Shown: one piece after another, positions 1 through 60,146 of the stretch
How positions within the stretch are numbered: position 1 is the first letter of the stretch
Layout: each line of letters opens with the position of its first letter
NCBI GenBank assembly: GCA_900317845.1
Contig: ONII01000013.1
Coordinates: 1-60,146 of the forward strand
Direction: 5' to 3'
From: an uncultured Bacteroidales bacterium
GTDB taxonomy: Bacteria; Bacteroidota; Bacteroidia; Bacteroidales; UBA932
DNA length: 60,146 nucleotides
Made by a program: the position numbers and the translations under genes
Notes under the pieces: generated by a model
Told to the model about the DNA's origin: nothing
The model's database searches: none
What the model saw: the letters and a program-made list of their open reading frames with translations, nothing else

Positions 1-2
1 CG

Positions 3-488
3 TGGATAGGGATTAATGAGAATGCGGCAAACCGCTATGTGGAGCATTTTCTTCGCAATGGTGGATTCTCCGATATTGTTGGATACCCAACTTCCGTACG
101 GCGGGAAGTTTTTCTGGGAGATTCTAAATTGGATTTCAAGGTTGAAGACACCTATCTTGAGGTGAAAACTCCGCTTATTAACCTGCAATTAGACATCCCG
201 GAATATGTAAAGCGCAAAAAGGTGGCACCGTTCTCCTCCACGGGCCGCATGGCCCGCCATATGTCTGAATTGGGCAAAAGTTTAAATCGTAGTGAGAAGG
301 CCATCTTTTTGACGTGCTTTATTTATGACAACCCCGGTTTCCAGGTTATCACACGCAGTACAAACTATGAGGAAGTAAAAGAGACGGTGGAGGCTAACGT
401 TGCAAAGGGTGTACAAACCTGGCAGGCGAATTTCAAGATAACTCCAGCGGAAGTGACTCTGGAAAAGTATTTCCAACTCGCCCTCTAA
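3..488 (+). CDS. sfsA: SfsA-family protein, 5' end cut by window edge
   Basis: The reading frame is open to the left edge, so only about the last 161 residues of a protein usually near 230-240 are visible. The first visible residues (WIGINENAANRYVEHFL) match the SfsA segment that follows the N-terminal OB fold. The nuclease-like core follows: SKLDFKV, then YLEVK with the acidic and lysine residues of a PD-(D/E)XK site, then GRMARHMSEL and a typical C-terminal helix. SfsA proteins are described as sugar fermentation stimulation proteins and DNA-binding or nuclease-like proteins; the physiological role is unsettled. The in-frame GTG at 39 is internal, not the true start. It is the last recognisable housekeeping-type gene before the accessory stretch. 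Confidence 0.88.
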   Translation, partial: WIGINENAANRYVEHFLRNGGFSDIVGYPTSVRREVFLGDSKLDFKVEDTYLEVKTPLINLQLDIPEYVKRKKVAPFSSTGRMARHMSELGKSLNRSEKAIFLTCFIYDNPGFQVITRSTNYEEVKETVEANVAKGVQTWQANFKITPAEVTLEKYFQLAL

Positions 489-600
489 GCAAGGAGTAAA
501 ATTCGGTTTTCGGAGTTATCCTTTATACCTGGGATAGAGATTCACACCGCAGCCGCAGTCGGCGAGCCGTAGCCCTGGACTTCAGTCCATCCTTCATCCG

Positions 601-632
601 CGCCCTGGCCTCACAGCCGGGGCGTTTTCTTT
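601..632 (+). terminator. Intrinsic terminator after sfsA
   Basis: A nine-base-pair GC-rich stem (601-609 with 616-624, one G-T pair) closes a six-base loop and is followed by TTTTCTTT. It ends transcription from sfsA and separates it from the small-gene array. Because the first ATG of the next frame (636) falls almost on this hairpin, it supports the later start at 681 for that gene. Confidence 0.75.
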
Positions 633-680
633 GTCATGTCTTTGGATTTTAGTAGATTCGCACCTGTAAATCGAAATTCT

Positions 681-896
681 ATGGCACGCTGGGAACAAAA
701 TCTTCCTGTAATCCTCTCTGCGATATTAGTCGCAGGAAGTTTGTTATTGCTAATAAACGATTGTATTCAGGTGGCCAATGATGGCAGCATTGCAGGGAAA
801 GAAATCATTGGTCTCGTTATTTTTGTTGTCAATTTGGCTATTTGGGTATATTATCTGATTGTTTCCATTAAAAAATTGAAGCAATCAGGCAAGTAA
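681..896 (+). CDS. Small two-helix membrane protein, array gene 1
   Basis: Unrecognised protein of 71 residues from the ATG at 681 (MARWEQNLPV). I prefer this start to the ATG at 636, which sits directly on the terminator; 681 is also preceded by TAAATCGAAATTC, the form of the array motif found before other starts here. Two hydrophobic segments (about residues 9-25 and 40-60) flank a short polar loop, and the C-terminus is basic (IKKLKQSGK), predicting an inner-membrane hairpin with both ends inside. The TAA stop begins a copy of the array motif. No family assigned; a small immunity, toxin or regulatory membrane protein are all possible. Confidence 0.6.
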   Translation: MARWEQNLPVILSAILVAGSLLLLINDCIQVANDGSIAGKEIIGLVIFVVNLAIWVYYLIVSIKKLKQSGK

Positions 897-1042
897 AATT
901 CCTGTTTATCGGTCTCTTTGGTTCTTTGGTCTGAAAGAAAAAAGTGACCAAATGCGACCGAAAGATCTATCTGGTTCTATAGGGTCTGAAGAATGAAGAA
1001 TAATGATTAACTTTGAGAGTTAGATAAATCGAGATTTTGCTT

Positions 1043-1228
1043 ATGAAGAATTGGAAGAGAATTATTGGCTACATCTTTACCTCTTTAATGGTAATCTTAG
1101 GGGTGATATATTTGATAACCGATTCAAAATGGGCCCAAATGACTTGGGCGTTAAGCTTGTGCATCGTTAGCCTTTACAATCTTTTTTTTAATCCAGTAAA
1201 CAGGGATAAGAGCAAGGACGAGGACTAA
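1043..1228 (+). CDS. Small two-helix membrane protein, array gene 2
   Basis: Unrecognised protein of 61 residues starting MKNWKRIIGY. Two hydrophobic stretches (about residues 7-26 and 33-48) are joined by a short loop, and the C-terminal tail is charged (NRDKSKDED). A TTG at 1037 could extend it by two residues, but ATG 1043 is the natural start and lies 18 bases after TAAATCG. The TAA stop is the first base triplet of an exact TAAATTCGAATTT motif, and the next gene starts 25 bases later. Function unknown; size and topology match the other array genes. Confidence 0.6.
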   Translation: MKNWKRIIGYIFTSLMVILGVIYLITDSKWAQMTWALSLCIVSLYNLFFNPVNRDKSKDED

Positions 1229-1253
1229 ATTCGAATTTAATGGAATAGATACT

Positions 1254-1466
1254 ATGGCAACCTGGGAAATAATCGTTAACGTTTTTCTTATCATCGTCAT
1301 TCTTGTAGCCACAATTGCGATTATCTTAGATTATCGTGAGCATAAAAATGACGAAAGCATATCACCCGAGGACTTGAAAGCCCTCAGACGAAGCCATTTT
1401 AAGTTCGCCCTGCTCGTTGCTGCCTGGTTACTTTATGTCCACGTAGGCAGATTCTTCAACTGGTAA
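1254..1466 (+). CDS. Small two-helix membrane protein, array gene 3
   Basis: Unrecognised protein of 70 residues starting MATWEIIVNVFLIIVILVA. A strongly hydrophobic N-terminal helix (about residues 5-26) is followed by a charged middle section (DYREHKNDE, then DLKALRRSHF) and a second helix (about residues 50-65) ending GRFFNW. The gene lies between two exact copies of the array motif: one at the previous stop, 28 bases upstream of its ATG, and one beginning on its own TAA. Spacing to the next gene is 13 bases. No family or function can be assigned. Confidence 0.6.
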   Translation: MATWEIIVNVFLIIVILVATIAIILDYREHKNDESISPEDLKALRRSHFKFALLVAAWLLYVHVGRFFNW

Positions 1467-1479
1467 ATTCGAATTTGAG

Positions 1480-1704
1480 ATGAAAGAGTACTTCCTGAAA
1501 TCAATCATTACTGCACTTGTATTCATCGGAATCACAATAGCATTCGATGCCATCTTCGATAAAATTGATATTATCTGGAAATACCTGATTAATGGCGTGC
1601 TATTCGGCTTTGTCTACGAAGGATGGTGGCATTTTTATCAAAAGGGTGTTTTCTCCAAAGAGAAGATATTGTCCCTTTTCAAGAAAAAAGATTCAAGCAA
1701 ATAA
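1480..1704 (+). CDS. Small two-helix membrane protein, array gene 4
   Basis: Unrecognised protein of 74 residues starting MKEYFLKSIITALVF. Two hydrophobic segments (about residues 8-26 and 35-52) and a lysine-rich C-terminus (LFKKKDSSK) suggest an inner-membrane hairpin. Part of it resembles array gene 5: both have KS followed by a TI-F helix, an FDK turn, a W, and a glycine-rich second helix, so the two may be diverged paralogues. Exact motif copies bracket the gene, one 16 bases before the ATG and a one-mismatch copy on the TAA stop. Function unknown. Confidence 0.6.
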   Translation: MKEYFLKSIITALVFIGITIAFDAIFDKIDIIWKYLINGVLFGFVYEGWWHFYQKGVFSKEKILSLFKKKDSSK

Positions 1705-1727
1705 ATTCCAATTTCTCGACATAAAGA

Positions 1728-1768
1728 CCCCGGCTATCAGGTGACTTAAGGCCGGGGATTCTTGTTTG
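1728..1768 (+). terminator. Probable terminator after array gene 4
   Basis: CCCCGGC (1728-1734) pairs perfectly with GCCGGGG (1751-1757) around a 16-base loop, followed by ATTCTTGTTTG. The T-run is interrupted, so termination strength is uncertain. The hairpin sits right after the motif copy at the stop codon of array gene 4. Confidence 0.5.
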
Positions 1769-1818
1769 GGAAAGAGAAAGATTATGTGTAGATTTGTAGG
1801 TAGATAAATCGTAATTGT

Positions 1819-2034
1819 ATGAAGCTCAGTAAAGACCAGATTCGCATTATCAAGTCGGTAGCTATTTATGTCGGTACCACTATAGTCTTTTACCCTCTGG
1901 CAATGCTCTTGTTCGACAAGCCAATGACCTGGAATGACTTTTTCCTGTTTGCTGGCATCATAATTGGTCTTGGGGTTTTACACGGTCTGTTTTTTACTAT
2001 TGGCTCAAAAGTCCCGAGAAAAGAAGACCAGTAA
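1819..2034 (+). CDS. Small two-helix membrane protein, array gene 5
   Basis: Unrecognised protein of 71 residues starting MKLSKDQIRIIKSVAIYVG. Hydrophobic segments lie at about residues 12-31 and 40-60, with a basic tail (GSKVPRKEDQ). It resembles array gene 4 (KS, TI-F helix, LFDK turn, W, glycine-rich helix), suggesting duplication and divergence. Its own leader contains TAGATAAATCG 14 bases before the ATG, very like the leader of array gene 2. The TAA stop starts the last exact motif copy, after which coding density falls. Function unknown. Confidence 0.6.
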   Translation: MKLSKDQIRIIKSVAIYVGTTIVFYPLAMLLFDKPMTWNDFFLFAGIIIGLGVLHGLFFTIGSKVPRKEDQ

Positions 2035-2083
2035 ATTCGAATTTATCGGTCAAATCCAAGGCCTTAATAACAACAAAAGACAG

Positions 2084-2112
2084 GGTGTGCTGCGGCGCAC
2101 CCTATTCTTATG
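2084..2112 (+). terminator. Probable terminator closing the small-gene array
   Basis: GGGTGTGC (2084-2091) pairs with GCGCACCC (2096-2103) around a TGCG tetraloop, followed by TATTCTTAT. The stem has eight pairs including one G-T. It lies 50 bases after the stop of array gene 5. Confidence 0.5.
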
Positions 2113-2605
2113 CCGTTGTGCGCGGTCAAGGCGGCTTCGCCCTCTCCCTTCATCGACCCTTGTCAAGGGGATTCCAACCACAACCTTCGTTTCAAGGGGA
2201 GAGGATACATACCTATTTCCAACCTGATATTGCAATGTGAGGATGTTCTCTCCTCTTCATGGAATTAAGAAATCCAACCTCATATTGCGGTTAGCCAAAT
2301 AGGCTATCCGAAATCTTAGGTTGAGAAAATCTTATAAGTAAGTAACCTTCGAAGGTGGGGTAAGGTTGGATTTCCTTGTCCCACCTTCGTCGTGTGGTTG
2401 CAATCTGTGGTTGGAAGCATGACGGTCGAGGCAGGAGCGAAGCCCCGGAGGGGCGCCAGTCGCTGGCACTTTCGATGAAAAGGAAAGGATGATTGTTGCC
2501 AGAATTAAAAGAATTTGTAATTTTGCGATTACAGATTATCACTGATAAATCAGTTTTTTGCGGGTAGATGGTCGTAATTTTACCACCCACAAGCAGGGAG
2601 GCAAC
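2113..2605. other. Intergenic region with small repeats, no credible gene
   Basis: No reading frame here looks like a gene. It holds a near-repeated 16-mer (TCCAACCTGATATTGC near 2217 and TCCAACCTCATATTGC near 2273), and a perfect 10-bp inverted repeat CGAAGGTGGG / CCCACCTTCG (2350-2359 and 2380-2389) enclosing a further copy of GGTTGGATTTCC. This looks like decayed repetitive or mobile DNA, but no transposase remnant is recognisable. Confidence 0.45.
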
Positions 2606-2635
2606 AAAAAACCGGCCCCTGCGATGGGAGCCGGC
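2606..2635 (-). terminator. Intrinsic terminator of the small barrel gene
   Basis: Read on the minus strand, a GC-rich stem (2612-2619 with 2626-2634, one bulged base) is followed by six T residues. It lies ten bases after the stop of the minus-strand gene that ends at 2645. Confidence 0.7.
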
Positions 2636-2644
2636 GTTGAAGGT

Positions 2645-3130
2645 TTAGAACCAGAATGCGAATGAACAAAACAGGGTATTGTCTTTCGTAAGTGTCCTGC
2701 TGGTTGTGTATCCGGACAGTTCATAACTCAATCGGGCGGAAAAACGGCCAAAGTCGATGCCGCCACCAATATTCACGAAGTTCCCGAATAAATTCCAAAA
2801 GCGGACTCCGCTCCGAACTGCTATGAAAGGACTGACTTTGGTGTCGCAAAAATTGTATTTTGCATCCAGAAACGCCGAGGCGACCGGACCGGCGATGCTG
2901 GTATCATACATTATACCTACTCCACCTCCGACAAAAGCGCCCGACCCAAAATTGTATCCATGGGTTGTTGCTAGTTGATACCTGGAGCCAAACATATCTT
3001 TACCAAAGAGCACCATATTTGCGAACTCTACATTTCCGCTATATCCTTGAACAAAAGCACGATTCTCTTGAGCGAAGGCCGATACGTAAAGCACTGCTAA
3101 AAGAGCAGACAGACAAAAACGTTTTAACAT
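2645..3130 (-). CDS. Small secreted outer-membrane-type beta-barrel protein
   Basis: Protein of 161 residues with a clear signal peptide (MLKRFCLSALLAVLYVSAFAQ, cleavage after about residue 20). The mature part alternates polar and hydrophobic or aromatic residues in glycine-rich strands (GYNFGSGAFVGGGVGIMYD, then VNIGGGIDFGRFSARLSYELSG) and ends with a terminal aromatic residue (FCSFAFWF), the usual outer-membrane insertion signal. The length suits an eight-stranded barrel of the OmpW/OmpX size class. It stands alone with its own terminator in the accessory region. No substrate or specific family can be named. Confidence 0.65.
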   Translation of the reverse strand: MLKRFCLSALLAVLYVSAFAQENRAFVQGYSGNVEFANMVLFGKDMFGSRYQLATTHGYNFGSGAFVGGGVGIMYDTSIAGPVASAFLDAKYNFCDTKVSPFIAVRSGVRFWNLFGNFVNIGGGIDFGRFSARLSYELSGYTTSRTLTKDNTLFCSFAFWF

Positions 3131-3994
3131 AGTGATAATAGTCGGTTAATTTGAATTGCAAAGATAATGAAAAATAAGAGAACTTAAGCTGAAAGCAACG
3201 GAAAAATAAGAGAACACCGCCATCCTGTATAAGGTTGGCCCCACGTTTACAGCCATCTACGAGTTGTCTCTTGTCCATGCAGTCTTGAGCCTATTTTTAT
3301 TATAGACTGCAAATTTACGAAATACTGCGTGAGAGGGCAGAAAATAGTGAGTCAAGTGGATACCGATGGCCTGAGTTGGAGGATCAATGTCTAGAAGGAA
3401 AACCGGCGAATTTCAATAAATAGGTTGCAAATCTACTAGTTTTTCACATTAGTAGACACTAATGTTTTAGCCTATAGAAGTAATAACCGGCCAGCAAAAA
3501 TACCACCCTTCCTCGGGACTTTAACATCGGCTGGAAATCGCTGTTCTTCCCATGGTAGGTAGATAAGAGAAGTAGACGCTAGAACAAGTGAGAAAAGATA
3601 CTTTGGGGATCGATTTAGTTGGAGTGGAACTCCCAAAATCGGAGCAAGCAAGTCGGAGTTGAGAACAAGACTCGCCGCTGGTTACATCTTCAGATTTGTC
3701 ATATTTCTCGAATATTTTTCCGCTCGAAACCATGCTTTTTTGATAAGATTTTTCGCATCATTTTTGACAACCTTTTGCAACCTCGGCAGCAAAAACGGTT
3801 CGCCTTCTTGAGGCGCGCAAGGTTCTTCCGGAAGGAAGAGGGGCAGTTGTGATTTGTGGCACAACTGCACTCCTTGCACTCCCCGTTAAGTAGACTTTTT
3901 TTCTTCTAGATTTTATTCAAATCTTCTGGCAAAATGGGATACTTATATTTTCTCAAATATCATTTTTATTTGATTAATTTTATTACTAACTTTG
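3131..3994. other. Long AT-rich intergenic region without a credible gene
   Basis: More than 800 bases with no frame of convincing composition. Visible structure: an inverted repeat ACATTAGT / ACTAATGT at 3446-3465, poly-T and poly-A tracts near 3720-3770, and TTTTTTTCTTC near 3896. Bases near 3640-3720 and 3780-3850 look like fragments of former coding or repeat DNA, but I cannot identify them. Together with the 3' repeats it forms the least coding-dense kilobase of the window. Confidence 0.4.
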
Positions 3995-4097
3995 TGCTCC
4001 ATTCAATGAATGCTCCACTCAATGAATATTTGAATGTTGCACTAAATGAATGGAAAACTCAATGAATGTTTGAATGTTGCATTAAATGAATGGAAAA
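3995..4097. repeat. Direct repeats ahead of a possible DNA-binding gene
   Basis: Two consecutive 40-base units at 4018-4057 and 4058-4097 differ at only two positions; each reads CTCAATGAAT..., then TTTGAATGTTGCA, then TAAATGAATGGAAAA. Immediately before them, TGCTCCA.TCAATGAAT is repeated at 3995 and 4011. The whole block is built on the pentamer GAATG/TGAAT. It lies about 100 bases before the gene at 4202. Tandem units like these are typical of plasmid iterons, partition sites or operators of ribbon-helix-helix regulators; the choice among these is inference. Confidence 0.7.
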
Positions 4098-4201
4098 CTG
4101 GTTGAATGCCTCCGCGAAGAGTGTCCTTGCAAGAGAGGAAATATAGACTGCCAGCCGGTCTTTGTTACGTAGCGGAAGCGATAAGAAACTATTAAAAGAT
4201 A

Positions 4202-4603
4202 ATGACTATGAAAATTTTTGAGATTCCGGACAAGTACGGGAACATCACCTACCGGGTCCAGACACCGGACGGCGTTTGGCACAACACTGACAAAGAAGGG
4301 AACTTCCTCCAGGATGAGGATATAACAAGGAAGGAGCAGAATGACACCACTCTCCCCAAGGAATCGCCCAGGAAAGGGGCTAAAGCGAACCTCACGCTTT
4401 TTATTTCACAGGAGCATAGCGAACTCCTAAATGAATACATTCACTGGAAGTGTCTCTACAGCGGAAAGCGGTATACAAGAAGCTCTTTTGTCTCCCAAGT
4501 ACTCCTTGATGCCATCCGGAAGGACAAGGATTTCAGGGAATTTAGGGAAAACAGGCAGCCGTCAAAAAAAGAGTCATTAAAAACCTTGAAGATAATGATA
4601 TAG
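4202..4603 (+). CDS. Possible RHH-type mobile-element DNA-binding protein
   Basis: Protein of 133 residues (MTMKIFEIPDKYGN; ATG at 4208 is an alternative start). The N-terminal third is polar with a tryptophan-containing strand (TPDGVWHNTDKEG). The rest, about residues 58-115, resembles the ribbon-helix-helix-like proteins carried by Bacteroidales mobile elements: KANLTLFISQEHSELLNEYI (strand then helix), then YTRSSFVSQVLLDAIRKDKDF. The C-terminus is lysine-rich. Direct repeats end about 100 bases upstream and could be its binding sites. There is no recognisable mobilisation or replication gene beside it, so it may be a leftover of an element. Family assignment is tentative. Confidence 0.5.
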   Translation: MTMKIFEIPDKYGNITYRVQTPDGVWHNTDKEGNFLQDEDITRKEQNDTTLPKESPRKGAKANLTLFISQEHSELLNEYIHWKCLYSGKRYTRSSFVSQVLLDAIRKDKDFREFRENRQPSKKESLKTLKIMI

Positions 4604-4624
4604 AGCAAAAACATGGCCGTTCTT

Positions 4625-4654
4625 GCACGCATGATTTTGTTATGCGTGCTTTTT
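4625..4654 (+). terminator. Intrinsic terminator after the 4202 gene
   Basis: GCACGCAT (4625-4632) pairs perfectly with ATGCGTGC (4642-4649) around a nine-base loop, followed by five T residues. It ends transcription of the preceding gene and lies exactly where the N-terminal half of the following acetyltransferase fragment should be, which argues that the fragment is broken. Confidence 0.8.
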
Positions 4655-5000
4655 GGATTGCGGCGTAATATTGGACCAGGGAGAAATCGTGGGTTTTGTC
4701 GTGGCCGATATTGAGGAGGACGGAGACGCCCCCTATGGCATGGTCTACGACGTCCTGGTAAAGGAGGAGTGCCGCGGCTGCGGCGCCGGAGAAGCCCTGC
4801 TGCAAACCGCCATCGCCTGGCTCCGCGAGCGCGGCGTCAGCGGCATCTACCTGGAGTCCGGCAAAAACAACCACGCCGCCCACCGCTTCTTCGAAAAGCG
4901 CGGCTTCGCGATTGCAAAAAAATATCCGAGTTTTTATTTCCCTGTTATTTTTGTATATTCGCGTAGAAATTGTGCAAATTATATTGGAACGATAGTATAA
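4653..5000 (+). pseudogene. Truncated GNAT acetyltransferase fragment
   Basis: The frame begins with the second half of a GNAT N-acetyltransferase: strand VVADIEED, strand YGMVYDVLVKEE, the acetyl-CoA pyrophosphate loop CRGCGAGEALLQ (R-G-x-G-x-G/A pattern), and motif B, SGKNNHAAHRFFEKRGF. The usual first 45-60 residues are absent, a terminator sits in their place, and no good start codon exists (TTG at 4653 is the earliest). After RGF the frame runs through GCGATTGCAAAA into AT-rich sequence of different character and ends with an unrelated tail. The fragment is GC-rich like the core genome, unlike its neighbours. I read it as a broken gene piece, not a working enzyme. Confidence 0.7.
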
Positions 5001-5016
5001 AACAGTAGGTCAAAGT

Positions 5017-5553
5017 ATGAATCTTAAAATAATTCTTAGCTCTATCTTATTGTCTGCATGCGTATGTAATGTAGCTGCACAAAACAGTTTTAAAGATCGG
5101 CTATACCTGACATTCAATGTTACTACGGGTGGGCCCCTTAATGGCAATCTCAAACCGAATTCTTTTTCAATCCATACCTGCGGACTACAGGTCGGGGTTC
5201 GCTTTAGACAGCATCTTGCACTCTTCTTAACTGAAAGCGCAGAACTAAGTTTGACAAATATAGCCAACACAAAGAACTACAATGGAACATTTTCCTTAGG
5301 GGCTGGTACATCATATAATTTTCCGGTGAATAATTACTTCAGTATAGAGCCAGCTTTAACTTGCTCGTCAACAATTATCAAAAGACAACTGAATTACTTA
5401 TCGCCAAAGCTAGAACTCCGTTTCTGTGGTCATATTCCCGGAGCAAGCGCCATTTACTTAGGTTTTGGCCTACAGTATATTCATCCTTACACTAAAGAAA
5501 TTATTCCAGACCTGTTGACTTATTTCCTGACGTTGGGTTTCAAGTTGTTTTAA
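5017..5553 (+). CDS. Secreted outer-membrane beta-barrel-like protein
   Basis: Protein of 178 residues with a signal peptide (MNLKIILSSILLSACVCNVAAQ, cleavage after about residue 21). The mature part has alternating strands with aromatic girdles: RLYLTFNVTTGGPL, then VGVRFRQHLALFL, YNFPVNNYFSIEPALT and YLTFGLQYIHPYT-like segments, ending in LGFKLF with a C-terminal phenylalanine, as in outer-membrane barrels. Low GC compared with core genes and an isolated position in the accessory region. The family may be the Bacteroidota porin-like or outer-membrane-beta-barrel group; no ligand can be inferred. A terminator follows at 5564. Confidence 0.6.
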   Translation: MNLKIILSSILLSACVCNVAAQNSFKDRLYLTFNVTTGGPLNGNLKPNSFSIHTCGLQVGVRFRQHLALFLTESAELSLTNIANTKNYNGTFSLGAGTSYNFPVNNYFSIEPALTCSSTIIKRQLNYLSPKLELRFCGHIPGASAIYLGFGLQYIHPYTKEIIPDLLTYFLTLGFKLF

Positions 5554-5563
5554 CCAAGGAGGT

Positions 5564-5598
5564 GGGTGACCAAGTGATGACTACGGTCACCCTCTTTG
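5564..5598 (+). terminator. Intrinsic terminator after the 5017 gene
   Basis: GGGTGACC (5564-5571) pairs perfectly with GGTCACCC (5585-5592) around a 13-base loop, followed by TCTTTG. It begins eleven bases after the stop codon of the barrel gene. Confidence 0.65.
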
Positions 5599-5765
5599 TC
5601 TATGTACCGAACACGGATTTATTCGGATAAAGATTTTTCTATCCGTTTAGGAAAATATTTTTCAATATATTGGCTTTCAATAGATTACGCATGCGTTTGT
5701 TAGGATTATTTTTTTATGTTAGGTTTTCGCTTGAGATTTTTGCTGAAACCAAAACACATAAAATC

Positions 5766-5945
5766 ATGAAGTCAAAACAACTTATTACCATCCTTGCATG
5801 CATCGTCTCTCTATGCAGTTCCACGATCGTCTCAGCCAACGCCGGTGGTTCAATACCTGTTCCTCCCATCACCCGTAACGAAGCAGTATTGATTCAACAA
5901 GTAACCATCCCCAATGAAATTCATCCTGCCGCGATTGCAAAATAA
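5766..5945 (+). CDS. Short secreted protein, probably truncated
   Basis: From ATG 5766 the product is 59 residues: a signal peptide (MKSKQLITILACIVSLCSS, cleavage after about SANA) and a 35-residue mature part containing GGSIPVPPITRNEAVLIQQ. An upstream extension in the same frame (from 5670) is hydrophobic but lacks a plausible start context. The last codons (HPAAIAK then TAA) lie within the first arm of the inverted-repeat array at 5928, so the original 3' end has probably been replaced. The start of the mature part faintly recalls small secreted DUF3244-type Bacteroidales proteins, but that is weak. I treat it as a remnant. Confidence 0.4.
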   Translation: MKSKQLITILACIVSLCSSTIVSANAGGSIPVPPITRNEAVLIQQVTIPNEIHPAAIAK

Positions 5946-6062
5946 ATACAGCCCATTGCACTCTGGATGCAATCGCGGCAAACATTGGGGACAGAATGGG
6001 CGTTTTGGCGGCCGCGATTGCAAAAAATCGGCACGACGTAGCACTTTAGGCGCAATCGCGGC
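5928..6062. repeat. Alternating inverted 11-bp repeats at 41-42-bp spacing
   Basis: The 11-mer GCCGCGATTGC occurs at 5928 and 6011, and its exact reverse complement GCAATCGCGGC at 5969 and 6052. Start-to-start distances are 41, 42 and 41 bases, so spacers of 30, 31 and 30 bases separate four perfect arms of alternating orientation. The spacers differ, although spacers 1 and 3 both begin AAAA and share GCACT. A 13-base relative, CGCGATTGCAAAA, occurs at 4906 at the end of the truncated acetyltransferase. No known repeat class fits well: the units are too short and alternate, unlike CRISPR. Confidence 0.8.
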
Positions 6063-6110
6063 AAACAGGCAGGCTGCCTGGAGCAGAAATATTACTCTAG
6101 AAATGGCGGG

Positions 6111-6132
6111 ATGTTTACCAAATGTTTACCAA
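6111..6132. repeat. Tandem 11-bp direct repeat near the tRNA 3' end
   Basis: ATGTTTACCAA is present twice in tandem (6111 and 6122), between the inverted-repeat array and the terminator of tRNA-Leu. Short direct repeats beside a tRNA end are seen at integration sites, but no second distant copy or integrase gene is visible in the window, so its role is unknown. Confidence 0.5.
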
Positions 6133-6133
6133 G

Positions 6134-6172
6134 TAAAGAAAAATACGCCTTCTAGCGTACTAGAAGGCGTAT
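6134..6172 (-). terminator. Intrinsic terminator of tRNA-Leu
   Basis: On the minus strand a perfect 13-bp stem (arms 6143-6155 and 6160-6172, loop of four) is followed by TTTTCTTT. It starts six bases after the tRNA 3' end and ends the tRNA transcript. Confidence 0.9.
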
Positions 6173-6228
6173 CGGGGTGCCTCGGGCGGGAATCGAACCC
6201 GCACGGCCGTTTCGGGCCAAGGGATTTT

Positions 6229-6657
6229 CGTACCACTATGGCTTTCGCCACCATTTCTGTTTGTGGTCTGGACTATTCCTTCACCGTGGAGCCAGGCTCT
6301 TTAGGTGTGTCGTGTCTAGTCTCTGCACCTTCCTCCTTTCAGAGGCTTGGCTCAAGATTGCCATCGGCCTTACCCGTTATGGTTTCCTTGAATTTACGAC
6401 ATTCTACATCTCTCTTTTCAGAGAGTGCACTCAATTGTGCTCTTCCTCGATAATTACTTGTAAGGGCATGGCAATTGGGACACAGAAGTTGAAGATTCTC
6501 TAACCTGTTATCCGTATTCTTGCCATTTAAGTGATGAATCTCTAACGGAATGGGTTTTCCTTGCCATTCTGTTAAGCCGCATACTTCACAATAGTTAATC
6601 CCTGTTGTCTTTTTGTAGCGTTGTCTCTTACAAATAATTATTTCAAAGAACGTGTCT
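6229..6657 (-). ncRNA. Group I self-splicing intron in tRNA-Leu(UAA)
   Basis: The 429-nt insertion begins after U34 of the anticodon and ends with G (6229), the expected omega-G. Conserved group I core elements are readable in order on the minus strand: the Q-like AATCTTGAGCCAAGCC (near 6344-6360), the R-like GTGCAGAGACTAGACAC (near 6312-6328) and the S-like AAGGAATAGTCC (6270-6281). R and S provide the P7 pairing GACTA/TAGTC. A P9-like hairpin follows (near 6232-6256). These resemble the IC3-type introns of tRNA-Leu genes. The P1 guide pairing was not fully traced. An HNH nuclease ORF fills the 5' two-thirds and overlaps the P-Q core. Confidence 0.85.
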
Positions 6658-6677
6658 AAGTCCCTCGTGTCTACCAT
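6339..6677 (-). CDS. HNH endonuclease encoded in the tRNA-Leu intron
   Basis: Protein of 112 residues with a complete HNH zinc-finger nuclease motif: CEVC (about residues 30-33), the catalytic-type EIHHLNGKNTDNRLENL (HH at about 47-48, N in the loop), and CPNCH (about 66-70). The role expected from family knowledge is homing: cutting intronless tRNA-Leu alleles so that repair copies the intron. The only in-frame ATG lies upstream of the splice site, inside the tRNA D arm (MVDTRDL is encoded by exon 1), so translation would require unspliced precursor. The last codons (GNLEPSL) encode intron core element Q, so protein and ribozyme share sequence. Confidence 0.85.
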   Translation of the reverse strand: MVDTRDLDTFFEIIICKRQRYKKTTGINYCEVCGLTEWQGKPIPLEIHHLNGKNTDNRLENLQLLCPNCHALTSNYRGRAQLSALSEKRDVECRKFKETITGKADGNLEPSL

Positions 6678-6705
6678 TCCACCACCAAGGCGTAATGTGG
6701 GAGTG

Positions 6706-6737
6706 CAAAGGTAGTGTTTTTTTGCGGAAGTCCCAAA
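6706..6737 (-). promoter_or_regulatory. Promoter of tRNA-Leu
   Basis: On the minus strand a TTTG -33 element (6734-6737) and a TACCTTTG -7 element (6706-6713) are separated by 20 bases, the Bacteroidota vegetative-sigma arrangement. The tRNA 5' end (6691) is 14 bases past the -7 element. Confidence 0.8.
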
Positions 6738-6801
6738 TTTGGGAGCGGGAAGTGGTTAAGGTTCCGCTCCTTGCCCGCCGGCCCAACCACCCCCGCCCCA
6801 C

Positions 6802-7737
6802 TCATCGGCCTGCGGTCTCCTTGCCGGCGTTGAGCTTTTCCAGGATGCGGGCCACCTGCTCCCGGGGGAGGCTCATGACCCGCGCCAATTGTGGCACGCT
6901 GGTTCTGGTGGTGCGGTACAGATACGGGATAACGCGCACCTTCATGTCCGTGCTGAGCTGGGCGATAGGCGTGTTAAACCACCGGAGGCAGGTTTCCTGG
7001 GCCAGTTTGAAGAATTCCTCGTCCCGCGCCAAAGTATAGGGCTTTTCTTCCAGCATGTACTGCATTTGGGCCGCATTTAAACTGCCGATTGTCTTAAGAA
7101 AGAAGGCCTGGTCTTGTTCAAAGGCCTGTTCCAGATAGAGCGTGTCGCAAAAACTCCCCGGAATGAGCCGCCCGTCTCCGTCCACCATCCAGGAAACCGT
7201 TTTCAAGGAATCCCCGGTATGCATCACGGCCCTTCTTTCCCGCTTGCTCATGAGTTTTACCGGCCGTCCCGTCTCTTTGTCGCCATGAAACATGGCACGA
7301 AAACCGGACCACGGATACGTATGCACTTGACAACCATTGTCCAGTGCATTCCTGGGGATATAGGCCAGCACATTCCGCACATGCCAGTCCGTTTCCAACG
7401 GCAGGCATTTCACATCTACGCCATGCAGTACATGGCTTTCTCCGTAGCGCTTGTGGAACCACATAGCATAGACTTTTTTAAGGTCGCAGGCGTAATTGTC
7501 CACGTGTTCCTGCCTTGCTGCCAGCACGGCAACATGGGCATGATTGGATACCACGCCATAAATAATGACGATGAGATTGTTCCTGCGCGCACTCACGCAG
7601 ATGATTTTGACCATGGCGTCATAGTCGTCATCGTCCCGGCACAGAACATCCATTTCAAGTCCCCTGAGGCAGACATGAAAGGGGTAAACCTTACTGACGG
7701 TCCCGTCTGGCAAGGTTCGAATGGCTATGCGCTGCAT
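6802..7737 (-). CDS. REP-associated tyrosine transposase (RAYT, Y1/HUH family)
   Basis: Protein of 311 residues related to IS200-type single-strand transposases. The HUH metal motif is VVSNHAHVAVL (about residues 62-72). The catalytic-tyrosine helix region follows as LKKVYAMWFHKRYGESHVLHG, then a VLAYIPRNALDNG segment matching the YIHLNP-like region of RAYTs. The C-terminal half is longer than in IS200 TnpA, as usual for RAYTs, and ends with a DNA-binding-like segment (VPQLARVMSLPREQVARIL). No transposon ends flank it, and it appears domesticated. RAYTs are known to mobilise short palindromic REP/REPIN elements. A small gene ends one base upstream and appears translationally coupled. Confidence 0.8.
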   Translation of the reverse strand: MQRIAIRTLPDGTVSKVYPFHVCLRGLEMDVLCRDDDDYDAMVKIICVSARRNNLIVIIYGVVSNHAHVAVLAARQEHVDNYACDLKKVYAMWFHKRYGESHVLHGVDVKCLPLETDWHVRNVLAYIPRNALDNGCQVHTYPWSGFRAMFHGDKETGRPVKLMSKRERRAVMHTGDSLKTVSWMVDGDGRLIPGSFCDTLYLEQAFEQDQAFFLKTIGSLNAAQMQYMLEEKPYTLARDEEFFKLAQETCLRWFNTPIAQLSTDMKVRVIPYLYRTTRTSVPQLARVMSLPREQVARILEKLNAGKETAGR

Positions 7738-7738
7738 G

Positions 7739-8089
7739 TCAGCTTTTTATGGCCGATGGCAGGACGTTGGGAGGGAAGACGACCGCCTTCCCCTGGCGCA
7801 CCATTTCCTGGGTGGCTTCCTTGAAAACCTGGCCCATCACCTTGGACTGCTTGTCCAGGAAACGGACCATGTCCGGCCGATTGACGCTTAACGCAAGATC
7901 TGCCACGGCCAGCATGCGAATCATGGCAAGGACCGAGGTCTCGTCTCCGCCCCACAATTGGGTGCTCATGGAGTGCATAGCCCCAATAAGGACGTCTTGA
8001 AGGGTGTTGGGATTGAGCGGCGGGTGAAAATCCGTCTTGAACCGAATGTCCCCTGGACCATACGAAAGAACTTCCAAAATCTTTTTCAT
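7739..8089 (-). CDS. Small conserved-looking partner of the RAYT gene
   Basis: From the ATG at 8089 the product is 116 residues (MKKILEVLSYGPGDIRFKTD). A longer frame from 8215 exists, but its first 42 residues look non-coding. The protein is soluble and helical, with HPPLNPNTLQDVLIGAMHSMSTQLWGGDETSVLAMIRMLAVADL and a basic C-terminal part. I do not recognise the family. Its stop (TGA) is one base before the RAYT ATG, so the two are very likely co-translated and may work together; a DNA-binding or regulatory accessory role is possible but not shown by any motif. Confidence 0.6.
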   Translation of the reverse strand: MKKILEVLSYGPGDIRFKTDFHPPLNPNTLQDVLIGAMHSMSTQLWGGDETSVLAMIRMLAVADLALSVNRPDMVRFLDKQSKVMGQVFKEATQEMVRQGKAVVFPPNVLPSAIKS

Positions 8090-8252
8090 ACGCAAAAAAA
8101 TTTTAGACCCAATTCTTTCTGACACGGCAAAAGTACGCTTTTCCAGGGGAAGACGCAAATAAAAAAGCAAGAAAAATACGTGTCGATGGGCAAGGCCGGA
8201 AACGAGGGGGATCACCTTGCCCGTTCAGAGCCCCTCGCCAGCCCCCACTCGC

Positions 8253-9086
8253 TTACTCCCCGGTCACCAGTTTGGCCAGGCGGGGGGAGCCCAGCAGGCG
8301 CACCACCCCGTCCCACCAGCGGGTGGGAAGGACGGCGTGCCAGAACACCATGGTCCAGGAGCCGGCGGCCACCACGTAGCGGGCACGGGGCCTGCGGGAC
8401 CGCACGGCCCGGCAAATGGCCCGCGTCACCACGGACGGGTGGGAGAATAGGGAACCGGCAAACGTTTTCCGGACCATCCTTGCCTCTGCCAGGGCCGGTT
8501 CCTCGTATGCCGTTCCGCGCGCGCACGCTTCCAGGTGATCGGCCGTGATAGCCCCCCAGCCCGTCCGTGTGGCTCCCGGCTCGATGAGCACCACCTTCAC
8601 CCCAAACGGCGCCATCTCGATGCGCAGGGCATCGGAAAACGCCTCTACGGCATATTTGGACACGTTGTACCAGCCGCCAAAATACAGGCAGGCCCTGCCG
8701 CAGACGGAAGAGATATTGATAATCCGTCCTTCCCCACGGGAACGCATCCCCGGCAGCACCTTCTTGCACAGCGCCGCCAGTCCGAAGAGGTTCACCTCCA
8801 TCTGCCGGCGACCCTCCTCCAGTGAAACGGTTTCGATAGGCCCGAAAGAGCCATAGCCGGCGCAGTTCACCAGTACATCCACGGGGCCAACCTCCGCCAA
8901 ACACTTGTCGATAGACTCCTCGGATGTCACGTCCAGCGCCAGCGGCGTAACGCCAAACTCCCGCAGCGGCTCCATCCGCTCTACCCGCCGTGCGCCGGCG
9001 AATACCTTGTACCCCGCCTTGGCCAGCGCCTGGGCGGCATCGAAGCCCATTCCGCTACTGGCTCCGGTAATAAGAACAGTTTTCAT
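8253..9086 (-). CDS. Short-chain dehydrogenase/reductase
   Basis: Classical SDR of 277 residues. The cofactor loop TGASSGMG is at residues 7-14. An arginine pair after strand 2 (GARRVERM) favours NADP(H). Then come NCAGYG (the NAG motif), the catalytic INISS serine strand and Y-x-x-x-K (YNVSK), followed by the PGATRTG segment. The hydrophobic C-terminal part (WTMVFWHAVLPTRWW) suggests a lipid or membrane-near substrate, as in sterol- or acyl-type SDRs; the substrate cannot be called. The start at 9086 is one base after the stop of the S41 protease gene, so it is the last gene of the cell-shape operon. Confidence 0.88.
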   Translation of the reverse strand: MKTVLITGASSGMGFDAAQALAKAGYKVFAGARRVERMEPLREFGVTPLALDVTSEESIDKCLAEVGPVDVLVNCAGYGSFGPIETVSLEEGRRQMEVNLFGLAALCKKVLPGMRSRGEGRIINISSVCGRACLYFGGWYNVSKYAVEAFSDALRIEMAPFGVKVVLIEPGATRTGWGAITADHLEACARGTAYEEPALAEARMVRKTFAGSLFSHPSVVTRAICRAVRSRRPRARYVVAAGSWTMVFWHAVLPTRWWDGVVRLLGSPRLAKLVTGE

Positions 9087-9087
9087 A

Positions 9088-10521
9088 TCAGTGCAGTAAA
9101 GCGCCGGATCCCGGCTTTTCAAATGGAACTTCCAGCCGCTCAATCGCGCCCTTGGTGGGCTTGGCCACCGGCTGGCCGCCCATGCGCCCCAGCGCCACGG
9201 ACAGCATGGACTCGGAAGGGTCCCCCAGCGGGTGCCCGTCGAGCGGGTCGTCATAGGCCTCAATATCGGCAGGAATTCCCTCCGGCATGCTCAGCGTTAC
9301 GCCGTTGCAATCCGCATAGCGGGACGCGATGACATACAGGCCCCAGTTCTTGGTATAGCGGTAGGCTTCTGTAAAGTCGATATCGGTCTTTTGCTTTTCC
9401 AGCTGCTTAAACCAGTTCTCGGCCGTAATCAGATACCCTCCGCAGAATTTTCCGTAGGTCCGGGAACCCACCAGCTGCACGTCCATGTACGGCTTGAGCC
9501 CGCAGATGAGCGACTCCGAGGCCGATGCACTCTGCCCGGTCACCAGCACCCACAGGCGCTCGATCCCGGGGTTGGCATTGAGCATGTTCAGCATGATTTT
9601 CCCGCTGGACAGTTCGATCTCCATGGTCGGGGCGAAGCGGGTTTCCGCATTCATCTTGGGGCCGAGGATGCTGTTGAACACATCCTTGTTGAAGATCTCT
9701 TTCCGCTGGACTACGTCCGGCGGGGCAATCATGGAGGCAAGTACCTGGCCGGTAGTGACATAGCCGCCGGTGTTGTAGCGCAGGTCCAGCACCAGTTCCC
9801 GGATGCCGTCGGCCTTGAACTGCCGGAAAACATCCACCAGGTCTTTGCTGGCGTCCAGCGTGAAGCCCGTGAAATGCAGGTAGCCCACCTTCCGGCCCTT
9901 CACCTCCAGCGTTTGGGCCACGTGCACCGGATTCGCATACATCTGGACGGCGGTCATGGTGATGGTGCTATCATCCACCAGGCCCAGGCGGATGGTTTCC
10001 GGGAAGTAGTAAATTTTGTTGTTGAGGACCTCCGCGTAGTTACTCATGTTCAGCGTAACTCCGTCCACGGTGCGCACCACATCGCCCCGCTTGAGGCCGG
10101 CTTTGCGGGCGGGAGAATCGGCATAGGTGAAGGTGATTTCCATCACCACGTCCTGGCTGTCCTTCACGCGTAGCAGCACGAAGTCCATGCCAAAGCTTTT
10201 TCCGTTGCCGGTGACGCTGCTCTGGAACGGCGTGTAGTCTTCCATGAGCTGGGTCCACCGGTCCACCAGCGTGCCGCCCTCCTTGTACCGAAGGGAGGCC
10301 ACCTTTTCCACCGGATCCAGGGTATAGTTCCAGTCTTCCAGTTCCGCCACCATCGTGTCCCGCCACAGGTAGTAGGGATTCATGGTGTTATAGGCGAACA
10401 GGTTGGTGTAGTATTTGGCATCCCGCGTGGAGGCGCTTGGCGTAATCTGGGGAGTCGTCTCCTGTTTTTTACAGGAAAACACCAGTAGCAGCGGTATCAG
10501 CACCAGGAAAAATCGTCTCAT
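9088..10521 (-). CDS. S41-family C-terminal-processing-like protease, lipoprotein
   Basis: From ATG 10521 (MRRFFLVLIPLLLVFSCKKQE) the protein is 477 residues with a lipoprotein signal and Cys at residue 17; an ATG at 10545 would add eight residues and overlap rodA. After an N-terminal helical part comes a PDZ domain (about residues 125-205; ADSPARKAGLKRGDVVRTVDG), then the S41 catalytic domain with LVLDLRYNTGGYV and the nucleophile region VTGQSASASESLICGL. It probably trims periplasmic or outer-membrane proteins. It lies four bases after rodA in the mre operon, which suggests a link to envelope growth. Confidence 0.85.
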   Translation of the reverse strand: MRRFFLVLIPLLLVFSCKKQETTPQITPSASTRDAKYYTNLFAYNTMNPYYLWRDTMVAELEDWNYTLDPVEKVASLRYKEGGTLVDRWTQLMEDYTPFQSSVTGNGKSFGMDFVLLRVKDSQDVVMEITFTYADSPARKAGLKRGDVVRTVDGVTLNMSNYAEVLNNKIYYFPETIRLGLVDDSTITMTAVQMYANPVHVAQTLEVKGRKVGYLHFTGFTLDASKDLVDVFRQFKADGIRELVLDLRYNTGGYVTTGQVLASMIAPPDVVQRKEIFNKDVFNSILGPKMNAETRFAPTMEIELSSGKIMLNMLNANPGIERLWVLVTGQSASASESLICGLKPYMDVQLVGSRTYGKFCGGYLITAENWFKQLEKQKTDIDFTEAYRYTKNWGLYVIASRYADCNGVTLSMPEGIPADIEAYDDPLDGHPLGDPSESMLSVALGRMGGQPVAKPTKGAIERLEVPFEKPGSGALLH

Positions 10522-10525
10522 AGGC

Positions 10526-12049
10526 TTAAAAATATTTTTTCTCATTCCGATACAAAGATAAGAAAATAAAAATCAGGATGGTAAAGGCCCACAGCGACGA
10601 GCCGCCGTACGACAGCAGGGGCAGGGGAATGCCAATTACGGGCATCAGGCCAATGGTCATGCCCACATTGATGAACAGGTGCATGAACACGCACGAGGCC
10701 ACGCAGTAGCCGTAAATGCGCGTGAACTTGCCCCGGCAGCTTTCCGCATCCAGCACCAGGCGGGTGATGAGGAATGTATACAGGCCAATCACCAGGAGAC
10801 ACCCCAGAAAGCCCCATTCCTCACCTACGGTGCAAAAGATGAAGTCCGTGGCCTGCTCCGGCACAAAGCCGAAGGTGGTCTGCGTGCCCTGCAGGAAGCC
10901 TTTCCCGAAGAGTCCGCCGGAGCCAATCGCAATCTTGGACTGCAGCACGTTGTAGCCTACGCCGGAAGGGTCCTCCTTGAGCCCCAGCAGTACCTCAATG
11001 CGGCTCCGCTGGTGCGGCTGCAGCACGTTCTGGAAAAGGTAGTCGGTAGAGAATACCAGCGCCACGCCGGCAAGCCACACGCCCAGCGAGATGGCCAGGA
11101 AGCGGTCTTTTTGGCTCCAGGCCCGGAACAGCAGCAGCGGCAGCGCCACCGCCGCCAATCCCAGCAGCACCCATAGCGGGTTCACATCCAGCAGGAAGCT
11201 CCACGTATAGTGATACGTTTCATGGGCCGATGGCACCCACACGCGGGACGACAGGAAGTCCATGTGCGCCTGCACCTTGTCGCAGACGTGGCGCAGCACA
11301 AAGGGGAACGCGCCCATCACCAGCACAAAGATGCCGCCGTACAGGAGCCGCCCCTTGCGCAGGTGTGCCGGCCCCTCAGCGGCGTTGCACAGAAGGAGCA
11401 TGGCGGTCATCAGCATCACCGACCAATAGGCACTCCACCGGAGCGTTCCCACAAAGAGTATGATAACCAGGCCGATAGCCCCAAGCCACCAGCCGGAAAG
11501 CCCCTCCCGGTACAGCACGAAGATGAACCCGGCGTACACCAGGGCACTGCCGGTTTCGCTCTCGCCAATAATCACCAGCATGGGTACGCCAATGATGAGC
11601 ACCACCGTCCAGAAGTCCTTCCAGCGCGTAATGCGGAAGTTTTGCTGGCTCATTACGTAGGCCAGCAGGAGCGAGGTCGATATCTTGGAAATCTCTGCCG
11701 GCTGGAAGCGGATGGGCCCCAGGTTGAACCACGAATGGGAGCCCTTGACGTCGGACGATACAAAGATGACCAGCACCAACAGCCCCAGCACGGCCACGTA
11801 GAACGGAATGCAGCCGGACTCCCACATGCGCGGCGGAATCAGGTACAGGATGGTCCCTGCCAGTCCCAGCGAGGTAAGAATCCACACAAACTGCTTCCCG
11901 GCGCGGGAGCTCCAGGAAAGCAGGGACCCCGGCTCCGAGCTATGCGTGGCGGCGTAAATATTGAGCCAGCCAATAAGTACCAGCACCAGGTACGTGCCGA
12001 TAAGCCACCAGTCCACGGACTGCCGGGTATGGGTGCGCCGCTCAGTCAT
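10526..12049 (-). CDS. rodA: Peptidoglycan glycosyltransferase RodA (SEDS family)
   Basis: Protein of 507 residues with about ten membrane segments, starting with a polar tail and WWLIGTYLVLVLIGWLNIYAA. SEDS hallmarks are present: QFVWIL, GSHSWFNLGPIRFQPAEISKIS with the conserved FQPSE-type motif, and near the end QATDFIFCTVGEEWGFLG followed by IPLPLLSYGGSSLWA. RodA polymerises lipid II into glycan strands of the lateral wall together with PBP2. It is longer than E. coli RodA (about 370) because of a large loop around residues 230-330, as in other Bacteroidota RodA proteins. Its start overlaps the end of mrdA by eight bases. Confidence 0.95.
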   Translation of the reverse strand: MTERRTHTRQSVDWWLIGTYLVLVLIGWLNIYAATHSSEPGSLLSWSSRAGKQFVWILTSLGLAGTILYLIPPRMWESGCIPFYVAVLGLLVLVIFVSSDVKGSHSWFNLGPIRFQPAEISKISTSLLLAYVMSQQNFRITRWKDFWTVVLIIGVPMLVIIGESETGSALVYAGFIFVLYREGLSGWWLGAIGLVIILFVGTLRWSAYWSVMLMTAMLLLCNAAEGPAHLRKGRLLYGGIFVLVMGAFPFVLRHVCDKVQAHMDFLSSRVWVPSAHETYHYTWSFLLDVNPLWVLLGLAAVALPLLLFRAWSQKDRFLAISLGVWLAGVALVFSTDYLFQNVLQPHQRSRIEVLLGLKEDPSGVGYNVLQSKIAIGSGGLFGKGFLQGTQTTFGFVPEQATDFIFCTVGEEWGFLGCLLVIGLYTFLITRLVLDAESCRGKFTRIYGYCVASCVFMHLFINVGMTIGLMPVIGIPLPLLSYGGSSLWAFTILIFIFLSLYRNEKKYF

Positions 12050-13883
12050 GTTTTACGCGGTCCATCAGGTTGGTTTCCATCATTCTCTTTTCCAGCTCCG
12101 GCCGGGATGTTTTGCCCTTGAGGTATTTCTCGGCCATGAGCGAGGCGATGGGCGCGGCGTAGGCCGCCCCAAAGCCGCCATTTTCCACATAGGCCGCCAA
12201 GGCAATCTTCGGGTTGTCCTTGGGCGCAAAACAAATGAACACGGAGTTGTCTGCACCGCGCGGGTTCTGCGCCGTGCCGGTTTTTCCGCAAATATCCAGC
12301 GAGTCCACGTGGGCCACCCTGGCCGTGCCGCCGGCCCCGGCGGGGGCATTTACCGCCAGCCACATTCCCCGGATCACCTTGGGGAAGTGGGTGGTGTCCA
12401 CCAGGGTGTACTGCCTCTCATAGAAGCGCGGGTCAATCTCCACCCCCTCCGACGCCTTTACGATGTGTGGAATATAGTAGTGCCCGCGGTTGGCGATGGT
12501 GGCGCAGAGGTTGGCAAGGTGCATGGGCGTTGCCAGGATTTCTCCCTGGCCGATGGAAAGGGAAATCACCGTGGTGGAGTTCCAGCGCCCGCGGCCATAG
12601 GAGCGGTTGTAGGTGCGCGAAGAAGGGATGCTGCCGGCAAGTTCGGCGGGGAAGTCGCTCCCCAGTTTGCGCCCGAAGCCAAAGCTTTTCACGTATTCGT
12701 TCCAATGGTCCAGCCCGTCCGCGGGGGAGTCGTATTTGCGGTTATCGACAATGTTTTTTAGCACGTAGCAATAGTAGGCGTTGCAGGACATCATGATGCT
12801 TTCTGTCATGTCGATGGGCGAGCGGTGCCCGTGGCAGCCCAGCTTGTGCCCGGCGCCGTAATGGTAGCCGTGCGAGCAAGGGTAGCGCATCTCCGGTCGC
12901 AGTACGCCTTCCTGCATGCCGATGAGCGCATTCACCAGCTTAAACACCGAACCGGGCGGGTAGGAGGCCTGTACGGCACGGTTGTACATGGGCTTGTAGG
13001 GGTTTTTGACAATCTCGTTGTAGTGCTTGCCAATGTCGGAGAGTTGCTCAACGTCAATGCCCGGAGAAGATACCAGGGCCAGGATTTCGCCGGTAGACGG
13101 CTCCAAAGCCACCACCGAGCCCACTTTGCCGGCCATGAGTTCCTGCCCATACTGCTGGAGCTGCGCGTCGATGGTGGTGGTGATGTTCTTGCCCGGGACA
13201 GCTTCTTTGTCCATGGCACCGTCCTTGAAAGGCTGTTCAATCTGGTTGCGGGCGTTGCGGAGGTAGATGTGATAGCCTTTCTCCCCGCGGAGGTCCTGTT
13301 CCCGCGCCGCTTCGATCCCGGTCATGCCGGCATAGTCGCCGCTGCGGTATTCGCCAGGATGACGTTCCATGTAGCGCTGGTTTACCTCCGACACATAGCC
13401 CAGGAGGTTGCCACCGGCGTTCACCGGGTACTCGCGCACGCCGCGCGCCTGACCGCGAAATCCGGGGAACTTGTATTTGACCTCCTCAAAGCGCAGGTAG
13501 GTCTCGGCCGGTACCATACGCATCATGGTGACAGCCTGGAAGCCGATAGAGGCGCGTTTGCGGTGATACTCGTCCATCTTGCCCCGGATGAATTCCGGCG
13601 TTATGTCCAGCGCCGTGGCCAGGGCCAGGGTGTCGAAGGCTTTTACCTCGCGGGGGCTCACCAGAATGTCGTAGGCCACCTTGTTGCCCACCAGTACCGC
13701 CCCGTTGCGGTCAAAGATGGCACCGCGGGTGGGGTAGATGGTCTCATAGACGGTGGAGTTGCGGTCTGCGTCCTGTTTGTAGCGGTCGTCCAGGAGTTGG
13801 ATAGAAAAAATGGAGCCCAGCAGCAGCAGGACGGCTGCTCCCAGGCCAACGAGCAGGCGGATATGACGCCCGTTATCTGTCAT
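12042..13883 (-). CDS. mrdA: Penicillin-binding protein 2, transpeptidase
   Basis: Class B PBP of 613 residues. It has one N-terminal membrane anchor (about residues 9-30), the dimerisation motif region YPTRGAIFDRNGAVL, and a transpeptidase domain with all three active-site motifs: SVFK with the nucleophile serine near residue 312, SCN (MMSCNAYY), and KTGTAQNP near residue 533. It crosslinks peptidoglycan for cylindrical growth together with RodA and MreBCD and is a beta-lactam target. It overlaps mreD by ATGA and rodA by eight bases, typical of a tightly translated operon. Confidence 0.95.
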   Translation of the reverse strand: MTDNGRHIRLLVGLGAAVLLLLGSIFSIQLLDDRYKQDADRNSTVYETIYPTRGAIFDRNGAVLVGNKVAYDILVSPREVKAFDTLALATALDITPEFIRGKMDEYHRKRASIGFQAVTMMRMVPAETYLRFEEVKYKFPGFRGQARGVREYPVNAGGNLLGYVSEVNQRYMERHPGEYRSGDYAGMTGIEAAREQDLRGEKGYHIYLRNARNQIEQPFKDGAMDKEAVPGKNITTTIDAQLQQYGQELMAGKVGSVVALEPSTGEILALVSSPGIDVEQLSDIGKHYNEIVKNPYKPMYNRAVQASYPPGSVFKLVNALIGMQEGVLRPEMRYPCSHGYHYGAGHKLGCHGHRSPIDMTESIMMSCNAYYCYVLKNIVDNRKYDSPADGLDHWNEYVKSFGFGRKLGSDFPAELAGSIPSSRTYNRSYGRGRWNSTTVISLSIGQGEILATPMHLANLCATIANRGHYYIPHIVKASEGVEIDPRFYERQYTLVDTTHFPKVIRGMWLAVNAPAGAGGTARVAHVDSLDICGKTGTAQNPRGADNSVFICFAPKDNPKIALAAYVENGGFGAAYAAPIASLMAEKYLKGKTSRPELEKRMMETNLMDRVKHD

Positions 13884-14392
13884 CGGTGCGGGTCTGCGGC
13901 CAGGACATTCAGGGTCAGGAGCGACACCACGAGGCCTGCTGGCAGGGATGCGAAGAAACGGGCCAGGCTAAACCTGAGCGGACGGAGGCCGGCACCATCG
14001 GCCCAGATGTACAGGGCCAGGAACAGCGCCTGAACCATGAGGATAGCCATGATTACCTTGGTAAACCCATGGCCCTTTACGGTGAAGTCTTCCTTGCGGG
14101 TGAACAGGCCTTCGCCGTATACCAGGTGAATGACGGGGTTCCTGAGCAGCGCCACCGGAACCAGCGCAAAGGCGTTGAGCCCCAGCACGCCCTCTGACAG
14201 CCAGTCCACCATGAGACCGCTCCCGAAGGCGATGAGCATGCACACATAGGGTGCGATGCGGGTGGAGATGCAGAGCACCATCACGGGGAGGATGCTCAGC
14301 GTGATGTAAGGCGTGAAAAGGAAGTAGTTGCTCAGGAGGATCTGTGCCACCAGAAGCAGGAAGTAGGCTACCCAGAAACCGGACTTTCTCAT
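13880..14392 (-). CDS. mreD: Rod shape-determining protein MreD
   Basis: Integral membrane protein of 170 residues with about five hydrophobic segments (VAYFLLLVAQILLSNYF, ITLSILPVMVLCIS and others) and the SEGVLGLNAFALVPVAL region typical of MreD. It bridges MreC and the PBP2-RodA synthase in the elongasome. Its ATG overlaps the mreC stop codon (ATGA) and its stop overlaps the mrdA start the same way. Sequence divergence is high in this family, so position in the mreBCD order is an important part of the call. Confidence 0.92.
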   Translation of the reverse strand: MRKSGFWVAYFLLLVAQILLSNYFLFTPYITLSILPVMVLCISTRIAPYVCMLIAFGSGLMVDWLSEGVLGLNAFALVPVALLRNPVIHLVYGEGLFTRKEDFTVKGHGFTKVIMAILMVQALFLALYIWADGAGLRPLRFSLARFFASLPAGLVVSLLTLNVLAADPHR

Positions 14393-15195
14393 GGCTCAAA
14401 TTCTTCTATTTCGTCAAACGCATTGTTGTGTACCACCGTTACGTACCGAACGGAGCTAAAGTCCTGGAACAGACGGACTTCAATCTCGCTGGTGGCGCCG
14501 TTCACAATTTTGGAGGCGCCGGCGATGCCCAGGGGGATGTCCGGCGGGAACAGCAGCGAGTGGCCGCTGGTAAATACGGTGTCTCCGGGATGGTACTGCT
14601 GCTGCAACGGAATTTCCTTGAGAATGGCACCACTGGGGTGGAGACCGTCCCAGACCAGCAGGCCGGTTTCTCCGGCACTACCCAGACGGGCGCTGATGGA
14701 AATGTCGCTGTTCTGGAAGGAGAAGGCGTAGGCGTAGTGGGCGCTCACTGCGTCCACGATACCCACCACGCCGTTTTGGGAGATGATGCCGGATTTTTCC
14801 TGGATGCCGTCTTCGTAGCCCCGGTTCAGGATCAGGTAGTTGTGCTGCTTGTTGCGGCTCATTTTGGTGACTTCCGCCAGGGTGAGGCTAAAGCCGGGGC
14901 GCGGGACCAGCTGGAGGGAGTCTACCCGCAGTTGCCGGAGTTTTTCCTGAGCCTGGAGCAGTTGTTCCCGTAGCTGGAAGTTCTCCTGCGCGAGCTGCTG
15001 GTTGGTGGTGGCCAGGGAAAAGTAGGCTTGGATGCGCTGGGTGGCGCCCCATACAGTGCCCATTACCCAGTGCGAGCCCCGCGCCAGCCAAGCCTTCTGC
15101 ATATCGCCGTTGTGCCGGAGCATATGCAATGACGCGATCTCCAGGACAAGGAAGACCGCGAAATTGATCCAACCGGTGATGGCTCTTTGCTTCAT
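14389..15195 (-). CDS. mreC: Rod shape-determining protein MreC
   Basis: Protein of 268 residues: short cytoplasmic tail, one N-terminal membrane helix (about residues 10-27, INFAVFLVLEIASLHML), a coiled coil (about 60-95, NQQLAQENFQLREQLLQAQEK), then the two-lobed beta domain with NRGYEDGIQEKSGIISQNGVVGIVD and GDTVFTSGHSLLFPPDIPLGIA, characteristic of MreC. It links the MreB filament to periplasmic wall enzymes. It starts five bases after the mreB stop and overlaps mreD by four bases. Confidence 0.95.
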   Translation of the reverse strand: MKQRAITGWINFAVFLVLEIASLHMLRHNGDMQKAWLARGSHWVMGTVWGATQRIQAYFSLATTNQQLAQENFQLREQLLQAQEKLRQLRVDSLQLVPRPGFSLTLAEVTKMSRNKQHNYLILNRGYEDGIQEKSGIISQNGVVGIVDAVSAHYAYAFSFQNSDISISARLGSAGETGLLVWDGLHPSGAILKEIPLQQQYHPGDTVFTSGHSLLFPPDIPLGIAGASKIVNGATSEIEVRLFQDFSSVRYVTVVHNNAFDEIEEFEP

Positions 15196-15200
15196 GGACT

Positions 15201-16223
15201 TTATCGCATGAGGAAGGAGTAGTTTTCCGTATTTTTAAGGGCGATGCAGGTGCCGCGTGCCACGGCACGGAGCGGGTCTTCCGCTACGTGGAACTGGATG
15301 TTCATCTTCTCCGACAGACGTTTGTCCAGTCCCCGGAGAAGGGAACCGCCGCCGCTGAGGAAGATTCCGTTTTCCACAATGTCCGAATACAGCTCCGGCG
15401 GAGTTTGCTCCAGGACCTGTTGGATGGAGGATTCCAGCCTGGCGATGGACTTGTCCAGGCAATGGGCCGTTTCCTGGTAGGGGATGAGGACCTCTACCGG
15501 GTGGCCGGTCATCATGTTGGGACCGCGGACCAGGAACGGTTCCGGTTCTTCGTCCAGTTGCGGGAGGACGGCGCCCACGGCAATCTTGATTTTTTCCGCC
15601 GTGGTTTCACCTACTTTAATCACGTGTTGCTGACGCAGGTAGTTCTGGATATCGGCCGTGAAAACGTCGCCGGCCACACGCACGGAATCCTGCACCACAA
15701 TGCCGCCCAGGGAGATGACGGCGATTTCCGTGGTACCACCTCCAATGTCTACCACCATATTCCCCTTAGGTGCCTCCACATCCAGGCCGATACCCAGGGC
15801 TGCTGCCATGGGCTCATAGATGAGGTATACGTCCCGGCCGCCGGCGTGCTCCGAGGAGTCGCGGACGGCACGGATTTCCACCTCCGTGGAGCCGGAAGGA
15901 ATGCCTACCACCAGCTTGAGGTTGGGGGCGAACAGGCTGCGGTGACGCGAGTTTACCTGCTTGATGAAGCCACGGATCATCATTTCTGCGGCGTTGAAGT
16001 CTGCAATGACGCCATCCCTCAGGGGACGCACCGTCTTGATGCCGGGATTGGTTTTCTCGTGCATGAGTTTGGCCTTCTGACCCAGGGCAATGCATTTGCC
16101 GGACTGGTTGTCAATAGCCACTATGGAAGGCTCGTCCAGGGCAATCTGGTCATTCTGGAAAATGACGGTGTTAGCGGTACCCAGGTCGATAGCCAATTCT
16201 TGATTCAAAAAGTGAAATGCCAT
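15201..16223 (-). CDS. mreB: Rod shape-determining actin homologue MreB
   Basis: Protein of 340 residues of the actin superfamily. It starts MAFHFLNQELAIDLGTANT, the phosphate-1 loop with catalytic-type aspartate. Further hallmarks are the amphipathic membrane-binding start, MVVDIGGGTTEIAVISLGG (phosphate 2), YLIYEPMAAALG, and ENGIFLSGGGSLLRGLDK (adenosine motif). It forms membrane filaments that guide lateral wall synthesis. As first gene of the mreBCD-mrdA-rodA operon it is preceded by a 72-base divergent spacer shared with ispD. Confidence 0.97.
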   Translation of the reverse strand: MAFHFLNQELAIDLGTANTVIFQNDQIALDEPSIVAIDNQSGKCIALGQKAKLMHEKTNPGIKTVRPLRDGVIADFNAAEMMIRGFIKQVNSRHRSLFAPNLKLVVGIPSGSTEVEIRAVRDSSEHAGGRDVYLIYEPMAAALGIGLDVEAPKGNMVVDIGGGTTEIAVISLGGIVVQDSVRVAGDVFTADIQNYLRQQHVIKVGETTAEKIKIAVGAVLPQLDEEPEPFLVRGPNMMTGHPVEVLIPYQETAHCLDKSIARLESSIQQVLEQTPPELYSDIVENGIFLSGGGSLLRGLDKRLSEKMNIQFHVAEDPLRAVARGTCIALKNTENYSFLMR

Positions 16224-16270
16224 AACTAACGCTCAAATCGTAAATACCTCCAAAATTACGAAAAAATAAT

Positions 16271-16278
16271 TACATTTG
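16271..16278 (+). promoter_or_regulatory. Putative -7 element for ispD
   Basis: TACATTTG matches the Bacteroidota -7 consensus TAnnTTTG and lies 17 bases before the ispD ATG in the mreB-ispD spacer. No clear -33 TTTG was found at the right distance, so this is moderate evidence. Confidence 0.5.
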
Positions 16279-16295
16279 CGTAAAGAATCGTACCC

Positions 16296-17000
16296 ATGGA
16301 AAGAAAAAAATATCTGGTGGTAACAGCGGGTGGCACCGGCACCCGGATGGGGGCGGCCGTTCCCAAGCAGTTTTTGGAACTGGACGGGGTGCCCATCCTG
16401 CGGCGCACCATTGAGGTTTTTCTTAAAGCTGTCCCGGATATTCAGGTCATTACTGTGTTGCCGGAGGGGCATGTGGCCTACTGGCGGCAGTACTGCCTGC
16501 AGGCCAATTTTGTGTGCCCGCAGCGGCTGGTGAAGGGTGGATTCACCCGTTTCCATTCTGTCAAGAACGCCCTCAAATACGTCCCGGACGGCGCCCTTGT
16601 GGCCGTGCAGGACGGTGTGCGGCCGCTCGTTTCCGTGGATAAGGTGCGGGAACTGTTCAAGGCCGCGGAATCGGCCCCGGCCGTTATCCCGGTTATGCCT
16701 GTTACAGATACGCTTAAGGTGCTGGAAAAACGCGGCGGCGTTTTGGCCGCCACCGGCGAAACCGTGGACCGCAGCCGCATCTATGGTGCCCAAACCCCGC
16801 AAGTGTTCCAGTCAGAGGCCCTCAAGGCAGCCTACACCCTCCAGTTCGACACTTCCTTCACGGACGACGCCTCCGTGGCGGAGCGCCATGGCCTTGCACT
16901 CACCTTCCTGCCGGGGGAACGCTTCAACCTCAAAATCACCACCCCCGAGGACCTCATCCTTGCCCGCGCCATCATCGATTCTTCGCTCCGCTCGGAATAA
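16296..17000 (+). CDS. ispD: 2-C-methyl-D-erythritol 4-phosphate cytidylyltransferase
   Basis: Protein of 234 residues. The nucleotide-binding signature VVTAGGTGTRMGAAVPKQF is at residues 8-26 (glycine loop plus K). VQDGVRPLV gives the conserved DxARP-like motif, and PVTDTLK, RSRIYGAQTPQVF and TDDASVAERHG complete the family pattern, with a TPEDL near the C-terminus. It converts MEP plus CTP to CDP-ME, the third step of the non-mevalonate isoprenoid pathway, which supplies the undecaprenyl carrier for wall and LPS synthesis. Its last 29 bases overlap the end of the opposite-strand lipoprotein gene. Confidence 0.95.
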   Translation: MERKKYLVVTAGGTGTRMGAAVPKQFLELDGVPILRRTIEVFLKAVPDIQVITVLPEGHVAYWRQYCLQANFVCPQRLVKGGFTRFHSVKNALKYVPDGALVAVQDGVRPLVSVDKVRELFKAAESAPAVIPVMPVTDTLKVLEKRGGVLAATGETVDRSRIYGAQTPQVFQSEALKAAYTLQFDTSFTDDASVAERHGLALTFLPGERFNLKITTPEDLILARAIIDSSLRSE

Positions 17001-17490
17001 TCGACACGCCCCCTTCTACCCGCAGGGAGCCGTGGTAACTTATGTCGTCCCGGTTGACGGAGTGGACATGGATGTAGGTGTCGCCGCCTTCGAAGACAGT
17101 GAGGGTGAAGATATAGGAGTCTTCCTCGTTTTTGACGGCAATGGTGATGGTCCTTTTCTCCGCAGATGCGCCGGAATCCGAGTACGAGGCAATCTTTTCC
17201 TCAAAGTTCAGCCCCTTCCCGCCGCCATACGGGACCATCCGGGCCTCCCCGAAATAGGGGAGATAGGAGGTGAGCGTGTCTCCCGCGACCCTTATCGAGT
17301 GGCTGCTGACGGGCTTTCCGCTGCCGCGGAGCGGAATCATGTAGTCGATATCGATGGTGTAGTTTCTCGCATCCAGCATTTCCTGGACGCGCCGGGCCTC
17401 GGCCTGTTTCTCCTGCGGGGTTTTCCGGACGATCCCGCAGGCAGAAGCTACCACAAGGCACAGAAGAACGATAAGACGGAGGGGTTTCAT
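16972..17490 (-). CDS. DUF4251-type lipoprotein
   Basis: From ATG 17490 (MKPLRLIVLLCLVVASACG) the product is 172 residues with a lipobox ending at Cys 18. The DUF4251 pattern is clear: a helix (EKQAEARRVQEMLDARNYTIDIDYMIPLRG), then RVAGDTLTSYLPYFGEARMVPYGGGKGLNFEEKI, then ITIAVKNEEDSYIFTLTVFEGGDTYIHV and SYHGSL. Function of this Bacteroidota family is unknown; it is probably anchored on the periplasmic face of a membrane. It starts eight bases after the Lrp regulator stop and converges on ispD with a 29-base overlap. Confidence 0.85.
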   Translation of the reverse strand: MKPLRLIVLLCLVVASACGIVRKTPQEKQAEARRVQEMLDARNYTIDIDYMIPLRGSGKPVSSHSIRVAGDTLTSYLPYFGEARMVPYGGGKGLNFEEKIASYSDSGASAEKRTITIAVKNEEDSYIFTLTVFEGGDTYIHVHSVNRDDISYHGSLRVEGGVSIIPSGAKNR

Positions 17491-17498
17491 GGCATGAC

Positions 17499-17993
17499 CT
17501 AGTCGCGGCCGGAGTACGACGTGCTCTTGAAATCCTTCACCCACACCTGACGCTCGATGGGCTCGTCCAGGGAAATCATGGTGTCCGTGGACTGGATGTA
17601 GGGGATTTTCTGGATGGTGTTCAGGAGCACCTCCATGAGGTGGTCGTTGTCCAGACAGTAGAGCTTGGCCAGGATGGCATACTTGCCCGTTACAAAGTGG
17701 CATTCCACAATCTCCGGAATCTTCTTCAAATTGGCAATAACCTCCGGATATTTGGTGGATTCCGACAAGGAGATGCTCACGTACGCGCACACGTTGAGCC
17801 CAAGGGCCTGCGGCTTCACCTGCAGGCGGGAGCCGGTGATCACGCCATTGGACTCTAACCGCTTGAAACGCTGATGAATAGCTGCGCCGGAAACGCCGCA
17901 CTCACGGGCAATCTCCAGGAAGGGCATACGGGCATTTTTAACCAGGTAGGAGAGGATTTTCTGGTCGATCTGGTCGATGTGATAAGTTGCCAT
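17499..17993 (-). CDS. Lrp/AsnC-family transcriptional regulator
   Basis: Protein of 164 residues. The N-terminal winged helix-turn-helix is classical: IDQIDQKILSYLVKNARMPFLEIARECGVSGAAIHQRFKRLESNGVI, with the recognition helix in SGAAIHQR. The ligand-binding RAM domain follows (about residues 65-150), with VCAYVSISL and VECHFVTGKYAILAKLYCLDNDHL, where the G-K-Y turn is the effector contact. Such regulators sense amino acids and form octamers. The target genes cannot be inferred; the co-transcribed DUF4251 gene may be one. Confidence 0.92.
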   Translation of the reverse strand: MATYHIDQIDQKILSYLVKNARMPFLEIARECGVSGAAIHQRFKRLESNGVITGSRLQVKPQALGLNVCAYVSISLSESTKYPEVIANLKKIPEIVECHFVTGKYAILAKLYCLDNDHLMEVLLNTIQKIPYIQSTDTMISLDEPIERQVWVKDFKSTSYSGRD

Positions 17994-18044
17994 GTGCTTT
18001 CAATTTTTAACTAACCGCTGCAAATGTACAACTTTTTTTTAATT

Positions 18045-20345
18045 CTAACGCTTTCCCGTATATTTTTTTGTGGTGCCTGCAGCTGCGATAATCGCCTGAC
18101 AGTCAGCTTCCGTAAGCTGGGCGGCATCTTTCCCGCGGGGAATCTTATAATTAGTAACCCCCTGTTTGATATACGGACCGTATCGGCCGTTGAGCACTTT
18201 GATGTCGCCAAATTCGGCGATGGGAGCGGCGGCCGCCTTCGTGGCCTCGGCCTGTTCCTTAATCAGGCTGATACATTCTTCCAGCGTGATTTTCAGCGGG
18301 TCTGCGCCCTTGGGCAGCTTGACGTTGCGGTCTCCGTATTTGAGATAGGGACCAAAGCGGCCGCGGGTGGCGACAATGTCCACGCCGTCCAGCCGGCCCA
18401 CCGTGCGGGGAAGCTCTAACAGTTTCAAAGCATCGGCCAGGGTGAGGGTTTCGATGAGCTGGCCCTTCCCCAGCGAAGCGCTCTGGCGTTTTTCGCCCTC
18501 GCCTTTTTGGACATACGGCCCAAACTTGCCAAAAGCGGCAATCACTTTTTCTCCGTCCGGCGCCACGCCCAGCTCGCGGGTGACCTTGCTGTAACTATGG
18601 TCCGACAGCACCTGTTCCACATGGGCATGAAAAGGGGCGTAGAAAGCCGCAATAGCTGCGTTCCACTGCTTTTTGCCCTCCGCCACCTCGTCAAAATCGG
18701 CCTCTACATTGGCCGTGAAGTCGTAATCCAGGATGTCGGTGAAGTTGCCCACCAGGTAATCCGTGACGATAAGCCCGATCTCCTGCGGCAGCAACTTGCC
18801 CTTCTCTGCTCCCACGGTCTCTTTCTTGGTGCTGCTCTTGATAGTGCCGTTTTTCAGCGTGAGGTTGGTCACCTGGAAGCTCTGGCCTTCTTTGTCGCCC
18901 TTGACGGCATAGCCACGGCCGCGGGTGAGGGTATCCACCGTTGCGGCATAGGTGGAAGGACGGCCGATGCCCAGTTCTTCCAGCTTTTTCACCAGCGTGG
19001 CCTCCGAGTAGCGCGCCGGCGGCGTGGTATATTTGCACAGGGCCGATACCCCCTGCTCCAGCATGCGGTCTCCCTGGTGCAGTTCCGGCAGCACTACCTC
19101 TTCCTGGTCCGATTCGTCATCGTCCCGGCTCTCCAGGTACACCTTCATGAAGCCGTCGAAGAGGAGCTCCACCGACTGCAGGCCGTAGCGCTCCGTGCGT
19201 TTGTCCAGCCCCACTTTGAGGGTGGTGTTCATCACGCGGCTCTCGGCCATTTGCGAGGCGATGGTGCGCTTCCAGATGAGCTCGTACAGCTTTTTCTCCT
19301 GCGCCGTGCCGTCGATGGACACATTATCTATGTAGGTGGGGCGGATGGCTTCGTGGGCCTCCTGTGCGCCCTTGGACTTGGTCTTGTACTGGCGCGGATG
19401 GGAGTAGTCGGCCCCAAACTGGTTCAGGATGAACTGCTTGGCCGTGTTCAGGGCCAGGGACGACAGGTTGGTGGAGTCTGTTCGCATGTAGGTGATGAGG
19501 CCTCGCTCGTACAGCCCCTGCGCCACACGCATGGTAGTGGAAACCGGGAAGTGGAGTTTCCGGGCGGCCTCCTGCTGCAGCGTGGAGGTGGTGAAAGGGG
19601 CGGCGGGAACCCGCACACCAGCCTTCTTCTCCACGGAAACAATGGTATAGTTGGCGCCGATGCTCTCTTCCAGGAACCTGCGAGCCTCTTCCTCCGAGGC
19701 AAAATGGGTGTCCAGGGTGGCTTTTACGCGGGTGTCCGTGCCCTCCGGCTGGAAGGTGGCTTCCACGCGGTAGTACGGCTCCGGGCGGAAGGCCATGATT
19801 TCCTTTTCGCGGTCCACAATCAGGCGCAGCGCCACGCTTTGCACGCGGCCGGCACTGAGCTTGGGTTGGATTTTGCGCCACAGGATGGGCGAGAGCTCAA
19901 AGCCCACCAGACGGTCCAGCACGCGGCGGGCCTGCTGGGCGTTCACCAGGTTCATGTCAATGTCCCTGGGGTGCTCGATGGCACTGAGGATGGCATTTCT
20001 GGTGATTTCATGAAAGACGATACGGCGGGTTTTGCCCTCCGGAAGGCCCAGCGTCTCCTTCAGGTGCCAGGAGATGGCCTCTCCTTCGCGGTCTTCATCG
20101 GACGCCAGCCACACGGTGGAAGCGGCCTCCGATAATTTTTTGAGTTCGGCCACCACTTTCTTTTTGTCGGCCGGGACAATATATTCCGGGGTGAACCCGT
20201 TGGCTACGTCTACGCTGAGCTTGTGCTCTTCCAGATCGCGGATGTGGCCGATGGATGCCTTTACCAGATATTCCTTTCCCAGGTACTGCTGGATGGTCTT
20301 CACCTTCCCGGGGCTCTCTACAATAACTAAGTTTTTTCCCTCCAT
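18045..20345 (-). CDS. topA: DNA topoisomerase I
   Basis: Protein of 766 residues from ATG 20345 (MEGKNLVIVESPGKVKTI, the TOPRIM start with catalytic Glu). The TOPRIM DxDxxGE-type motif reads ASDEDREGEAISWHL. The nucleophilic tyrosine is in GLITYMRTDSTNLS near residue 286. Instead of the C4 zinc fingers of E. coli TopA, the C-terminus has three FGPY-type repeats (FGKFGPYVQKGE, RGRFGPYLKYGD, NGRYGPYIKQG), as in many Bacteroidota. It relaxes negative supercoils behind polymerases. A longer upstream frame is not needed. Confidence 0.96.
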   Translation of the reverse strand: MEGKNLVIVESPGKVKTIQQYLGKEYLVKASIGHIRDLEEHKLSVDVANGFTPEYIVPADKKKVVAELKKLSEAASTVWLASDEDREGEAISWHLKETLGLPEGKTRRIVFHEITRNAILSAIEHPRDIDMNLVNAQQARRVLDRLVGFELSPILWRKIQPKLSAGRVQSVALRLIVDREKEIMAFRPEPYYRVEATFQPEGTDTRVKATLDTHFASEEEARRFLEESIGANYTIVSVEKKAGVRVPAAPFTTSTLQQEAARKLHFPVSTTMRVAQGLYERGLITYMRTDSTNLSSLALNTAKQFILNQFGADYSHPRQYKTKSKGAQEAHEAIRPTYIDNVSIDGTAQEKKLYELIWKRTIASQMAESRVMNTTLKVGLDKRTERYGLQSVELLFDGFMKVYLESRDDDESDQEEVVLPELHQGDRMLEQGVSALCKYTTPPARYSEATLVKKLEELGIGRPSTYAATVDTLTRGRGYAVKGDKEGQSFQVTNLTLKNGTIKSSTKKETVGAEKGKLLPQEIGLIVTDYLVGNFTDILDYDFTANVEADFDEVAEGKKQWNAAIAAFYAPFHAHVEQVLSDHSYSKVTRELGVAPDGEKVIAAFGKFGPYVQKGEGEKRQSASLGKGQLIETLTLADALKLLELPRTVGRLDGVDIVATRGRFGPYLKYGDRNVKLPKGADPLKITLEECISLIKEQAEATKAAAAPIAEFGDIKVLNGRYGPYIKQGVTNYKIPRGKDAAQLTEADCQAIIAAAGTTKKYTGKR

Positions 20346-20451
20346 ATCGATTGCATTTGCGGACCCAAGGCCCGATAATTTTCTGCAAAGTAACGCAGAA
20401 TTCGCGGATAAATCCAAATTTTCTGTTTAATTTTGTAGACTGAACTTTTGA

Positions 20452-20468
20452 CAAGACCTAAGGTCTTG
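20452..20468. promoter_or_regulatory. 17-bp palindrome in the PBP1A leader
   Basis: CAAGACCT, a central A, then AGGTCTTG: a perfect dyad between a TAATTTTG -7-like element (20428-20435) and the ATG of the PBP1A gene at 20492. The position suits an operator or an RNA hairpin in the leader; no regulator is identified. Confidence 0.45.
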
Positions 20469-20491
20469 CGCACAGTGAAAATTTTTATCGC

Positions 20492-22813
20492 ATGACGGAC
20501 AGCGCAAAGAAGACAATCAGCAAGTGGTTCTGGATTCTTCTGGTAACCCCGGTAGTGCTGCTGGCACTGCTGCTGGGTGCGGTATGGGCTTTTGCCGATA
20601 TCCCTTCCATCGAGGAACTGGAAAACCCGGACTCCAAGTTGGCAACGCAGGTAATTGCAGAGGAAGGAGAAATCCTTACCACTTATCATATAGAGAACCG
20701 TACTTTCGTGGGGTATGAGGAACTGCCCCAGTCGCTGGTACAGGCGGCCGTGGCCACGGAAGACAAACGCTTCTACGACCACTCCGGCGTGGACCTGCAG
20801 TCGCTGGGCCGTGTGCTGTTCCGCACGCTCCTGTCCCGGGATTCCTCCCAGGGCGGCGGTTCCACCATCACCCAGCAGCTGGCCAAAACGCTGTATCCCC
20901 GTGGTGCCCACAGGGGCAAACTGGGCATGGTCTGGATTAAATTAAAGGAATGGATTACCGCCATCAAGCTGGAGCGCAACTACACCAAGGAGGAAATCAT
21001 GGACATGTACATGAATGCCGTGTTCTTCGGTTCCAACTCCTACGGCATCTCTTCGGCCGCCAATCAGTTCTTCGGGAAACAGCCCGCAGAACTGCTTACG
21101 GAGGAAAGCGCCGTGCTGGTGGGCATGGTGAACAAACCCACCCGCTACAATCCGGCCCTCAACCCGGAGCACGCCCTGCGCCGCCGCAACCTGGTGCTTT
21201 CCCGCATGGAGGAAATGCATTATCTTACCAAGGCAGAATGCGATTCCCTCCAGGCGCTGCCCATCACCCTGCACACCCGTAAAGGTGACCGTACCACCGG
21301 TGTGGGCCCTTATTTTCGCGACATGCTCCGCCGCATCATGAGCGCCACCAAGCCCAAGCGTTCTTCTTATGCGTCCGTGGAGGATTATCAGGTGGATTCC
21401 CTGCAGTGGGAGGACGACCCTGTGTACGGCTGGCTCAACAAGAATTTCAAGAGCGACGGCTCGGCCTATGACCTGGACAAGGACGGCCTGCGCATCTATA
21501 CCACCATTAATTACAAGATGCAGCGCTATGCGGAGGAAGCCATTGCGGAGCATCTGGGAAAAGACCTCCAGAAGGCCTTCTTCCGGGAACTCAAGTATCG
21601 GCGCAATCCTCCGTTCACCTCGGACACGGAACCTTCCGTCATTGAAACCACCCTCAAGCAGGCCCGCCGCTGGAGCGACCGCACCCGCATGATGAAAGCC
21701 TCCGGCTGCAGCCAGTCAGAGATAGACAAGAGCTTTTCCGAGCCCGTCAAGATGCGTGTCTTTACCTGGGACAAACCCGGGTACCGGGACACCGTCATGA
21801 CTCCGGACGATTCCATCCGCTATTACAAGTCCTTCTTCCGCGCGGCCTTCATGGCCATAGAGCCGGGAACGGGTAATGTGAAGGCCTATGTCGGTGGCCC
21901 GGACTACCGCTACTTCAAGTACGACAATGTCCGTCAGGGCCGTCGGCAGGTGGGCTCCACCGTAAAGCCTTTCATTTACACCCTGGCCATGGAGTCCGGC
22001 ATGACGCCCTGTGACCCGGTGCTCAATTCGCCCGTGGTCATTGTGGTGAACGGAGACCAAACCTGGACGCCGCAGGACACCCACGCGGACGGCACCATGG
22101 TAGACCTCACCTGGGGTCTTGCGCACAGTTCCAACTCCGTGGCAGCGTACCTGATGAAACAACTGGGCCCCGCCTCCATGGTTGCCATGATGCGAAACCT
22201 GGGCATCAGCGGCTTTATCGACCCTGTGGCGTCCCTTTGCGTGGGCGCAGCGGACCTGTCCGTCTTTGACATGGTCACCGCCTATAACACCTATCCCTCC
22301 GGCGGCACGTATACCTATCCGCTTTTTGTTACCCGCATCGAGGACCGGGACGGCAACATCCTGGGCCAGTTCAGCGGACGCAAGCGGGAGGCCCTGTCCC
22401 AGCGGGCCACCGGCGCCATGATCCAGATGATGCGCGCCGTGGTGGACAATGGTACCGGTGTGCGGCTGCGCTTCAAGTACGGCCTCAAGGGAGAGATTGC
22501 CGGTAAAACCGGAACCACCAACGACAACTCGGACGGCTGGTTCATTGGCTATACGCCCAAGATTACTGCCGGCGTCTGGGTAGGCGCAGAGGACCGCTAC
22601 GTGCACTTCTCCAACAACAACCTGGGCCAGGGAGCCAACATGGCTCTGCCCATCTGGGGCCTATGGATGAAGAAAGTCCTTCAGGACGGCACCCTGGGCA
22701 TTTCCCAGAACGATGTGTTCCCGGAGGAACTCAAAGGAAATTATTGCGGCGGCTCCCAGGAAACGGGCGCCATACAGGAAAAGGATGAACTTGAAAATTA
22801 TTATTTCGAATAG
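20492..22813 (+). CDS. mrcA: Penicillin-binding protein 1A, bifunctional wall synthase
   Basis: Class A PBP of 773 residues with one N-terminal membrane helix (about 13-34). The GT51 glycosyltransferase domain has ATEDKRFYDHSGVD with the catalytic Glu near 89, GGSTITQQLAKTL, and RKLKEW-like and EIMDMYMNAVFFG motifs. The transpeptidase domain has STVK (nucleophile near residue 488), SSN (SSNSVAAYL) and KTGTTNDNSDGW near 671. It polymerises and crosslinks peptidoglycan. ddl follows after five bases and prmC after three more, so the three form an operon. Confidence 0.95.
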   Translation: MTDSAKKTISKWFWILLVTPVVLLALLLGAVWAFADIPSIEELENPDSKLATQVIAEEGEILTTYHIENRTFVGYEELPQSLVQAAVATEDKRFYDHSGVDLQSLGRVLFRTLLSRDSSQGGGSTITQQLAKTLYPRGAHRGKLGMVWIKLKEWITAIKLERNYTKEEIMDMYMNAVFFGSNSYGISSAANQFFGKQPAELLTEESAVLVGMVNKPTRYNPALNPEHALRRRNLVLSRMEEMHYLTKAECDSLQALPITLHTRKGDRTTGVGPYFRDMLRRIMSATKPKRSSYASVEDYQVDSLQWEDDPVYGWLNKNFKSDGSAYDLDKDGLRIYTTINYKMQRYAEEAIAEHLGKDLQKAFFRELKYRRNPPFTSDTEPSVIETTLKQARRWSDRTRMMKASGCSQSEIDKSFSEPVKMRVFTWDKPGYRDTVMTPDDSIRYYKSFFRAAFMAIEPGTGNVKAYVGGPDYRYFKYDNVRQGRRQVGSTVKPFIYTLAMESGMTPCDPVLNSPVVIVVNGDQTWTPQDTHADGTMVDLTWGLAHSSNSVAAYLMKQLGPASMVAMMRNLGISGFIDPVASLCVGAADLSVFDMVTAYNTYPSGGTYTYPLFVTRIEDRDGNILGQFSGRKREALSQRATGAMIQMMRAVVDNGTGVRLRFKYGLKGEIAGKTGTTNDNSDGWFIGYTPKITAGVWVGAEDRYVHFSNNNLGQGANMALPIWGLWMKKVLQDGTLGISQNDVFPEELKGNYCGGSQETGAIQEKDELENYYFE

Positions 22814-22818
22814 ATAAA

Positions 22819-23838
22819 ATGGCCAAATATCGATCCATAGCCGTGATTTACGGCTCCGATTCCTCCGAGTGGGAGGTGGCATGTCGCAGTGGCGAGTTCG
22901 TTGCTTCGCGTATCGACGAATTCCAGTACGACGTTTATGAGATTTTTGCCCGTTTCGGCAAATGGAACCTGGTGGCTATGCGCAAGGCCAACGCCATGCG
23001 TCAGCCCTTCCCGGAGGGTGCCCGGCCGGAGATTGACAAGTCGGACTTCTCCGTCATGGTACTCGGAGAAAAAATCAAGTTCGACTTTGCCTACATCATG
23101 CAGCACGGGGCTCCCGGAGAAACCGGCCTGCTGCAGGGGTACCTGGAAATGCTGGGCGTGCCGCACTCCAGCTGCAGCGCCTTTGTCACCACCGTGGCCT
23201 TCGACAAGTATTCTTGCAAGAGCTACCTGCGCACGGCAGACTTCGTGAAAATGGCACCGGATGCATTTGTCCGTCAGGGGGACGATGTGGAGTCCTTCAG
23301 TAAGCAGGCGGTGGAGCGCCTGGGCCTGCCCTTGTTTGTCAAGCCCACCTCCGGCGGCTCCAGTTTTGGCATCACCAAGGTGGAAAAAGCGGAAGACCTT
23401 CCTGCTGCCATCCGCTTCGCTTTTGCAGAGGGCGATACCGTCATTGTGGAAGCGGCCGTCAAGGCGGAGCATGAGCTCACCTGCGCCGTCTATTTCGATG
23501 GAAATCAGGTACAGACCCTGCCCGTAATTGAGATTATTTCCGAGACCGGCTGGTTCGACTACGACGCCAAGTACAACGGCTTCAGCCGGGAGGTATGCCC
23601 GGCAGAGATTCCGGATAGTCTTCGTGACCAGGTGCAGGACATCTCCAAGCGCATCTACCGGTACCTGGGCTGCAAGGGTCTGGTCCGCATGGACTATATT
23701 GTCGCCAAGGATGGCATTTACTTCCTGGAGGTGAATATCATTCCCGGCATGACCAACGCCTCGCTGGTGCCCAAGATGGTGCGTACCGCCGGTATTGGCA
23801 TAACCAATTTCCTGACAACCATTATCGAAAACGCGTAA
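22819..23838 (+). CDS. ddl: D-alanine--D-alanine ligase
   Basis: Protein of 339 residues with an ATP-grasp fold. The N-terminal GSDSSEWEVA resembles the Ddl start, with MQHGAPGETGLLQGYLEMLGVPHSSCSAF as the HG-x-x-GE-DG-like substrate loop. KPTSGGSSFGITKVE is the flexible P-loop, IIVEAAVKAEHELTCAVYF is the ATP-binding strand pair, and FLEVNIIPGMTNASLVPKM carries the metal-binding E and N. It makes D-Ala-D-Ala for lipid II and sits directly behind PBP1A, in keeping with wall synthesis. It belongs to the Bacteroidota Ddl subgroup with a longer N-terminal domain. Confidence 0.93.
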   Translation: MAKYRSIAVIYGSDSSEWEVACRSGEFVASRIDEFQYDVYEIFARFGKWNLVAMRKANAMRQPFPEGARPEIDKSDFSVMVLGEKIKFDFAYIMQHGAPGETGLLQGYLEMLGVPHSSCSAFVTTVAFDKYSCKSYLRTADFVKMAPDAFVRQGDDVESFSKQAVERLGLPLFVKPTSGGSSFGITKVEKAEDLPAAIRFAFAEGDTVIVEAAVKAEHELTCAVYFDGNQVQTLPVIEIISETGWFDYDAKYNGFSREVCPAEIPDSLRDQVQDISKRIYRYLGCKGLVRMDYIVAKDGIYFLEVNIIPGMTNASLVPKMVRTAGIGITNFLTTIIENA

Positions 23839-23841
23839 GGC

Positions 23842-24744
23842 ATGCTGCTGGTGGATTTTCTGAAGGAGGGGATTGCCGCCCTGGAACCGCTGTACCCGAC
23901 GGCGGAGGCGCGGAATATGGTACTGATGCTGTGTGAGGAAACCATCGGCACCAAAAATTACACGCATATTGTAGAGCCGCAGTACAAGATTGACAAGAAG
24001 GGGGAGAAAGCCCTGCTGGACGGCTTGTCGCGGCTGCAGAAGGGGGAACCCATCCAATATGTGACGGGGCGCGCGGAGTTCTGCGGGCGCGTGTTCCACG
24101 TGACGCCGGATGTGCTCATCCCGCGTCCGGAGACAGAACTGCTGGTGCGGGAGGCCATCAAGATTGCCAGCCGGATCAAGCGCATGCGAAGCCCCTATGG
24201 AAAGGCGGCAGAGCCGGTGCGGGTACTGGATTTGTGCACGGGGTCGGGCAACATCGCCTGGTCGCTGGCGCTGTCGGTGCCCGGGGCCCGCGTGGTGGGG
24301 GTGGATATCTCCACCGGCGCGCTTTCCGTGGCCAGCGGGCAGGATTTTTTCACCGAACTTAAAACGACCGGGGCCTTGGCGCCCACCTTCATTGCCGCGG
24401 ATATCCTGGATACGGAGCAGGAGTTTTCCTTCGGCCCGTTCGACCTTGTCCTGTCCAATCCGCCCTATATTATGGAAAAGGAGAAAGGGTTGCTGCGGCG
24501 GAATGTGCTGGATTATGAGCCTTCGCGCGCGCTCTTTGTTCCGGACGAGGATCCGCTTCTGTTTTACCGGGCCGTGGTGCGTTGGTCGCATCGTTTCCTG
24601 TCGCCGGAAGGGAAGGGCCTTACGGAAATCAACGAGGTCCTGGGAAAGGAGACCGAGGGTCTTTTCCGCGATTCGGGCTTTTCGGAGACATCGCTCGTAA
24701 CGGATTTTTACGACAAAAACCGTTTCGTCTTTTACAAGAAATAG
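23842..24744 (+). CDS. prmC: Peptide chain release factor N5-glutamine methyltransferase
   Basis: Protein of 300 residues. A helical N-terminal substrate domain (about 1-80, with LSRLQKGEPIQYVTGRAEFCG) is followed by the Rossmann methyltransferase domain: VLIPRPETELLV, then VLDLCTGSGNIAWSLAL (SAM loop) and the catalytic NPPY (VLSNPPYIMEKEK), which holds the glutamine side chain. It methylates the GGQ glutamine of RF1 and RF2. Last gene of the PBP1A-ddl-prmC operon. The middle contains a slightly unusual insertion (RIKRMRSPYGKAAEPV) before motif I. Confidence 0.93.
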   Translation: MLLVDFLKEGIAALEPLYPTAEARNMVLMLCEETIGTKNYTHIVEPQYKIDKKGEKALLDGLSRLQKGEPIQYVTGRAEFCGRVFHVTPDVLIPRPETELLVREAIKIASRIKRMRSPYGKAAEPVRVLDLCTGSGNIAWSLALSVPGARVVGVDISTGALSVASGQDFFTELKTTGALAPTFIAADILDTEQEFSFGPFDLVLSNPPYIMEKEKGLLRRNVLDYEPSRALFVPDEDPLLFYRAVVRWSHRFLSPEGKGLTEINEVLGKETEGLFRDSGFSETSLVTDFYDKNRFVFYKK

Positions 24745-24792
24745 GCCTTCTGCTAGCCCCAGAGGCCTATTATCCGTTTTATTCGTTTGTTT

Positions 24793-24824
24793 TTTGGTTA
24801 CACCGAAACTACTTCCGTACTTTG
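24793..24824 (+). promoter_or_regulatory. Probable promoter of the 24829 lipoprotein gene
   Basis: TTTG (24793-24796) and TACTTTG (24818-24824, one base shorter than TAnnTTTG) are 21 bases apart. The ATG lies only four bases after the -7 element, implying a leaderless or nearly leaderless transcript. The -7 element is also inside the left arm of the terminator hairpin. Confidence 0.5.
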
Positions 24825-24850
24825 CAACATGAAGTACGGAAGTTTTTTTG
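24811..24850 (+). terminator. Terminator whose hairpin encloses the next gene's ATG
   Basis: ACTTCCGTACTT (24811-24822) and AAGTACGGAAGT (24832-24843) are perfect 12-bp arms around the nine-base loop TGCAACATG, followed by six or more T. The loop ends with the start codon of the lipoprotein gene. The element looks like the terminator of the PBP1A-ddl-prmC operon, and it overlaps the promoter and first codons of the next gene. Confidence 0.75.
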
Positions 24851-25977
24851 TGGGCGTTTTAGGCGTCCTGTTCGTGGCCTTGGAAGGCTGTGACAAACAG
24901 AGGGAGGAAGCCCCGTTGCTTCCTCAGGAGAGCCCTCGCAGCGTAATCATGCTGGAGGATGTAGCGCAACTGCTTTCCACGTTGCCGCTGGGCGTGGAGC
25001 AAATGGTAGAGGTACAGGATGCCACCGGGGCGTCGGCAGGGAACGGGTACGACGAAGAGTACCGCATGCGGGATTTGTTTGCCTCGCCGGGGCGCGGGGT
25101 AGGAGAGACGGCCGATACCAAAGCGGGGAAGTATGGTCGGCCGCTCAGGGACCTCCTGCGGGAGGCGCTCGCTACCAAGGCGGCAGATGACGGCTGGCTG
25201 GACTCGCTGGCCCTCTCGGATGTGCAAATCTATTGGCCGGGGGCGGACACTTGGGATGGGCGGCAGCTGCCGATTATTACCTATGATCCGGGAGACGGCG
25301 CCTTGGAGAACGAGGGCTATGAACTGTTGCCGGACGGATCGGCCCGGAAGGTGATGGTGGATGAGCCCATGGCCGCAGAAAGGCCTGTATGGGTGGTGAA
25401 CCGCAATTCGGACGCAGATTACAAGAGCCTGGAGTTGCTCCGTCGGGAGGATCCTTCCTGGGGACAGGGAGGCGGCGGACTCATTGTCAAGGGGGAGACG
25501 GAGGAATTGCGCACCCTGGTGCTGCGCTCTTTCAAGGCCCTGCGGCAATTCGACACATGGTTCTGTGGGGCCAGCGAATTTTGGATCAAAATTGGCGCCG
25601 TGGAGGACTTTACGGCGGCTACGGAGCCGGAGCTGCGGCTGTATCAGCCCAGCATCACAGACTTTATGCTGGTGGTCCGGCGGGACCAGGTAGGGGTGGA
25701 GCAGCCGTTCAACGCCATCCTGGTGTCGGAGTGGACCCAGCAGCTTACCAGCGCTGCGTACATGATGTTGGAGGACGACGGGGGAACCCAGACAACCTGG
25801 AAATGTGCGGCTGTTGTTAAGTACAATTCCAAAAGCTACGGGTTTGAGTTGGAAATTCCCCTGAACAGCCGGGATGACATTGTCTGGCGCGGGGCCCTTA
25901 CCCATGCCTTCATTGAGAAAAACAGCGGCCAGTCCATCCGTTTCGGGGACGTGGAACTGGTTTTGGAACTCATTTAG
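24829..25977 (+). CDS. Unrecognised lipoprotein
   Basis: Protein of 382 residues from ATG 24829: MKYGSFFVGVLGVLFVALEGC, a lipoprotein signal with Cys at 21. The mature part is acidic and soluble, with no motif I recognise. Segments such as IYWPGADTWDGRQLPIITYDPGD, WVVNRNSDADYKSLELLRRED and WKCAAVVKYNSKSYGFELEIPLNSRDDIVWRGALTHAFIE suggest beta-rich domains. A frame extending to 24787 adds 14 unlikely residues. The gene has its own probable promoter, interwoven with the prmC terminator. A surface or periplasmic role is likely, the function unknown. Confidence 0.7.
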   Translation: MKYGSFFVGVLGVLFVALEGCDKQREEAPLLPQESPRSVIMLEDVAQLLSTLPLGVEQMVEVQDATGASAGNGYDEEYRMRDLFASPGRGVGETADTKAGKYGRPLRDLLREALATKAADDGWLDSLALSDVQIYWPGADTWDGRQLPIITYDPGDGALENEGYELLPDGSARKVMVDEPMAAERPVWVVNRNSDADYKSLELLRREDPSWGQGGGGLIVKGETEELRTLVLRSFKALRQFDTWFCGASEFWIKIGAVEDFTAATEPELRLYQPSITDFMLVVRRDQVGVEQPFNAILVSEWTQQLTSAAYMMLEDDGGTQTTWKCAAVVKYNSKSYGFELEIPLNSRDDIVWRGALTHAFIEKNSGQSIRFGDVELVLELI

Positions 25978-25997
25978 GTCAAGATGGAGGACTGGGT

Positions 25998-27722
25998 TCA
26001 GGATTGACGCACGGTCATTTCGCACACTGCGCAGTGGAAATCCAGGCGGAGCCGCTCTTTTCCGTTGATGAGAAAGAGGGGTTCTGCCTTTTTTGCCTTC
26101 CCTTGTTTGGGGCACAGGCCCAGTTCATGGCGCACGCAGTATTTGGAGCGCATGAGTTCCCCGTCGGAAGCGTAGGTGAGCTGGAAGGTCGTGTCTGGGT
26201 TTACCTTACCCCGGTATAGCGGCAAGGCCTTCACGGGCTGCTCTTCCAGCCGCTCTGCCAAATCCCTGCGGATGCCGTTGATGGCCGATACCGGCAGGAA
26301 AGGAACGGGGCCGTTCACCTGGATGGCCGGCGGCAGAAAGGCATAATGCCCGCTGCGCTTTCCCAGCTGGTCCCGGAGGGTTTGGAGCATGCGGTCCGGG
26401 TCTTTGGCAACAGTATCGGCACTAAAAGGGAGCTGTTCTGCGGCCTGGCGCCCATCCTCTGACCGCGCCTCAACAGACAGGGCGCCCGCTTGAATGGTCA
26501 CGGACAGGCTTACCTCTACTTCCCGCACAGGCTTTGCGGCCTCCAGTTGCTTTTCAAAGGCCGCAGAGATGTTCCGATAGAGTTTTTGTCCTTCCCTGAG
26601 GCCCTCCGGCCTGCGGCAGAAGAGGGTGTAACCTTGGCACACATCGGCCCGGAAACCGGTGATGCTGCCGTCCTTGTTTACAAAGGCAAAACCGTCGCCG
26701 TTGGACAGTGCCAAGTCCGCAGTAGCGGGGCTCAGGACCAGGCCGTCCGCCTTCAGGCGTGCAACCGTTCCTACATATTCGCCCATGGACTTGGGTGCGT
26801 CCATGGCGGCCCATTGCCCGCGCTCGCCATCCAGGAACAGTTCCGTGTACCCGCGGTTGAAGGTTTTCTGCAGGTTGGGCGTAAACCCGCCGCGAACCTG
26901 CCCGAAGGAGCTTCTGCGGTAGCGGTCCGGGTGCTTCCGGATGAGTGCGTCCAGGGCCTCTGAGTAGGCCTTGACCACGTTTCGGACATAGGATTCGTTC
27001 TTTAATCGACCCTCAATCTTGAAGGAAGAGACCCCTGCTTCCGCCAGGTCCTCCAGGCGGTGGATGAGCTGGTAGTCCTTCAGGGAGAGGAGGGCCTTGT
27101 TGCGCACCAGCACCTTGCCGGAAGCGTCTTGCAGGTCGTACAGGTTGCGGCAAGGCTGTGCACAGGCACCCCGGTTGGCGCTGCGGCCGGTGAGATATTC
27201 TGAAAGGTAGCACTGGCCGCTGTAGCATACGCAAAGCGCACCGTGCACAAAGAACTCGATTTCTGTGTTTACGGACCGGCTGATTGCCCTGATTTGGTCC
27301 AGGGACAGTTCCCGTTCCAGGACCAATCGGCCAAAGCCCAGGTTTTCCAGTCCTTGCGCCTTTTGAGGGGTGCGGATGGCGCACTGGGTAGAGGCGTGCA
27401 TGACAAGGGTGCTGCTCATGCCCAGCACGGCAGGGTCCTGGACGATGAGTGCGTCCACCCCGGCCTCCTCCAACTGCCTCACCAGCGCACGGGCCTGCGG
27501 AATCTCCTCCCTCTCCAGCAAGGTGTTCACGGTGGCATAAATGCGTACCCCGAAGCGGTGAGCATAGGTGCACAGTTCCCGGATATCCTCCACGCTGTTT
27601 CCGGCCGCTTGCCGGGCCCCGAACGCCGGGCCGGCAATGTACACGGCATCCGCCCCGCAGTCTATGGCCGCGATGCCAATCTGTGCCGTCCGTGCCGGCG
27701 CCAACAGTTCCAGGGCAATCAT
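25998..27722 (-). CDS. U32-family peptidase-like protein (RlhA/TrhP type)
   Basis: Protein of 574 residues from ATG 27722 (MIALELLAPARTAQIGIAAI). It has a TIM-barrel-like N-terminal half with GADAVYIAGPAFGAR and LVMHASTQCAIRTPQ, and the U32 signature EFFVHGALCVCYSGQCYLSEYL followed by RGACAQPCRNLYDL, whose cysteines probably bind a metal or Fe-S cluster. Family members include RlhA, which hydroxylates 23S rRNA cytidine, and the tRNA-hydroxylating TrhP; the length and C-terminal domain are nearer RlhA, but I do not assign it. The C-terminal RLRLDFHCAVCEMTV carries further cysteines. A terminator of the upstream gene precedes it. Confidence 0.82.
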   Translation of the reverse strand: MIALELLAPARTAQIGIAAIDCGADAVYIAGPAFGARQAAGNSVEDIRELCTYAHRFGVRIYATVNTLLEREEIPQARALVRQLEEAGVDALIVQDPAVLGMSSTLVMHASTQCAIRTPQKAQGLENLGFGRLVLERELSLDQIRAISRSVNTEIEFFVHGALCVCYSGQCYLSEYLTGRSANRGACAQPCRNLYDLQDASGKVLVRNKALLSLKDYQLIHRLEDLAEAGVSSFKIEGRLKNESYVRNVVKAYSEALDALIRKHPDRYRRSSFGQVRGGFTPNLQKTFNRGYTELFLDGERGQWAAMDAPKSMGEYVGTVARLKADGLVLSPATADLALSNGDGFAFVNKDGSITGFRADVCQGYTLFCRRPEGLREGQKLYRNISAAFEKQLEAAKPVREVEVSLSVTIQAGALSVEARSEDGRQAAEQLPFSADTVAKDPDRMLQTLRDQLGKRSGHYAFLPPAIQVNGPVPFLPVSAINGIRRDLAERLEEQPVKALPLYRGKVNPDTTFQLTYASDGELMRSKYCVRHELGLCPKQGKAKKAEPLFLINGKERLRLDFHCAVCEMTVRQS

Positions 27723-27731
27723 ACTGCAAAC

Positions 27732-27753
27732 AAGCCCGGCGTGAACCGGGCTT
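27732..27753 (-). terminator. Intrinsic terminator after the TPR gene
   Basis: On the minus strand, AAGCCCGG and CCGGGCTT pair around a short loop, with TTGTTTG following; on the plus strand CTTTT follows. It separates the TPR gene (ending 27778) from the U32 gene (starting 27722). Confidence 0.65.
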
Positions 27754-27777
27754 TTGGGGCAATGGGCTTTTAAAGCC

Positions 27778-28701
27778 TTACAGGGTCTTGAGCTGGGCCT
27801 CGGCCTGGGCGGCGTACTTGGTGCCGGCGAGCTTCTGGTAGTACTCTTTGGCGGTAGCCTTGTCACCGGCCTTCTGGGCGGTGGCGGCGATGGTGAACAT
27901 GATGTCCGCGGCGTTCTTGGCGTTGGGGCTCAGTTCCAGGTATTTCTTGTAGGCCTCGATGGCCTGGGCGCTCTTGCCGGCTTTGGTCTGGGCGCTGGCG
28001 ATGAGCATATAGGCGTTGCCGCTCTCTACGTAGCTGTTGGACTGCTCCAGGGCCTCGATGGCTTCGGCGTTCTTACCGGCCTTCAGCAGGGCCTGGCCTT
28101 TCTTGAGGTAGGTGGTGGACAGCAGCTTGGGAGCCTGGGCTTCACCCAGTTCATTGGCCTTGGTGAGGGCTGCGATGGCACCTTCTGCGTCTCCGCCCTG
28201 CATCAGGGACTGGCCCAGCAGGAGCTGCGCCTGGCCATTTTCCGGCTCAATAGCAGTCAGTTCCTTAAAGGTAGCGGCTGCACCGGCGAAATCCTTGGCC
28301 TTGAGCAGGGAAGAACCCTTGCGGAGGTATACGTTGGGGACAAGTTCCGTGGCCTCTTGGGCTACTTCCTCGGCCTCGTATTCCGCGGCTACAGTCTTAA
28401 CTTCTGCCAGGGTGGCGAGGGCGTTGTCGTAATTGGCCTCGTTAATCTGCTCCTTGGCGATGGACATAAGCGTGCCGGGGATAATCTCTTTGCACTTGGC
28501 AACAAGCTCTGCGGCTTCCTCGCCTTCGCACTGGGCGGCCTCTGCCAGGGCGGCGCGGAACTGGGCCAGGGCCTCCGTCTTATTGGTCTCCAGGGCGGTT
28601 GCTCCGGCATTGAACGTTTCTACGGCTTTTTTGAAATCTTGCGCGGTAACCACTGCTGCGGCAAGCCCGAAGGCTGCAAGTGCTACAAAAAATCTTTTCA
28701 T
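27778..28701 (-). CDS. Secreted tetratricopeptide-repeat protein
   Basis: Protein of 307 residues from ATG 28701 (MKRFFVALAAFGLAAAVVTAQ, signal peptide cleaved near 20). The mature part is a run of helical TPR-type repeats: KAVETFNAGATALETNKTEALAQFRAAL, LRKGSSLLKAKDFAGAAATFKELTAIEP, AQLLLGQSLMQGGDAEGAIAALTKA, YLKKGQALLKAGKNAEAIEAL and AQKAGDKATAKEYYQKLAG. It probably acts as a periplasmic scaffold. It is divergent from the M16-like gene, and their 97-base spacer holds promoters for both. Alanine-rich composition is notable. Confidence 0.88.
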   Translation of the reverse strand: MKRFFVALAAFGLAAAVVTAQDFKKAVETFNAGATALETNKTEALAQFRAALAEAAQCEGEEAAELVAKCKEIIPGTLMSIAKEQINEANYDNALATLAEVKTVAAEYEAEEVAQEATELVPNVYLRKGSSLLKAKDFAGAAATFKELTAIEPENGQAQLLLGQSLMQGGDAEGAIAALTKANELGEAQAPKLLSTTYLKKGQALLKAGKNAEAIEALEQSNSYVESGNAYMLIASAQTKAGKSAQAIEAYKKYLELSPNAKNAADIMFTIAATAQKAGDKATAKEYYQKLAGTKYAAQAEAQLKTL

Positions 28702-28748
28702 GGCTCTTCTCTTTATTGATAAGTTATACATATTCGTAGGGTCCACAA

Positions 28749-28781
28749 TTTGCAAAAATAGCAAAAATAGTTGTAATTTTG
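28749..28781 (+). promoter_or_regulatory. Promoter of the M16-like gene
   Basis: TTTG (28749-28752) and TAATTTTG (28774-28781) are 21 bases apart, a good Bacteroidota promoter; the ATG follows 17 bases later. On the opposite strand two tandem TATTTTTG elements in the same spacer could serve the TPR gene. Confidence 0.7.
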
Positions 28782-28798
28782 CACGAAATTACCTTAAA

Positions 28799-31318
28799 AT
28801 GAAGACTCGGCAGTACAAATACCTCATTCTGACGCTCTGCGCCCTGCTCTCTTTTTCAAGAATAGTGCCAGCGCAGACCCAGTTGCCGCCGCTACCCATT
28901 GACTCGCGTATCCAGAAAGGCACCCTGGGCTGTGGCGTTACCTATTACATGGTAACGGACCCCACGGTAAAAGGCTATGCCGACGTTGCCATCGTCCAGC
29001 GCGACGAGCCGCTGTCGGAAGCCAAGCGCAGTACCCTCCGGAGCAGCCTCCTGAGCCGGCTGAGCATTGCGCCCGGCCCGGATGGCTATCTTTCCGACAC
29101 GGACGGCTCCACCGTCTACCGGTTCTGCCAGGTTCCCTTTTACCGGCCGGAGGCCCTGGATTCCACGCTGCTCTATACGTTTGGTCTGGTGGCCCAGTCC
29201 AAGGCCCAGCAGGCGGTGATTGTCAGCGGCGATATCGACGCCGTGGAGCTGAAAAAGAAGCTGGACATCTTCTCCATGCTGGTGCCGCGCATGCTGGTAA
29301 AGACCAACCACCAGCCGGACTATGTCTGGGAGCCCTCGCCGGCCCCCATCGTCCAGTTTTATCCGGACGGCAGCGCCCGCGTGAGCATTTCTTACGACAG
29401 CGCCCGCATCCCCTTCCAGTACATGAATACAGCCCAGGCGCTGGTGACAGACCTCTTCGGCCTGGAATTCCAGGTCCTTTTGCGGCACCGGCTGGAACGC
29501 AATTTCCGCGCAGCCGGCATCCCCTACGGCAGCATTGACTTCCATGCCCTTCGCAGTGCCGATTATGGCGATGACGAGCGCTATACCGTGTCCATGCGCG
29601 TGGCGCCGGAGAACCTGCACAACACCATGCGCCTGATGTCCAATACCATTGCCGAAATGGACGCTTTGGGCGTAACGCCGGATGAATTCGCAGAGGCCAA
29701 GAAGGTGCTCATGCCCACCATTTACCGCAAGTGGGTGTCCAAACCCGCTCCCGGTTCGCTGGTGAACCGCTGCATCGCCCATTTCCTGTATGGCGCCAAC
29801 CTGGCCCCCTACGACGAGACGGTGCACCTTTTTTCCCGCAAAAACGTGAGCGACAGTGTGGAAACGCGTCTGTTCAACCGTTTTGCCGATGCCCTCCTGG
29901 AGCAGCTGTCCAACCTCACGTTGGAATACCGGCAGGCCCCGGACTCCCTGGACAAGGACGAGGAACTGTTCTACTACAACCTTTCCTACCTCTACGGCTC
30001 CGTGGTCCGCTCCAATAACGACTACCGCTGGCATGGGGCCGATACCCTGGGCATGCAGGCGAAATGCCCCAAGGTCAAGGTGAAGAGCGAGCGCGTGGAA
30101 CCGGTCTCCGGTGGCACCAGCTGGACCTTCTCCAACGGCATGCGCGTCATCTTCAAGCAGGTGCCCAAAACGGGTATCTTCAACTACGAGCTGCAACTGG
30201 GCGGCGGCCTGGCCCAAATTGGCGACCTTCAGGAAGGGGAGGGCGGCTACATCGGAGACCTTCTTTCGCTGTACGATGCCGCCGGCCTTCCTGCCTGGCA
30301 TTTCCGCGAAGTGCTGGAGGTGAGCGGCGTGAGCATGGATACCCACGTGGACCTGAATAACATGGCCGTGAGCGGCGTGGCACCGTCATCGCAGCTGCCT
30401 TTGCTGCTAAAAGCCTTGCTGGAGCTGGCAAACTACGGAAAACTGAACAGGGACGCATGCGAAGCCTATCGGCAGCAACAGCTCCTGCGGGAAATGACTA
30501 CGGACGATGCCCTGCGCCTTCGTTTCTCGCCCGGCTATCGCTATACGGATGCGCGCATTCCGTCGTCCCTGGGTGCCCAAACCTGGGAAAAGGCGGAGAA
30601 GTATTTTGCCGACCGTTTCTCGCGCATGAACGACGGCGTACTTATCCTTTCCGGAGACCTCGACCAGGCCAGCGTAAAAAAGCTCCTCTGCCAGTATCTG
30701 GGCGGGTTCCGCGTACTCAAGGGCGTGACGCCCCGTCGGCCGGTGTCGTACAGCCCCCGCACGGGTACGCTCACCGTCACGGAGGACGGTCCCGAGAAAG
30801 GGGTTTATGTGTTAATGGAGGCCGATTATCCGGTGACGGCACCGCATTTCTATACCTCCTATGTCGCCCAGGACCTTTTGCAAAAGCGCCTGACCGAGCA
30901 CCTGGCCAATTACGGATTCACAAGCCGGGTGGAAGTGGTGCCCCTGGTACACCCGCGCGAGCGTTTTCAGGTGAAAATCAGTTGCCGGCCGCTTCCGCTC
31001 GGGAATGAGCCTGCCGATGTAGATGAAGTATCGGCCCAGCGAGCCCTTACTGCGGTTCGCGCCGCCGTTAAGGAGGCCTCTACGGAACTGGCCGATGCTG
31101 CTGACCTGGCCTTGTGGAAGGACAAACTGGGCCTGGTGGTGCAGCGGGTAATGGGGAACGCCAGCGGCTTTGTCACCACCCTCCATGCCCGTTATGCCTG
31201 GAACAAAGACATCACCAGCCGTTTCAAAGAAAGTATCGCCGTCGTAACGAAGGAAGACGTCCGGGACTTCCTGCATGCAATGGCGGCCGGTGGACGCGTA
31301 GAATACCTTGTACCATGA
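28799..31318 (+). CDS. M16 peptidase-like protein lacking the zinc motif
   Basis: Protein of 839 residues from ATG 28799 with a signal peptide (MKTRQYKYLILTLCALLSFSRIVPAQ). The two-lobed M16 architecture is visible: N-terminal half with QKGTLGCGVTYYMV and VAIVQRDEPLSE, and a second half beginning WTFSNGMRVIFKQVPKTGIFNYELQLGGGLAQIGDLQEGEGGY, then ERFQVKISCRP near the end. No HxxEH zinc motif is found in either half, so it is probably non-catalytic or has a partner subunit. Periplasmic location is expected. Its stop overlaps the following DUF3109 ATG (ATGA). Confidence 0.75.
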   Translation: MKTRQYKYLILTLCALLSFSRIVPAQTQLPPLPIDSRIQKGTLGCGVTYYMVTDPTVKGYADVAIVQRDEPLSEAKRSTLRSSLLSRLSIAPGPDGYLSDTDGSTVYRFCQVPFYRPEALDSTLLYTFGLVAQSKAQQAVIVSGDIDAVELKKKLDIFSMLVPRMLVKTNHQPDYVWEPSPAPIVQFYPDGSARVSISYDSARIPFQYMNTAQALVTDLFGLEFQVLLRHRLERNFRAAGIPYGSIDFHALRSADYGDDERYTVSMRVAPENLHNTMRLMSNTIAEMDALGVTPDEFAEAKKVLMPTIYRKWVSKPAPGSLVNRCIAHFLYGANLAPYDETVHLFSRKNVSDSVETRLFNRFADALLEQLSNLTLEYRQAPDSLDKDEELFYYNLSYLYGSVVRSNNDYRWHGADTLGMQAKCPKVKVKSERVEPVSGGTSWTFSNGMRVIFKQVPKTGIFNYELQLGGGLAQIGDLQEGEGGYIGDLLSLYDAAGLPAWHFREVLEVSGVSMDTHVDLNNMAVSGVAPSSQLPLLLKALLELANYGKLNRDACEAYRQQQLLREMTTDDALRLRFSPGYRYTDARIPSSLGAQTWEKAEKYFADRFSRMNDGVLILSGDLDQASVKKLLCQYLGGFRVLKGVTPRRPVSYSPRTGTLTVTEDGPEKGVYVLMEADYPVTAPHFYTSYVAQDLLQKRLTEHLANYGFTSRVEVVPLVHPRERFQVKISCRPLPLGNEPADVDEVSAQRALTAVRAAVKEASTELADAADLALWKDKLGLVVQRVMGNASGFVTTLHARYAWNKDITSRFKESIAVVTKEDVRDFLHAMAAGGRVEYLVP

Positions 31319-31914
31319 GCAGTGCATTTGGAACCATTATCGAGATAGGGGACATCCTGGTTTCTGAGGATGTGGTACTGGAGTTTTTCGCCTGTGACTA
31401 TGCCGTTTGCAAGGGCAAATGCTGCATCATTGGCGACAGCGGTGCGCCGCTTAAGGAAGAGGAATTGGAGCCGATAGAAGCCAATTACGCCTCCTTCAGC
31501 CCGCTCATGACCCCTCAGGGCCGTGCCGCCGTGGAAGCCAAGGGCTTTTTCGAGATTGACCGCGACGGGGACCTGGTGACCCCGCTCGTACCCGGCAGCG
31601 AGGAGTGCGCCTTCTGCCACTTTGAGGACGGGAGCTGCTTCTGCGCCATCGAGCGGCAGTTTTGCAAAGGGCTGTCCAGCTTCAAAAAGCCCATTTCCTG
31701 CTCCCTGTATCCCATCCGCGTGACGGAACTGGGCGGTGGCCGGGTAGGGCTGAACCTTCACCGCTGGAATATCTGCAAGGAGGCCTATGAAAAAGGGCGC
31801 CGCGAAGGAATCCGGGTGTACCAGTTCCTTCGCGGACCGCTCACAGATGCCTTTGGGGAGGAGTTTTACTCCGCCTTGGAAGCGGCTGCCAAAATGCTCA
31901 TTGCAGCCTCATAG
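31315..31914 (+). CDS. DUF3109 family protein
   Basis: Protein of 199 residues from ATG 31315, translationally coupled to the M16-like gene by ATGA. The many conserved cysteines of DUF3109 are present: FFACDYAVCKGKCCIIGDSGAPL, then SEECAFCHFEDGSCFCAIERQFCKG and KPISCSLYPIRV, then NLHRWNICKEAY, suggesting metal or Fe-S binding like related YkgJ-type proteins. It is cytoplasmic and its function unknown. Its last 49 bases overlap the end of the opposite-strand DUF2007 gene. Confidence 0.88.
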   Translation: MSSAFGTIIEIGDILVSEDVVLEFFACDYAVCKGKCCIIGDSGAPLKEEELEPIEANYASFSPLMTPQGRAAVEAKGFFEIDRDGDLVTPLVPGSEECAFCHFEDGSCFCAIERQFCKGLSSFKKPISCSLYPIRVTELGGGRVGLNLHRWNICKEAYEKGRREGIRVYQFLRGPLTDAFGEEFYSALEAAAKMLIAAS

Positions 31915-32093
31915 TCATTTTCATTCACTTTTACCTCGATGGCCCTTGCAAAGGCCAGGGAAGGGTAGGAGGAGTCGGCGCCAAAGACGCCGGCCGGGAT
32001 GCCGTTGTCTCCCAGCAGTGCTACGCACATGTCGGCCTGGACCTTCTCGGTGAAGGTGGCCACGGTTTTGAAGGATTGGGTATCAGTTGCCAT
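31866..32093 (-). CDS. DUF2007-type small signal-transducing-like protein
   Basis: Protein of 75 residues (MATDTQSFKTVATFTEKVQAD). It has the DUF2007 fold pattern: a strand and helix with MCVALLGDNGIPAGVFGADSS, then AIEVKVNENDYEAAMSILAA. These small ferredoxin-like domains are often called putative signal-transducing proteins. It is the last gene of the minus-strand hemW operon, its start overlapping the previous gene by eleven bases, and it overlaps the 3' end of the DUF3109 gene by 49 bases tail to tail. Confidence 0.78.
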   Translation of the reverse strand: MATDTQSFKTVATFTEKVQADMCVALLGDNGIPAGVFGADSSYPSLAFARAIEVKVNENDYEAAMSILAAASKAE

Positions 32094-32553
32094 AGCTATT
32101 GATTTTATGGTCTATCGCGGAAACAATGCGGGCCAGGTCCCGTACCAGGCCTTCTGCCTGGAAACCGCCCAGTACCGGCTCGATGGTGATGCTGTCCTCC
32201 CACAGGCGCATGACGCGCATGAAGGTGGAGGTGTGGTGGTATTTGCGGCCGCCGTTTTCCGTTTCGCCGGCCTTCTCATAACCGCGGGAGGCCATGGCGG
32301 CGTCTATGCGGGCCCAGTATTCTGCCGGGTCCCCTTGGGCGTGGATGGTCCGTTTGCCATAGCCAAAATGCGGGTATGCCAGCGAAACGAGGGCGAACAT
32401 GGCGGCAATGTAGCCGATGGACGTCCAGCCTTGCTGAAAGGCCACGGAAACGTCACGGTCGATGAAGCCCGTGAGCATGAGCGCGCCAATAATCACGACA
32501 AAGAGGATGCAGATTTGCAGCAGGTATTTGAAAGCTCTTCTAAGGTAGGTCAT
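32083..32553 (-). CDS. Membrane-anchored protein of the hemW operon, unknown
   Basis: Protein of 156 residues from ATG 32553. Two N-terminal membrane helices (about 10-30, LLQICILFVVIIGALMLTGF, and 43-61, IGYIAAMFALVSLAYPHFGYG) are followed by a soluble domain of about 90 residues (IHAQGDPAEYWARIDAAMASRGYEKAGETENGGRKYHHTSTFMRVMRLWEDSITIEP) that looks like a small alpha/beta fold. I do not recognise a family. The ATG overlaps the hemW stop (ATGA) and its end overlaps DUF2007, so it is co-translated with both. Confidence 0.72.
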   Translation of the reverse strand: MTYLRRAFKYLLQICILFVVIIGALMLTGFIDRDVSVAFQQGWTSIGYIAAMFALVSLAYPHFGYGKRTIHAQGDPAEYWARIDAAMASRGYEKAGETENGGRKYHHTSTFMRVMRLWEDSITIEPVLGGFQAEGLVRDLARIVSAIDHKINSYGN

Positions 32554-33626
32554 GCCAGTTCTCTTATAATTTCGTCCGATACAAAGAAATGGTCCTCCGG
32601 GATGCGGTAGCGCCGGCCCACCTTTACCAGCGCGCCCTCTTTGATGAGGCGCTGGACGTCTTCTCCCTTGCAATTGGCAAGGAGGAACTCTCCGTCAATG
32701 CCACGGGCCGTACGAAGGGCCAGCATGAGGGTTTCCACTTTCTCGTCTTCCACGCTCAGGGACTCGCTGGTGTGCGTGTAGCCGCTTAGCTCCGGAGAAT
32801 TCCAGCTGCGGCTGCGGCCGCTGAACGAGTGGGCCGACGGTCCCAGCCCCACGTAGGGCTTTCGCTGCCAGTACCCGCCGTTGTGGATGGCCTCAAAGCC
32901 AGGTTTGGCAAAGTTGGAAATCTCGTAATGGACATAGCCGGCGGCAGCCATTTTGCTGCACAGGATGTCATACTGGTGGCGGCAGAGCTCGTCCGGGGCT
33001 TCTTCGTATTCCCCGTTTTCCAGCCGCTGGGCCAGCACGTTGTCTCCCTCAATGGTGAGCTGGTAGCAGGAAATATGCTCCGGGTCCAGAGAGATGGCCT
33101 CGTCAATGGTGGCCTCCCACACGGCATCCGACAGGTTGGACAGGCCAAAGATAAGGTCGATGCTCACGTTCTCGAACCCGGCCTGACGAACCAGACGGAA
33201 GGCTTCGCGGGCACCCTCCGCCGTGTGCCGGCGGTTCATCCAGCGGAGCAGGTCATCGTCCAGGGACTGCACGCCCATGCTCATGCGGTTAACGCCCAGG
33301 GACCGCAGGCTTTCCAGGTAGGGAAGGCCTTTTTCCACCAGGTCTTCCGGATTGCACTCCATGGTGAATTCCGTGTAGGGGCCGCCGTGGCCGCATTCTT
33401 CCAGGGCCAGGAGGATACGGGTAAGATGAGAAAGGGGCAGCACGGAAGGTGTGCCGCCCCCAAAGTATAAGGTTTTGAGGCTGTTGTCCATTTCTGCTGC
33501 GCGGTCATGGATTTCCTGACAGAGCTGCTTGGTATAAGCGTCGTACATGCCCTCACCCGGAATTTCCGAGTAAAAATCGCAGTAGGTGCAAAAGCTTTTG
33601 CAGAAAGGGACGTGGATGTATATCAT
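32550..33626 (-). CDS. hemW: HemW, radical SAM heme chaperone (HemN-like)
   Basis: Protein of 358 residues with the radical SAM Fe-S motif CKSFCTYCDF at residues 8-17 (MIYIHVPFCKSFCTYCDFYSE) and the family GGGTPSVLPL loop, then MECNPEDL, VNRMSMGVQSLDDDLLRWMNRRHT and SIDLIFGLSNLS. The C-terminal HemN-type domain ends in a winged-helix-like region (EGALVKVGRRYRIPEDHFFVSDEII). HemW proteins of this length deliver heme and are not coproporphyrinogen oxidases, despite older names. It starts one base after the upstream gene's stop. Confidence 0.92.
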   Translation of the reverse strand: MIYIHVPFCKSFCTYCDFYSEIPGEGMYDAYTKQLCQEIHDRAAEMDNSLKTLYFGGGTPSVLPLSHLTRILLALEECGHGGPYTEFTMECNPEDLVEKGLPYLESLRSLGVNRMSMGVQSLDDDLLRWMNRRHTAEGAREAFRLVRQAGFENVSIDLIFGLSNLSDAVWEATIDEAISLDPEHISCYQLTIEGDNVLAQRLENGEYEEAPDELCRHQYDILCSKMAAAGYVHYEISNFAKPGFEAIHNGGYWQRKPYVGLGPSAHSFSGRSRSWNSPELSGYTHTSESLSVEDEKVETLMLALRTARGIDGEFLLANCKGEDVQRLIKEGALVKVGRRYRIPEDHFFVSDEIIRELA

Positions 33627-33627
33627 A

Positions 33628-34539
33628 TTACCTTAACATGCATTCGGCGCGGCCCAGAAGGCTTTGCTCGGTGTAAACTTCCAGTGTGTACACACCCTTG
33701 ACGAATTCACCGGTGTCGTTGATGTAGATGGTGAGGTCTACTTCGTTGCCTTCGTAGTCCACTTCACGGGAGGCGGTGGCCTGCAGGACTTCGCCGCCGG
33801 CGGTGAAGCTGGTCGATTCTGTGTTGTTCAGCAGGATCCCTTCCGGGTCCTTAACGCGGACATAGATGCGTACGGGACCTTTGTCTGCCAGGGAATTCTC
33901 TACCAGCGAGAGGTTGGCGGTCATGTAGCGCACGCGGCTGTGGCGGTCTCCCGTTTTGTCGTTGCTGTAATGGGCCAGCAGGGAAATACCACGGGCCTTA
34001 AGGATTTTGCCGGCGCTAACCTGGGATGCCAGGCTTTCCACCTGCTGGGTGAGCTGCTCGTTGGCGGCGCGGCTCTCTGCGGCCTCCCGGCGGGCGGCTG
34101 CGGCGTCTGCCGTAAGTTTCTTGTTCAGGGTGTTCAGGGAGTCAATCTGGACAATGTAGCCCTTCATGATGGAACGGAGGGTACCCAGTTCCTTCTCATA
34201 CTGGCGGATTTTGGCGCGGTTGGTGGCTTCCGTCTTGCTCAGTTTCTCGATGAGCAGGGCCACTTGTTCGCGGGAGGTGTCCAGCTGGTGATTGATGCTC
34301 TCATAGTCTGAATTCAGGCTGTCAAAGTCCTGCTGGAGGGCTACCATTTGCTGGGCCAGTTCTGCCTTTTCCGTTTCCAGGTCCTTGACCAGGCTGTTGC
34401 GCTGGTACAGCATGTAGCCCAGGACGCATGCCAATGCCACCGCTACGACAGCGAGGATAATCATTACGGTACGGGGACCTTTGTTTTCTTTTCTTTCACG
34501 CTCTTCGCGTTCGATTCTCTCGAGGGGATCTTCTGCCAT
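33628..34539 (-). CDS. Membrane-anchored coiled-coil protein, unknown
   Basis: Protein of 303 residues. A charged cytoplasmic start (DPLERIEREERERKENKG) is followed by one membrane helix (about 25-45, VMIILAVVAVALACVLGYML) and a long coiled coil (about 48-180) with regular heptads (LETEKAELAQQMVALQQDF, LLIEKLSKTEATNRAKI). The last 120 residues are a beta domain (RIYVRVKDPEGILLNN, VDLTIYINDTGEFVKGVYTLEVY). Similar proteins occur in Bacteroidota without assigned function; a divisome or envelope tether is conceivable. First gene of the hemW operon. Confidence 0.7.
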   Translation of the reverse strand: MAEDPLERIEREERERKENKGPRTVMIILAVVAVALACVLGYMLYQRNSLVKDLETEKAELAQQMVALQQDFDSLNSDYESINHQLDTSREQVALLIEKLSKTEATNRAKIRQYEKELGTLRSIMKGYIVQIDSLNTLNKKLTADAAAARREAAESRAANEQLTQQVESLASQVSAGKILKARGISLLAHYSNDKTGDRHSRVRYMTANLSLVENSLADKGPVRIYVRVKDPEGILLNNTESTSFTAGGEVLQATASREVDYEGNEVDLTIYINDTGEFVKGVYTLEVYTEQSLLGRAECMLR

Positions 34540-34604
34540 GGTATTTCTGTTTTTATTTCGTACAAATATAGCTATATTTGTGCAAATATCATGCGATTTC
34601 TTGT

Positions 34605-36410
34605 ATGGAAAATATCTTTTATGGCCGCATAGAGGCTCTTCGCACCCTTATGAGGGAAAATAACTGGGATATCGTCATCCTTACCGGCAGCGATCCCCAT
34701 TCCAGCGAATATCCGGCTCCCCGCTGGAAACAGGTGGAATGGCTTTCCGGCTTCACCGGAGAGGCCGGGGACCTGGTGGTCACCCGGGACCATGCCGGCC
34801 TGTGGACAGACACCCGCTACTTCATCCAGGCCGTGAAGCAGCTTGCCGGAACGGGCGTTGAGCTTCACAAAATGCGTGTGCCGGAGCAAGTGCCCATCCC
34901 TGAGTGGATTGCATCGTTGGAGATGGACGAACCCCTCATCGCCGTGGACGGACTTTGCCAGAGTGTCAGCGCCATGGAGGAGCTGCAGGAGAAGGTGCCA
35001 TCGGCCATCATCGTCCCGGTGCCGGACCTTTTGAGCGCCCTGTGGGAAGACAGGCCGGCCATTCCTTGCACGCCCATCATTACGCTGGGGGAGGACCTCA
35101 CCGGTGAAAGCCGGGAGTCCCGCATCCAGTGGCTGCGCAAGTGGCTGGTAAAGCAAGGGGCCGATGCCATTCTCCTCACCGCCCTGGATCAGATTGCCTG
35201 GCTGCTGAACGTACGCGGCTCGGACATCGCCTATAATCCGCTGGTCATTTCCTATCTGCTGGTAACCCTGGACGATGTCTTTTGGTTCGTCCGCAAGGAT
35301 GTTTATGCGGAGCCGGACCCGGATACGGCCGATACCTTTGACGAACTCACGGCGGACGGCGTCACCATCTGTGACTATTCCGACGTAAACTTCACCTTGG
35401 CCTCCCTGCGGGAAAACGGCGTAGACCGCATTTGCGTGGACCCTTCCGGCCTCAATGTGGCACTGCGGGACGCCATTGACGACGGCGACCAGCTGCCGGA
35501 GGTGGTGGAATGCCCTTCGCCCGTTCCGCTTCGCAAGGCCGTGAAGAATGCCGTGCAGATAGAAGGCATGCGGGAGGCTCATCTGGAGGACGGTCTGGTA
35601 ATGGAGCGTTTCCTCTACTGGGTAGAGCAGCATATCGGCTCCGTGAACGAGTGGGAAGCCGCCTGCTACCTGGGCAGCCTTCGGGCGCAAATTACCGGGT
35701 ACAGGGGAGACAGTTTCGAGACCATATCGGCCTATGGCCCTTCGGCGGCCCTGCCGCACTATTCCACCCCGCGGGAGGGGTCGGCCCTACTGGAAGCCCG
35801 CGGCCTGTACCTGTGCGACTCCGGCGGACAGTACCTGTTTGGTACTACGGACATTACGCGTACCGTGCCCCTGGGCCCCTGCACCGCGCTGGAGCGGGAA
35901 GACTATACGCTGGTGCTCAAAGGGCATATCGATCTGGCCATGGCCGTGTTTCCCAAAGGCACCTGCGGGCCGCACCTGGATATCCTGGCGCGTGAACCGC
36001 TGTGGCGGTACAAACGCAACTTCGGGCATGGAACGGGCCACGGCGTGGGCTTTTTCCTGGGCGTGCATGAGGGCCCGCACGAGTTCCGGCAAAACTTCAA
36101 CTCCGTGCCGTTCCAGCCAGGGTTTGTGGTAACGGACGAGCCCGGCATCTACCGGGAAGGCATGCACGGGGTCCGGCACGAGAACGTGCTCCTGTGTCAC
36201 TCCCTGGGGGACAATGAGTTTGGCTCCTGGCTGGGTTTCGAGCCGCTCACCCTGTGCCACTACGATACCTCCTGCCTGGAGTTATCCCTCCTCACCGAGG
36301 ACGAGCGCAATTGGCTTAACGCCTACAACGAGCGCGTATACCGCACCCTGAGCCCCCGCCTCCCGGCAGAGGTCGCCGCCTGGCTTCGTAACAAAACATT
36401 ACCGATATGA
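34605..36410 (+). CDS. Xaa-Pro aminopeptidase (M24B, aminopeptidase P)
   Basis: Protein of 601 residues from ATG 34605 (MENIFYGRIEALRTLMREN); an upstream ATG at 34578 would add nine residues. Three domains are typical of the long aminopeptidase P: two creatinase-like N-terminal domains (WLSGFTGEAGDLVVT and DQIAWLLNVRGSDIAYNPL) and a pita-bread catalytic domain with metal ligands in LYLCDSGGQYLFGTTDITRTVPLG (two Asp), FGHGTGHGVGFFLGVHEGP (His) and VTDEPGIYREGMHGVRHENVL (two Glu). It removes residues before proline, probably in the cytoplasm. The next gene overlaps by ATGA. Confidence 0.93.
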   Translation: MENIFYGRIEALRTLMRENNWDIVILTGSDPHSSEYPAPRWKQVEWLSGFTGEAGDLVVTRDHAGLWTDTRYFIQAVKQLAGTGVELHKMRVPEQVPIPEWIASLEMDEPLIAVDGLCQSVSAMEELQEKVPSAIIVPVPDLLSALWEDRPAIPCTPIITLGEDLTGESRESRIQWLRKWLVKQGADAILLTALDQIAWLLNVRGSDIAYNPLVISYLLVTLDDVFWFVRKDVYAEPDPDTADTFDELTADGVTICDYSDVNFTLASLRENGVDRICVDPSGLNVALRDAIDDGDQLPEVVECPSPVPLRKAVKNAVQIEGMREAHLEDGLVMERFLYWVEQHIGSVNEWEAACYLGSLRAQITGYRGDSFETISAYGPSAALPHYSTPREGSALLEARGLYLCDSGGQYLFGTTDITRTVPLGPCTALEREDYTLVLKGHIDLAMAVFPKGTCGPHLDILAREPLWRYKRNFGHGTGHGVGFFLGVHEGPHEFRQNFNSVPFQPGFVVTDEPGIYREGMHGVRHENVLLCHSLGDNEFGSWLGFEPLTLCHYDTSCLELSLLTEDERNWLNAYNERVYRTLSPRLPAEVAAWLRNKTLPI

Positions 36411-37261
36411 AAAAAGTGATTTCCCTCCTGTTGGGCCTGGTGGTGGCTGCGGCTGCCCTGGCGCAAAGCAAAGTTGTTACAGAAAGTATCCGGAGCAAGT
36501 TTCTGGGTTGTGAACAAAAATTCAATGTGTACCTGCCGGCGGGATACGATGCCGCCAGATGCTATCCTGTGATTTACCTGCTGCACGGCCTGTATGGAGA
36601 ATACCATGACTGGCAGACGCAGGGCAACATGCAAACGGTGGCGGATGAACTCATTGCCAGCGGGGAGTTGCTGCCAGTGGTCATTGTGATGCCCAATGCC
36701 GGCAATCCGGACATCCATCACTATCAAAACGGCTATTTCAATGTGGAGAACTGGCCGTACGAGAATTTCTTCTTTCAGGAGTTCCTGCCTGCCGTGGAAA
36801 AGCAGTACAACTGCGGCGGCCGCAAAGGGGCCCGGGCCATCATGGGTTTGTCCATGGGCGGTGGCGGAGCCACCGTTTATGCCCAGCGCCATCCGGACCT
36901 GTTTTCCAGTTGCTATGCCATGAGCGCCTGGCTGGATCAGAAATCAGGCGAAGTGCGCCCGGACAGTAACTCGGACAGCAAGTTTGTTCTCACCGCCATT
37001 TCTGTCCGGGAGCACTCCGCCCTGGATTATGTAGAGCAGGCAGATCCTGCAACGGTGGAGGCGCTCAAGACTGTAGCCTGGTTCCTGGACTGCGGCGACG
37101 ACGACTCTCTGATGCCTCTTTCCGTGGAACTGCATCTCAAGATGAAGAAGGTCGGTATCCACTCCGAACTCCGTATCCGCAATGGCATCCACAACTGGGA
37201 GTACTGGCATACCGCTCTCCGTCTTTCCCTGCCTTTTGCCAGCCGCAACTTCTCGGAGTAA
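36407..37261 (+). CDS. Secreted alpha/beta-hydrolase esterase (esterase D/feruloyl type)
   Basis: Protein of 284 residues with a signal peptide (MKKVISLLLGLVVAAAALAQ). The fold is that of esterase D or Fae-type enzymes: strand YPVIYLLHGLYGEYHDW, oxyanion region, nucleophile elbow GLSMGGGG (Ser near 150), an acid in CGDDDSLMP and the catalytic His in NGIHNWEYW. Such enzymes deacylate carbohydrate esters or glutathione-type thioesters; the secreted form suggests plant cell-wall or glycan ester cleavage. Coupled by ATGA to the aminopeptidase P gene. Confidence 0.85.
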   Translation: MKKVISLLLGLVVAAAALAQSKVVTESIRSKFLGCEQKFNVYLPAGYDAARCYPVIYLLHGLYGEYHDWQTQGNMQTVADELIASGELLPVVIVMPNAGNPDIHHYQNGYFNVENWPYENFFFQEFLPAVEKQYNCGGRKGARAIMGLSMGGGGATVYAQRHPDLFSSCYAMSAWLDQKSGEVRPDSNSDSKFVLTAISVREHSALDYVEQADPATVEALKTVAWFLDCGDDDSLMPLSVELHLKMKKVGIHSELRIRNGIHNWEYWHTALRLSLPFASRNFSE

Positions 37262-37343
37262 TCGAGTCTCTCTCTCATGTGCCCGTCTTTTAACATTTTC
37301 CGACCGGTTGCGTCTTATAGTTGCAAGCGCTTGAGAAGACACC

Positions 37344-37832
37344 ATGAAAAAGACAGTTATTACATTCTTATTACTTACGGCAACGCTCCTGACGGCGTGG
37401 GCCGGAAAACCGGAAAAATTGGAACGTCTTGCCCGGCAATACAAGGGCGAGGACGGGTTTGAGATGGTCTCCATTGGCCGGCTGGGCCTTCGCCTGTTTG
37501 GAGGGATTGCCGCAGCATCCGGAGACCTGGACAAAGAAGAACGGGCGGCCTTAAAGGTCTTTAAAGGTCTTAACAAACTCATCGTCATCGACTTTGAAGA
37601 AATCCCGCAGGCCCGGAAAGCGACTTTCGCCACCAAGGTGGAGAAAATCTTAGACGGCATGGACCTGATTCTGGAGTCCAAAGACAAAGAGGAAACTTTC
37701 AGGATTTATGGCATTGACGACGGCAAGGACATCCGCGACTGTGTCCTGTACAGCAGTGACGGGTCGCTTATCGTCACCAAAGGACGCTTCAGTTTGGATG
37801 CCATCGGGAAACTGATGGAGATGGCCGAATGA
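37344..37832 (+). CDS. DUF4252 protein, first gene of the ECF sigma operon
   Basis: Protein of 162 residues with a signal peptide (MKKTVITFLLLTATLLTAWAG). The DUF4252 pattern is visible: a helix (KLERLARQYKGEDGFEMVSIG), the GLRLFGGIAAAS segment, LNKLIVIDFEEIPQARKATFATKVEKIL and a C-terminal YSSDGSLIVTKGRFSLDAIGKLM. There is no lipobox cysteine. Function is unknown; these genes frequently accompany ECF sigma factors in Bacteroidota. Its stop overlaps the sigma gene start (ATGA). An AT-rich spacer upstream probably holds the operon promoter. Confidence 0.82.
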   Translation: MKKTVITFLLLTATLLTAWAGKPEKLERLARQYKGEDGFEMVSIGRLGLRLFGGIAAASGDLDKEERAALKVFKGLNKLIVIDFEEIPQARKATFATKVEKILDGMDLILESKDKEETFRIYGIDDGKDIRDCVLYSSDGSLIVTKGRFSLDAIGKLMEMAE

Positions 37833-38296
37833 CGGACCGCGCCTTTCATACCGTTTGGCTGCCCCTCCAGGGCCAGTTCTACCGGATTGCCTTCTATCTT
37901 CTTGAAAACGAGGCCGATGCCAAGGACGCCGTGCAGGAACTGTACCTGAAGCTCTGGACGCTGCGGGACCACCTGGAAATGGTCCGCGAGCCGGCCGCAT
38001 ACGGCTCCCTCCTGCTCAGGAACCTGTGCATCGACCGCATCCGCAGGCGAAAGCCCCGGGAAGAGCTGCGGGAAGACCAGGCCGACGGCCCGCCCCCGGA
38101 CAGGCAGCTGGAAGAAAAAGAAGCGCTGAAGGCCGTCATGAAAGACATGGCCGCCCTGCCGGAGAACCAGCGAAAACTCCTGACCATGAGGGTCTTAGAG
38201 GGCCTCTCCTACCAGGAAATCAGCCAAAAGACGGGACTTAGTCCCCTTAACATCCGAGTCCAGGTGAGCCTGGCCCGCAAAAAGCTCAAAAGATGA
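37829..38296 (+). CDS. ECF-type RNA polymerase sigma factor
   Basis: Protein of 155 residues. The sigma2 region is readable (FYRIAFYLLENEADAKDAVQELYLKLWTLRDHLE and AYGSLLLRNLCIDRIRRRK), followed by a charged linker and sigma4 with its helix-turn-helix: LPENQRKLLTMRVLEGLSYQEISQKTGLSPLNIRVQVSLARKKLK. The start overlaps the DUF4252 stop and its own stop overlaps the next ATG, so all four genes appear translationally coupled. It likely directs transcription of an envelope-stress or secretion regulon, possibly including its own operon. Confidence 0.93.
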   Translation: MTDRAFHTVWLPLQGQFYRIAFYLLENEADAKDAVQELYLKLWTLRDHLEMVREPAAYGSLLLRNLCIDRIRRRKPREELREDQADGPPPDRQLEEKEALKAVMKDMAALPENQRKLLTMRVLEGLSYQEISQKTGLSPLNIRVQVSLARKKLKR

Positions 38297-38631
38297 AACG
38301 CATTGAAGACATAGAAAAACTGACGACGGAGGACCTCCTCCGGATAGGAGCCGACGAGCGCATTCCCATCCCGGAAGACCTTTCCGTAACCCTCCCGCAC
38401 AAGACACGGCGGAACTGGAGCATTGCGGCGGCGGCAGCCATTCTCATCGGCTTGGGCGGATGGGCGCTCAGCCGGCCTTCCGCAGCGCCCCGGGACACCT
38501 TTGAGGATCCTTATCTGGCCTATGCCGCAGTAGAAAAAGCGCTTGGGAAAATGTCGGCCTCCGTGCACAGCACGGCCGACAAAGTAGCCCAGGCGGAAAC
38601 CAAGATTGACGATTTAACTTATTGGAAATGA
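38293..38631 (+). CDS. Single-pass membrane protein, probable anti-sigma partner
   Basis: Protein of 112 residues. A cytoplasmic N-terminus (MKRIEDIEKLTTEDLLRIGADERIPIPEDLSVTL), one membrane helix (about 41-58, NWSIAAAAAILIGLGGWAL) and a short periplasmic part with a helix (AYAAVEKALGKMSASVHSTADKVAQAE). The layout, and its position directly after an ECF sigma gene with ATGA overlap, suggests an anti-sigma factor, but no zinc-binding HxxxCxxC motif is present. No family recognised. Confidence 0.65.
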   Translation: MKRIEDIEKLTTEDLLRIGADERIPIPEDLSVTLPHKTRRNWSIAAAAAILIGLGGWALSRPSAAPRDTFEDPYLAYAAVEKALGKMSASVHSTADKVAQAETKIDDLTYWK

Positions 38632-39113
38632 AACGCTTAATTATCATATTCGCCTTGCTCGCCCTGAGCATAACGGCCCTGGCCCAAAACGGGAAACAAC
38701 TGTACAGCAAATACTCCGACCTTCCCGGCATGGAGGCCGTGTATATCTCTCCCGCCATGTTCCGCATCATCGGCAAAATTCCGGACGTGGAACTCAACGA
38801 CAAAGACATCAACTTCTCCTCCATCATCAAATCCATGACCGGATTCTACATCCTGAATGCAAAGGACACGGAAACGGGCGCCAAACTTTTTGCCGATGTA
38901 AAGCATTTTATCGACGCCGGCAAGTACGAACTCCTGATGGAAGCCAAGGAGGACGGCGAGGTGGTTCGCATGTACACGGTGGGAGATGAAAAAACCGTGA
39001 CTTCCTTTGTCATGCTGGCCCGGGACAAGGAAGAAGTCTCCTTCATCTCCTTTGACGGGAACATGGACCGGCAGGAAATGGAGAATATCCTTGCCCAGGC
39101 CGCCGCCGAGTAA
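38628..39113 (+). CDS. DUF4252 protein, last gene of the sigma operon
   Basis: Protein of 161 residues from ATG 38628, which overlaps the previous stop as ATGA (a TTG at 38622 is less likely). A signal peptide (MKRLIIIFALLALSITALAQ) is followed by a DUF4252 domain: LYSKYSDLPGMEAVYISPAMFRIIG, SIIKSMTGFYILNAKDTETGAKLFADVKHFID, and VTSFVMLARDKEEVSFISFDGNMD. It is a paralogue of the first gene of the operon, so the sigma and its membrane partner are flanked by two DUF4252 genes. Function unknown; a sensor input is possible. Confidence 0.82.
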   Translation: MKRLIIIFALLALSITALAQNGKQLYSKYSDLPGMEAVYISPAMFRIIGKIPDVELNDKDINFSSIIKSMTGFYILNAKDTETGAKLFADVKHFIDAGKYELLMEAKEDGEVVRMYTVGDEKTVTSFVMLARDKEEVSFISFDGNMDRQEMENILAQAAAE

Positions 39114-39151
39114 TTGGCCGTAAAATGCAAGTGGCTCTGTATGAATCGCTT

Positions 39152-39190
39152 ATGAAAAATCACCTATGCAGAACTGCACAGGTGATTTTC
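39152..39190. terminator. Bidirectional terminator between sigma operon and trpB2
   Basis: AATCACCT, TGCAG, loop AA, CTGCA and AGGTGATT form a strong stem with one mismatch, flanked by AAAA on the left and TTTTCTG on the right. It can terminate both the plus-strand sigma operon and the minus-strand trpB2 transcript. Confidence 0.75.
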
Positions 39191-39251
39191 TGTAATTCGC
39201 TGATGTTCAGCTTATTTCATTTTACGGGGTACCACCCCATCGACAAGGAAG

Positions 39252-40616
39252 TTACTGGTTCAGGACATCGGCGCTCTGGATGTACTTGGCCAGTTCTGCA
39301 TCGGTGAGCTTGTAGTCCTGCAGCTCGCCGGAGATGTACTGGTCGTAGGCGCTCATGTCCACAAAGCCGTGGCCGGAGAGGTTGAACAGGATGGTCTTCT
39401 GCTCGCCGCTTTCCTTGCACTTGAGGGCCTCGCGGATGGTGGCGGCAATGGCATGGCAGCTCTCCGGAGCGGGGATGATACCTTCCGTTTGGGCAAAGAG
39501 GATACCTGCCTTGAAGGTCTCGGTCTGTTCCAGGTCGATGGCTTCCACGTATCCGTCCTTCATCAGCTGCGAGAGGATAACGCCAGCTCCGTGGTAGCGC
39601 AGGCCGCCGGCATGGATGGTGGCAGGCTTGAAGGTGTGGCCCAGGGTGAACATGGGGAGGAGCGGGGTCATGCCGGCTTCATCGGCAAAGTCATATTCGA
39701 ACTTACCGCGCGTGAGCTTAGGGCAGCTGGCGGGCTCGGCCGCAATGAAACGGGTCTTTTTGCCGTCCTTGATGTTGTGACGCAGGAACGGGAAGGCGAT
39801 GCCGGAGAAGTTGGAACCGCCGCCAAAGCAGCCAATCACAATGTCCGGATATTCGCCGGTCATGGCCATCTGCTTTTCTGCTTCCAGGCCGATAACGGTC
39901 TGGTGCATGCACACATGGTTGAGCACGGAACCCAGCGTATACTTGCAGTTGGGCGTGGTGAGGGCCAGTTCCATGGCCTCCGAGATGGCGCAGCCCAGGG
40001 AGCCCTGGTCGTTGGGGTTCCGGGTGAGGATGTCCTTACCGGCACGGGTACTCATGGACGGGGAGGCGGTAATGGCCGCTCCGAAGGTTTGCATGATGGA
40101 GCGGCGGTAGGGCTTCTGGTTGTAGCTTACCTTCACCATATAGACGGCGCAATCCAGGCCGAACTTCTTGGCGGCATAGCTGAGGGCTCCGCCCCACTGG
40201 CCGGCGCCGGTCTCGGTGGTGATGTTGGTAATGCCTTCTTTCTTGGCGTAGTAGGCCTGGGCCAGGGCGCTGTTGAGCTTGTGGCTGCCGGCGGGGCTTA
40301 CGCTCTCGTTCTTAAAATAGATATGGGCCGGGGTTCCCAGGGCTTGCTCCAGTTCATAGGCACGTACCAACGGCGTGCAGCGATAGAAGGCGTACTGCTC
40401 GCGTACGGGCTCCGGGATGGGGATCCACTCATCGGTCTGGTTCAGCTCCTGCCGGGCGCACTCCTCCACGAATACCGGGTAAAAGTCTTCCGGGGTCAGG
40501 GGCTGCTTGGTGGCGGGGTTCAGGAAGGGCAGGGGCTTGTTGGGCATCACGGCCTGGATGTTAAAGTAATGGGTGGGGATTTCGCTCTCCGGGAGCAGGT
40601 ACTTTTTCTGTTTCAT
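39252..40616 (-). CDS. trpB: TrpB2-type tryptophan synthase beta chain
   Basis: Protein of 454 residues of the long TrpB2 group (an N-terminal extension precedes the usual TrpB core). PLP lysine in SPAGSHKLNSALAQ, phosphate-binding glycine loop GCFGGGSNFSG, and TETGAGQWGGALSYAAKKFG and YMVKVSYNQKPYRRSIMQTFGA of the TrpB2 type. It makes tryptophan from indole plus serine, probably without the TrpA partner that classical TrpB needs. No other trp genes are adjacent. It is preceded by a leader with a Trp-rich peptide and a terminator, so it appears regulated by tryptophan. Confidence 0.92.
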   Translation of the reverse strand: MKQKKYLLPESEIPTHYFNIQAVMPNKPLPFLNPATKQPLTPEDFYPVFVEECARQELNQTDEWIPIPEPVREQYAFYRCTPLVRAYELEQALGTPAHIYFKNESVSPAGSHKLNSALAQAYYAKKEGITNITTETGAGQWGGALSYAAKKFGLDCAVYMVKVSYNQKPYRRSIMQTFGAAITASPSMSTRAGKDILTRNPNDQGSLGCAISEAMELALTTPNCKYTLGSVLNHVCMHQTVIGLEAEKQMAMTGEYPDIVIGCFGGGSNFSGIAFPFLRHNIKDGKKTRFIAAEPASCPKLTRGKFEYDFADEAGMTPLLPMFTLGHTFKPATIHAGGLRYHGAGVILSQLMKDGYVEAIDLEQTETFKAGILFAQTEGIIPAPESCHAIAATIREALKCKESGEQKTILFNLSGHGFVDMSAYDQYISGELQDYKLTDAELAKYIQSADVLNQ

Positions 40617-40639
40617 ATCTGTTACGTTTTATGTTTGTT

Positions 40640-40780
40640 GATTTTTTTATCCTTTTTGTCGTCCTTTTTGTCGTCCGGACGAAAACTTTTTCTACCCCAT
40701 AAAGGGGAGCGAAAAAGTTTTGTCCGTCCTCCTTATTCTACCAAAATACCGGAGCGAAAAAGTTTTGTCCGTCCTCCAAA
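40640..40780 (-). repeat. Tandem repeats and hairpin in the trpB2 leader
   Basis: Between the attenuator and the trpB2 ATG, a 27-base unit (GGAGCGAAAAAGTTTTGTCC plus GTCCTCC on the plus strand) ends at 40733 and again at 40777, a period of 44. A related inverted half (GGACGAAAACTTTTTC, 40677-40692) pairs with the nearest copy around CCCC/GGGG arms (40695-40698 and 40704-40707). Two TTTTTGTCGTCC units follow. This is a repetitive element, or extra leader structure downstream of the attenuator. Confidence 0.7.
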
Positions 40781-40800
40781 TGAGGATTCGACACAAAAAA

Positions 40801-40918
40801 TGGCCTGCTGTAAGTCAGCAGGCCACCTTTATGTGAACGGTATAACTACGGTGAAGCGACTTACAGTGTTTTATGCTGCAAGGCGCCACCAAGCGTTATT
40901 GACCATGTTCTTTTTCAT
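40801..40918 (-). promoter_or_regulatory. trp attenuator: leader RNA with terminator and antiterminator
   Basis: Minus-strand reading. The leader peptide (40871-40918) contains tandem Trp codons. Region 1 GGTGGCGCCTTGCAG (40876-40890, overlapping the Trp codons) can pair with region 2 CTGTAAGTCGCTTCACC (40850-40866). Region 2 can instead pair with GACTTACAG (40808-40816) and GGTG (40824-40827), blocking the terminator. The terminator itself is a perfect 10-bp stem (40816-40825 with 40801-40810, loop ACTTA) followed by TTTTTT. This is the classical three-way ribosome-mediated attenuation layout: ribosomes stalled at Trp codons favour the antiterminator and expression of trpB2. Confidence 0.85.
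40871..40918 (-). CDS. Trp attenuation leader peptide
   Basis: A 15-residue ORF, MKKNMVNNAWWRLAA then TAA, with two adjacent Trp codons at residues 10-11. It begins about ten bases after a promoter's -7 element and ends just before the region-2 strand of the attenuator. The composition and position match trp leader peptides of other bacteria, where the stalled ribosome senses tryptophanyl-tRNA shortage. Its product probably has no function of its own. Confidence 0.82.
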   Translation of the reverse strand: MKKNMVNNAWWRLAA

Positions 40919-40927
40919 ATCCGGTTA

Positions 40928-40958
40928 CAAAGATGCAGATAAGGAATGAAAAATCAAA
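40928..40958 (-). promoter_or_regulatory. Promoter of the trp leader-trpB2 unit
   Basis: On the minus strand TTTG (40955-40958) and CATCTTTG (40928-40935, one mismatch to TAnnTTTG) are separated by 19 bases, placing the transcript start a few bases before the leader-peptide ATG at 40918. Confidence 0.65.
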
Positions 40959-40976
40959 GGGTTTTGCGAAAAATTT

Positions 40977-41744
40977 TTAGAAATTGATTTTTGCAAGCAG
41001 CGGGGCGGTCCACTCGTTGGATGCAGTTACGCAGTGAGCCTCTACAAAGGCGTTTACAGCGGTGCAGACGAACAGCAGCACGATGAGGGTGCTCACGATG
41101 ATGCCGATGACGCGCAGGCGGGGCAGCCACTTTTTGTTATTCCAGCCGATGGTCTGGAACATGCTCCAGAAACCGTGGTTGAGGTGCAGCCACAGGGCTA
41201 CGAACCAAACGATGTACAGGGCCAGGATCCACCACTGGCTGAAGGTGGTCATGAGGAGGTAGTACGGGTTCTCTGCCTCGCCGCCCATGAACTCCTGCAG
41301 CTGCATTTTGGCCCAGAAGTGGGTGAGGTGGAAGCACAGGAAACCCAGGATGACAATACCGAGCACGAACATGTTCTTGGCGCTCCAGCTGTCGTTCTGG
41401 GCCTTGGAGGCAACCTCATAGCGCTTTACGCCGCCGCGGCGCTGGAAGTTCTGGACGCTGAGCCAGATACCATAGCAGATATGGATAAGGACGCCCAGGG
41501 CCAGGATGGGAACCATGATGTCAATCACGGGAGAGGACATGAAGTCGCAGCCCAACTGGAACCAGCCGTCCCCGTGGGTGTAGGGGTGACTATCCAGCGC
41601 CACCTTGCCAAAATTCCCATGAAGGGAGTCGATGACGGAGAAGAAGTTAATGGTGCCATGCAGGAGCAAGAAGATGATAAGGAATGCGCCAGAGACGCTC
41701 TGGATAAACTTCTTGCCGATAGAAGAGGTTAGGAAATTAGCCAT
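40977..41744 (-). CDS. sdhC: Succinate dehydrogenase/fumarate reductase cytochrome b subunit
   Basis: Integral membrane protein of 255 residues with about five hydrophobic helices. It has the Bacteroidota Sdh/Frd cytochrome b558 pattern: SSIGKKFIQSVSGAFLIIFLLLHGTINFF (with a heme-ligand His in LLLHGTINF), LIHICYGIWLSVQNFQRR, FLCFHLTHFWAKM, and WLHLNHGFWSMFQTIGWNN. Three or four membrane His residues could ligate two hemes. The usual partners sdhA (flavoprotein) and sdhB (Fe-S subunit) normally follow directly, but here the gene is followed by the trp leader promoter, so it stands alone. Confidence 0.92.
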   Translation of the reverse strand: MANFLTSSIGKKFIQSVSGAFLIIFLLLHGTINFFSVIDSLHGNFGKVALDSHPYTHGDGWFQLGCDFMSSPVIDIMVPILALGVLIHICYGIWLSVQNFQRRGGVKRYEVASKAQNDSWSAKNMFVLGIVILGFLCFHLTHFWAKMQLQEFMGGEAENPYYLLMTTFSQWWILALYIVWFVALWLHLNHGFWSMFQTIGWNNKKWLPRLRVIGIIVSTLIVLLFVCTAVNAFVEAHCVTASNEWTAPLLAKINF

Positions 41745-41815
41745 TATCGTTCTTTTAATTTGTTTTCAAGTATGCAAATATAGGAATCTTTCTTGGAATT
41801 TTCCCACTATTTGGG

Positions 41816-41823
41816 TACTTTTG
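41816..41823 (+). promoter_or_regulatory. Putative -7 element for pyrH
   Basis: TACTTTTG matches TAnnTTTG and lies 21 bases before the pyrH ATG in the sdhC-pyrH spacer. The -33 region is weak (TCTTGG). On the other strand TATATTTG (41775-41782) could serve sdhC. Confidence 0.5.
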
Positions 41824-41844
41824 TTGCAAAACAAAAAGCAACAC

Positions 41845-42549
41845 ATGTATAAACGCGTACTACTTAAACTATCGGGAGAAAGCCTGGGCGGTCCCGCCGG
41901 AAAGGGGCTGGACACTGCCTGGCTGGAAAAATATGCCAAGGAAATCGCCGTTGCCGCCAAGGCCGGCCTGCAAATTGCCATCGTCAATGGCGGCGGTAAC
42001 ATATTCCGCGGCCTGCAGGGGGTGGGCAAAGGCTTCGACCGGGTAGACGGTGACAAAATGGGCATGCTGGCCACCGTCATCAACTCCCTGGCACTGAGCA
42101 TGTTCATCAAGGCAGAAGGCGTAGAGGCTGTGGTGTTCACCTCCACCCCCATGGAGCCCCATGCCAAATATTATATGCGGGACGATGCCGTCGCCGTGCT
42201 GGAGCGGGGCGGAGTGGCCCTCATCGCCGGCGGCACCGGCAACCCCTTCTTCACCACGGACAGCGGCGCAGCCCTTCGCGCCCTGGAAATTGGTGCCGAT
42301 GCCCTCCTGAAAGGCACGCGCGTGGACGGTGTATATACGGCCGATCCGGAGAAAGACCCCTCCGCCGTCAAGTACGAAGAACTCACCTTTGACGAGGCCA
42401 TCTCCAAGCACCTCAAAGTGATGGACCAGACGGCCTATGCCCTGTGCTCGGACGGAAAAATGCCCATCATCGTCTTTGACATGAATGCCACCGGCAACCT
42501 TACCAAGCTCCTCAGCGGAGAAAAAGTTGGAACATTAGTACATCCTTAA
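41845..42549 (+). CDS. pyrH: Uridylate kinase
   Basis: Protein of 234 residues from ATG 41845 (MYKRVLLKLSGESLGG, the family start). Nucleotide-binding glycine loops are NGGGNIFRGL and AGGTGNPFFTTDSGAALRALE, and the UMP-site and C-terminal regions KGTRVDGVYTADPEKDPSA and DQTAYALC are typical. It phosphorylates UMP to UDP in pyrimidine nucleotide synthesis and is a hexameric cytoplasmic enzyme. The frame extends upstream, but only this start matches the family. A YtxH gene follows 12 bases later. Confidence 0.96.
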   Translation: MYKRVLLKLSGESLGGPAGKGLDTAWLEKYAKEIAVAAKAGLQIAIVNGGGNIFRGLQGVGKGFDRVDGDKMGMLATVINSLALSMFIKAEGVEAVVFTSTPMEPHAKYYMRDDAVAVLERGGVALIAGGTGNPFFTTDSGAALRALEIGADALLKGTRVDGVYTADPEKDPSAVKYEELTFDEAISKHLKVMDQTAYALCSDGKMPIIVFDMNATGNLTKLLSGEKVGTLVHP

Positions 42550-42561
42550 TAACACAAGACC

Positions 42562-42918
42562 ATGAAAGCCGAATCTTTGCTAGGTTTTATCACCGGTGCC
42601 GCCCTGGGCGTCTGCGCCGGCATTCTCTTTGCCCCGGAAAAGGGGGAAGTTACCCGTAAAAAGCTGATGGATGCCGCTACGGAAGGCTATGACGCCGCCG
42701 TGGAGGGTGCAGGCGAACTGGCCCACGAAGCCAGTGTCCGCTATCGTTACGCCCGCATCGAGGCCAATAAGCTCAAGAAAACGCTTGTAGAGCAAGGCTC
42801 CGAGCTCAAGGAAGAGGCCCGCAAGGCCATCCTGGAGCAGCTGCAGAAGCTGGAGGACTACCTGGCCCAGGCAGAAAAAGACGCCGCCGCCAAGGAGGCC
42901 GATGTCCAGGAGGGGTAA
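42562..42918 (+). CDS. YtxH-domain membrane-associated protein
   Basis: Protein of 118 residues. An N-terminal hydrophobic glycine-rich helix (LLGFITGAALGVCAGILFAPEKG) is followed by a long, charged helical and coiled-coil tail (VRYRYARIEANKLKKTLVEQGSELKEEARKAILEQLQKLEDYLAQAEKDAA). This is the YtxH/gas-vesicle-like small protein pattern found in Bacteroidota, with unknown, possibly stress-related function. It is co-oriented with pyrH. A perfect hairpin follows the stop. Confidence 0.82.
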   Translation: MKAESLLGFITGAALGVCAGILFAPEKGEVTRKKLMDAATEGYDAAVEGAGELAHEASVRYRYARIEANKLKKTLVEQGSELKEEARKAILEQLQKLEDYLAQAEKDAAAKEADVQEG

Positions 42919-42952
42919 CCCCGTAAAATGCAACAAATTCAGTTGCAGCACA

Positions 42953-42998
42953 TTACGAAAAATCGTCTATGTCAAACAACATAGACGATTTTTCGTAA
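42953..42998 (+). terminator. Perfect 19-bp hairpin after the YtxH gene
   Basis: Arms at 42953-42971 and 42980-42998 are perfectly complementary (19 bp) around an eight-base loop. A TTTTT run is inside the right arm, so it can act as a terminator for pyrH-ytxH and, on the other strand, for the thiN operon. A smaller inverted repeat TGCAAC / GTTGCA precedes it. Confidence 0.7.
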
Positions 42999-43085
42999 AG
43001 CGCTTATTATCAACAACATCCATTTTGCGGCAAATGTGCCGTCCTGCGCCGTTGGGTACGCAGACCTGCGCCATAAGGGGGAGAG

Positions 43086-43107
43086 ATGCCCGGTCGGAGC
43101 CGGGCAT
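43086..43107. repeat. REP-like palindrome downstream of thiN
   Basis: ATGCCCGG (43086-43093) and CCGGGCAT (43100-43107) pair perfectly around TCGGAG, then ATGACGGGG follows. This form resembles short intergenic REP-type palindromes widespread in bacteria. It lies 36 bases from the thiN stop. Confidence 0.55.
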
Positions 43108-43142
43108 GACGGGGTCGGGGCCGCTCACGCCACCGGCCGCGG

Positions 43143-43784
43143 TCAGTCCACCATCACCAGGGCGGGGGCGGGGTGGTTGAAGTGGAGGGAGACGATGGGT
43201 TCGGTGGTGCGGTTGAGGGTGGCTTTCCACCAGGCGTCGAACACCACGCCGTCCAGCGGCCACTGTAGCCCCTCAGATGTTACTTTTAAAGAATTATCGG
43301 CACTGAAGAACGAGAAGCTGCGGCCTTCACCCAGGTGGAGGTCGCAGCTGCCGGTAATGGCGAAGGCAGTGCCGTAGTCGGAAACCATAGAGACATTGCG
43401 CTCTCCAAGCTCAAACATGCGCGTGTACTCCATCAGGAGCCCCAGGTTGCCGATGGTGTGGTCCTCGCGAAGCCCGGTGGCGCCCAGAATCACAATTTCG
43501 GTCACCTCCGGATGTTCCCGGAGCACCCAGCGCATGGCCTTGGTGAGGTCATTGTAATCCTGTTCGGTCACATGTTCGATACAGGAGGCAAACTGCTCCT
43601 GCAGCGCCTGGGGCAGGGAGTCCAGGTCTCCTACAACTGCCAGCGGCTGTGCGGCGGGATTGTGCGCGAGCCACTGCTCCAGCGCTCCGTCGCAGCACAC
43701 CACTCCCTCCGCCGATTCCAGCAGATACAGCGGATACGGCTCCGTGGGAAACTGCCCGTTGCAAAGGATGACTATGCTATTCAT
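43143..43784 (-). CDS. thiN: Thiamine pyrophosphokinase
   Basis: Protein of 213 residues. The N-terminal catalytic domain has VVCCDGALEQWL and PLAVVGDLDSLP (the GDxDS motif for metal and pyrophosphate) and EQDYNDLTKAMRWV (the QDxxDxxK-type motif), followed by VILGATGLREDHTIGNLGLL. The C-terminal thiamine-binding domain holds LGEGRSFSFFSAD and SEGLQWPLDG. It converts thiamine plus ATP to thiamine diphosphate. Its start overlaps the end of the lptG-fmt fusion by eight bases; last gene of the alaS operon. Confidence 0.9.
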   Translation of the reverse strand: MNSIVILCNGQFPTEPYPLYLLESAEGVVCCDGALEQWLAHNPAAQPLAVVGDLDSLPQALQEQFASCIEHVTEQDYNDLTKAMRWVLREHPEVTEIVILGATGLREDHTIGNLGLLMEYTRMFELGERNVSMVSDYGTAFAITGSCDLHLGEGRSFSFFSADNSLKVTSEGLQWPLDGVVFDAWWKATLNRTTEPIVSLHFNHPAPALVMVD

Positions 43785-46298
43785 CTTCCTTGGGCGTGGC
43801 TTTCAGGATCTCGGCCTTGGAAGTGCCCTGGGTGCACACGTACGCGGTGGGGTTGCGGAAGCCCAGGAGGAACGAACGCACGTCCATGCGCTTTTTACCG
43901 GAAAGCTGCAGGTCTGTAATGGCAATGGCACCATCCTGCGTGGCCACGGCAAAGTACGTTTTGCCATCGCTCAGGACCGTTCCCGGCTCCCCGTGCAGGT
44001 CCATGCGCATTTCCCCGAAGAATACCTTCAGTTGAAGCGCTGCTCCGGAAGGGGACACCCTTTCTGGAACATTTGCCCGTACAGGGTCGCGAAGCGACGT
44101 GGAAGAAAGGGTGTCCCCTTCCGGAAGCACCGGCACCAGTTCCGTAAAGGCACAGGGGTAGGGGGAGAGGCCCCGGATGAGGTTGTACACGTGCTTGGTG
44201 GTGTCGTTCCAATCGATGTGCTGCAGCTCCCGTGTGAGCTTGGGTGCCGGCTTCAGCAGCTCGGAACCCTGGATAAAGCTTCGTTGTACGCGCAGCTCCA
44301 CGTTCTTCTGCACAATGCCTTCCACGGTCTCTATCACCAGTGCGGAGCCCAGTTCCATGAGTTTGTCGTGCAGGACTCCGGCCGTATCCGTGGGCTCTAC
44401 CCGGCACTCGGAACGCAGGATAATGCCGCCGGTATCAATTTTCTTGTCGATCATGAAGGTGGTGACACCGGTAATGTTCTCGCCGTTAATCACCGCCCAG
44501 TTGATGGGCGCAGCGCCGCGGTACTGCGGCAGCAGGGCTGCGTGCAGGTTGAAGGTGCCCAGCTTGGGCATGGTCCACACCACCTCAGGCAGCATGCGGA
44601 AGCCCACTACCACAAAGAGGTCCGCCTTCCAGGCGGCAAGCGCCTGCAGGAAGGCTTCGTCCTTGAGTTTTTCCGGCTGCAGCAGCGGCAGGCTGTGTTC
44701 TACAGCGTACTTCTTGACGGCGCTTTCGTTCATCTTGAGGCCGCGTCCGGACGGCTTGTCCGGTACGGTTACAACGCCCACAATCTGGTAGCCGGCCTTG
44801 ATAAGGGCGTCCAGCGGGCCCACGGAGAATTCCGGGGTGCCCATATAGACAATGCGTGTTTTTCTGAACATACGGAAGAATTTACTTTTTGCTTTGCGGA
44901 ACCAGGATTTTACCAGGTCCACATTGAAGACGCTGGCGTCCTGAATGGCTTTCAGGGTGAGCCAGGCGCCGATGGGCGCCAGCACAAAGGCCGATACGAA
45001 CTTGCCCACAAACGCCGACGCGGTGCCGTTGTTGGCCAGGCGCTCGCCGGTGATATCGACCACCCAATAGAGCACGAAGAACAGCATGGAGACGATGGCC
45101 GGCGTGCCCAGGCCGCCTTTTTTGAGAATGGCTCCTACCGGCGCGCCGATAAAGAACAGCAGCAGGCAGGCCAACGCCGTTGCGTATTTTTTCCAGATTT
45201 CCACATCCGTGCGGTGAATCAGGTGGGTATAGTCGGCCGAATCCATGATTTGTCCATTGGCCAGGTTCTGGTACTGCCGGGCGCTGCTGGCGGCATTTTC
45301 CAGGCCGCGGAGCCGGGCGCCTTTGCTGGTCCAGGCCTTGTCCGTAAGGGGCTCCATCACCGTGGTGGCTTTGGTGCGCCAGGCGGTGTCCAGCTGGTCC
45401 TTATGTTCCAGGTGGTTCTGCCTGCGGAATTCGGCGATGTGCCGCTGGGTGCCGATATCGACCAGATTGGTAAGGGAATCGTGCCCATGACGCAGGTCTT
45501 TGAGGTTCATGGAGCGCACCTGCTCACCGTAACGGGCGCTGTCGGAGTGATGGAAGGCGTAGTTCTCCAGCGGAATCACCATTTCCTGATTGTGGAAACG
45601 GATGCGCTGGAGCGCCAGGGTGGTGTCCCGGTACTTGCGCTTGTTGTCCTCCTGGTAGTTCACCCCGTCAAAGAGCTGGAACGTCAGGTAGTCCTTGGCC
45701 TTGGACATCTTGATGATGCCGCTGTCGGCCACGGTAATGCGCGTGTTGCCTTTCCCCACGGTGTGGTCGTACACCTGGATGTTGTACATCATGCCCGTCT
45801 TCTTGTCCCGGCGTTCCACCCGCAGGATATACCCCTCGATCCCGTCGTAGAACGTTCCCGTAGGGATTTTGATCTCGCTCTTGGTGCGGCCGATATCGTC
45901 GCGCATGGTGTATATCTGGTTGATGGAGTAGGGGACCAGGCGGTCGCCCACGTAGAAAGCGCCGATACTGACGAGGATGCTCACGATAATCATGGGCAGC
46001 AGCACGCGTGTGAGCGAGATGCCGGAAGCCTTGATGGCGGTGAGCTCGAACTTTTCGCCCATATCGCCCAGGGTCATCATGGAGCTCAGGAGGGTGGCCA
46101 GCGGAATGGCCAGCGGCAGCGTCTGGCAGCTGCCCCACATCAGGAATTCCAGAATAACCTTGAATTCCAGGCCCTTGCCCACCAGCTCGTCAATGTACAG
46201 CCACAAGAACTGCATGACCAGTATGAACGTCACAATCCCCAGGACCGACAGGAACGGCCCCACAAAGGATTTGAGCAGGAACTGGTCAAGTTTTTTCA

Positions 46299-46299
<1 letters not shown>
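43777..46299 (-). CDS. lptG/fmt: LptG-Fmt fusion: LPS export permease plus formyltransferase
   Basis: One open frame of 840 residues. Residues 1 to about 475 are an LptG/YjgP permease (start MKKLDQFLLKSFVGPFLSVLG, six membrane helices in two groups around a periplasmic jellyroll). Residues 477-840 are methionyl-tRNA formyltransferase: RIVYMGTPEFSVGPLDAL, then catalytic N, H and D in FNLHAALLPQYRGAAPINWAVI and KIDTGGII, and a C-terminal OB domain. The junction is FFRMFRKTRIVYMG; an internal ATG at 44871 after an A-rich stretch could give separate Fmt. A palindromic element of about 30 codons interrupts the Fmt OB domain in frame. The start overlaps the alaS stop by one base. Confidence 0.85.
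44042..44128. mobile_element. In-frame palindromic REP-like element inside fmt
   Basis: Arms 44044-44065 and 44104-44125 are perfectly complementary over 22 bases (TCCGGAAGGGGACACCCTTT and its complement), around a 38-base loop with its own small hairpin GTCGC/GCGAC. It encodes about 29 residues, roughly LPEGDTLSSTS...SPSG, inside the C-terminal domain of Fmt without breaking the frame. It resembles REPIN-type elements mobilised by RAYT transposases, or Rickettsia-type palindromic elements in genes; the link to the RAYT at 6802 is inference. Confidence 0.7.
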
Positions 46300-48911
<2,612 letters not shown>

Positions 48912-48931
48912 ATATAAAGTGTCTTATTGTC

Positions 48932-48967
48932 TTGTCATACTGAGGCCCGGAGGGCCGAAGTATCTAA
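48932..48967. repeat. REP-like repeat (GTCATnCTGA... family), copy 1
   Basis: TTGTCATACTGAG, then GGCCC GGA GGGCC, then GAAGTATCT: a degenerate copy of a palindromic intergenic family whose other copies lie at 51337, 51393 and 52407. It lies in the alaS-M23 spacer. Confidence 0.5.
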
Positions 48968-49007
48968 ATAACCCGCAAAGGTACATTTTTTCCGGTAAAT
49001 ATCCTAT

Positions 49008-49040
49008 TTTGGCATTTGGGCAGGATTTTTGTTATCTTTG
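49008..49040 (+). promoter_or_regulatory. Promoter of the M23 peptidase pair
   Basis: TTTG (49008-49011) and TATCTTTG (49033-49040) are 21 bases apart. The chosen ATG (49047) lies six bases after the -7 element, implying a leaderless or nearly leaderless message. Confidence 0.7.
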
Positions 49041-49046
49041 CAAAAT

Positions 49047-49964
49047 ATGGCTCCATCAGAGAAAAACGGCAGGCTAAAGCATTTCGGCAGCGTGCAGCTG
49101 CTCATGTCCTTTATTGTGGGGGGCATGCTGTTTTTGTTCTACATGTGGTTCTATGTGTTCGTTTTAGGGGCCGATTTACCCAAAACCGCCATTCTCAAGC
49201 TTCAGAATGCTATCTGGAGCACCCGTATAGACCAGATGTCCAAGCAGCTGGACCGCTATAGTGAACTTCTTTCGCTTATGGAAATGCGGGACAACCGCAT
49301 CTATCGGTCCGTCTATGGCCTGGACGAGATTCCCCAGGCCGTGCGCGGCTCCGGCCTGGGGGGCGAGCACCGCTATGCGGCGCTGGAAGGGACTGCCCTG
49401 CTGGATATCACGCGCCGCCTGGATGTGCTGGAAAAGCGGGCCTACATCCAGTCCAAATCCTTTGACGATGTAGCCGCGGTGCAGCAGACCGCCGGCGACA
49501 TGGCTTCGCACATTCCCGCCATCCCCCCCATGAACACGGACCCCTCTACCTATCGGATGAGCAGTCCTTTCGGCTATCGGTCCGACCCTCTCCTGGGGTA
49601 TACCAAGCGGCATACGGGCATGGACTTCGCCTGTCCGCCCGGCAACCCCATTTATGCTACCGGGGACGGCGTGGTAGTCCTGGCCAAGTACGACCACAGC
49701 GGCTATGGCCGGCACGTTGAGATCGACCATGGTTTCGGGTATGTGACGCGCTATGCGCATATGTCGCGGCTGGACGTGGAGGAAGGGCAGGTGGTCAGGC
49801 GCGGAGACTGTATCGGCCTGAGCGGCCGCAGCGGCCGTATCACCGGTCCGCACCTGCACTATGAGGTGATTTATCGTAACAACTATGTGAACCCGGCCTG
49901 GTACATGGATTTGGACATGCCGTCCAAAGACTATATGGAAATGGTTCGTAAACCGGCTAAGTGA
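49047..49964 (+). CDS. M23-family peptidoglycan endopeptidase, membrane-anchored
   Basis: Protein of 305 residues from ATG 49047 (MAPSEKNGRLKHFGS); a longer frame from 49029 would start before the promoter's expected transcript start. One membrane helix (about 18-41, QLLMSFIVGGMLFLFYMWFYVFVLG), a helical linker (about 45-130), then the M23 (LytM) domain with zinc ligands in HTGMDFACPPGNPIYATGDG and GPHLHYEVIYRNNYVNPAWYM (HxH). It probably cleaves or activates cleavage of wall crosslinks during growth or division. The second M23 gene overlaps its stop. Confidence 0.9.
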   Translation: MAPSEKNGRLKHFGSVQLLMSFIVGGMLFLFYMWFYVFVLGADLPKTAILKLQNAIWSTRIDQMSKQLDRYSELLSLMEMRDNRIYRSVYGLDEIPQAVRGSGLGGEHRYAALEGTALLDITRRLDVLEKRAYIQSKSFDDVAAVQQTAGDMASHIPAIPPMNTDPSTYRMSSPFGYRSDPLLGYTKRHTGMDFACPPGNPIYATGDGVVVLAKYDHSGYGRHVEIDHGFGYVTRYAHMSRLDVEEGQVVRRGDCIGLSGRSGRITGPHLHYEVIYRNNYVNPAWYMDLDMPSKDYMEMVRKPAK

Positions 49965-50875
49965 TGAAAAAACGGTACGCACGCTGGCAACTTGTGGTGC
50001 TGGGAATCCTGCGGTTCCTGGTGGCTACGCTCTCCATGTCCATCGCCTGCTACATTGTGTTTGCGCTGGTGTTTTCCACGGAGGAGGAACGTCGGCTCAT
50101 GAAGGAGAACAGCCTGTACAAGAGCCGATACAAACAAATGCAGCAAAAGCAGATGCTGATTGGCGACGTGGTGGAGGGCCTGCAGGACAAGGACGATGCC
50201 ATCTACCGGGAGCTCTTTGAGACCGAAGCCCCTTCGCTGGATGCCTTGACAGCCACGGACTTAATCGCGCAGAATGACTCCCTGTCGGAGAGCTTTTACC
50301 AGACGGCGGCGGCATCGGCATCGGGCCGGACGATGCTCATGGCCCGGCAGGTGGATAAGAATTTCGACGCCATTTTCCGGCTTTTGGAGGAGCGTCGGGA
50401 CAGTATTCCGCCGCTTACACTGCCGCTCAAGGACATGTCCTATGTACAAATGGGGGCATCGGTTGGCATGAAACAGAATCCGTTGTATAAACGGCCCGTG
50501 CAGCACGACGGTCTGGACCTGATTGCCCCGCAGGGCGCTCCCGTGTACGCCGCCGCCAGCGGTACGGTGTCGCAGGTGGTCCGTTCGCGCCGGGGGCTGG
50601 GTAATATCCTTGAGATAGACCATGGAAACGGGTACACCACCCGCTATTGCTTATTGGCCGATATGAATGTATCCCGCGGCATGCGCGTGCGCCGCGGCCA
50701 GAAGATTGGCACGGTGGGCATTTCCAGCACCATCGCCGCCGCCCATCTGCATTTTGAAGTGCTGTTCAAGGGCGCCCCGCGGGATCCGGTGCACTACCTG
50801 TTCGCCTCCCTGAGCCCGGAAGACTACGCCCACATGGTGTACATGGCCACCGCCACCTCCCAGGCCCTGGACTAG
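49964..50875 (+). CDS. Second M23-family peptidoglycan endopeptidase
   Basis: Protein of 303 residues from ATG 49964, sharing one base with the previous TGA. A basic start and one membrane helix (about 10-37, [28 protein letters not shown]), a helical linker ([22 protein letters not shown]), and an M23 domain with [20 protein letters not shown] and [21 protein letters not shown], zinc ligands intact. The tandem arrangement with the first M23 gene suggests the two act together. Its end overlaps the smpB stop by four bases (convergent genes). Confidence 0.9.
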
Positions 50876-51327
50876 TACCCGTTGCGGTCCATTTCCCGGC
50901 GGAGATCCTTGGCCTTGATGGATTCCCGTTTGTCGTACTCCTTCTTACCCTTGGCCAGGGCGATGACCAGTTTGGCAAAACCGTTGTCCGCGATGAAGAG
51001 CTTTACGGCCACAATGGTGAGGCCTTTTTGTTTATCGGCCTGTTGTAAATGCCTGAGTTCCTTTTTGTTAAGGAGGAGCCGACGGTCCCGTACGGGCTCA
51101 TGCTGGCCCCAACTGCCCCAGTGGTAGGTGGCTATATTCATGCCACGCACAAAGAGTTCCCCGCCCACAAAGAAGCAGTAGGCGTCCTGCAGGGACACTT
51201 TCCCCGCGCGGATGCTCTTGATTTCCGTGCCCACCAGCTGGATGCCGGCGGTATAGGTTTCCAGGAACTCGTAATCGAACGAGGCCCGGCGGTTCTTTAC
51301 CTGTATGCTGCTCTTTGCTTTTGGCAT
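50872..51327 (-). CDS. smpB: SsrA-binding protein SmpB
   Basis: Protein of 151 residues from ATG 51327 ([46 protein letters not shown]). The tmRNA-binding beta barrel and the typical [28 protein letters not shown] pattern are all present, and the C-terminal tail is basic ([23 protein letters not shown]). It delivers tmRNA to stalled ribosomes. The last codons converge on the second M23 gene. No ssrA gene was seen in the window. Confidence 0.95.
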
Positions 51328-51336
51328 AATGTTCCC

Positions 51337-51422
51337 TTTGTCATCCCGAGCGAAGTCGAGGGGTCTGTTTCGGGACTGCAAAGTTAATAAAAAGATTCTT
51401 CACTTCGTTCAGAATGACAAAA
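51337..51422. repeat. REP-like inverted pair between smpB and miaA
   Basis: TTTGTCATCCCGAGCGAAGT... (51337-51366) and ...ACTTCGTTCAGAATGACAAA (51393-51422) are imperfect inverted copies of one family (GTCATyCyGArCGAAGTsrA). They form a large imperfect hairpin in the spacer of two divergent genes. A further partial copy is at 52407-52432. Confidence 0.6.
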
Positions 51423-51439
51423 TGTGTATTTTTGTACCA

Positions 51440-52249
51440 ATGAATAAGCTTAACAGAACCCAATTGTTGCCGGACCGCCCCGGCATTCCGCCCATGGCCC
51501 CCATGCCGGAGCCGGAGGTGGTGGACCCTGTCGCCCTGGCAGCCGCGTATCGGCAGGGAGAGGCGGACCTGATCTGCGTCCTGGGCCCCACGGCTTCCGG
51601 GAAAACCCGCTACGCCGTGCAGCTGGCCCGGGAGATGGGAAATGCCCAGATTCTATCGGCGGACAGCCGGCAGGTGTATGTGGGGATGGATATCGGCACG
51701 GGGAAGGACCTTCGGGAATATGGTGAGGTGCCGTATCACCTCATCGACCTGGTTGCGGCGGGCGCCAAATACAATATTTACCAGTACCAGAAGGCCTTTG
51801 CCGATGCTTACGCCGCCGTTCGTTCTGCGGGAGCCATTCCCATCCTTTGCGGCGGCTCGGGCCTATACATTGAAGCGGTCACCCGCGCGTACAAGTTTGA
51901 GAAGGAGAACGGGCTGCCGGCATCGGCCCTGCCGCAGCGGGTATATTATATAGGTACGCTGGTGTCGCGGGAAGAACGGGTAGCGCGCATTGACCGCCGG
52001 CTGGAGGAGCGCCTGCAGGAGGGACTGGTGGAAGAGGTGCGCGGACTTCTGGAGACCGTATCGGCCCAGGACCTCATCTATTATGGGCTTGAGTATAAGT
52101 TTGTTACGCAGTATATACTGGGCGAATTGAGTTACGACGACATGGTGGTGGCGCTGGGCAATGCCATCCACCAGTTTGCCAAACGGCAGATGACCTGGTT
52201 CCGCGGTATGGAGCGCGACGGCATCCGCATCCACTGGGTACGCCCGTGA
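51440..52249 (+). CDS. miaA: tRNA dimethylallyltransferase MiaA
   Basis: Protein of 269 residues from ATG 51440. A proline-rich N-terminal extension (RPGIPPMAPMPEPEVVDPV) is followed by the P-loop LICVLGPTASGKTRYAVQLA, then NAQILSADSRQVYVGMDIGTGK, YHLIDLV, and IPILCGGSGLYIEAVTRA, ending with FAKRQMTWFRGMERDGIRIHW (the RQMTWFR signature). It prenylates A37 of tRNAs reading U-starting codons. It is shorter than the usual 300 residues; the middle insertion domain that grips the tRNA anticodon is reduced. TATTTTTG (51427-51434) is a probable -7 element six bases before the ATG. Confidence 0.9.
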   Translation: MNKLNRTQLLPDRPGIPPMAPMPEPEVVDPVALAAAYRQGEADLICVLGPTASGKTRYAVQLAREMGNAQILSADSRQVYVGMDIGTGKDLREYGEVPYHLIDLVAAGAKYNIYQYQKAFADAYAAVRSAGAIPILCGGSGLYIEAVTRAYKFEKENGLPASALPQRVYYIGTLVSREERVARIDRRLEERLQEGLVEEVRGLLETVSAQDLIYYGLEYKFVTQYILGELSYDDMVVALGNAIHQFAKRQMTWFRGMERDGIRIHWVRP

Positions 52250-52283
52250 TTACTAACTTATTCATTGTCAATCAATTCCAATA

Positions 52284-52314
52284 TAATCCTCGTTCAAAAA
52301 CCGAACGAGGATTA
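52284..52314 (+). terminator. Hairpin after miaA
   Basis: TAATCCTCGTTC (52284-52295) pairs perfectly with GAACGAGGATTA (52303-52314) around a seven-base loop. No T-run follows, so factor-independent termination is uncertain. The stem start TAATCCTCG recurs in the hairpin at 59872. Confidence 0.55.
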
Positions 52315-52431
52315 GTGTGTAAATTGCTGTGGGAAAGGACGTTAGCTGTCACGGCAAGTGGGGCCGAAACGAGAAGTAATCCGGGAGCAGAACAGGAATC
52401 GGCCCCTCTCACTGAGCGAAGCGAAGAATCT
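52315..52431. other. Spacer before metK with inverted repeat, no gene
   Basis: No gene. Contains an 8-bp inverted repeat GGGGCCGA / TCGGCCCC and a partial copy (ACTGAGCGAAGCGAAGAATC) of the REP-like family seen at 51337-51422, directly before the metK promoter. Confidence 0.45.
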
Positions 52432-52462
52432 TTTGTTTATTCAAAAATTAATGCTACCTTTG
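52432..52462 (+). promoter_or_regulatory. Promoter of metK
   Basis: TTTG (52432-52435) and TACCTTTG (52455-52462) with a 19-base spacer: a near-perfect Bacteroidota promoter. It lies about 130 bases before the metK ATG, leaving room for the riboswitch. Confidence 0.85.
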
Positions 52463-52478
52463 CGGTCCCAAAATATAT

Positions 52479-52527
52479 GTGGACAGATTTGGATTGCTTG
52501 CAACCACGTTAAAAAATGCTAAAATAA
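52479..52527 (+). ncRNA. Probable SAM-II riboswitch upstream of metK
   Basis: Stem P1 GTGG (52479-52482) / CCAC (52504-52507) encloses AGATTTGG and GCTTGCAA, then GTTAAAAAATGCTAAAA follows. The order (P1 with GATTT and TTGCAA in the loop, then a downstream AAA..GCTAAAA) matches the SAM-II pseudoknot, known from alphaproteobacterial and Bacteroidota methionine and SAM genes. A terminator follows before the metK start. SAM binding would reduce SAM synthetase production. The call is by pattern; the pseudoknot was not modelled. Confidence 0.72.
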
Positions 52528-52552
52528 CATTTCATATCAGTGTTTTGTGTTT

Positions 52553-52587
52553 TTAGCCTCCGCATATAGCCCGGGGCTAATTTTTTT
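52553..52587 (+). terminator. Intrinsic terminator of the metK riboswitch leader
   Basis: TTAGCCTC (52553-52560) pairs with GGGGCTAA (52573-52580, one T-G pair) around a 12-base loop, followed by seven T, ending four bases before the metK ATG. It is placed to switch transcription off in response to the upstream aptamer. Confidence 0.75.
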
Positions 52588-52590
52588 ACT

Positions 52591-53895
52591 ATGCAGAACT
52601 ATTTATTTACATCTGAATCCGTAAGTGAAGGCCATCCGGACAAGGTGGCGGACCAGATCAGTGACGCCATTCTGGACCAGTTCCTTATGCAGGATCCGGA
52701 GGCCAAAGTGGCCTGCGAGAGTTTTTGCTCCACCGGCATGGTGGTGGTGATGGGGGAGGTGAAGGCGGAAGCCTATGTCGATATCCAGAACACCGTCCGC
52801 GAGACCATCCGCAAAATTGGCTACACCAAGGCCGAGTACATGTTCGATGCCAACGGCTGCGGCGTGCTCAGCGCCATCCATGAGCAGAGCGCAGACATCA
52901 ACCGCGGTGTGGAGCGCGCCAAAGAGGAAGAGCAGGGCGCCGGCGACCAGGGCATGATGTTCGGCTATGCCTGCCGGGACACGGAAGACTACATGCCCCT
53001 TCCGCTGTACCTGAGCCACAAACTTCTGGAGATTCTCTCCGATATCCGCCACAACGAACTCTCGCTCATGCCGTACCTGCGTCCGGACGCCAAGAGCCAG
53101 TTCACCATTGAGTACGACGGGGAAACCCACGCACCCGTAAAGGTGCACACCATCGTCCTGAGTACCCAGCACGACGAATTCGTTCCCAAGAGCCTGGGTC
53201 GCATGTCCTACGACGCTGCCGTAAAGCAGTTCGGCCAAGCGAAGGTGGACCTGGCCATGCAGCAGAAGATCCGCACGGACGTAGAGACCATCCTCATTCC
53301 CCGCCTGAAGGAATCCCTGGCTCCGGAAACGGCCGCGCTCATCCACGACTTTATCCTGCACGTGAACCCCACCGGCAAGTTTGTCATTGGCGGCCCGCAC
53401 GGAGACACCGGCCTTACCGGCCGTAAAATCATTGTCGATACCTACGGCGGCAAGGGTGCCCATGGCGGCGGCGCTTTCTCCGGCAAGGACCCGTCCAAGG
53501 TGGACCGCAGCGCCGCGTACGCCGCCCGCTATATTGCCAAGAACCTGGTGGCGGCCGGTGTGGCCGACGAGTGCCTGGTGCAGCTGGCCTATGCCATTGG
53601 CGTAGCCCAGCCCGTGAGCGTGTTCGTGGACACATACGGCACAGCCAAAAACGGCTTGTCGGACAGCGAGATTGCCCAGAAGGTGCAGCAGCTGTTTAAC
53701 CTTACCCCGGCCGGCATCATCAAAAAGTTCCAGCTCAAGAACCCCATTTACGCACCCACGGCGGCCTACGGGCACATGGGCCGCAAGCCTTACACCAAGG
53801 CTGTGACGGTTCAGGGCAAACGGAAAATTGTCCAATTCTTCGGCTGGGAGCTGTTAGACAGCGTTCCTGCTGTAAAAAAGGCATTTAGCCTCTAA
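52591..53895 (+). CDS. metK: S-adenosylmethionine synthetase
   Basis: Protein of 434 residues. The family motifs are complete: [20 protein letters not shown] (ATP and methionine site), [26 protein letters not shown]-type regions, and [28 protein letters not shown]. It is longer than E. coli MetK (384), with extra residues in the middle ([17 protein letters not shown]... [25 protein letters not shown]) and a C-terminal extension ([14 protein letters not shown]), as in other Bacteroidota MetK. It makes SAM from methionine and ATP and appears controlled by a SAM-II riboswitch. Confidence 0.97.
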
Positions 53896-53912
53896 AAATC
53901 GACCCAATTTTA

Positions 53913-53942
53913 ACGGAATCTTTTCACGGATTCCGTTTTTTT
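53913..53942 (+). terminator. Intrinsic terminator of metK
   Basis: ACGGAATC (53913-53920) pairs perfectly with GATTCCGT (53929-53936) around an eight-base loop, followed by seven T. Strong terminator eighteen bases after the metK stop. Confidence 0.9.
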
Positions 53943-53959
53943 ATGTCAAAAGAATTTGC

Positions 53960-53967
53960 TACCTTTG
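53960..53967 (+). promoter_or_regulatory. -7 element for the TonB receptor gene
   Basis: TACCTTTG matches TAnnTTTG 58 bases before the ATG. A TTTT tract of the metK terminator lies at the -33 distance, so the -33 element is imperfect and overlaps the terminator. Confidence 0.55.
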
Positions 53968-54025
53968 CGTCCGGTTAGAACAAAGGAATTTTTACCTATC
54001 AATATTTATTTCTATTCAACCTTTT

Positions 54026-57000
54026 ATGAGAAACGCTTTTAAAAGCTTACTGCTCGCATTCACTACGTTGATTGCGGGCACTGTCGCCTATGCTCAGGTG
54101 ACCACGTCCTCCCTCTCCGGTCGCGTGGTAGACCAGAACGGCGAGCCTGTTATCGGCGCTGCTGTTGTGGCTCAGCACGAGCCCTCCGGTACCATTTACG
54201 GCGCCGTGACCAATGCAGACGGTCGTTATACCATTCAAGGTATGCGTACCGGCGGTCCTTACAAGGTAGATTTCACCTGCCTGGGTTACCAGGATGCCAC
54301 CTACACCGGTGTCACCCTCCAGCTGGCAGAGACCTTCGCCCTGGACGCCAAGATTGCAGAGAGCACGGAAATGCTGCAGGGAACTGTGGTTATCGCAGAC
54401 GCTTCCTCCAAGTTCAATGCGCAGGAGCGTACCGGTGCTGTAACCAACATCGGCAGCGACCAAATCACCTCTCTTCCCTCCGTCAGCCGCAGCATCACCG
54501 ACGTTACCCGCCTGTCTCCGTACGGTGGTAACGGCATGAGCTTCGCCGGTTCCGACGGCCGTACCGCCAACTTCACCGTGGACGGTGCCAACTTCAACAA
54601 CAACTTCGGTCTGAACTCCAACCTGCCCGGCGGCGGCAACCCCATCTCCATCGACGCCATCGAGGAAATGCAGGTGGTAATCAGCCCCTACGATGTCCGC
54701 CAGACCAACTTCATCGGCGGCGGCGTGAACGCCATCACCAAGTCCGGTACCAACACCTTCAAGGGTTCCGCTTATGTGTATCATAAGAACGAGAACATGC
54801 AAGGTGACGCCGTAGACGGTGAGCAAATCCCCGGTGCCCGCGACAAGAACCGCAGCACCACGTACGGTATGACCTTCGGCGGTCCCATCATCAAGAACAA
54901 ACTCTTCTTCTTCGTGAACTTCGAGTATGTCCAGATTCCTTCTGTGGTGAACCGTTGGAAAGGCTCCGAGGATGGTGTGGGTGATGCCAACAAATACCTG
55001 TCCCGTACCAAGCTGGCAGACCTCCAGTCTGTAAAGGACTATGTGAGAGATACTTATGGTTACGATACCGGTTCCTACACGGACTTCCCCGCCAACGAGA
55101 ACAACATCAAGGTGCTGGCCCGTCTGGACTGGAACATCACCAACAACCATCACCTGGCCCTGCGTTACAACTACACGCAGAACAAGTACTGGAGCTCCCC
55201 GAACGCTACCTCCATGGACGGCGGTACCCGTATGAGCCACGCCCGTATGTCGGACTACTCCATGTCCTTCGCCAACTCCATGTACTCCATGAAGAACCTG
55301 GTGAGCACCTGGTCCCTGGACCTGAACAGCCGCCTCACGGACAACATGTCCAACCAGTTCCTGTTCACCTTCTCCAAGCTGGACGATGTTCGCGGCACCA
55401 ACTCCGCCGAGTTCCCCTTCATCGACATCACCAAGGACGATGACAACTACATGGCCCTGGGTTATGAACTTTTCACCTGGAACAACGCCGTGCACAACAC
55501 CATCGCCAACGTGAAGGATGACCTCACCTGGTACCTGGGTTCCCACAAACTCACTGCCGGCCTCAGCTATGAGTATCAGATGGCCGACAACCAGTACATG
55601 CGTAACGGTTCCGGTTACTACCGTTTCAACCTCACGGACGATATGTACAACGCCAACGGCTCCCTGAACGCCGCTGCCCTGTTCAACTCCACCCCGGAGG
55701 TAGTTTGCCTTACTTACGGTTACAACGGTGAAAAGGCTCCGGCCGCCCGTGTGCAGTTCCATAAAGCCGGCATCTACGCCCAGGACGAGTGGAACGCCAC
55801 CGACCGCTTCAAGCTCACCTACGGCCTGCGTCTGGACGGCCTGTTCTTCGACAACAAGGACCTGATGACCAACGCTGCCATCAAGGCGCTCACCTTCTAT
55901 CCTAAGGCCAAGAACTACCAGGAGACCCACATTGACACCGGTAGATGGCCCAACTCCAGCATCACTGTTTCCCCGCGTATCGGTTTCACCTGGGACGTAC
56001 TGGGCAACAAGAGCCTGAAAGTGCGTGGCGGTACCGGTTTGTTCAGCGGCCGTCTGCCCCTGGTGTTCTTCACCAACATGCCCACCAACGGTGGTCTGGT
56101 GCAGTATCAGGCACAGCTTAACGCCAACAAGGGTGTGGATATGGCCCAGTTCGCCGGCCTCATCACCAATGGTGACGGCAAGCCCACGGTGGATGCCCTC
56201 CTGAGCAAACTCGCGAGCATGGGTTATCCCACTACCGTAAAGCCTGAGGACGGTACCGTTCCTTCCTCCATTTCCGCAGTAGACCCTGCCTTCAAGATGC
56301 CGCAGGTGTGGAAGACTTCCCTGGCCATTGACTACAGCTTCCCCACTTCCTTCCCGTTCAGCATCACGGCTGAGGGTATCTTCAACAAGACCGTCAACGC
56401 CGTGTCCATCTCCGACTGGAGCATGGTGAACGTGGGTGGTTTCGCCCGCTTCAACGGCGCCGACAACCGTCCGATGTATCCTGCCGGTGCCTACCGCGTA
56501 AGCAATACCGTAGATGGTAAGTCCCGTCAGATTTCCGCCTTCATGCTTGAGAACACCAGCAAGGGCTATGGCTGGAGCGCCAACGTTACCATGAACATGC
56601 AACCCGCAGAGTGGATCAGCCTCATGGCCGCTTACACTCACACGGTGAGCAAGGAAGTGACCGGTATGCCCGGTTCTGCCGCGGAATCCGCTTTTACGTA
56701 TGTTCCTACCTCCGAAGGCCCCAACTACATTCCGCTGCACAACTCCCAGTATGTGACTCCGGACCGTATTGTGGCTTCCGCTACGGCCCATGACAAGGGT
56801 GGTAACCACTACTCCCTCATTTACGAGGCCACCAGAGGCGGTTACAACTACTCCTACATGACTACCAACGACATGAACGGTGACGGATACAACTACGACG
56901 CCGTTTACATCCCTACGGACAAGCAGGTTGCCGCCAACGAGTTCCGTTTCGTTTCCAACGACGACCGCGACCGCTTCATGGACTATGTGCACAATGATCC

Positions 57001-57373
57001 TTACCTGAGCACGCACCAGGGCCAGTACGCAGAGGCTTACAGCGTGTATTCCCCTTGGCTGCACCGCCTGGACTTCAGCTACAAGCACGACTTTGTGATC
57101 AAGTGCGGCCAGAACAAGAACACCCTGCAGCTCAGCCTGGATGTGAAGAACATCCTGAACCTGTTCAACAGCAGCTGGGGCGTAGCCAAATACCTGAATC
57201 CCAAGATTGGTTCCGAGGCCAAGATCCTCAAATACGAAGGACCCGATGCAGACGGTTATGCAACCTTCTCTACTCCTGCTGTTATCAACGGCAGCACCCA
57301 GACCTTCGTCCCTTACCACAGCCTGGGCCAGTGCTGGTATGCTTCCATCGGTATCAAGTACATGTTTAACTAA
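54026..57373 (+). CDS. TonB-dependent receptor with carboxypeptidase-like N-domain (Oar type)
   Basis: Protein of 1115 residues. A signal peptide (MRNAFKSLLLAFTTLIAGTVAYAQ) is followed by a carboxypeptidase-regulatory-like beta domain (about 28-115, SGRVVDQNGEPVIGAAVVAQHEPSG), then a TonB plug (about 120-245, with RTANFTVDGANFNNNFGL and INAIEEMQVVISPYDVRQTNF-like text, GGGVNAITKSGTNTF) and a large barrel with many aromatic strands. It has the Oar-like pattern rather than SusC: no SusC signature box, and it is followed by a lipoprotein that is not SusD. The substrate is unknown; surface adhesion or protein/nutrient uptake are options. Confidence 0.87.
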   Translation: MRNAFKSLLLAFTTLIAGTVAYAQVTTSSLSGRVVDQNGEPVIGAAVVAQHEPSGTIYGAVTNADGRYTIQGMRTGGPYKVDFTCLGYQDATYTGVTLQLAETFALDAKIAESTEMLQGTVVIADASSKFNAQERTGAVTNIGSDQITSLPSVSRSITDVTRLSPYGGNGMSFAGSDGRTANFTVDGANFNNNFGLNSNLPGGGNPISIDAIEEMQVVISPYDVRQTNFIGGGVNAITKSGTNTFKGSAYVYHKNENMQGDAVDGEQIPGARDKNRSTTYGMTFGGPIIKNKLFFFVNFEYVQIPSVVNRWKGSEDGVGDANKYLSRTKLADLQSVKDYVRDTYGYDTGSYTDFPANENNIKVLARLDWNITNNHHLALRYNYTQNKYWSSPNATSMDGGTRMSHARMSDYSMSFANSMYSMKNLVSTWSLDLNSRLTDNMSNQFLFTFSKLDDVRGTNSAEFPFIDITKDDDNYMALGYELFTWNNAVHNTIANVKDDLTWYLGSHKLTAGLSYEYQMADNQYMRNGSGYYRFNLTDDMYNANGSLNAAALFNSTPEVVCLTYGYNGEKAPAARVQFHKAGIYAQDEWNATDRFKLTYGLRLDGLFFDNKDLMTNAAIKALTFYPKAKNYQETHIDTGRWPNSSITVSPRIGFTWDVLGNKSLKVRGGTGLFSGRLPLVFFTNMPTNGGLVQYQAQLNANKGVDMAQFAGLITNGDGKPTVDALLSKLASMGYPTTVKPEDGTVPSSISAVDPAFKMPQVWKTSLAIDYSFPTSFPFSITAEGIFNKTVNAVSISDWSMVNVGGFARFNGADNRPMYPAGAYRVSNTVDGKSRQISAFMLENTSKGYGWSANVTMNMQPAEWISLMAAYTHTVSKEVTGMPGSAAESAFTYVPTSEGPNYIPLHNSQYVTPDRIVASATAHDKGGNHYSLIYEATRGGYNYSYMTTNDMNGDGYNYDAVYIPTDKQVAANEFRFVSNDDRDRFMDYVHNDPYLSTHQGQYAEAYSVYSPWLHRLDFSYKHDFVIKCGQNKNTLQLSLDVKNILNLFNSSWGVAKYLNPKIGSEAKILKYEGPDADGYATFSTPAVINGSTQTFVPYHSLGQCWYASIGIKYMFN

Positions 57374-57391
57374 TCTACAATCGGCAATCGT

Positions 57392-59767
57392 ATGAAACTC
57401 AAATATATCATTGCATCCCTGCTTGCCGGCGTAACCCTTTTCAGCGCCTGCGAGAAAGAAGCCGATCACTACCTGAGCGATATTAAGGTGGACAAGTCCT
57501 ACGTGGGTTTCTCCAAGGAGGGCGGTTCCCAGACCATCAAGCTCACCGCTGCAGCCAGCTGGACCATCGAAATCTCCGAGGACGATGAGGAATGGCTGCT
57601 TGCTACCCCCGCATCCGGCGCTGCCGGTAACTTTGATGTCGTCCTCACGGCCCTGCCCGATGAAGAAGGCAACGAGACTCAGATTTACGTTGTTTGCAAC
57701 GGTCAGAAGCAGATTATCAAAGTGACCCAGGAAGCCGGCGAAAAACCGGAACCGGCCGTGATGACCATTGCCGAGGCACTGGAGGTCATCCGTCCACTCG
57801 GTGAAGGCGATACTGCCCCCGGAACCTTCCGCATTAAGGGTATCGTCTGCAAAATTTCCGAAATCAGCACCCAGTACGGCAATGCCACCTACTATCTGTC
57901 CGACGACGGTTCCATGAGCGGAACCTCCAAGGCCGACTACAACTGGATCCAGGTGTACCGCGGCCTGTGGCTGAACGGTGGCGCCTTCACCAAGGGTGAT
58001 GAATTCGGCATCGGCGATGAACTCGTCGTGGAAGGCCAGCTCATGGACTACAAGGGCACGCCGGAGACCAAGGAGAAGACCGCTTACGTGGTTTCCATCA
58101 CCAAGTCCCTCATTGACGTAGCGCCCTTCGACTTTGAGAAGCTCCCTGCTATCGACACCACTTTCCACATGACGGTAACCGCCAAGGAAAGCCCGCTGCT
58201 GCTCAATTGCGATTCCGAATGGCTGCAGATTGCCGGCGTTGAAACCGACGGCAGCTACATCCTGCACGCCGACGAAAACTTCAAGACCGCCGAGCGCACC
58301 GCCACCATCCTCATCCAGGGCCCGACCGCCCTCAAGACCGTGTCCATCACCCAGAAGGGCATTGAGGCTACCGGTTCCACCGTGAGCGAGGTTATCGCCA
58401 TGGAGGATAATTCCCAGGTGAAACTCCTGCCCACCTCCGTTGTTGTGGCTCTGACCACCAAGGGTGCCGTGCTTTCCGATGGCGAAAGCGCCATCTACGC
58501 TTACGGTGACGCTGCCGCTGCCCTCAAGCTCGGCGACGGCGTAAGCCTGGGTGCCAAGAAGACCACCTACAACGGTGTTCCCGAGCTTACGGACCTGACC
58601 GACGTCTTCGTGGACAGCGAAGGCAATCCGGTGACTTATCCGGAAGCCGCCGACATCACGCCCATCATTGCCGAATATACCGCCGCCGAGGCCGACTACA
58701 TCAAGTTCACCGGCACGCTCACCGTTTCCGGCAACTACCTGAACATCGCCTTCGACGGTGTGGACACCGCCACCAAGCAGGGTTCCATCGTGTATCCTGT
58801 GGAGGCGCTTAACGCCGCTTCCTTCGACGGCAAGAAGATCACCGTGACCGGTTTCTTCAACGGCCTATCCAGCAAGGGTAAGTTCGTGAACATCATCGCC
58901 ACCAAGATTGTGGAGTATGTGGATAACCCGAAGGGTACGATGACCAATCCTTACACTCCTTCTGAGATTGCCGCTCTCCTGCTGGGAGGCACTACGCTGG
59001 ACGAGAACGTATATATCGCCGGTCGTGTGTCCGCCGTCCTTTACGACTTCAACGCCGATAAAGGCACTGGTACCTTCTGGATTTCTGACGACGGCACTGC
59101 TTATGGCATCTCCGAGGACAAAAAGAAGACCACCGAGCCCACCAAGGACTTTGAGTGCTACAGCGTGTACTGGTTCGGCCCCGGGATGCAATGGGCAGAA
59201 GGCTATGGCCAGCTTGAGGTTGGCGATTACGTCCTTCTCTGTGGTAAGACCACCGTGTACAACGGCGTCGCCGAGACTTCCAGCAAGAATGCTTGGGTGG
59301 CCGGTGTCAATGGCGTGGACTCCTTCACGAATGGTCTAGGCAACATGAACGCTCCGTTCAATGTGGCCGGTGCAGAGGCCTATATCGACATCTGTGAGGC
59401 CGTCAAGGCTGCTGCCAAGGAGGCCGGTGAGCCCGATCCCGTTTTCCCGGATGTTTGCGTAGGCGGTATCGTTTCCGCTATCCTTTATGACTTCAACGCC
59501 GATAAAGGCACTGGTACCTTCTGGATTTCTGACGATGGCGTTGCCTATGGCATCTCCTCTGACAAGAAGAAGACCACCGAGCCCACCAAGGACTTTGAGT
59601 GCTACAGCGTGTACTGGGGTGGCAGCGAGCAGGCATGGAAAGAGGGTGATCCTCAGCCTGCCGTGGGTGACAAAGTGATTGTTAAGGGTCAGCTGACCAA
59701 ATACAACACCACCTACGAGACTTCCAGCAAGAAGGCCTGGGTTGCAGAGCACATTCCTGCCAACTAA
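57392..59767 (+). CDS. Surface lipoprotein with BACON and repeated OB-fold domains
   Basis: Protein of 791 residues with a lipoprotein signal (MKLKYIIASLLAGVTLFSAC, Cys 20). Domain 1 is BACON (about 35-115; SYVGFSKEGGSQTIKLTAAASWTIEI). An OB-fold-like domain (about 120-235; FRIKGIVCKISEISTQYGNATYYLSDDG) is followed by a second BACON-like segment and two further OB-fold-like units. The last two (from about 545 and 693) are almost identical, including at DNA level, with a 444-base period (GTGTFWISDDG, KKKTTEPTKDFECYSVYW). Such domains occur in Bacteroidota glycan-binding surface proteins. It starts 18 bases after the TonB receptor stop and is probably its partner. Confidence 0.83.
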   Translation: MKLKYIIASLLAGVTLFSACEKEADHYLSDIKVDKSYVGFSKEGGSQTIKLTAAASWTIEISEDDEEWLLATPASGAAGNFDVVLTALPDEEGNETQIYVVCNGQKQIIKVTQEAGEKPEPAVMTIAEALEVIRPLGEGDTAPGTFRIKGIVCKISEISTQYGNATYYLSDDGSMSGTSKADYNWIQVYRGLWLNGGAFTKGDEFGIGDELVVEGQLMDYKGTPETKEKTAYVVSITKSLIDVAPFDFEKLPAIDTTFHMTVTAKESPLLLNCDSEWLQIAGVETDGSYILHADENFKTAERTATILIQGPTALKTVSITQKGIEATGSTVSEVIAMEDNSQVKLLPTSVVVALTTKGAVLSDGESAIYAYGDAAAALKLGDGVSLGAKKTTYNGVPELTDLTDVFVDSEGNPVTYPEAADITPIIAEYTAAEADYIKFTGTLTVSGNYLNIAFDGVDTATKQGSIVYPVEALNAASFDGKKITVTGFFNGLSSKGKFVNIIATKIVEYVDNPKGTMTNPYTPSEIAALLLGGTTLDENVYIAGRVSAVLYDFNADKGTGTFWISDDGTAYGISEDKKKTTEPTKDFECYSVYWFGPGMQWAEGYGQLEVGDYVLLCGKTTVYNGVAETSSKNAWVAGVNGVDSFTNGLGNMNAPFNVAGAEAYIDICEAVKAAAKEAGEPDPVFPDVCVGGIVSAILYDFNADKGTGTFWISDDGVAYGISSDKKKTTEPTKDFECYSVYWGGSEQAWKEGDPQPAVGDKVIVKGQLTKYNTTYETSSKKAWVAEHIPAN
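59045..59620 (+). repeat. Near-identical 444-base internal duplication
   Basis: Blocks at 59045-59091 and 59489-59535 (47 bases, one difference), and at 59123-59173 and 59567-59617, are nearly identical at 444-base offset, far closer than the rest of the units. This indicates recent tandem duplication or gene conversion within the lipoprotein gene. Confidence 0.8.
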
Positions 59768-59786
59768 CAGGTTCTCCCTTCTTTAA

Positions 59787-59826
59787 ATAAAAGCCCGAGG
59801 CTCCCACCGAGCCCCGGGCTTTTTTT
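59787..59826 (+). terminator. Intrinsic terminator of the receptor-lipoprotein operon
   Basis: AAGCCCG..GGCTC and GAGCC..CGGGCTT form a strong imperfect stem followed by seven T, about twenty bases after the lipoprotein stop. Confidence 0.88.
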
Positions 59827-60089
59827 GCTTTGCAGCTGGCTGGCAACCGTCTGATAACCAGTATTTTACTTATAATCCTCGGCGCTTTTGGAGCCGAGGA
59901 TTATCAGCATCTATCTGAGAATCAGCCGTTTAGCGACCAGCCGCTATACCCAGCGCACAAGTCGGTAGAAAATTTTTTGCTGTTTCACTATAATCGGTAG
60001 AAAAGTACCCGAAAATATTCACGTTTCTACCTGCCATGTCCCCCTTATTTGTATATTTTTGCAGATGACCATTTTTAAACCTGTCATCT
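59827..60089. other. Spacer with perfect hairpin and a repeated 11-mer
   Basis: No gene seen. ATAATCCTCGGC (59872-59883) pairs perfectly with GCCGAGGATTAT (59893-59904) around nine bases, sharing TAATCCTCG with the hairpin after miaA. TCGGTAGAAAA occurs twice, near 59964 and 59994. TATTTTTG (60054-60061) is a probable -7 element for the gene at 60090. Confidence 0.55.
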
Positions 60090-60146
60090 ATGAAACACAA
60101 AACGTACAAACTGGACCCGGCAATAGAAAAACAACTCTTTGCCACC
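60090..60146 (+). CDS. Start of an unknown gene, cut by window edge
   Basis: Nineteen codons are visible (MKHKTYKLDPAIEKQLFAT), open to the right edge. The ATG is 28 bases after a TATTTTTG -7-like element. The polar, basic start shows no signal peptide. Nothing more can be said about function. Confidence 0.55.
   Translation, partial: MKHKTYKLDPAIEKQLFAT

Follow-up and report, generated by a model that had tools for sequence, protein, structure and literature searches.

A Group I Intron with a Shortened HNH Endonuclease Frame in the tRNA-Leu(UAA) Gene of a Bacteroidales Bacterium

Introduction

In an uncultured Bacteroidales bacterium, the gene for tRNA-Leu(UAA) is interrupted by an intron that harbors an HNH nuclease frame, and this frame begins in the tRNA exon. 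The locus raises the question of how such an arrangement arose and whether the frame is a working gene or the residue of one. The window, i.e. the whole 60,146-nt stretch of DNA analyzed here, is contig ONII01000013.1 of a draft assembly (GCA_900317845.1; 39 contigs; stated completeness 97.75%). An initial annotation found two things unusual, a start codon placed in the tRNA D arm and a frame whose end overlaps the ribozyme core, and it proposed that translation would compete with splicing for a shared RNA. The reading preferred here, to which a probability of roughly 0.85 is assigned, is that of a homing tRNA-Leu intron whose nuclease gene has been eroded by a 296-nt deletion.

Results and Discussion

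Identity and Structure of the Intron

The split tRNA-Leu(UAA) gene spans window positions 6691-6178 on the minus strand (Table 1). ARAGORN run without introns found no tRNA in the window; run with introns, it identified Leu(taa), interrupted at position 35 by an intron of 429 nt. The architecture originally described, in which exons join to an 85-nt class II tRNA around an insertion after U34 that ends in G, was reproduced in this way. The Rfam group I model RF00028 matched positions 6461-6247 of the minus strand over its full length (1-253 of 253) with 47.9 bits (E 4e-11), 2 bits below its gathering score of 50 bits, and at E 0.001 the window intron was the sole match in the genome.

Covariation was assessed in a core alignment (A2) of 31 cores picked from 48. 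The initial predicted structure contained 51 pairs, with double changes in 28; one of its hairpins was an artefact and was rejected, and P7 was put in place. In the revised structure, 98.7% of cells pair and double changes occur in 28 of 53 pairs. Shuffled controls averaged 10.4 such pairs and none of 500 reached 28; slid controls gave 8-13. The P7 pairing noted at the outset can form but is invariant, so this part of the core lacks covariation support. Likewise, P1 is invariant and without covariation, GAGU facing ACUU in 55 of 55 introns examined, a count in which the GAGU motif had also served to locate the cores. A G faces U34 at the 5' splice site in the same 55 of 55. Together, the covariance-model match, the core covariation and the U.G pair with terminal G confirm the window intron as group I. 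Given that the GAGU guide comes after the HNH motif, the nuclease gene sits in loop L1.

Table 1. Features of the interrupted tRNA-Leu(UAA) locus, in order of transcription
Feature	Window positions	Strand	Basis
-33-like element TTTG, Bacteroidota-type promoter	6734..6737	-	Sequence
-7-like element TACCTTTG (TAnnTTTG)	6706..6713	-	Sequence
5' exon of tRNA-Leu(UAA), ends U34	6658..6691	-	ARAGORN; intronless relatives join here
HNH frame, 112 aa + stop, probable endonuclease-gene remnant	6339..6677	-	ORF, Pfam
Group I intron (429 nt) ending in G at 6229	6229..6657	-	RF00028, ARAGORN, R1
Junction of 296-nt deletion relative to L039	6622..6623	-	Alignment; place ambiguous by 2 nt
Ribozyme core P2-P9	6229..6438	-	Model R1 (which includes the window sequence itself), 263.5 bits; covariation
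Guide GAGUGC, P1 with 5' exon, 4 bp ACUU/GAGU	6427..6432	-	Sequence, invariant
P7 5' strand GACUA	6317..6321	-	Core alignment, invariant
P7 3' strand UAGUC	6271..6275	-	Core alignment, invariant
3' exon of tRNA-Leu(UAA), A35 to A73	6178..6228	-	ARAGORN intron mode
Terminator-like 13-bp hairpin, then T run, directly past tRNA	6143..6172	-	Sequence

Distribution among Bacteroidales

The initial annotation knew of no described example in the Bacteroidota. A search for the same insertion showed that it is not rare in the window's family: among 299 genomes taken from this family the core model R1 detected the intron in 42, with 25 of 62 in the genus, within which it is patchy, and in a sample of the order it was detected in 3 of 295, the window counted. 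Five of the 42 represent a second, lower-scoring lineage (79-96 bits), and G199 holds only a 40-nt fragment. A pattern for the intronless anticodon region matched 209 of the 299 family genomes, an approximate figure, as the pattern requires one D-loop type and with one mismatch can match tRNA-Leu(CAA), as it did in G157 and G283. Within the genus the pattern matched 34 genomes, and 3 had neither this pattern nor the intron. Among the 42 intron-bearing genomes the pattern search detected no intronless tRNA-Leu(UAA) copy, its only matches there (G235 and G244, one mismatch each) lying at the genome's own intron 5' junction. In all 14 intronless loci compared, the empty sites abut at the exon borders, in keeping with an invaded tRNA gene.

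The 32 R1 loci fetched were the best-scoring rather than a random sample. Both exons were recognised in 28, of which 17 have ORF-less introns (212-231 nt), 9 carry a whole HNH gene and 2 carry remnants, these being the window (429 nt) and L217 (305 nt); the nine intact loci and L217 are records also present in the ORF scan described below. Separately, a core match was observed in another family of the order (locus L241 of genome G550, positions 1458-1744), where ARAGORN joins the exons as tRNA-Ile(tat) around a 212-nt intron.

Relationship to Cyanobacterial Introns

The initial annotation left open a mobile invader or a tRNA-Leu intron lineage shared with cyanobacteria. The main rival to the homing intron is vertical descent from an old intron of this kind, with losses and no recent mobility. 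Its appeal lies in the cyanobacterial introns themselves, which occupy the same gene, are inserted between U34 and A35 and have a homologous core found by the Bacteroidales model. In the phylum to which locus L117 (Gastranaerophilales) belongs, taken here as cyanobacterial, 47 of 146 genomes have the R1 core. Thirty loci were read in that phylum; their printed borders make 22 of them Leu(UAA), with the insertion at the window's site, and 8 fMet, some of the 30 bearing other ARAGORN names.

By contrast with this shared site, the two sets differ in form and in position in the core tree. The 22 cyanobacterial Leu copies are 212-300 nt in length, whereas intact introns of the window's lineage measure 705-752 nt and carry the HNH gene in L1. 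The Leu clade of L117's phylum (100/100) is separate from the window clade (99/98), and the window intron falls outside it; the sister of the window clade is an intron on a viral contig (L119; 94/84), in a tree whose bootstrap had not settled. Other Bacteroidota (Prevotellaceae; L112 with L242) branch at separate points of the tree, a pattern suggestive of repeated intron gain in the phylum.

A comparison with the closest intact relative, L039 (Bacteroidales UBA2716), bears on the same point. The tRNA gene and intron of the two are identical save for one 296-nt gap, with no mismatch in the 514 nt of tRNA and retained intron, and the 106 nt upstream are identical as well. Beyond this island, 50 mismatches occur in the next 1033 nt upstream and the 3' flanks are unrelated. 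The island looks like a recent transfer tract; it is seen in a single pair of loci, and part of the identity is accounted for by constraint on the promoter, the tRNA and the core. Taken with the variable presence of the intron inside one genus, these observations make vertical descent without recent mobility unlikely. The two origins first envisaged are each borne out in part, as the shared site and the homology to cyanobacterial introns stand.

A tree of the HNH proteins, built quickly with no bootstrap and containing several long branches, placed the 38 Bacteroidales rows on one side of a branch (100) and the Hymenobacter rows likewise (99), with viral intronic rows in two places.

The HNH Frame and Its Intact Relatives

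The frame matches the Pfam HNH family (PF01844, E 2.7e-6), as originally assigned, and retains the HNH motif. Its ATG at 6677, in the tRNA D loop, is the sole ATG, GTG or TTG before the motif, and its 3' end extends into the ribozyme core.

A scan with the window ORF gave 237 relatives, of which the 80 best loci were analyzed. In 48 of these, tRNA-Leu(UAA) exons flank an intron at the same site, with the HNH gene lying outside the intron in three of the 48 (L076, L080 and L081), and two further loci (L085 and L117) were identified via the core model. Another 23, all Hymenobacter, have the HNH gene between tRNA-Gly(GCC) and an intact tRNA-Leu(UAA), and the R1 core was found in 0 of these 23; the remaining 7 carry no assignment. 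Intact relatives in the window's lineage have an in-frame ATG inside the intron, mostly at +59 to +63, with L071 (+33) as an exception and additional ATGs in some. The intact Bacteroidales ORFs are under purifying selection, with a median dN/dS of 0.076 from 19 usable of 465 pairs. A model of the L039 protein (mean pLDDT 78, pTM 0.48) comprises three N-terminal helices and an HNH fold; this helical N-terminal domain possibly binds DNA. Intron lengths form a series of 725, 641, 623, 607, 451, 429, 322, 317, 305 and 212-243 nt.

Overlap of the HNH frame with the ribozyme core is normal in the family, and the legend of Fig. 2b of Hausner 2014 describes such a layout.

The 296-nt gap removes the usual ATG and the first 89 of the 183 residues of the L039 protein. 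Correspondingly, the window frame matches positions 93-169 of the protein family phrog_10822, compared with 5-167 for the intact protein, and the window copy does not encode a complete HNH protein with an N-terminal domain and its own start. Because the deletion took the normal start, the odd start codon of the window frame is explained: the ATG in the tRNA is a by-product, the retained frame being continuous with it by chance. The D-arm ATG is the only start available, as initially stated, but it is not the design of the family.

The draft state of the assembly and the otherwise complete identity to L039 might suggest an assembly error, the deletion being artificial and the true copy full length. 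Seven other shortened records (L058, L070, L079, L083, L084, L089 and L105) argue against it, and we consider it less likely even than vertical descent. Somewhat less plausible again is the proposal that the shortened frame encodes a working HNH protein translated from the tRNA exon, with translation and splicing in competition. Consistent with it, the frame is open from the ATG through the HNH motif. However, no other HNH-bearing intron compared depends on an exon ATG; the viral locus L133, which has open exon codons, nevertheless has an ATG at +34 inside the intron; and intact relatives start within the intron, upstream of a domain that the window frame has lost. Given that the D-arm ATG is not a family design and that core overlap is normal, competition between translation and splicing is unsupported as a function.

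Thus, the window frame is probably a non-functional C-terminal remnant, one that is still open and retains its HNH residues, so that a product is possible. The best reading of the window copy is a recent decay intermediate, i.e. a homing intron caught decaying.

Copy Number and Flanks of the tRNA Gene

The genome gave 53 tRNA-model matches, of which 42 were read (30 loci and 12 fetched additionally, three of the latter, L208-L210, yielding no ARAGORN gene). Nine class II genes were present among the 42, namely four Ser, one Tyr and Leu CAA, UAG, GAG and CAG, and a check for another intact tRNA-Leu(UAA) found none among them. The 11 matches left unread comprise the window's own gene and ten of 71-74 nt, which are too short for tRNA-Leu. 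As no other tRNA-Leu(UAA) was found, splicing is presumably required for reading UUA. The Bacteroidota-type promoter consensus is TTTG / TAnnTTTG, and the TTTG and TACCTTTG ahead of the gene are what we take to be a promoter-like pair. A dead tRNA gene with an inactive intron, at which the broken nuclease gene might hint, is scarcely credible given the absence of another UAA-reading tRNA-Leu among the matches read, the intact exons and core, and the promoter-like and terminator-like signals on either side.

Viral Relatives

Among contigs assigned as viral by IMG/VR, the R1 core was present in 25 of 64 loci tested (80 fetched), three of the 25 at 19-26 bits. ARAGORN in intron mode, applied to 21 of the 25, named 15 as Leu(UAA); the other six were named otherwise via a slid border, and five of them fit the ACTT / G-AAAAT site by their printed ends, the sixth being L123, for which the output gave no 5' end. 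The RF00028 cut-off was reached in 1 of 20 viral loci given (L146, on a 464-kb contig).

Twelve stretches were also taken from 224 GenBank phage records with an HNH relative. One, LR756511.1 from a 595-kb uncultured phage, has the intron (80.5 bits, Leu(taa), 700 nt). Ten have tRNA genes and no core match, and the Dulem virus 42 stretch has neither. Among the ten are Rhodococcus phage Francesca, Vibrio phage D69, Synechococcus phage S-CRM01 and Gordonia phage GodonK, in which the HNH gene lies directly beside tRNA-Leu or another tRNA.

Some viral loci show further cores. L186, L192, L193 and L119 have two core matches each, close together. The viral contig of L124 holds a second intron (L267, positions 1466-1748), ORF-less and 206 nt long, in tRNA-Arg(tct); it forms a long branch that groups with fMet introns. 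Outside the viral set, genome G591 (that of L100, labelled Clostridium sp.) has eight core-model matches across several contigs, which may reflect contamination or intron spread.

A Proposed Homing Cycle and Known Systems

The homing reading can be set out as a sequence of steps, in which we infer splicing, cleavage, homing, loss of activity and the fact and direction of transfer from sequence. The intron presumably splices by RNA catalysis with an external G, P1 forming from ACUU and GAGU, and yields the UUA-decoding tRNA. Intact members would produce from L1 an HNH homing endonuclease, possibly with a DNA-binding helical N-terminal domain, that cuts intronless tRNA-Leu(UAA) genes near U34/A35; this target is suggested by insertion site and neighborhood. 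Repair would copy the intron into the cut gene and co-convert the flanks. Once empty targets run out, the nuclease would decay, and in the window the deletion of its start codon and N-terminal region would have abolished activity.

Loci corresponding to several stages were found. The HNH gene stands free next to an intact tRNA-Leu in Hymenobacter and phages and next to an ORF-less intron in L076 and L080; it lies within the intron in intact copies, is eroding in the window and has been lost from ORF-less introns. The free-standing copies suggest, by analogy with collaborative homing, a nuclease that was a tRNA-gene specialist before or besides its life in introns. A broader proposal, that a single HNH family specialised on tRNA genes carries tRNA-Leu(UAA) introns back and forth among large phages, Bacteroidota and certain other bacteria, with members in all stages, stands at about even odds.

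Four known systems offer comparison. The cyanobacterial tRNA-Leu introns were considered above. Cyanobacterial tRNA-fMet introns, which Bonocora and Shub reportedly described in 2001 with an I-Ssp6803I-type endonuclease, likewise pair an intron in a tRNA gene with an endonuclease directed at the anticodon region (a putative target in the window's lineage), but in another tRNA. No HNH motif was seen by eye in the ORFs of the long fMet introns L279, L288, L289 and L292, which are presumably I-Ssp6803I-like. The free-standing HNH genes of phage tRNA arrays (phrog_10822) belong to the same protein family and adjoin tRNA genes, often Leu; they differ in being mostly not intron-encoded, whereas the window member is a truncated intronic copy. 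In collaborative homing, the free-standing endonuclease F-CphI adjoins the ORF-less psbA intron of cyanophage S-PM2 (PMC6083498, PMC3984707). L076 and L080 are similar in that an intact HNH gene lies just downstream of an ORF-less tRNA-Leu intron; the differences are that the neighbor is here a tRNA gene, the nuclease is HNH and its target is putative.

If the homing reading is correct, a self-splicing intron interrupts the UUA-reading tRNA gene in an appreciable fraction of one Bacteroidales family, elements of this kind are also present in phages, and tRNA finders run without introns miss such genes, as ARAGORN did in the window. If the broader proposal also holds, HNH-moved tRNA-Leu introns would extend collaborative homing to a tRNA gene, and intron-bearing tRNA genes would be common in phages. 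Because intact, free-standing, eroding and empty states occur in close relatives, the homing cycle and the way in which composite introns arise are directly testable.

Additional Observations

The downstream HNH copy of L076 (positions 1166-1743) opens on a fragment of the 5' exon (GAGGGACTTAG) and stops within the core, a sign that the interrupted gene was partially duplicated in tandem. In the window, two imperfect 57-nt direct repeats, REP-like, lie just downstream of the tRNA at 5927-6067. Each is a palindromic unit with GCCGCGATTGC / GCAATCGCGGC arms; the arms have four exact copies, all within 5927-6067, and a further copy elsewhere in the window carries a mismatch. Upstream of the tRNA, a 311-aa ORF (6802-7737, minus strand) also adjoins the tRNA of L039, at ~95% DNA identity; it has no Pfam match at 1e-3 and in our impression resembles a small transposase. 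A SAM-II riboswitch occupies 52473-52532 on the plus strand (62 bits).
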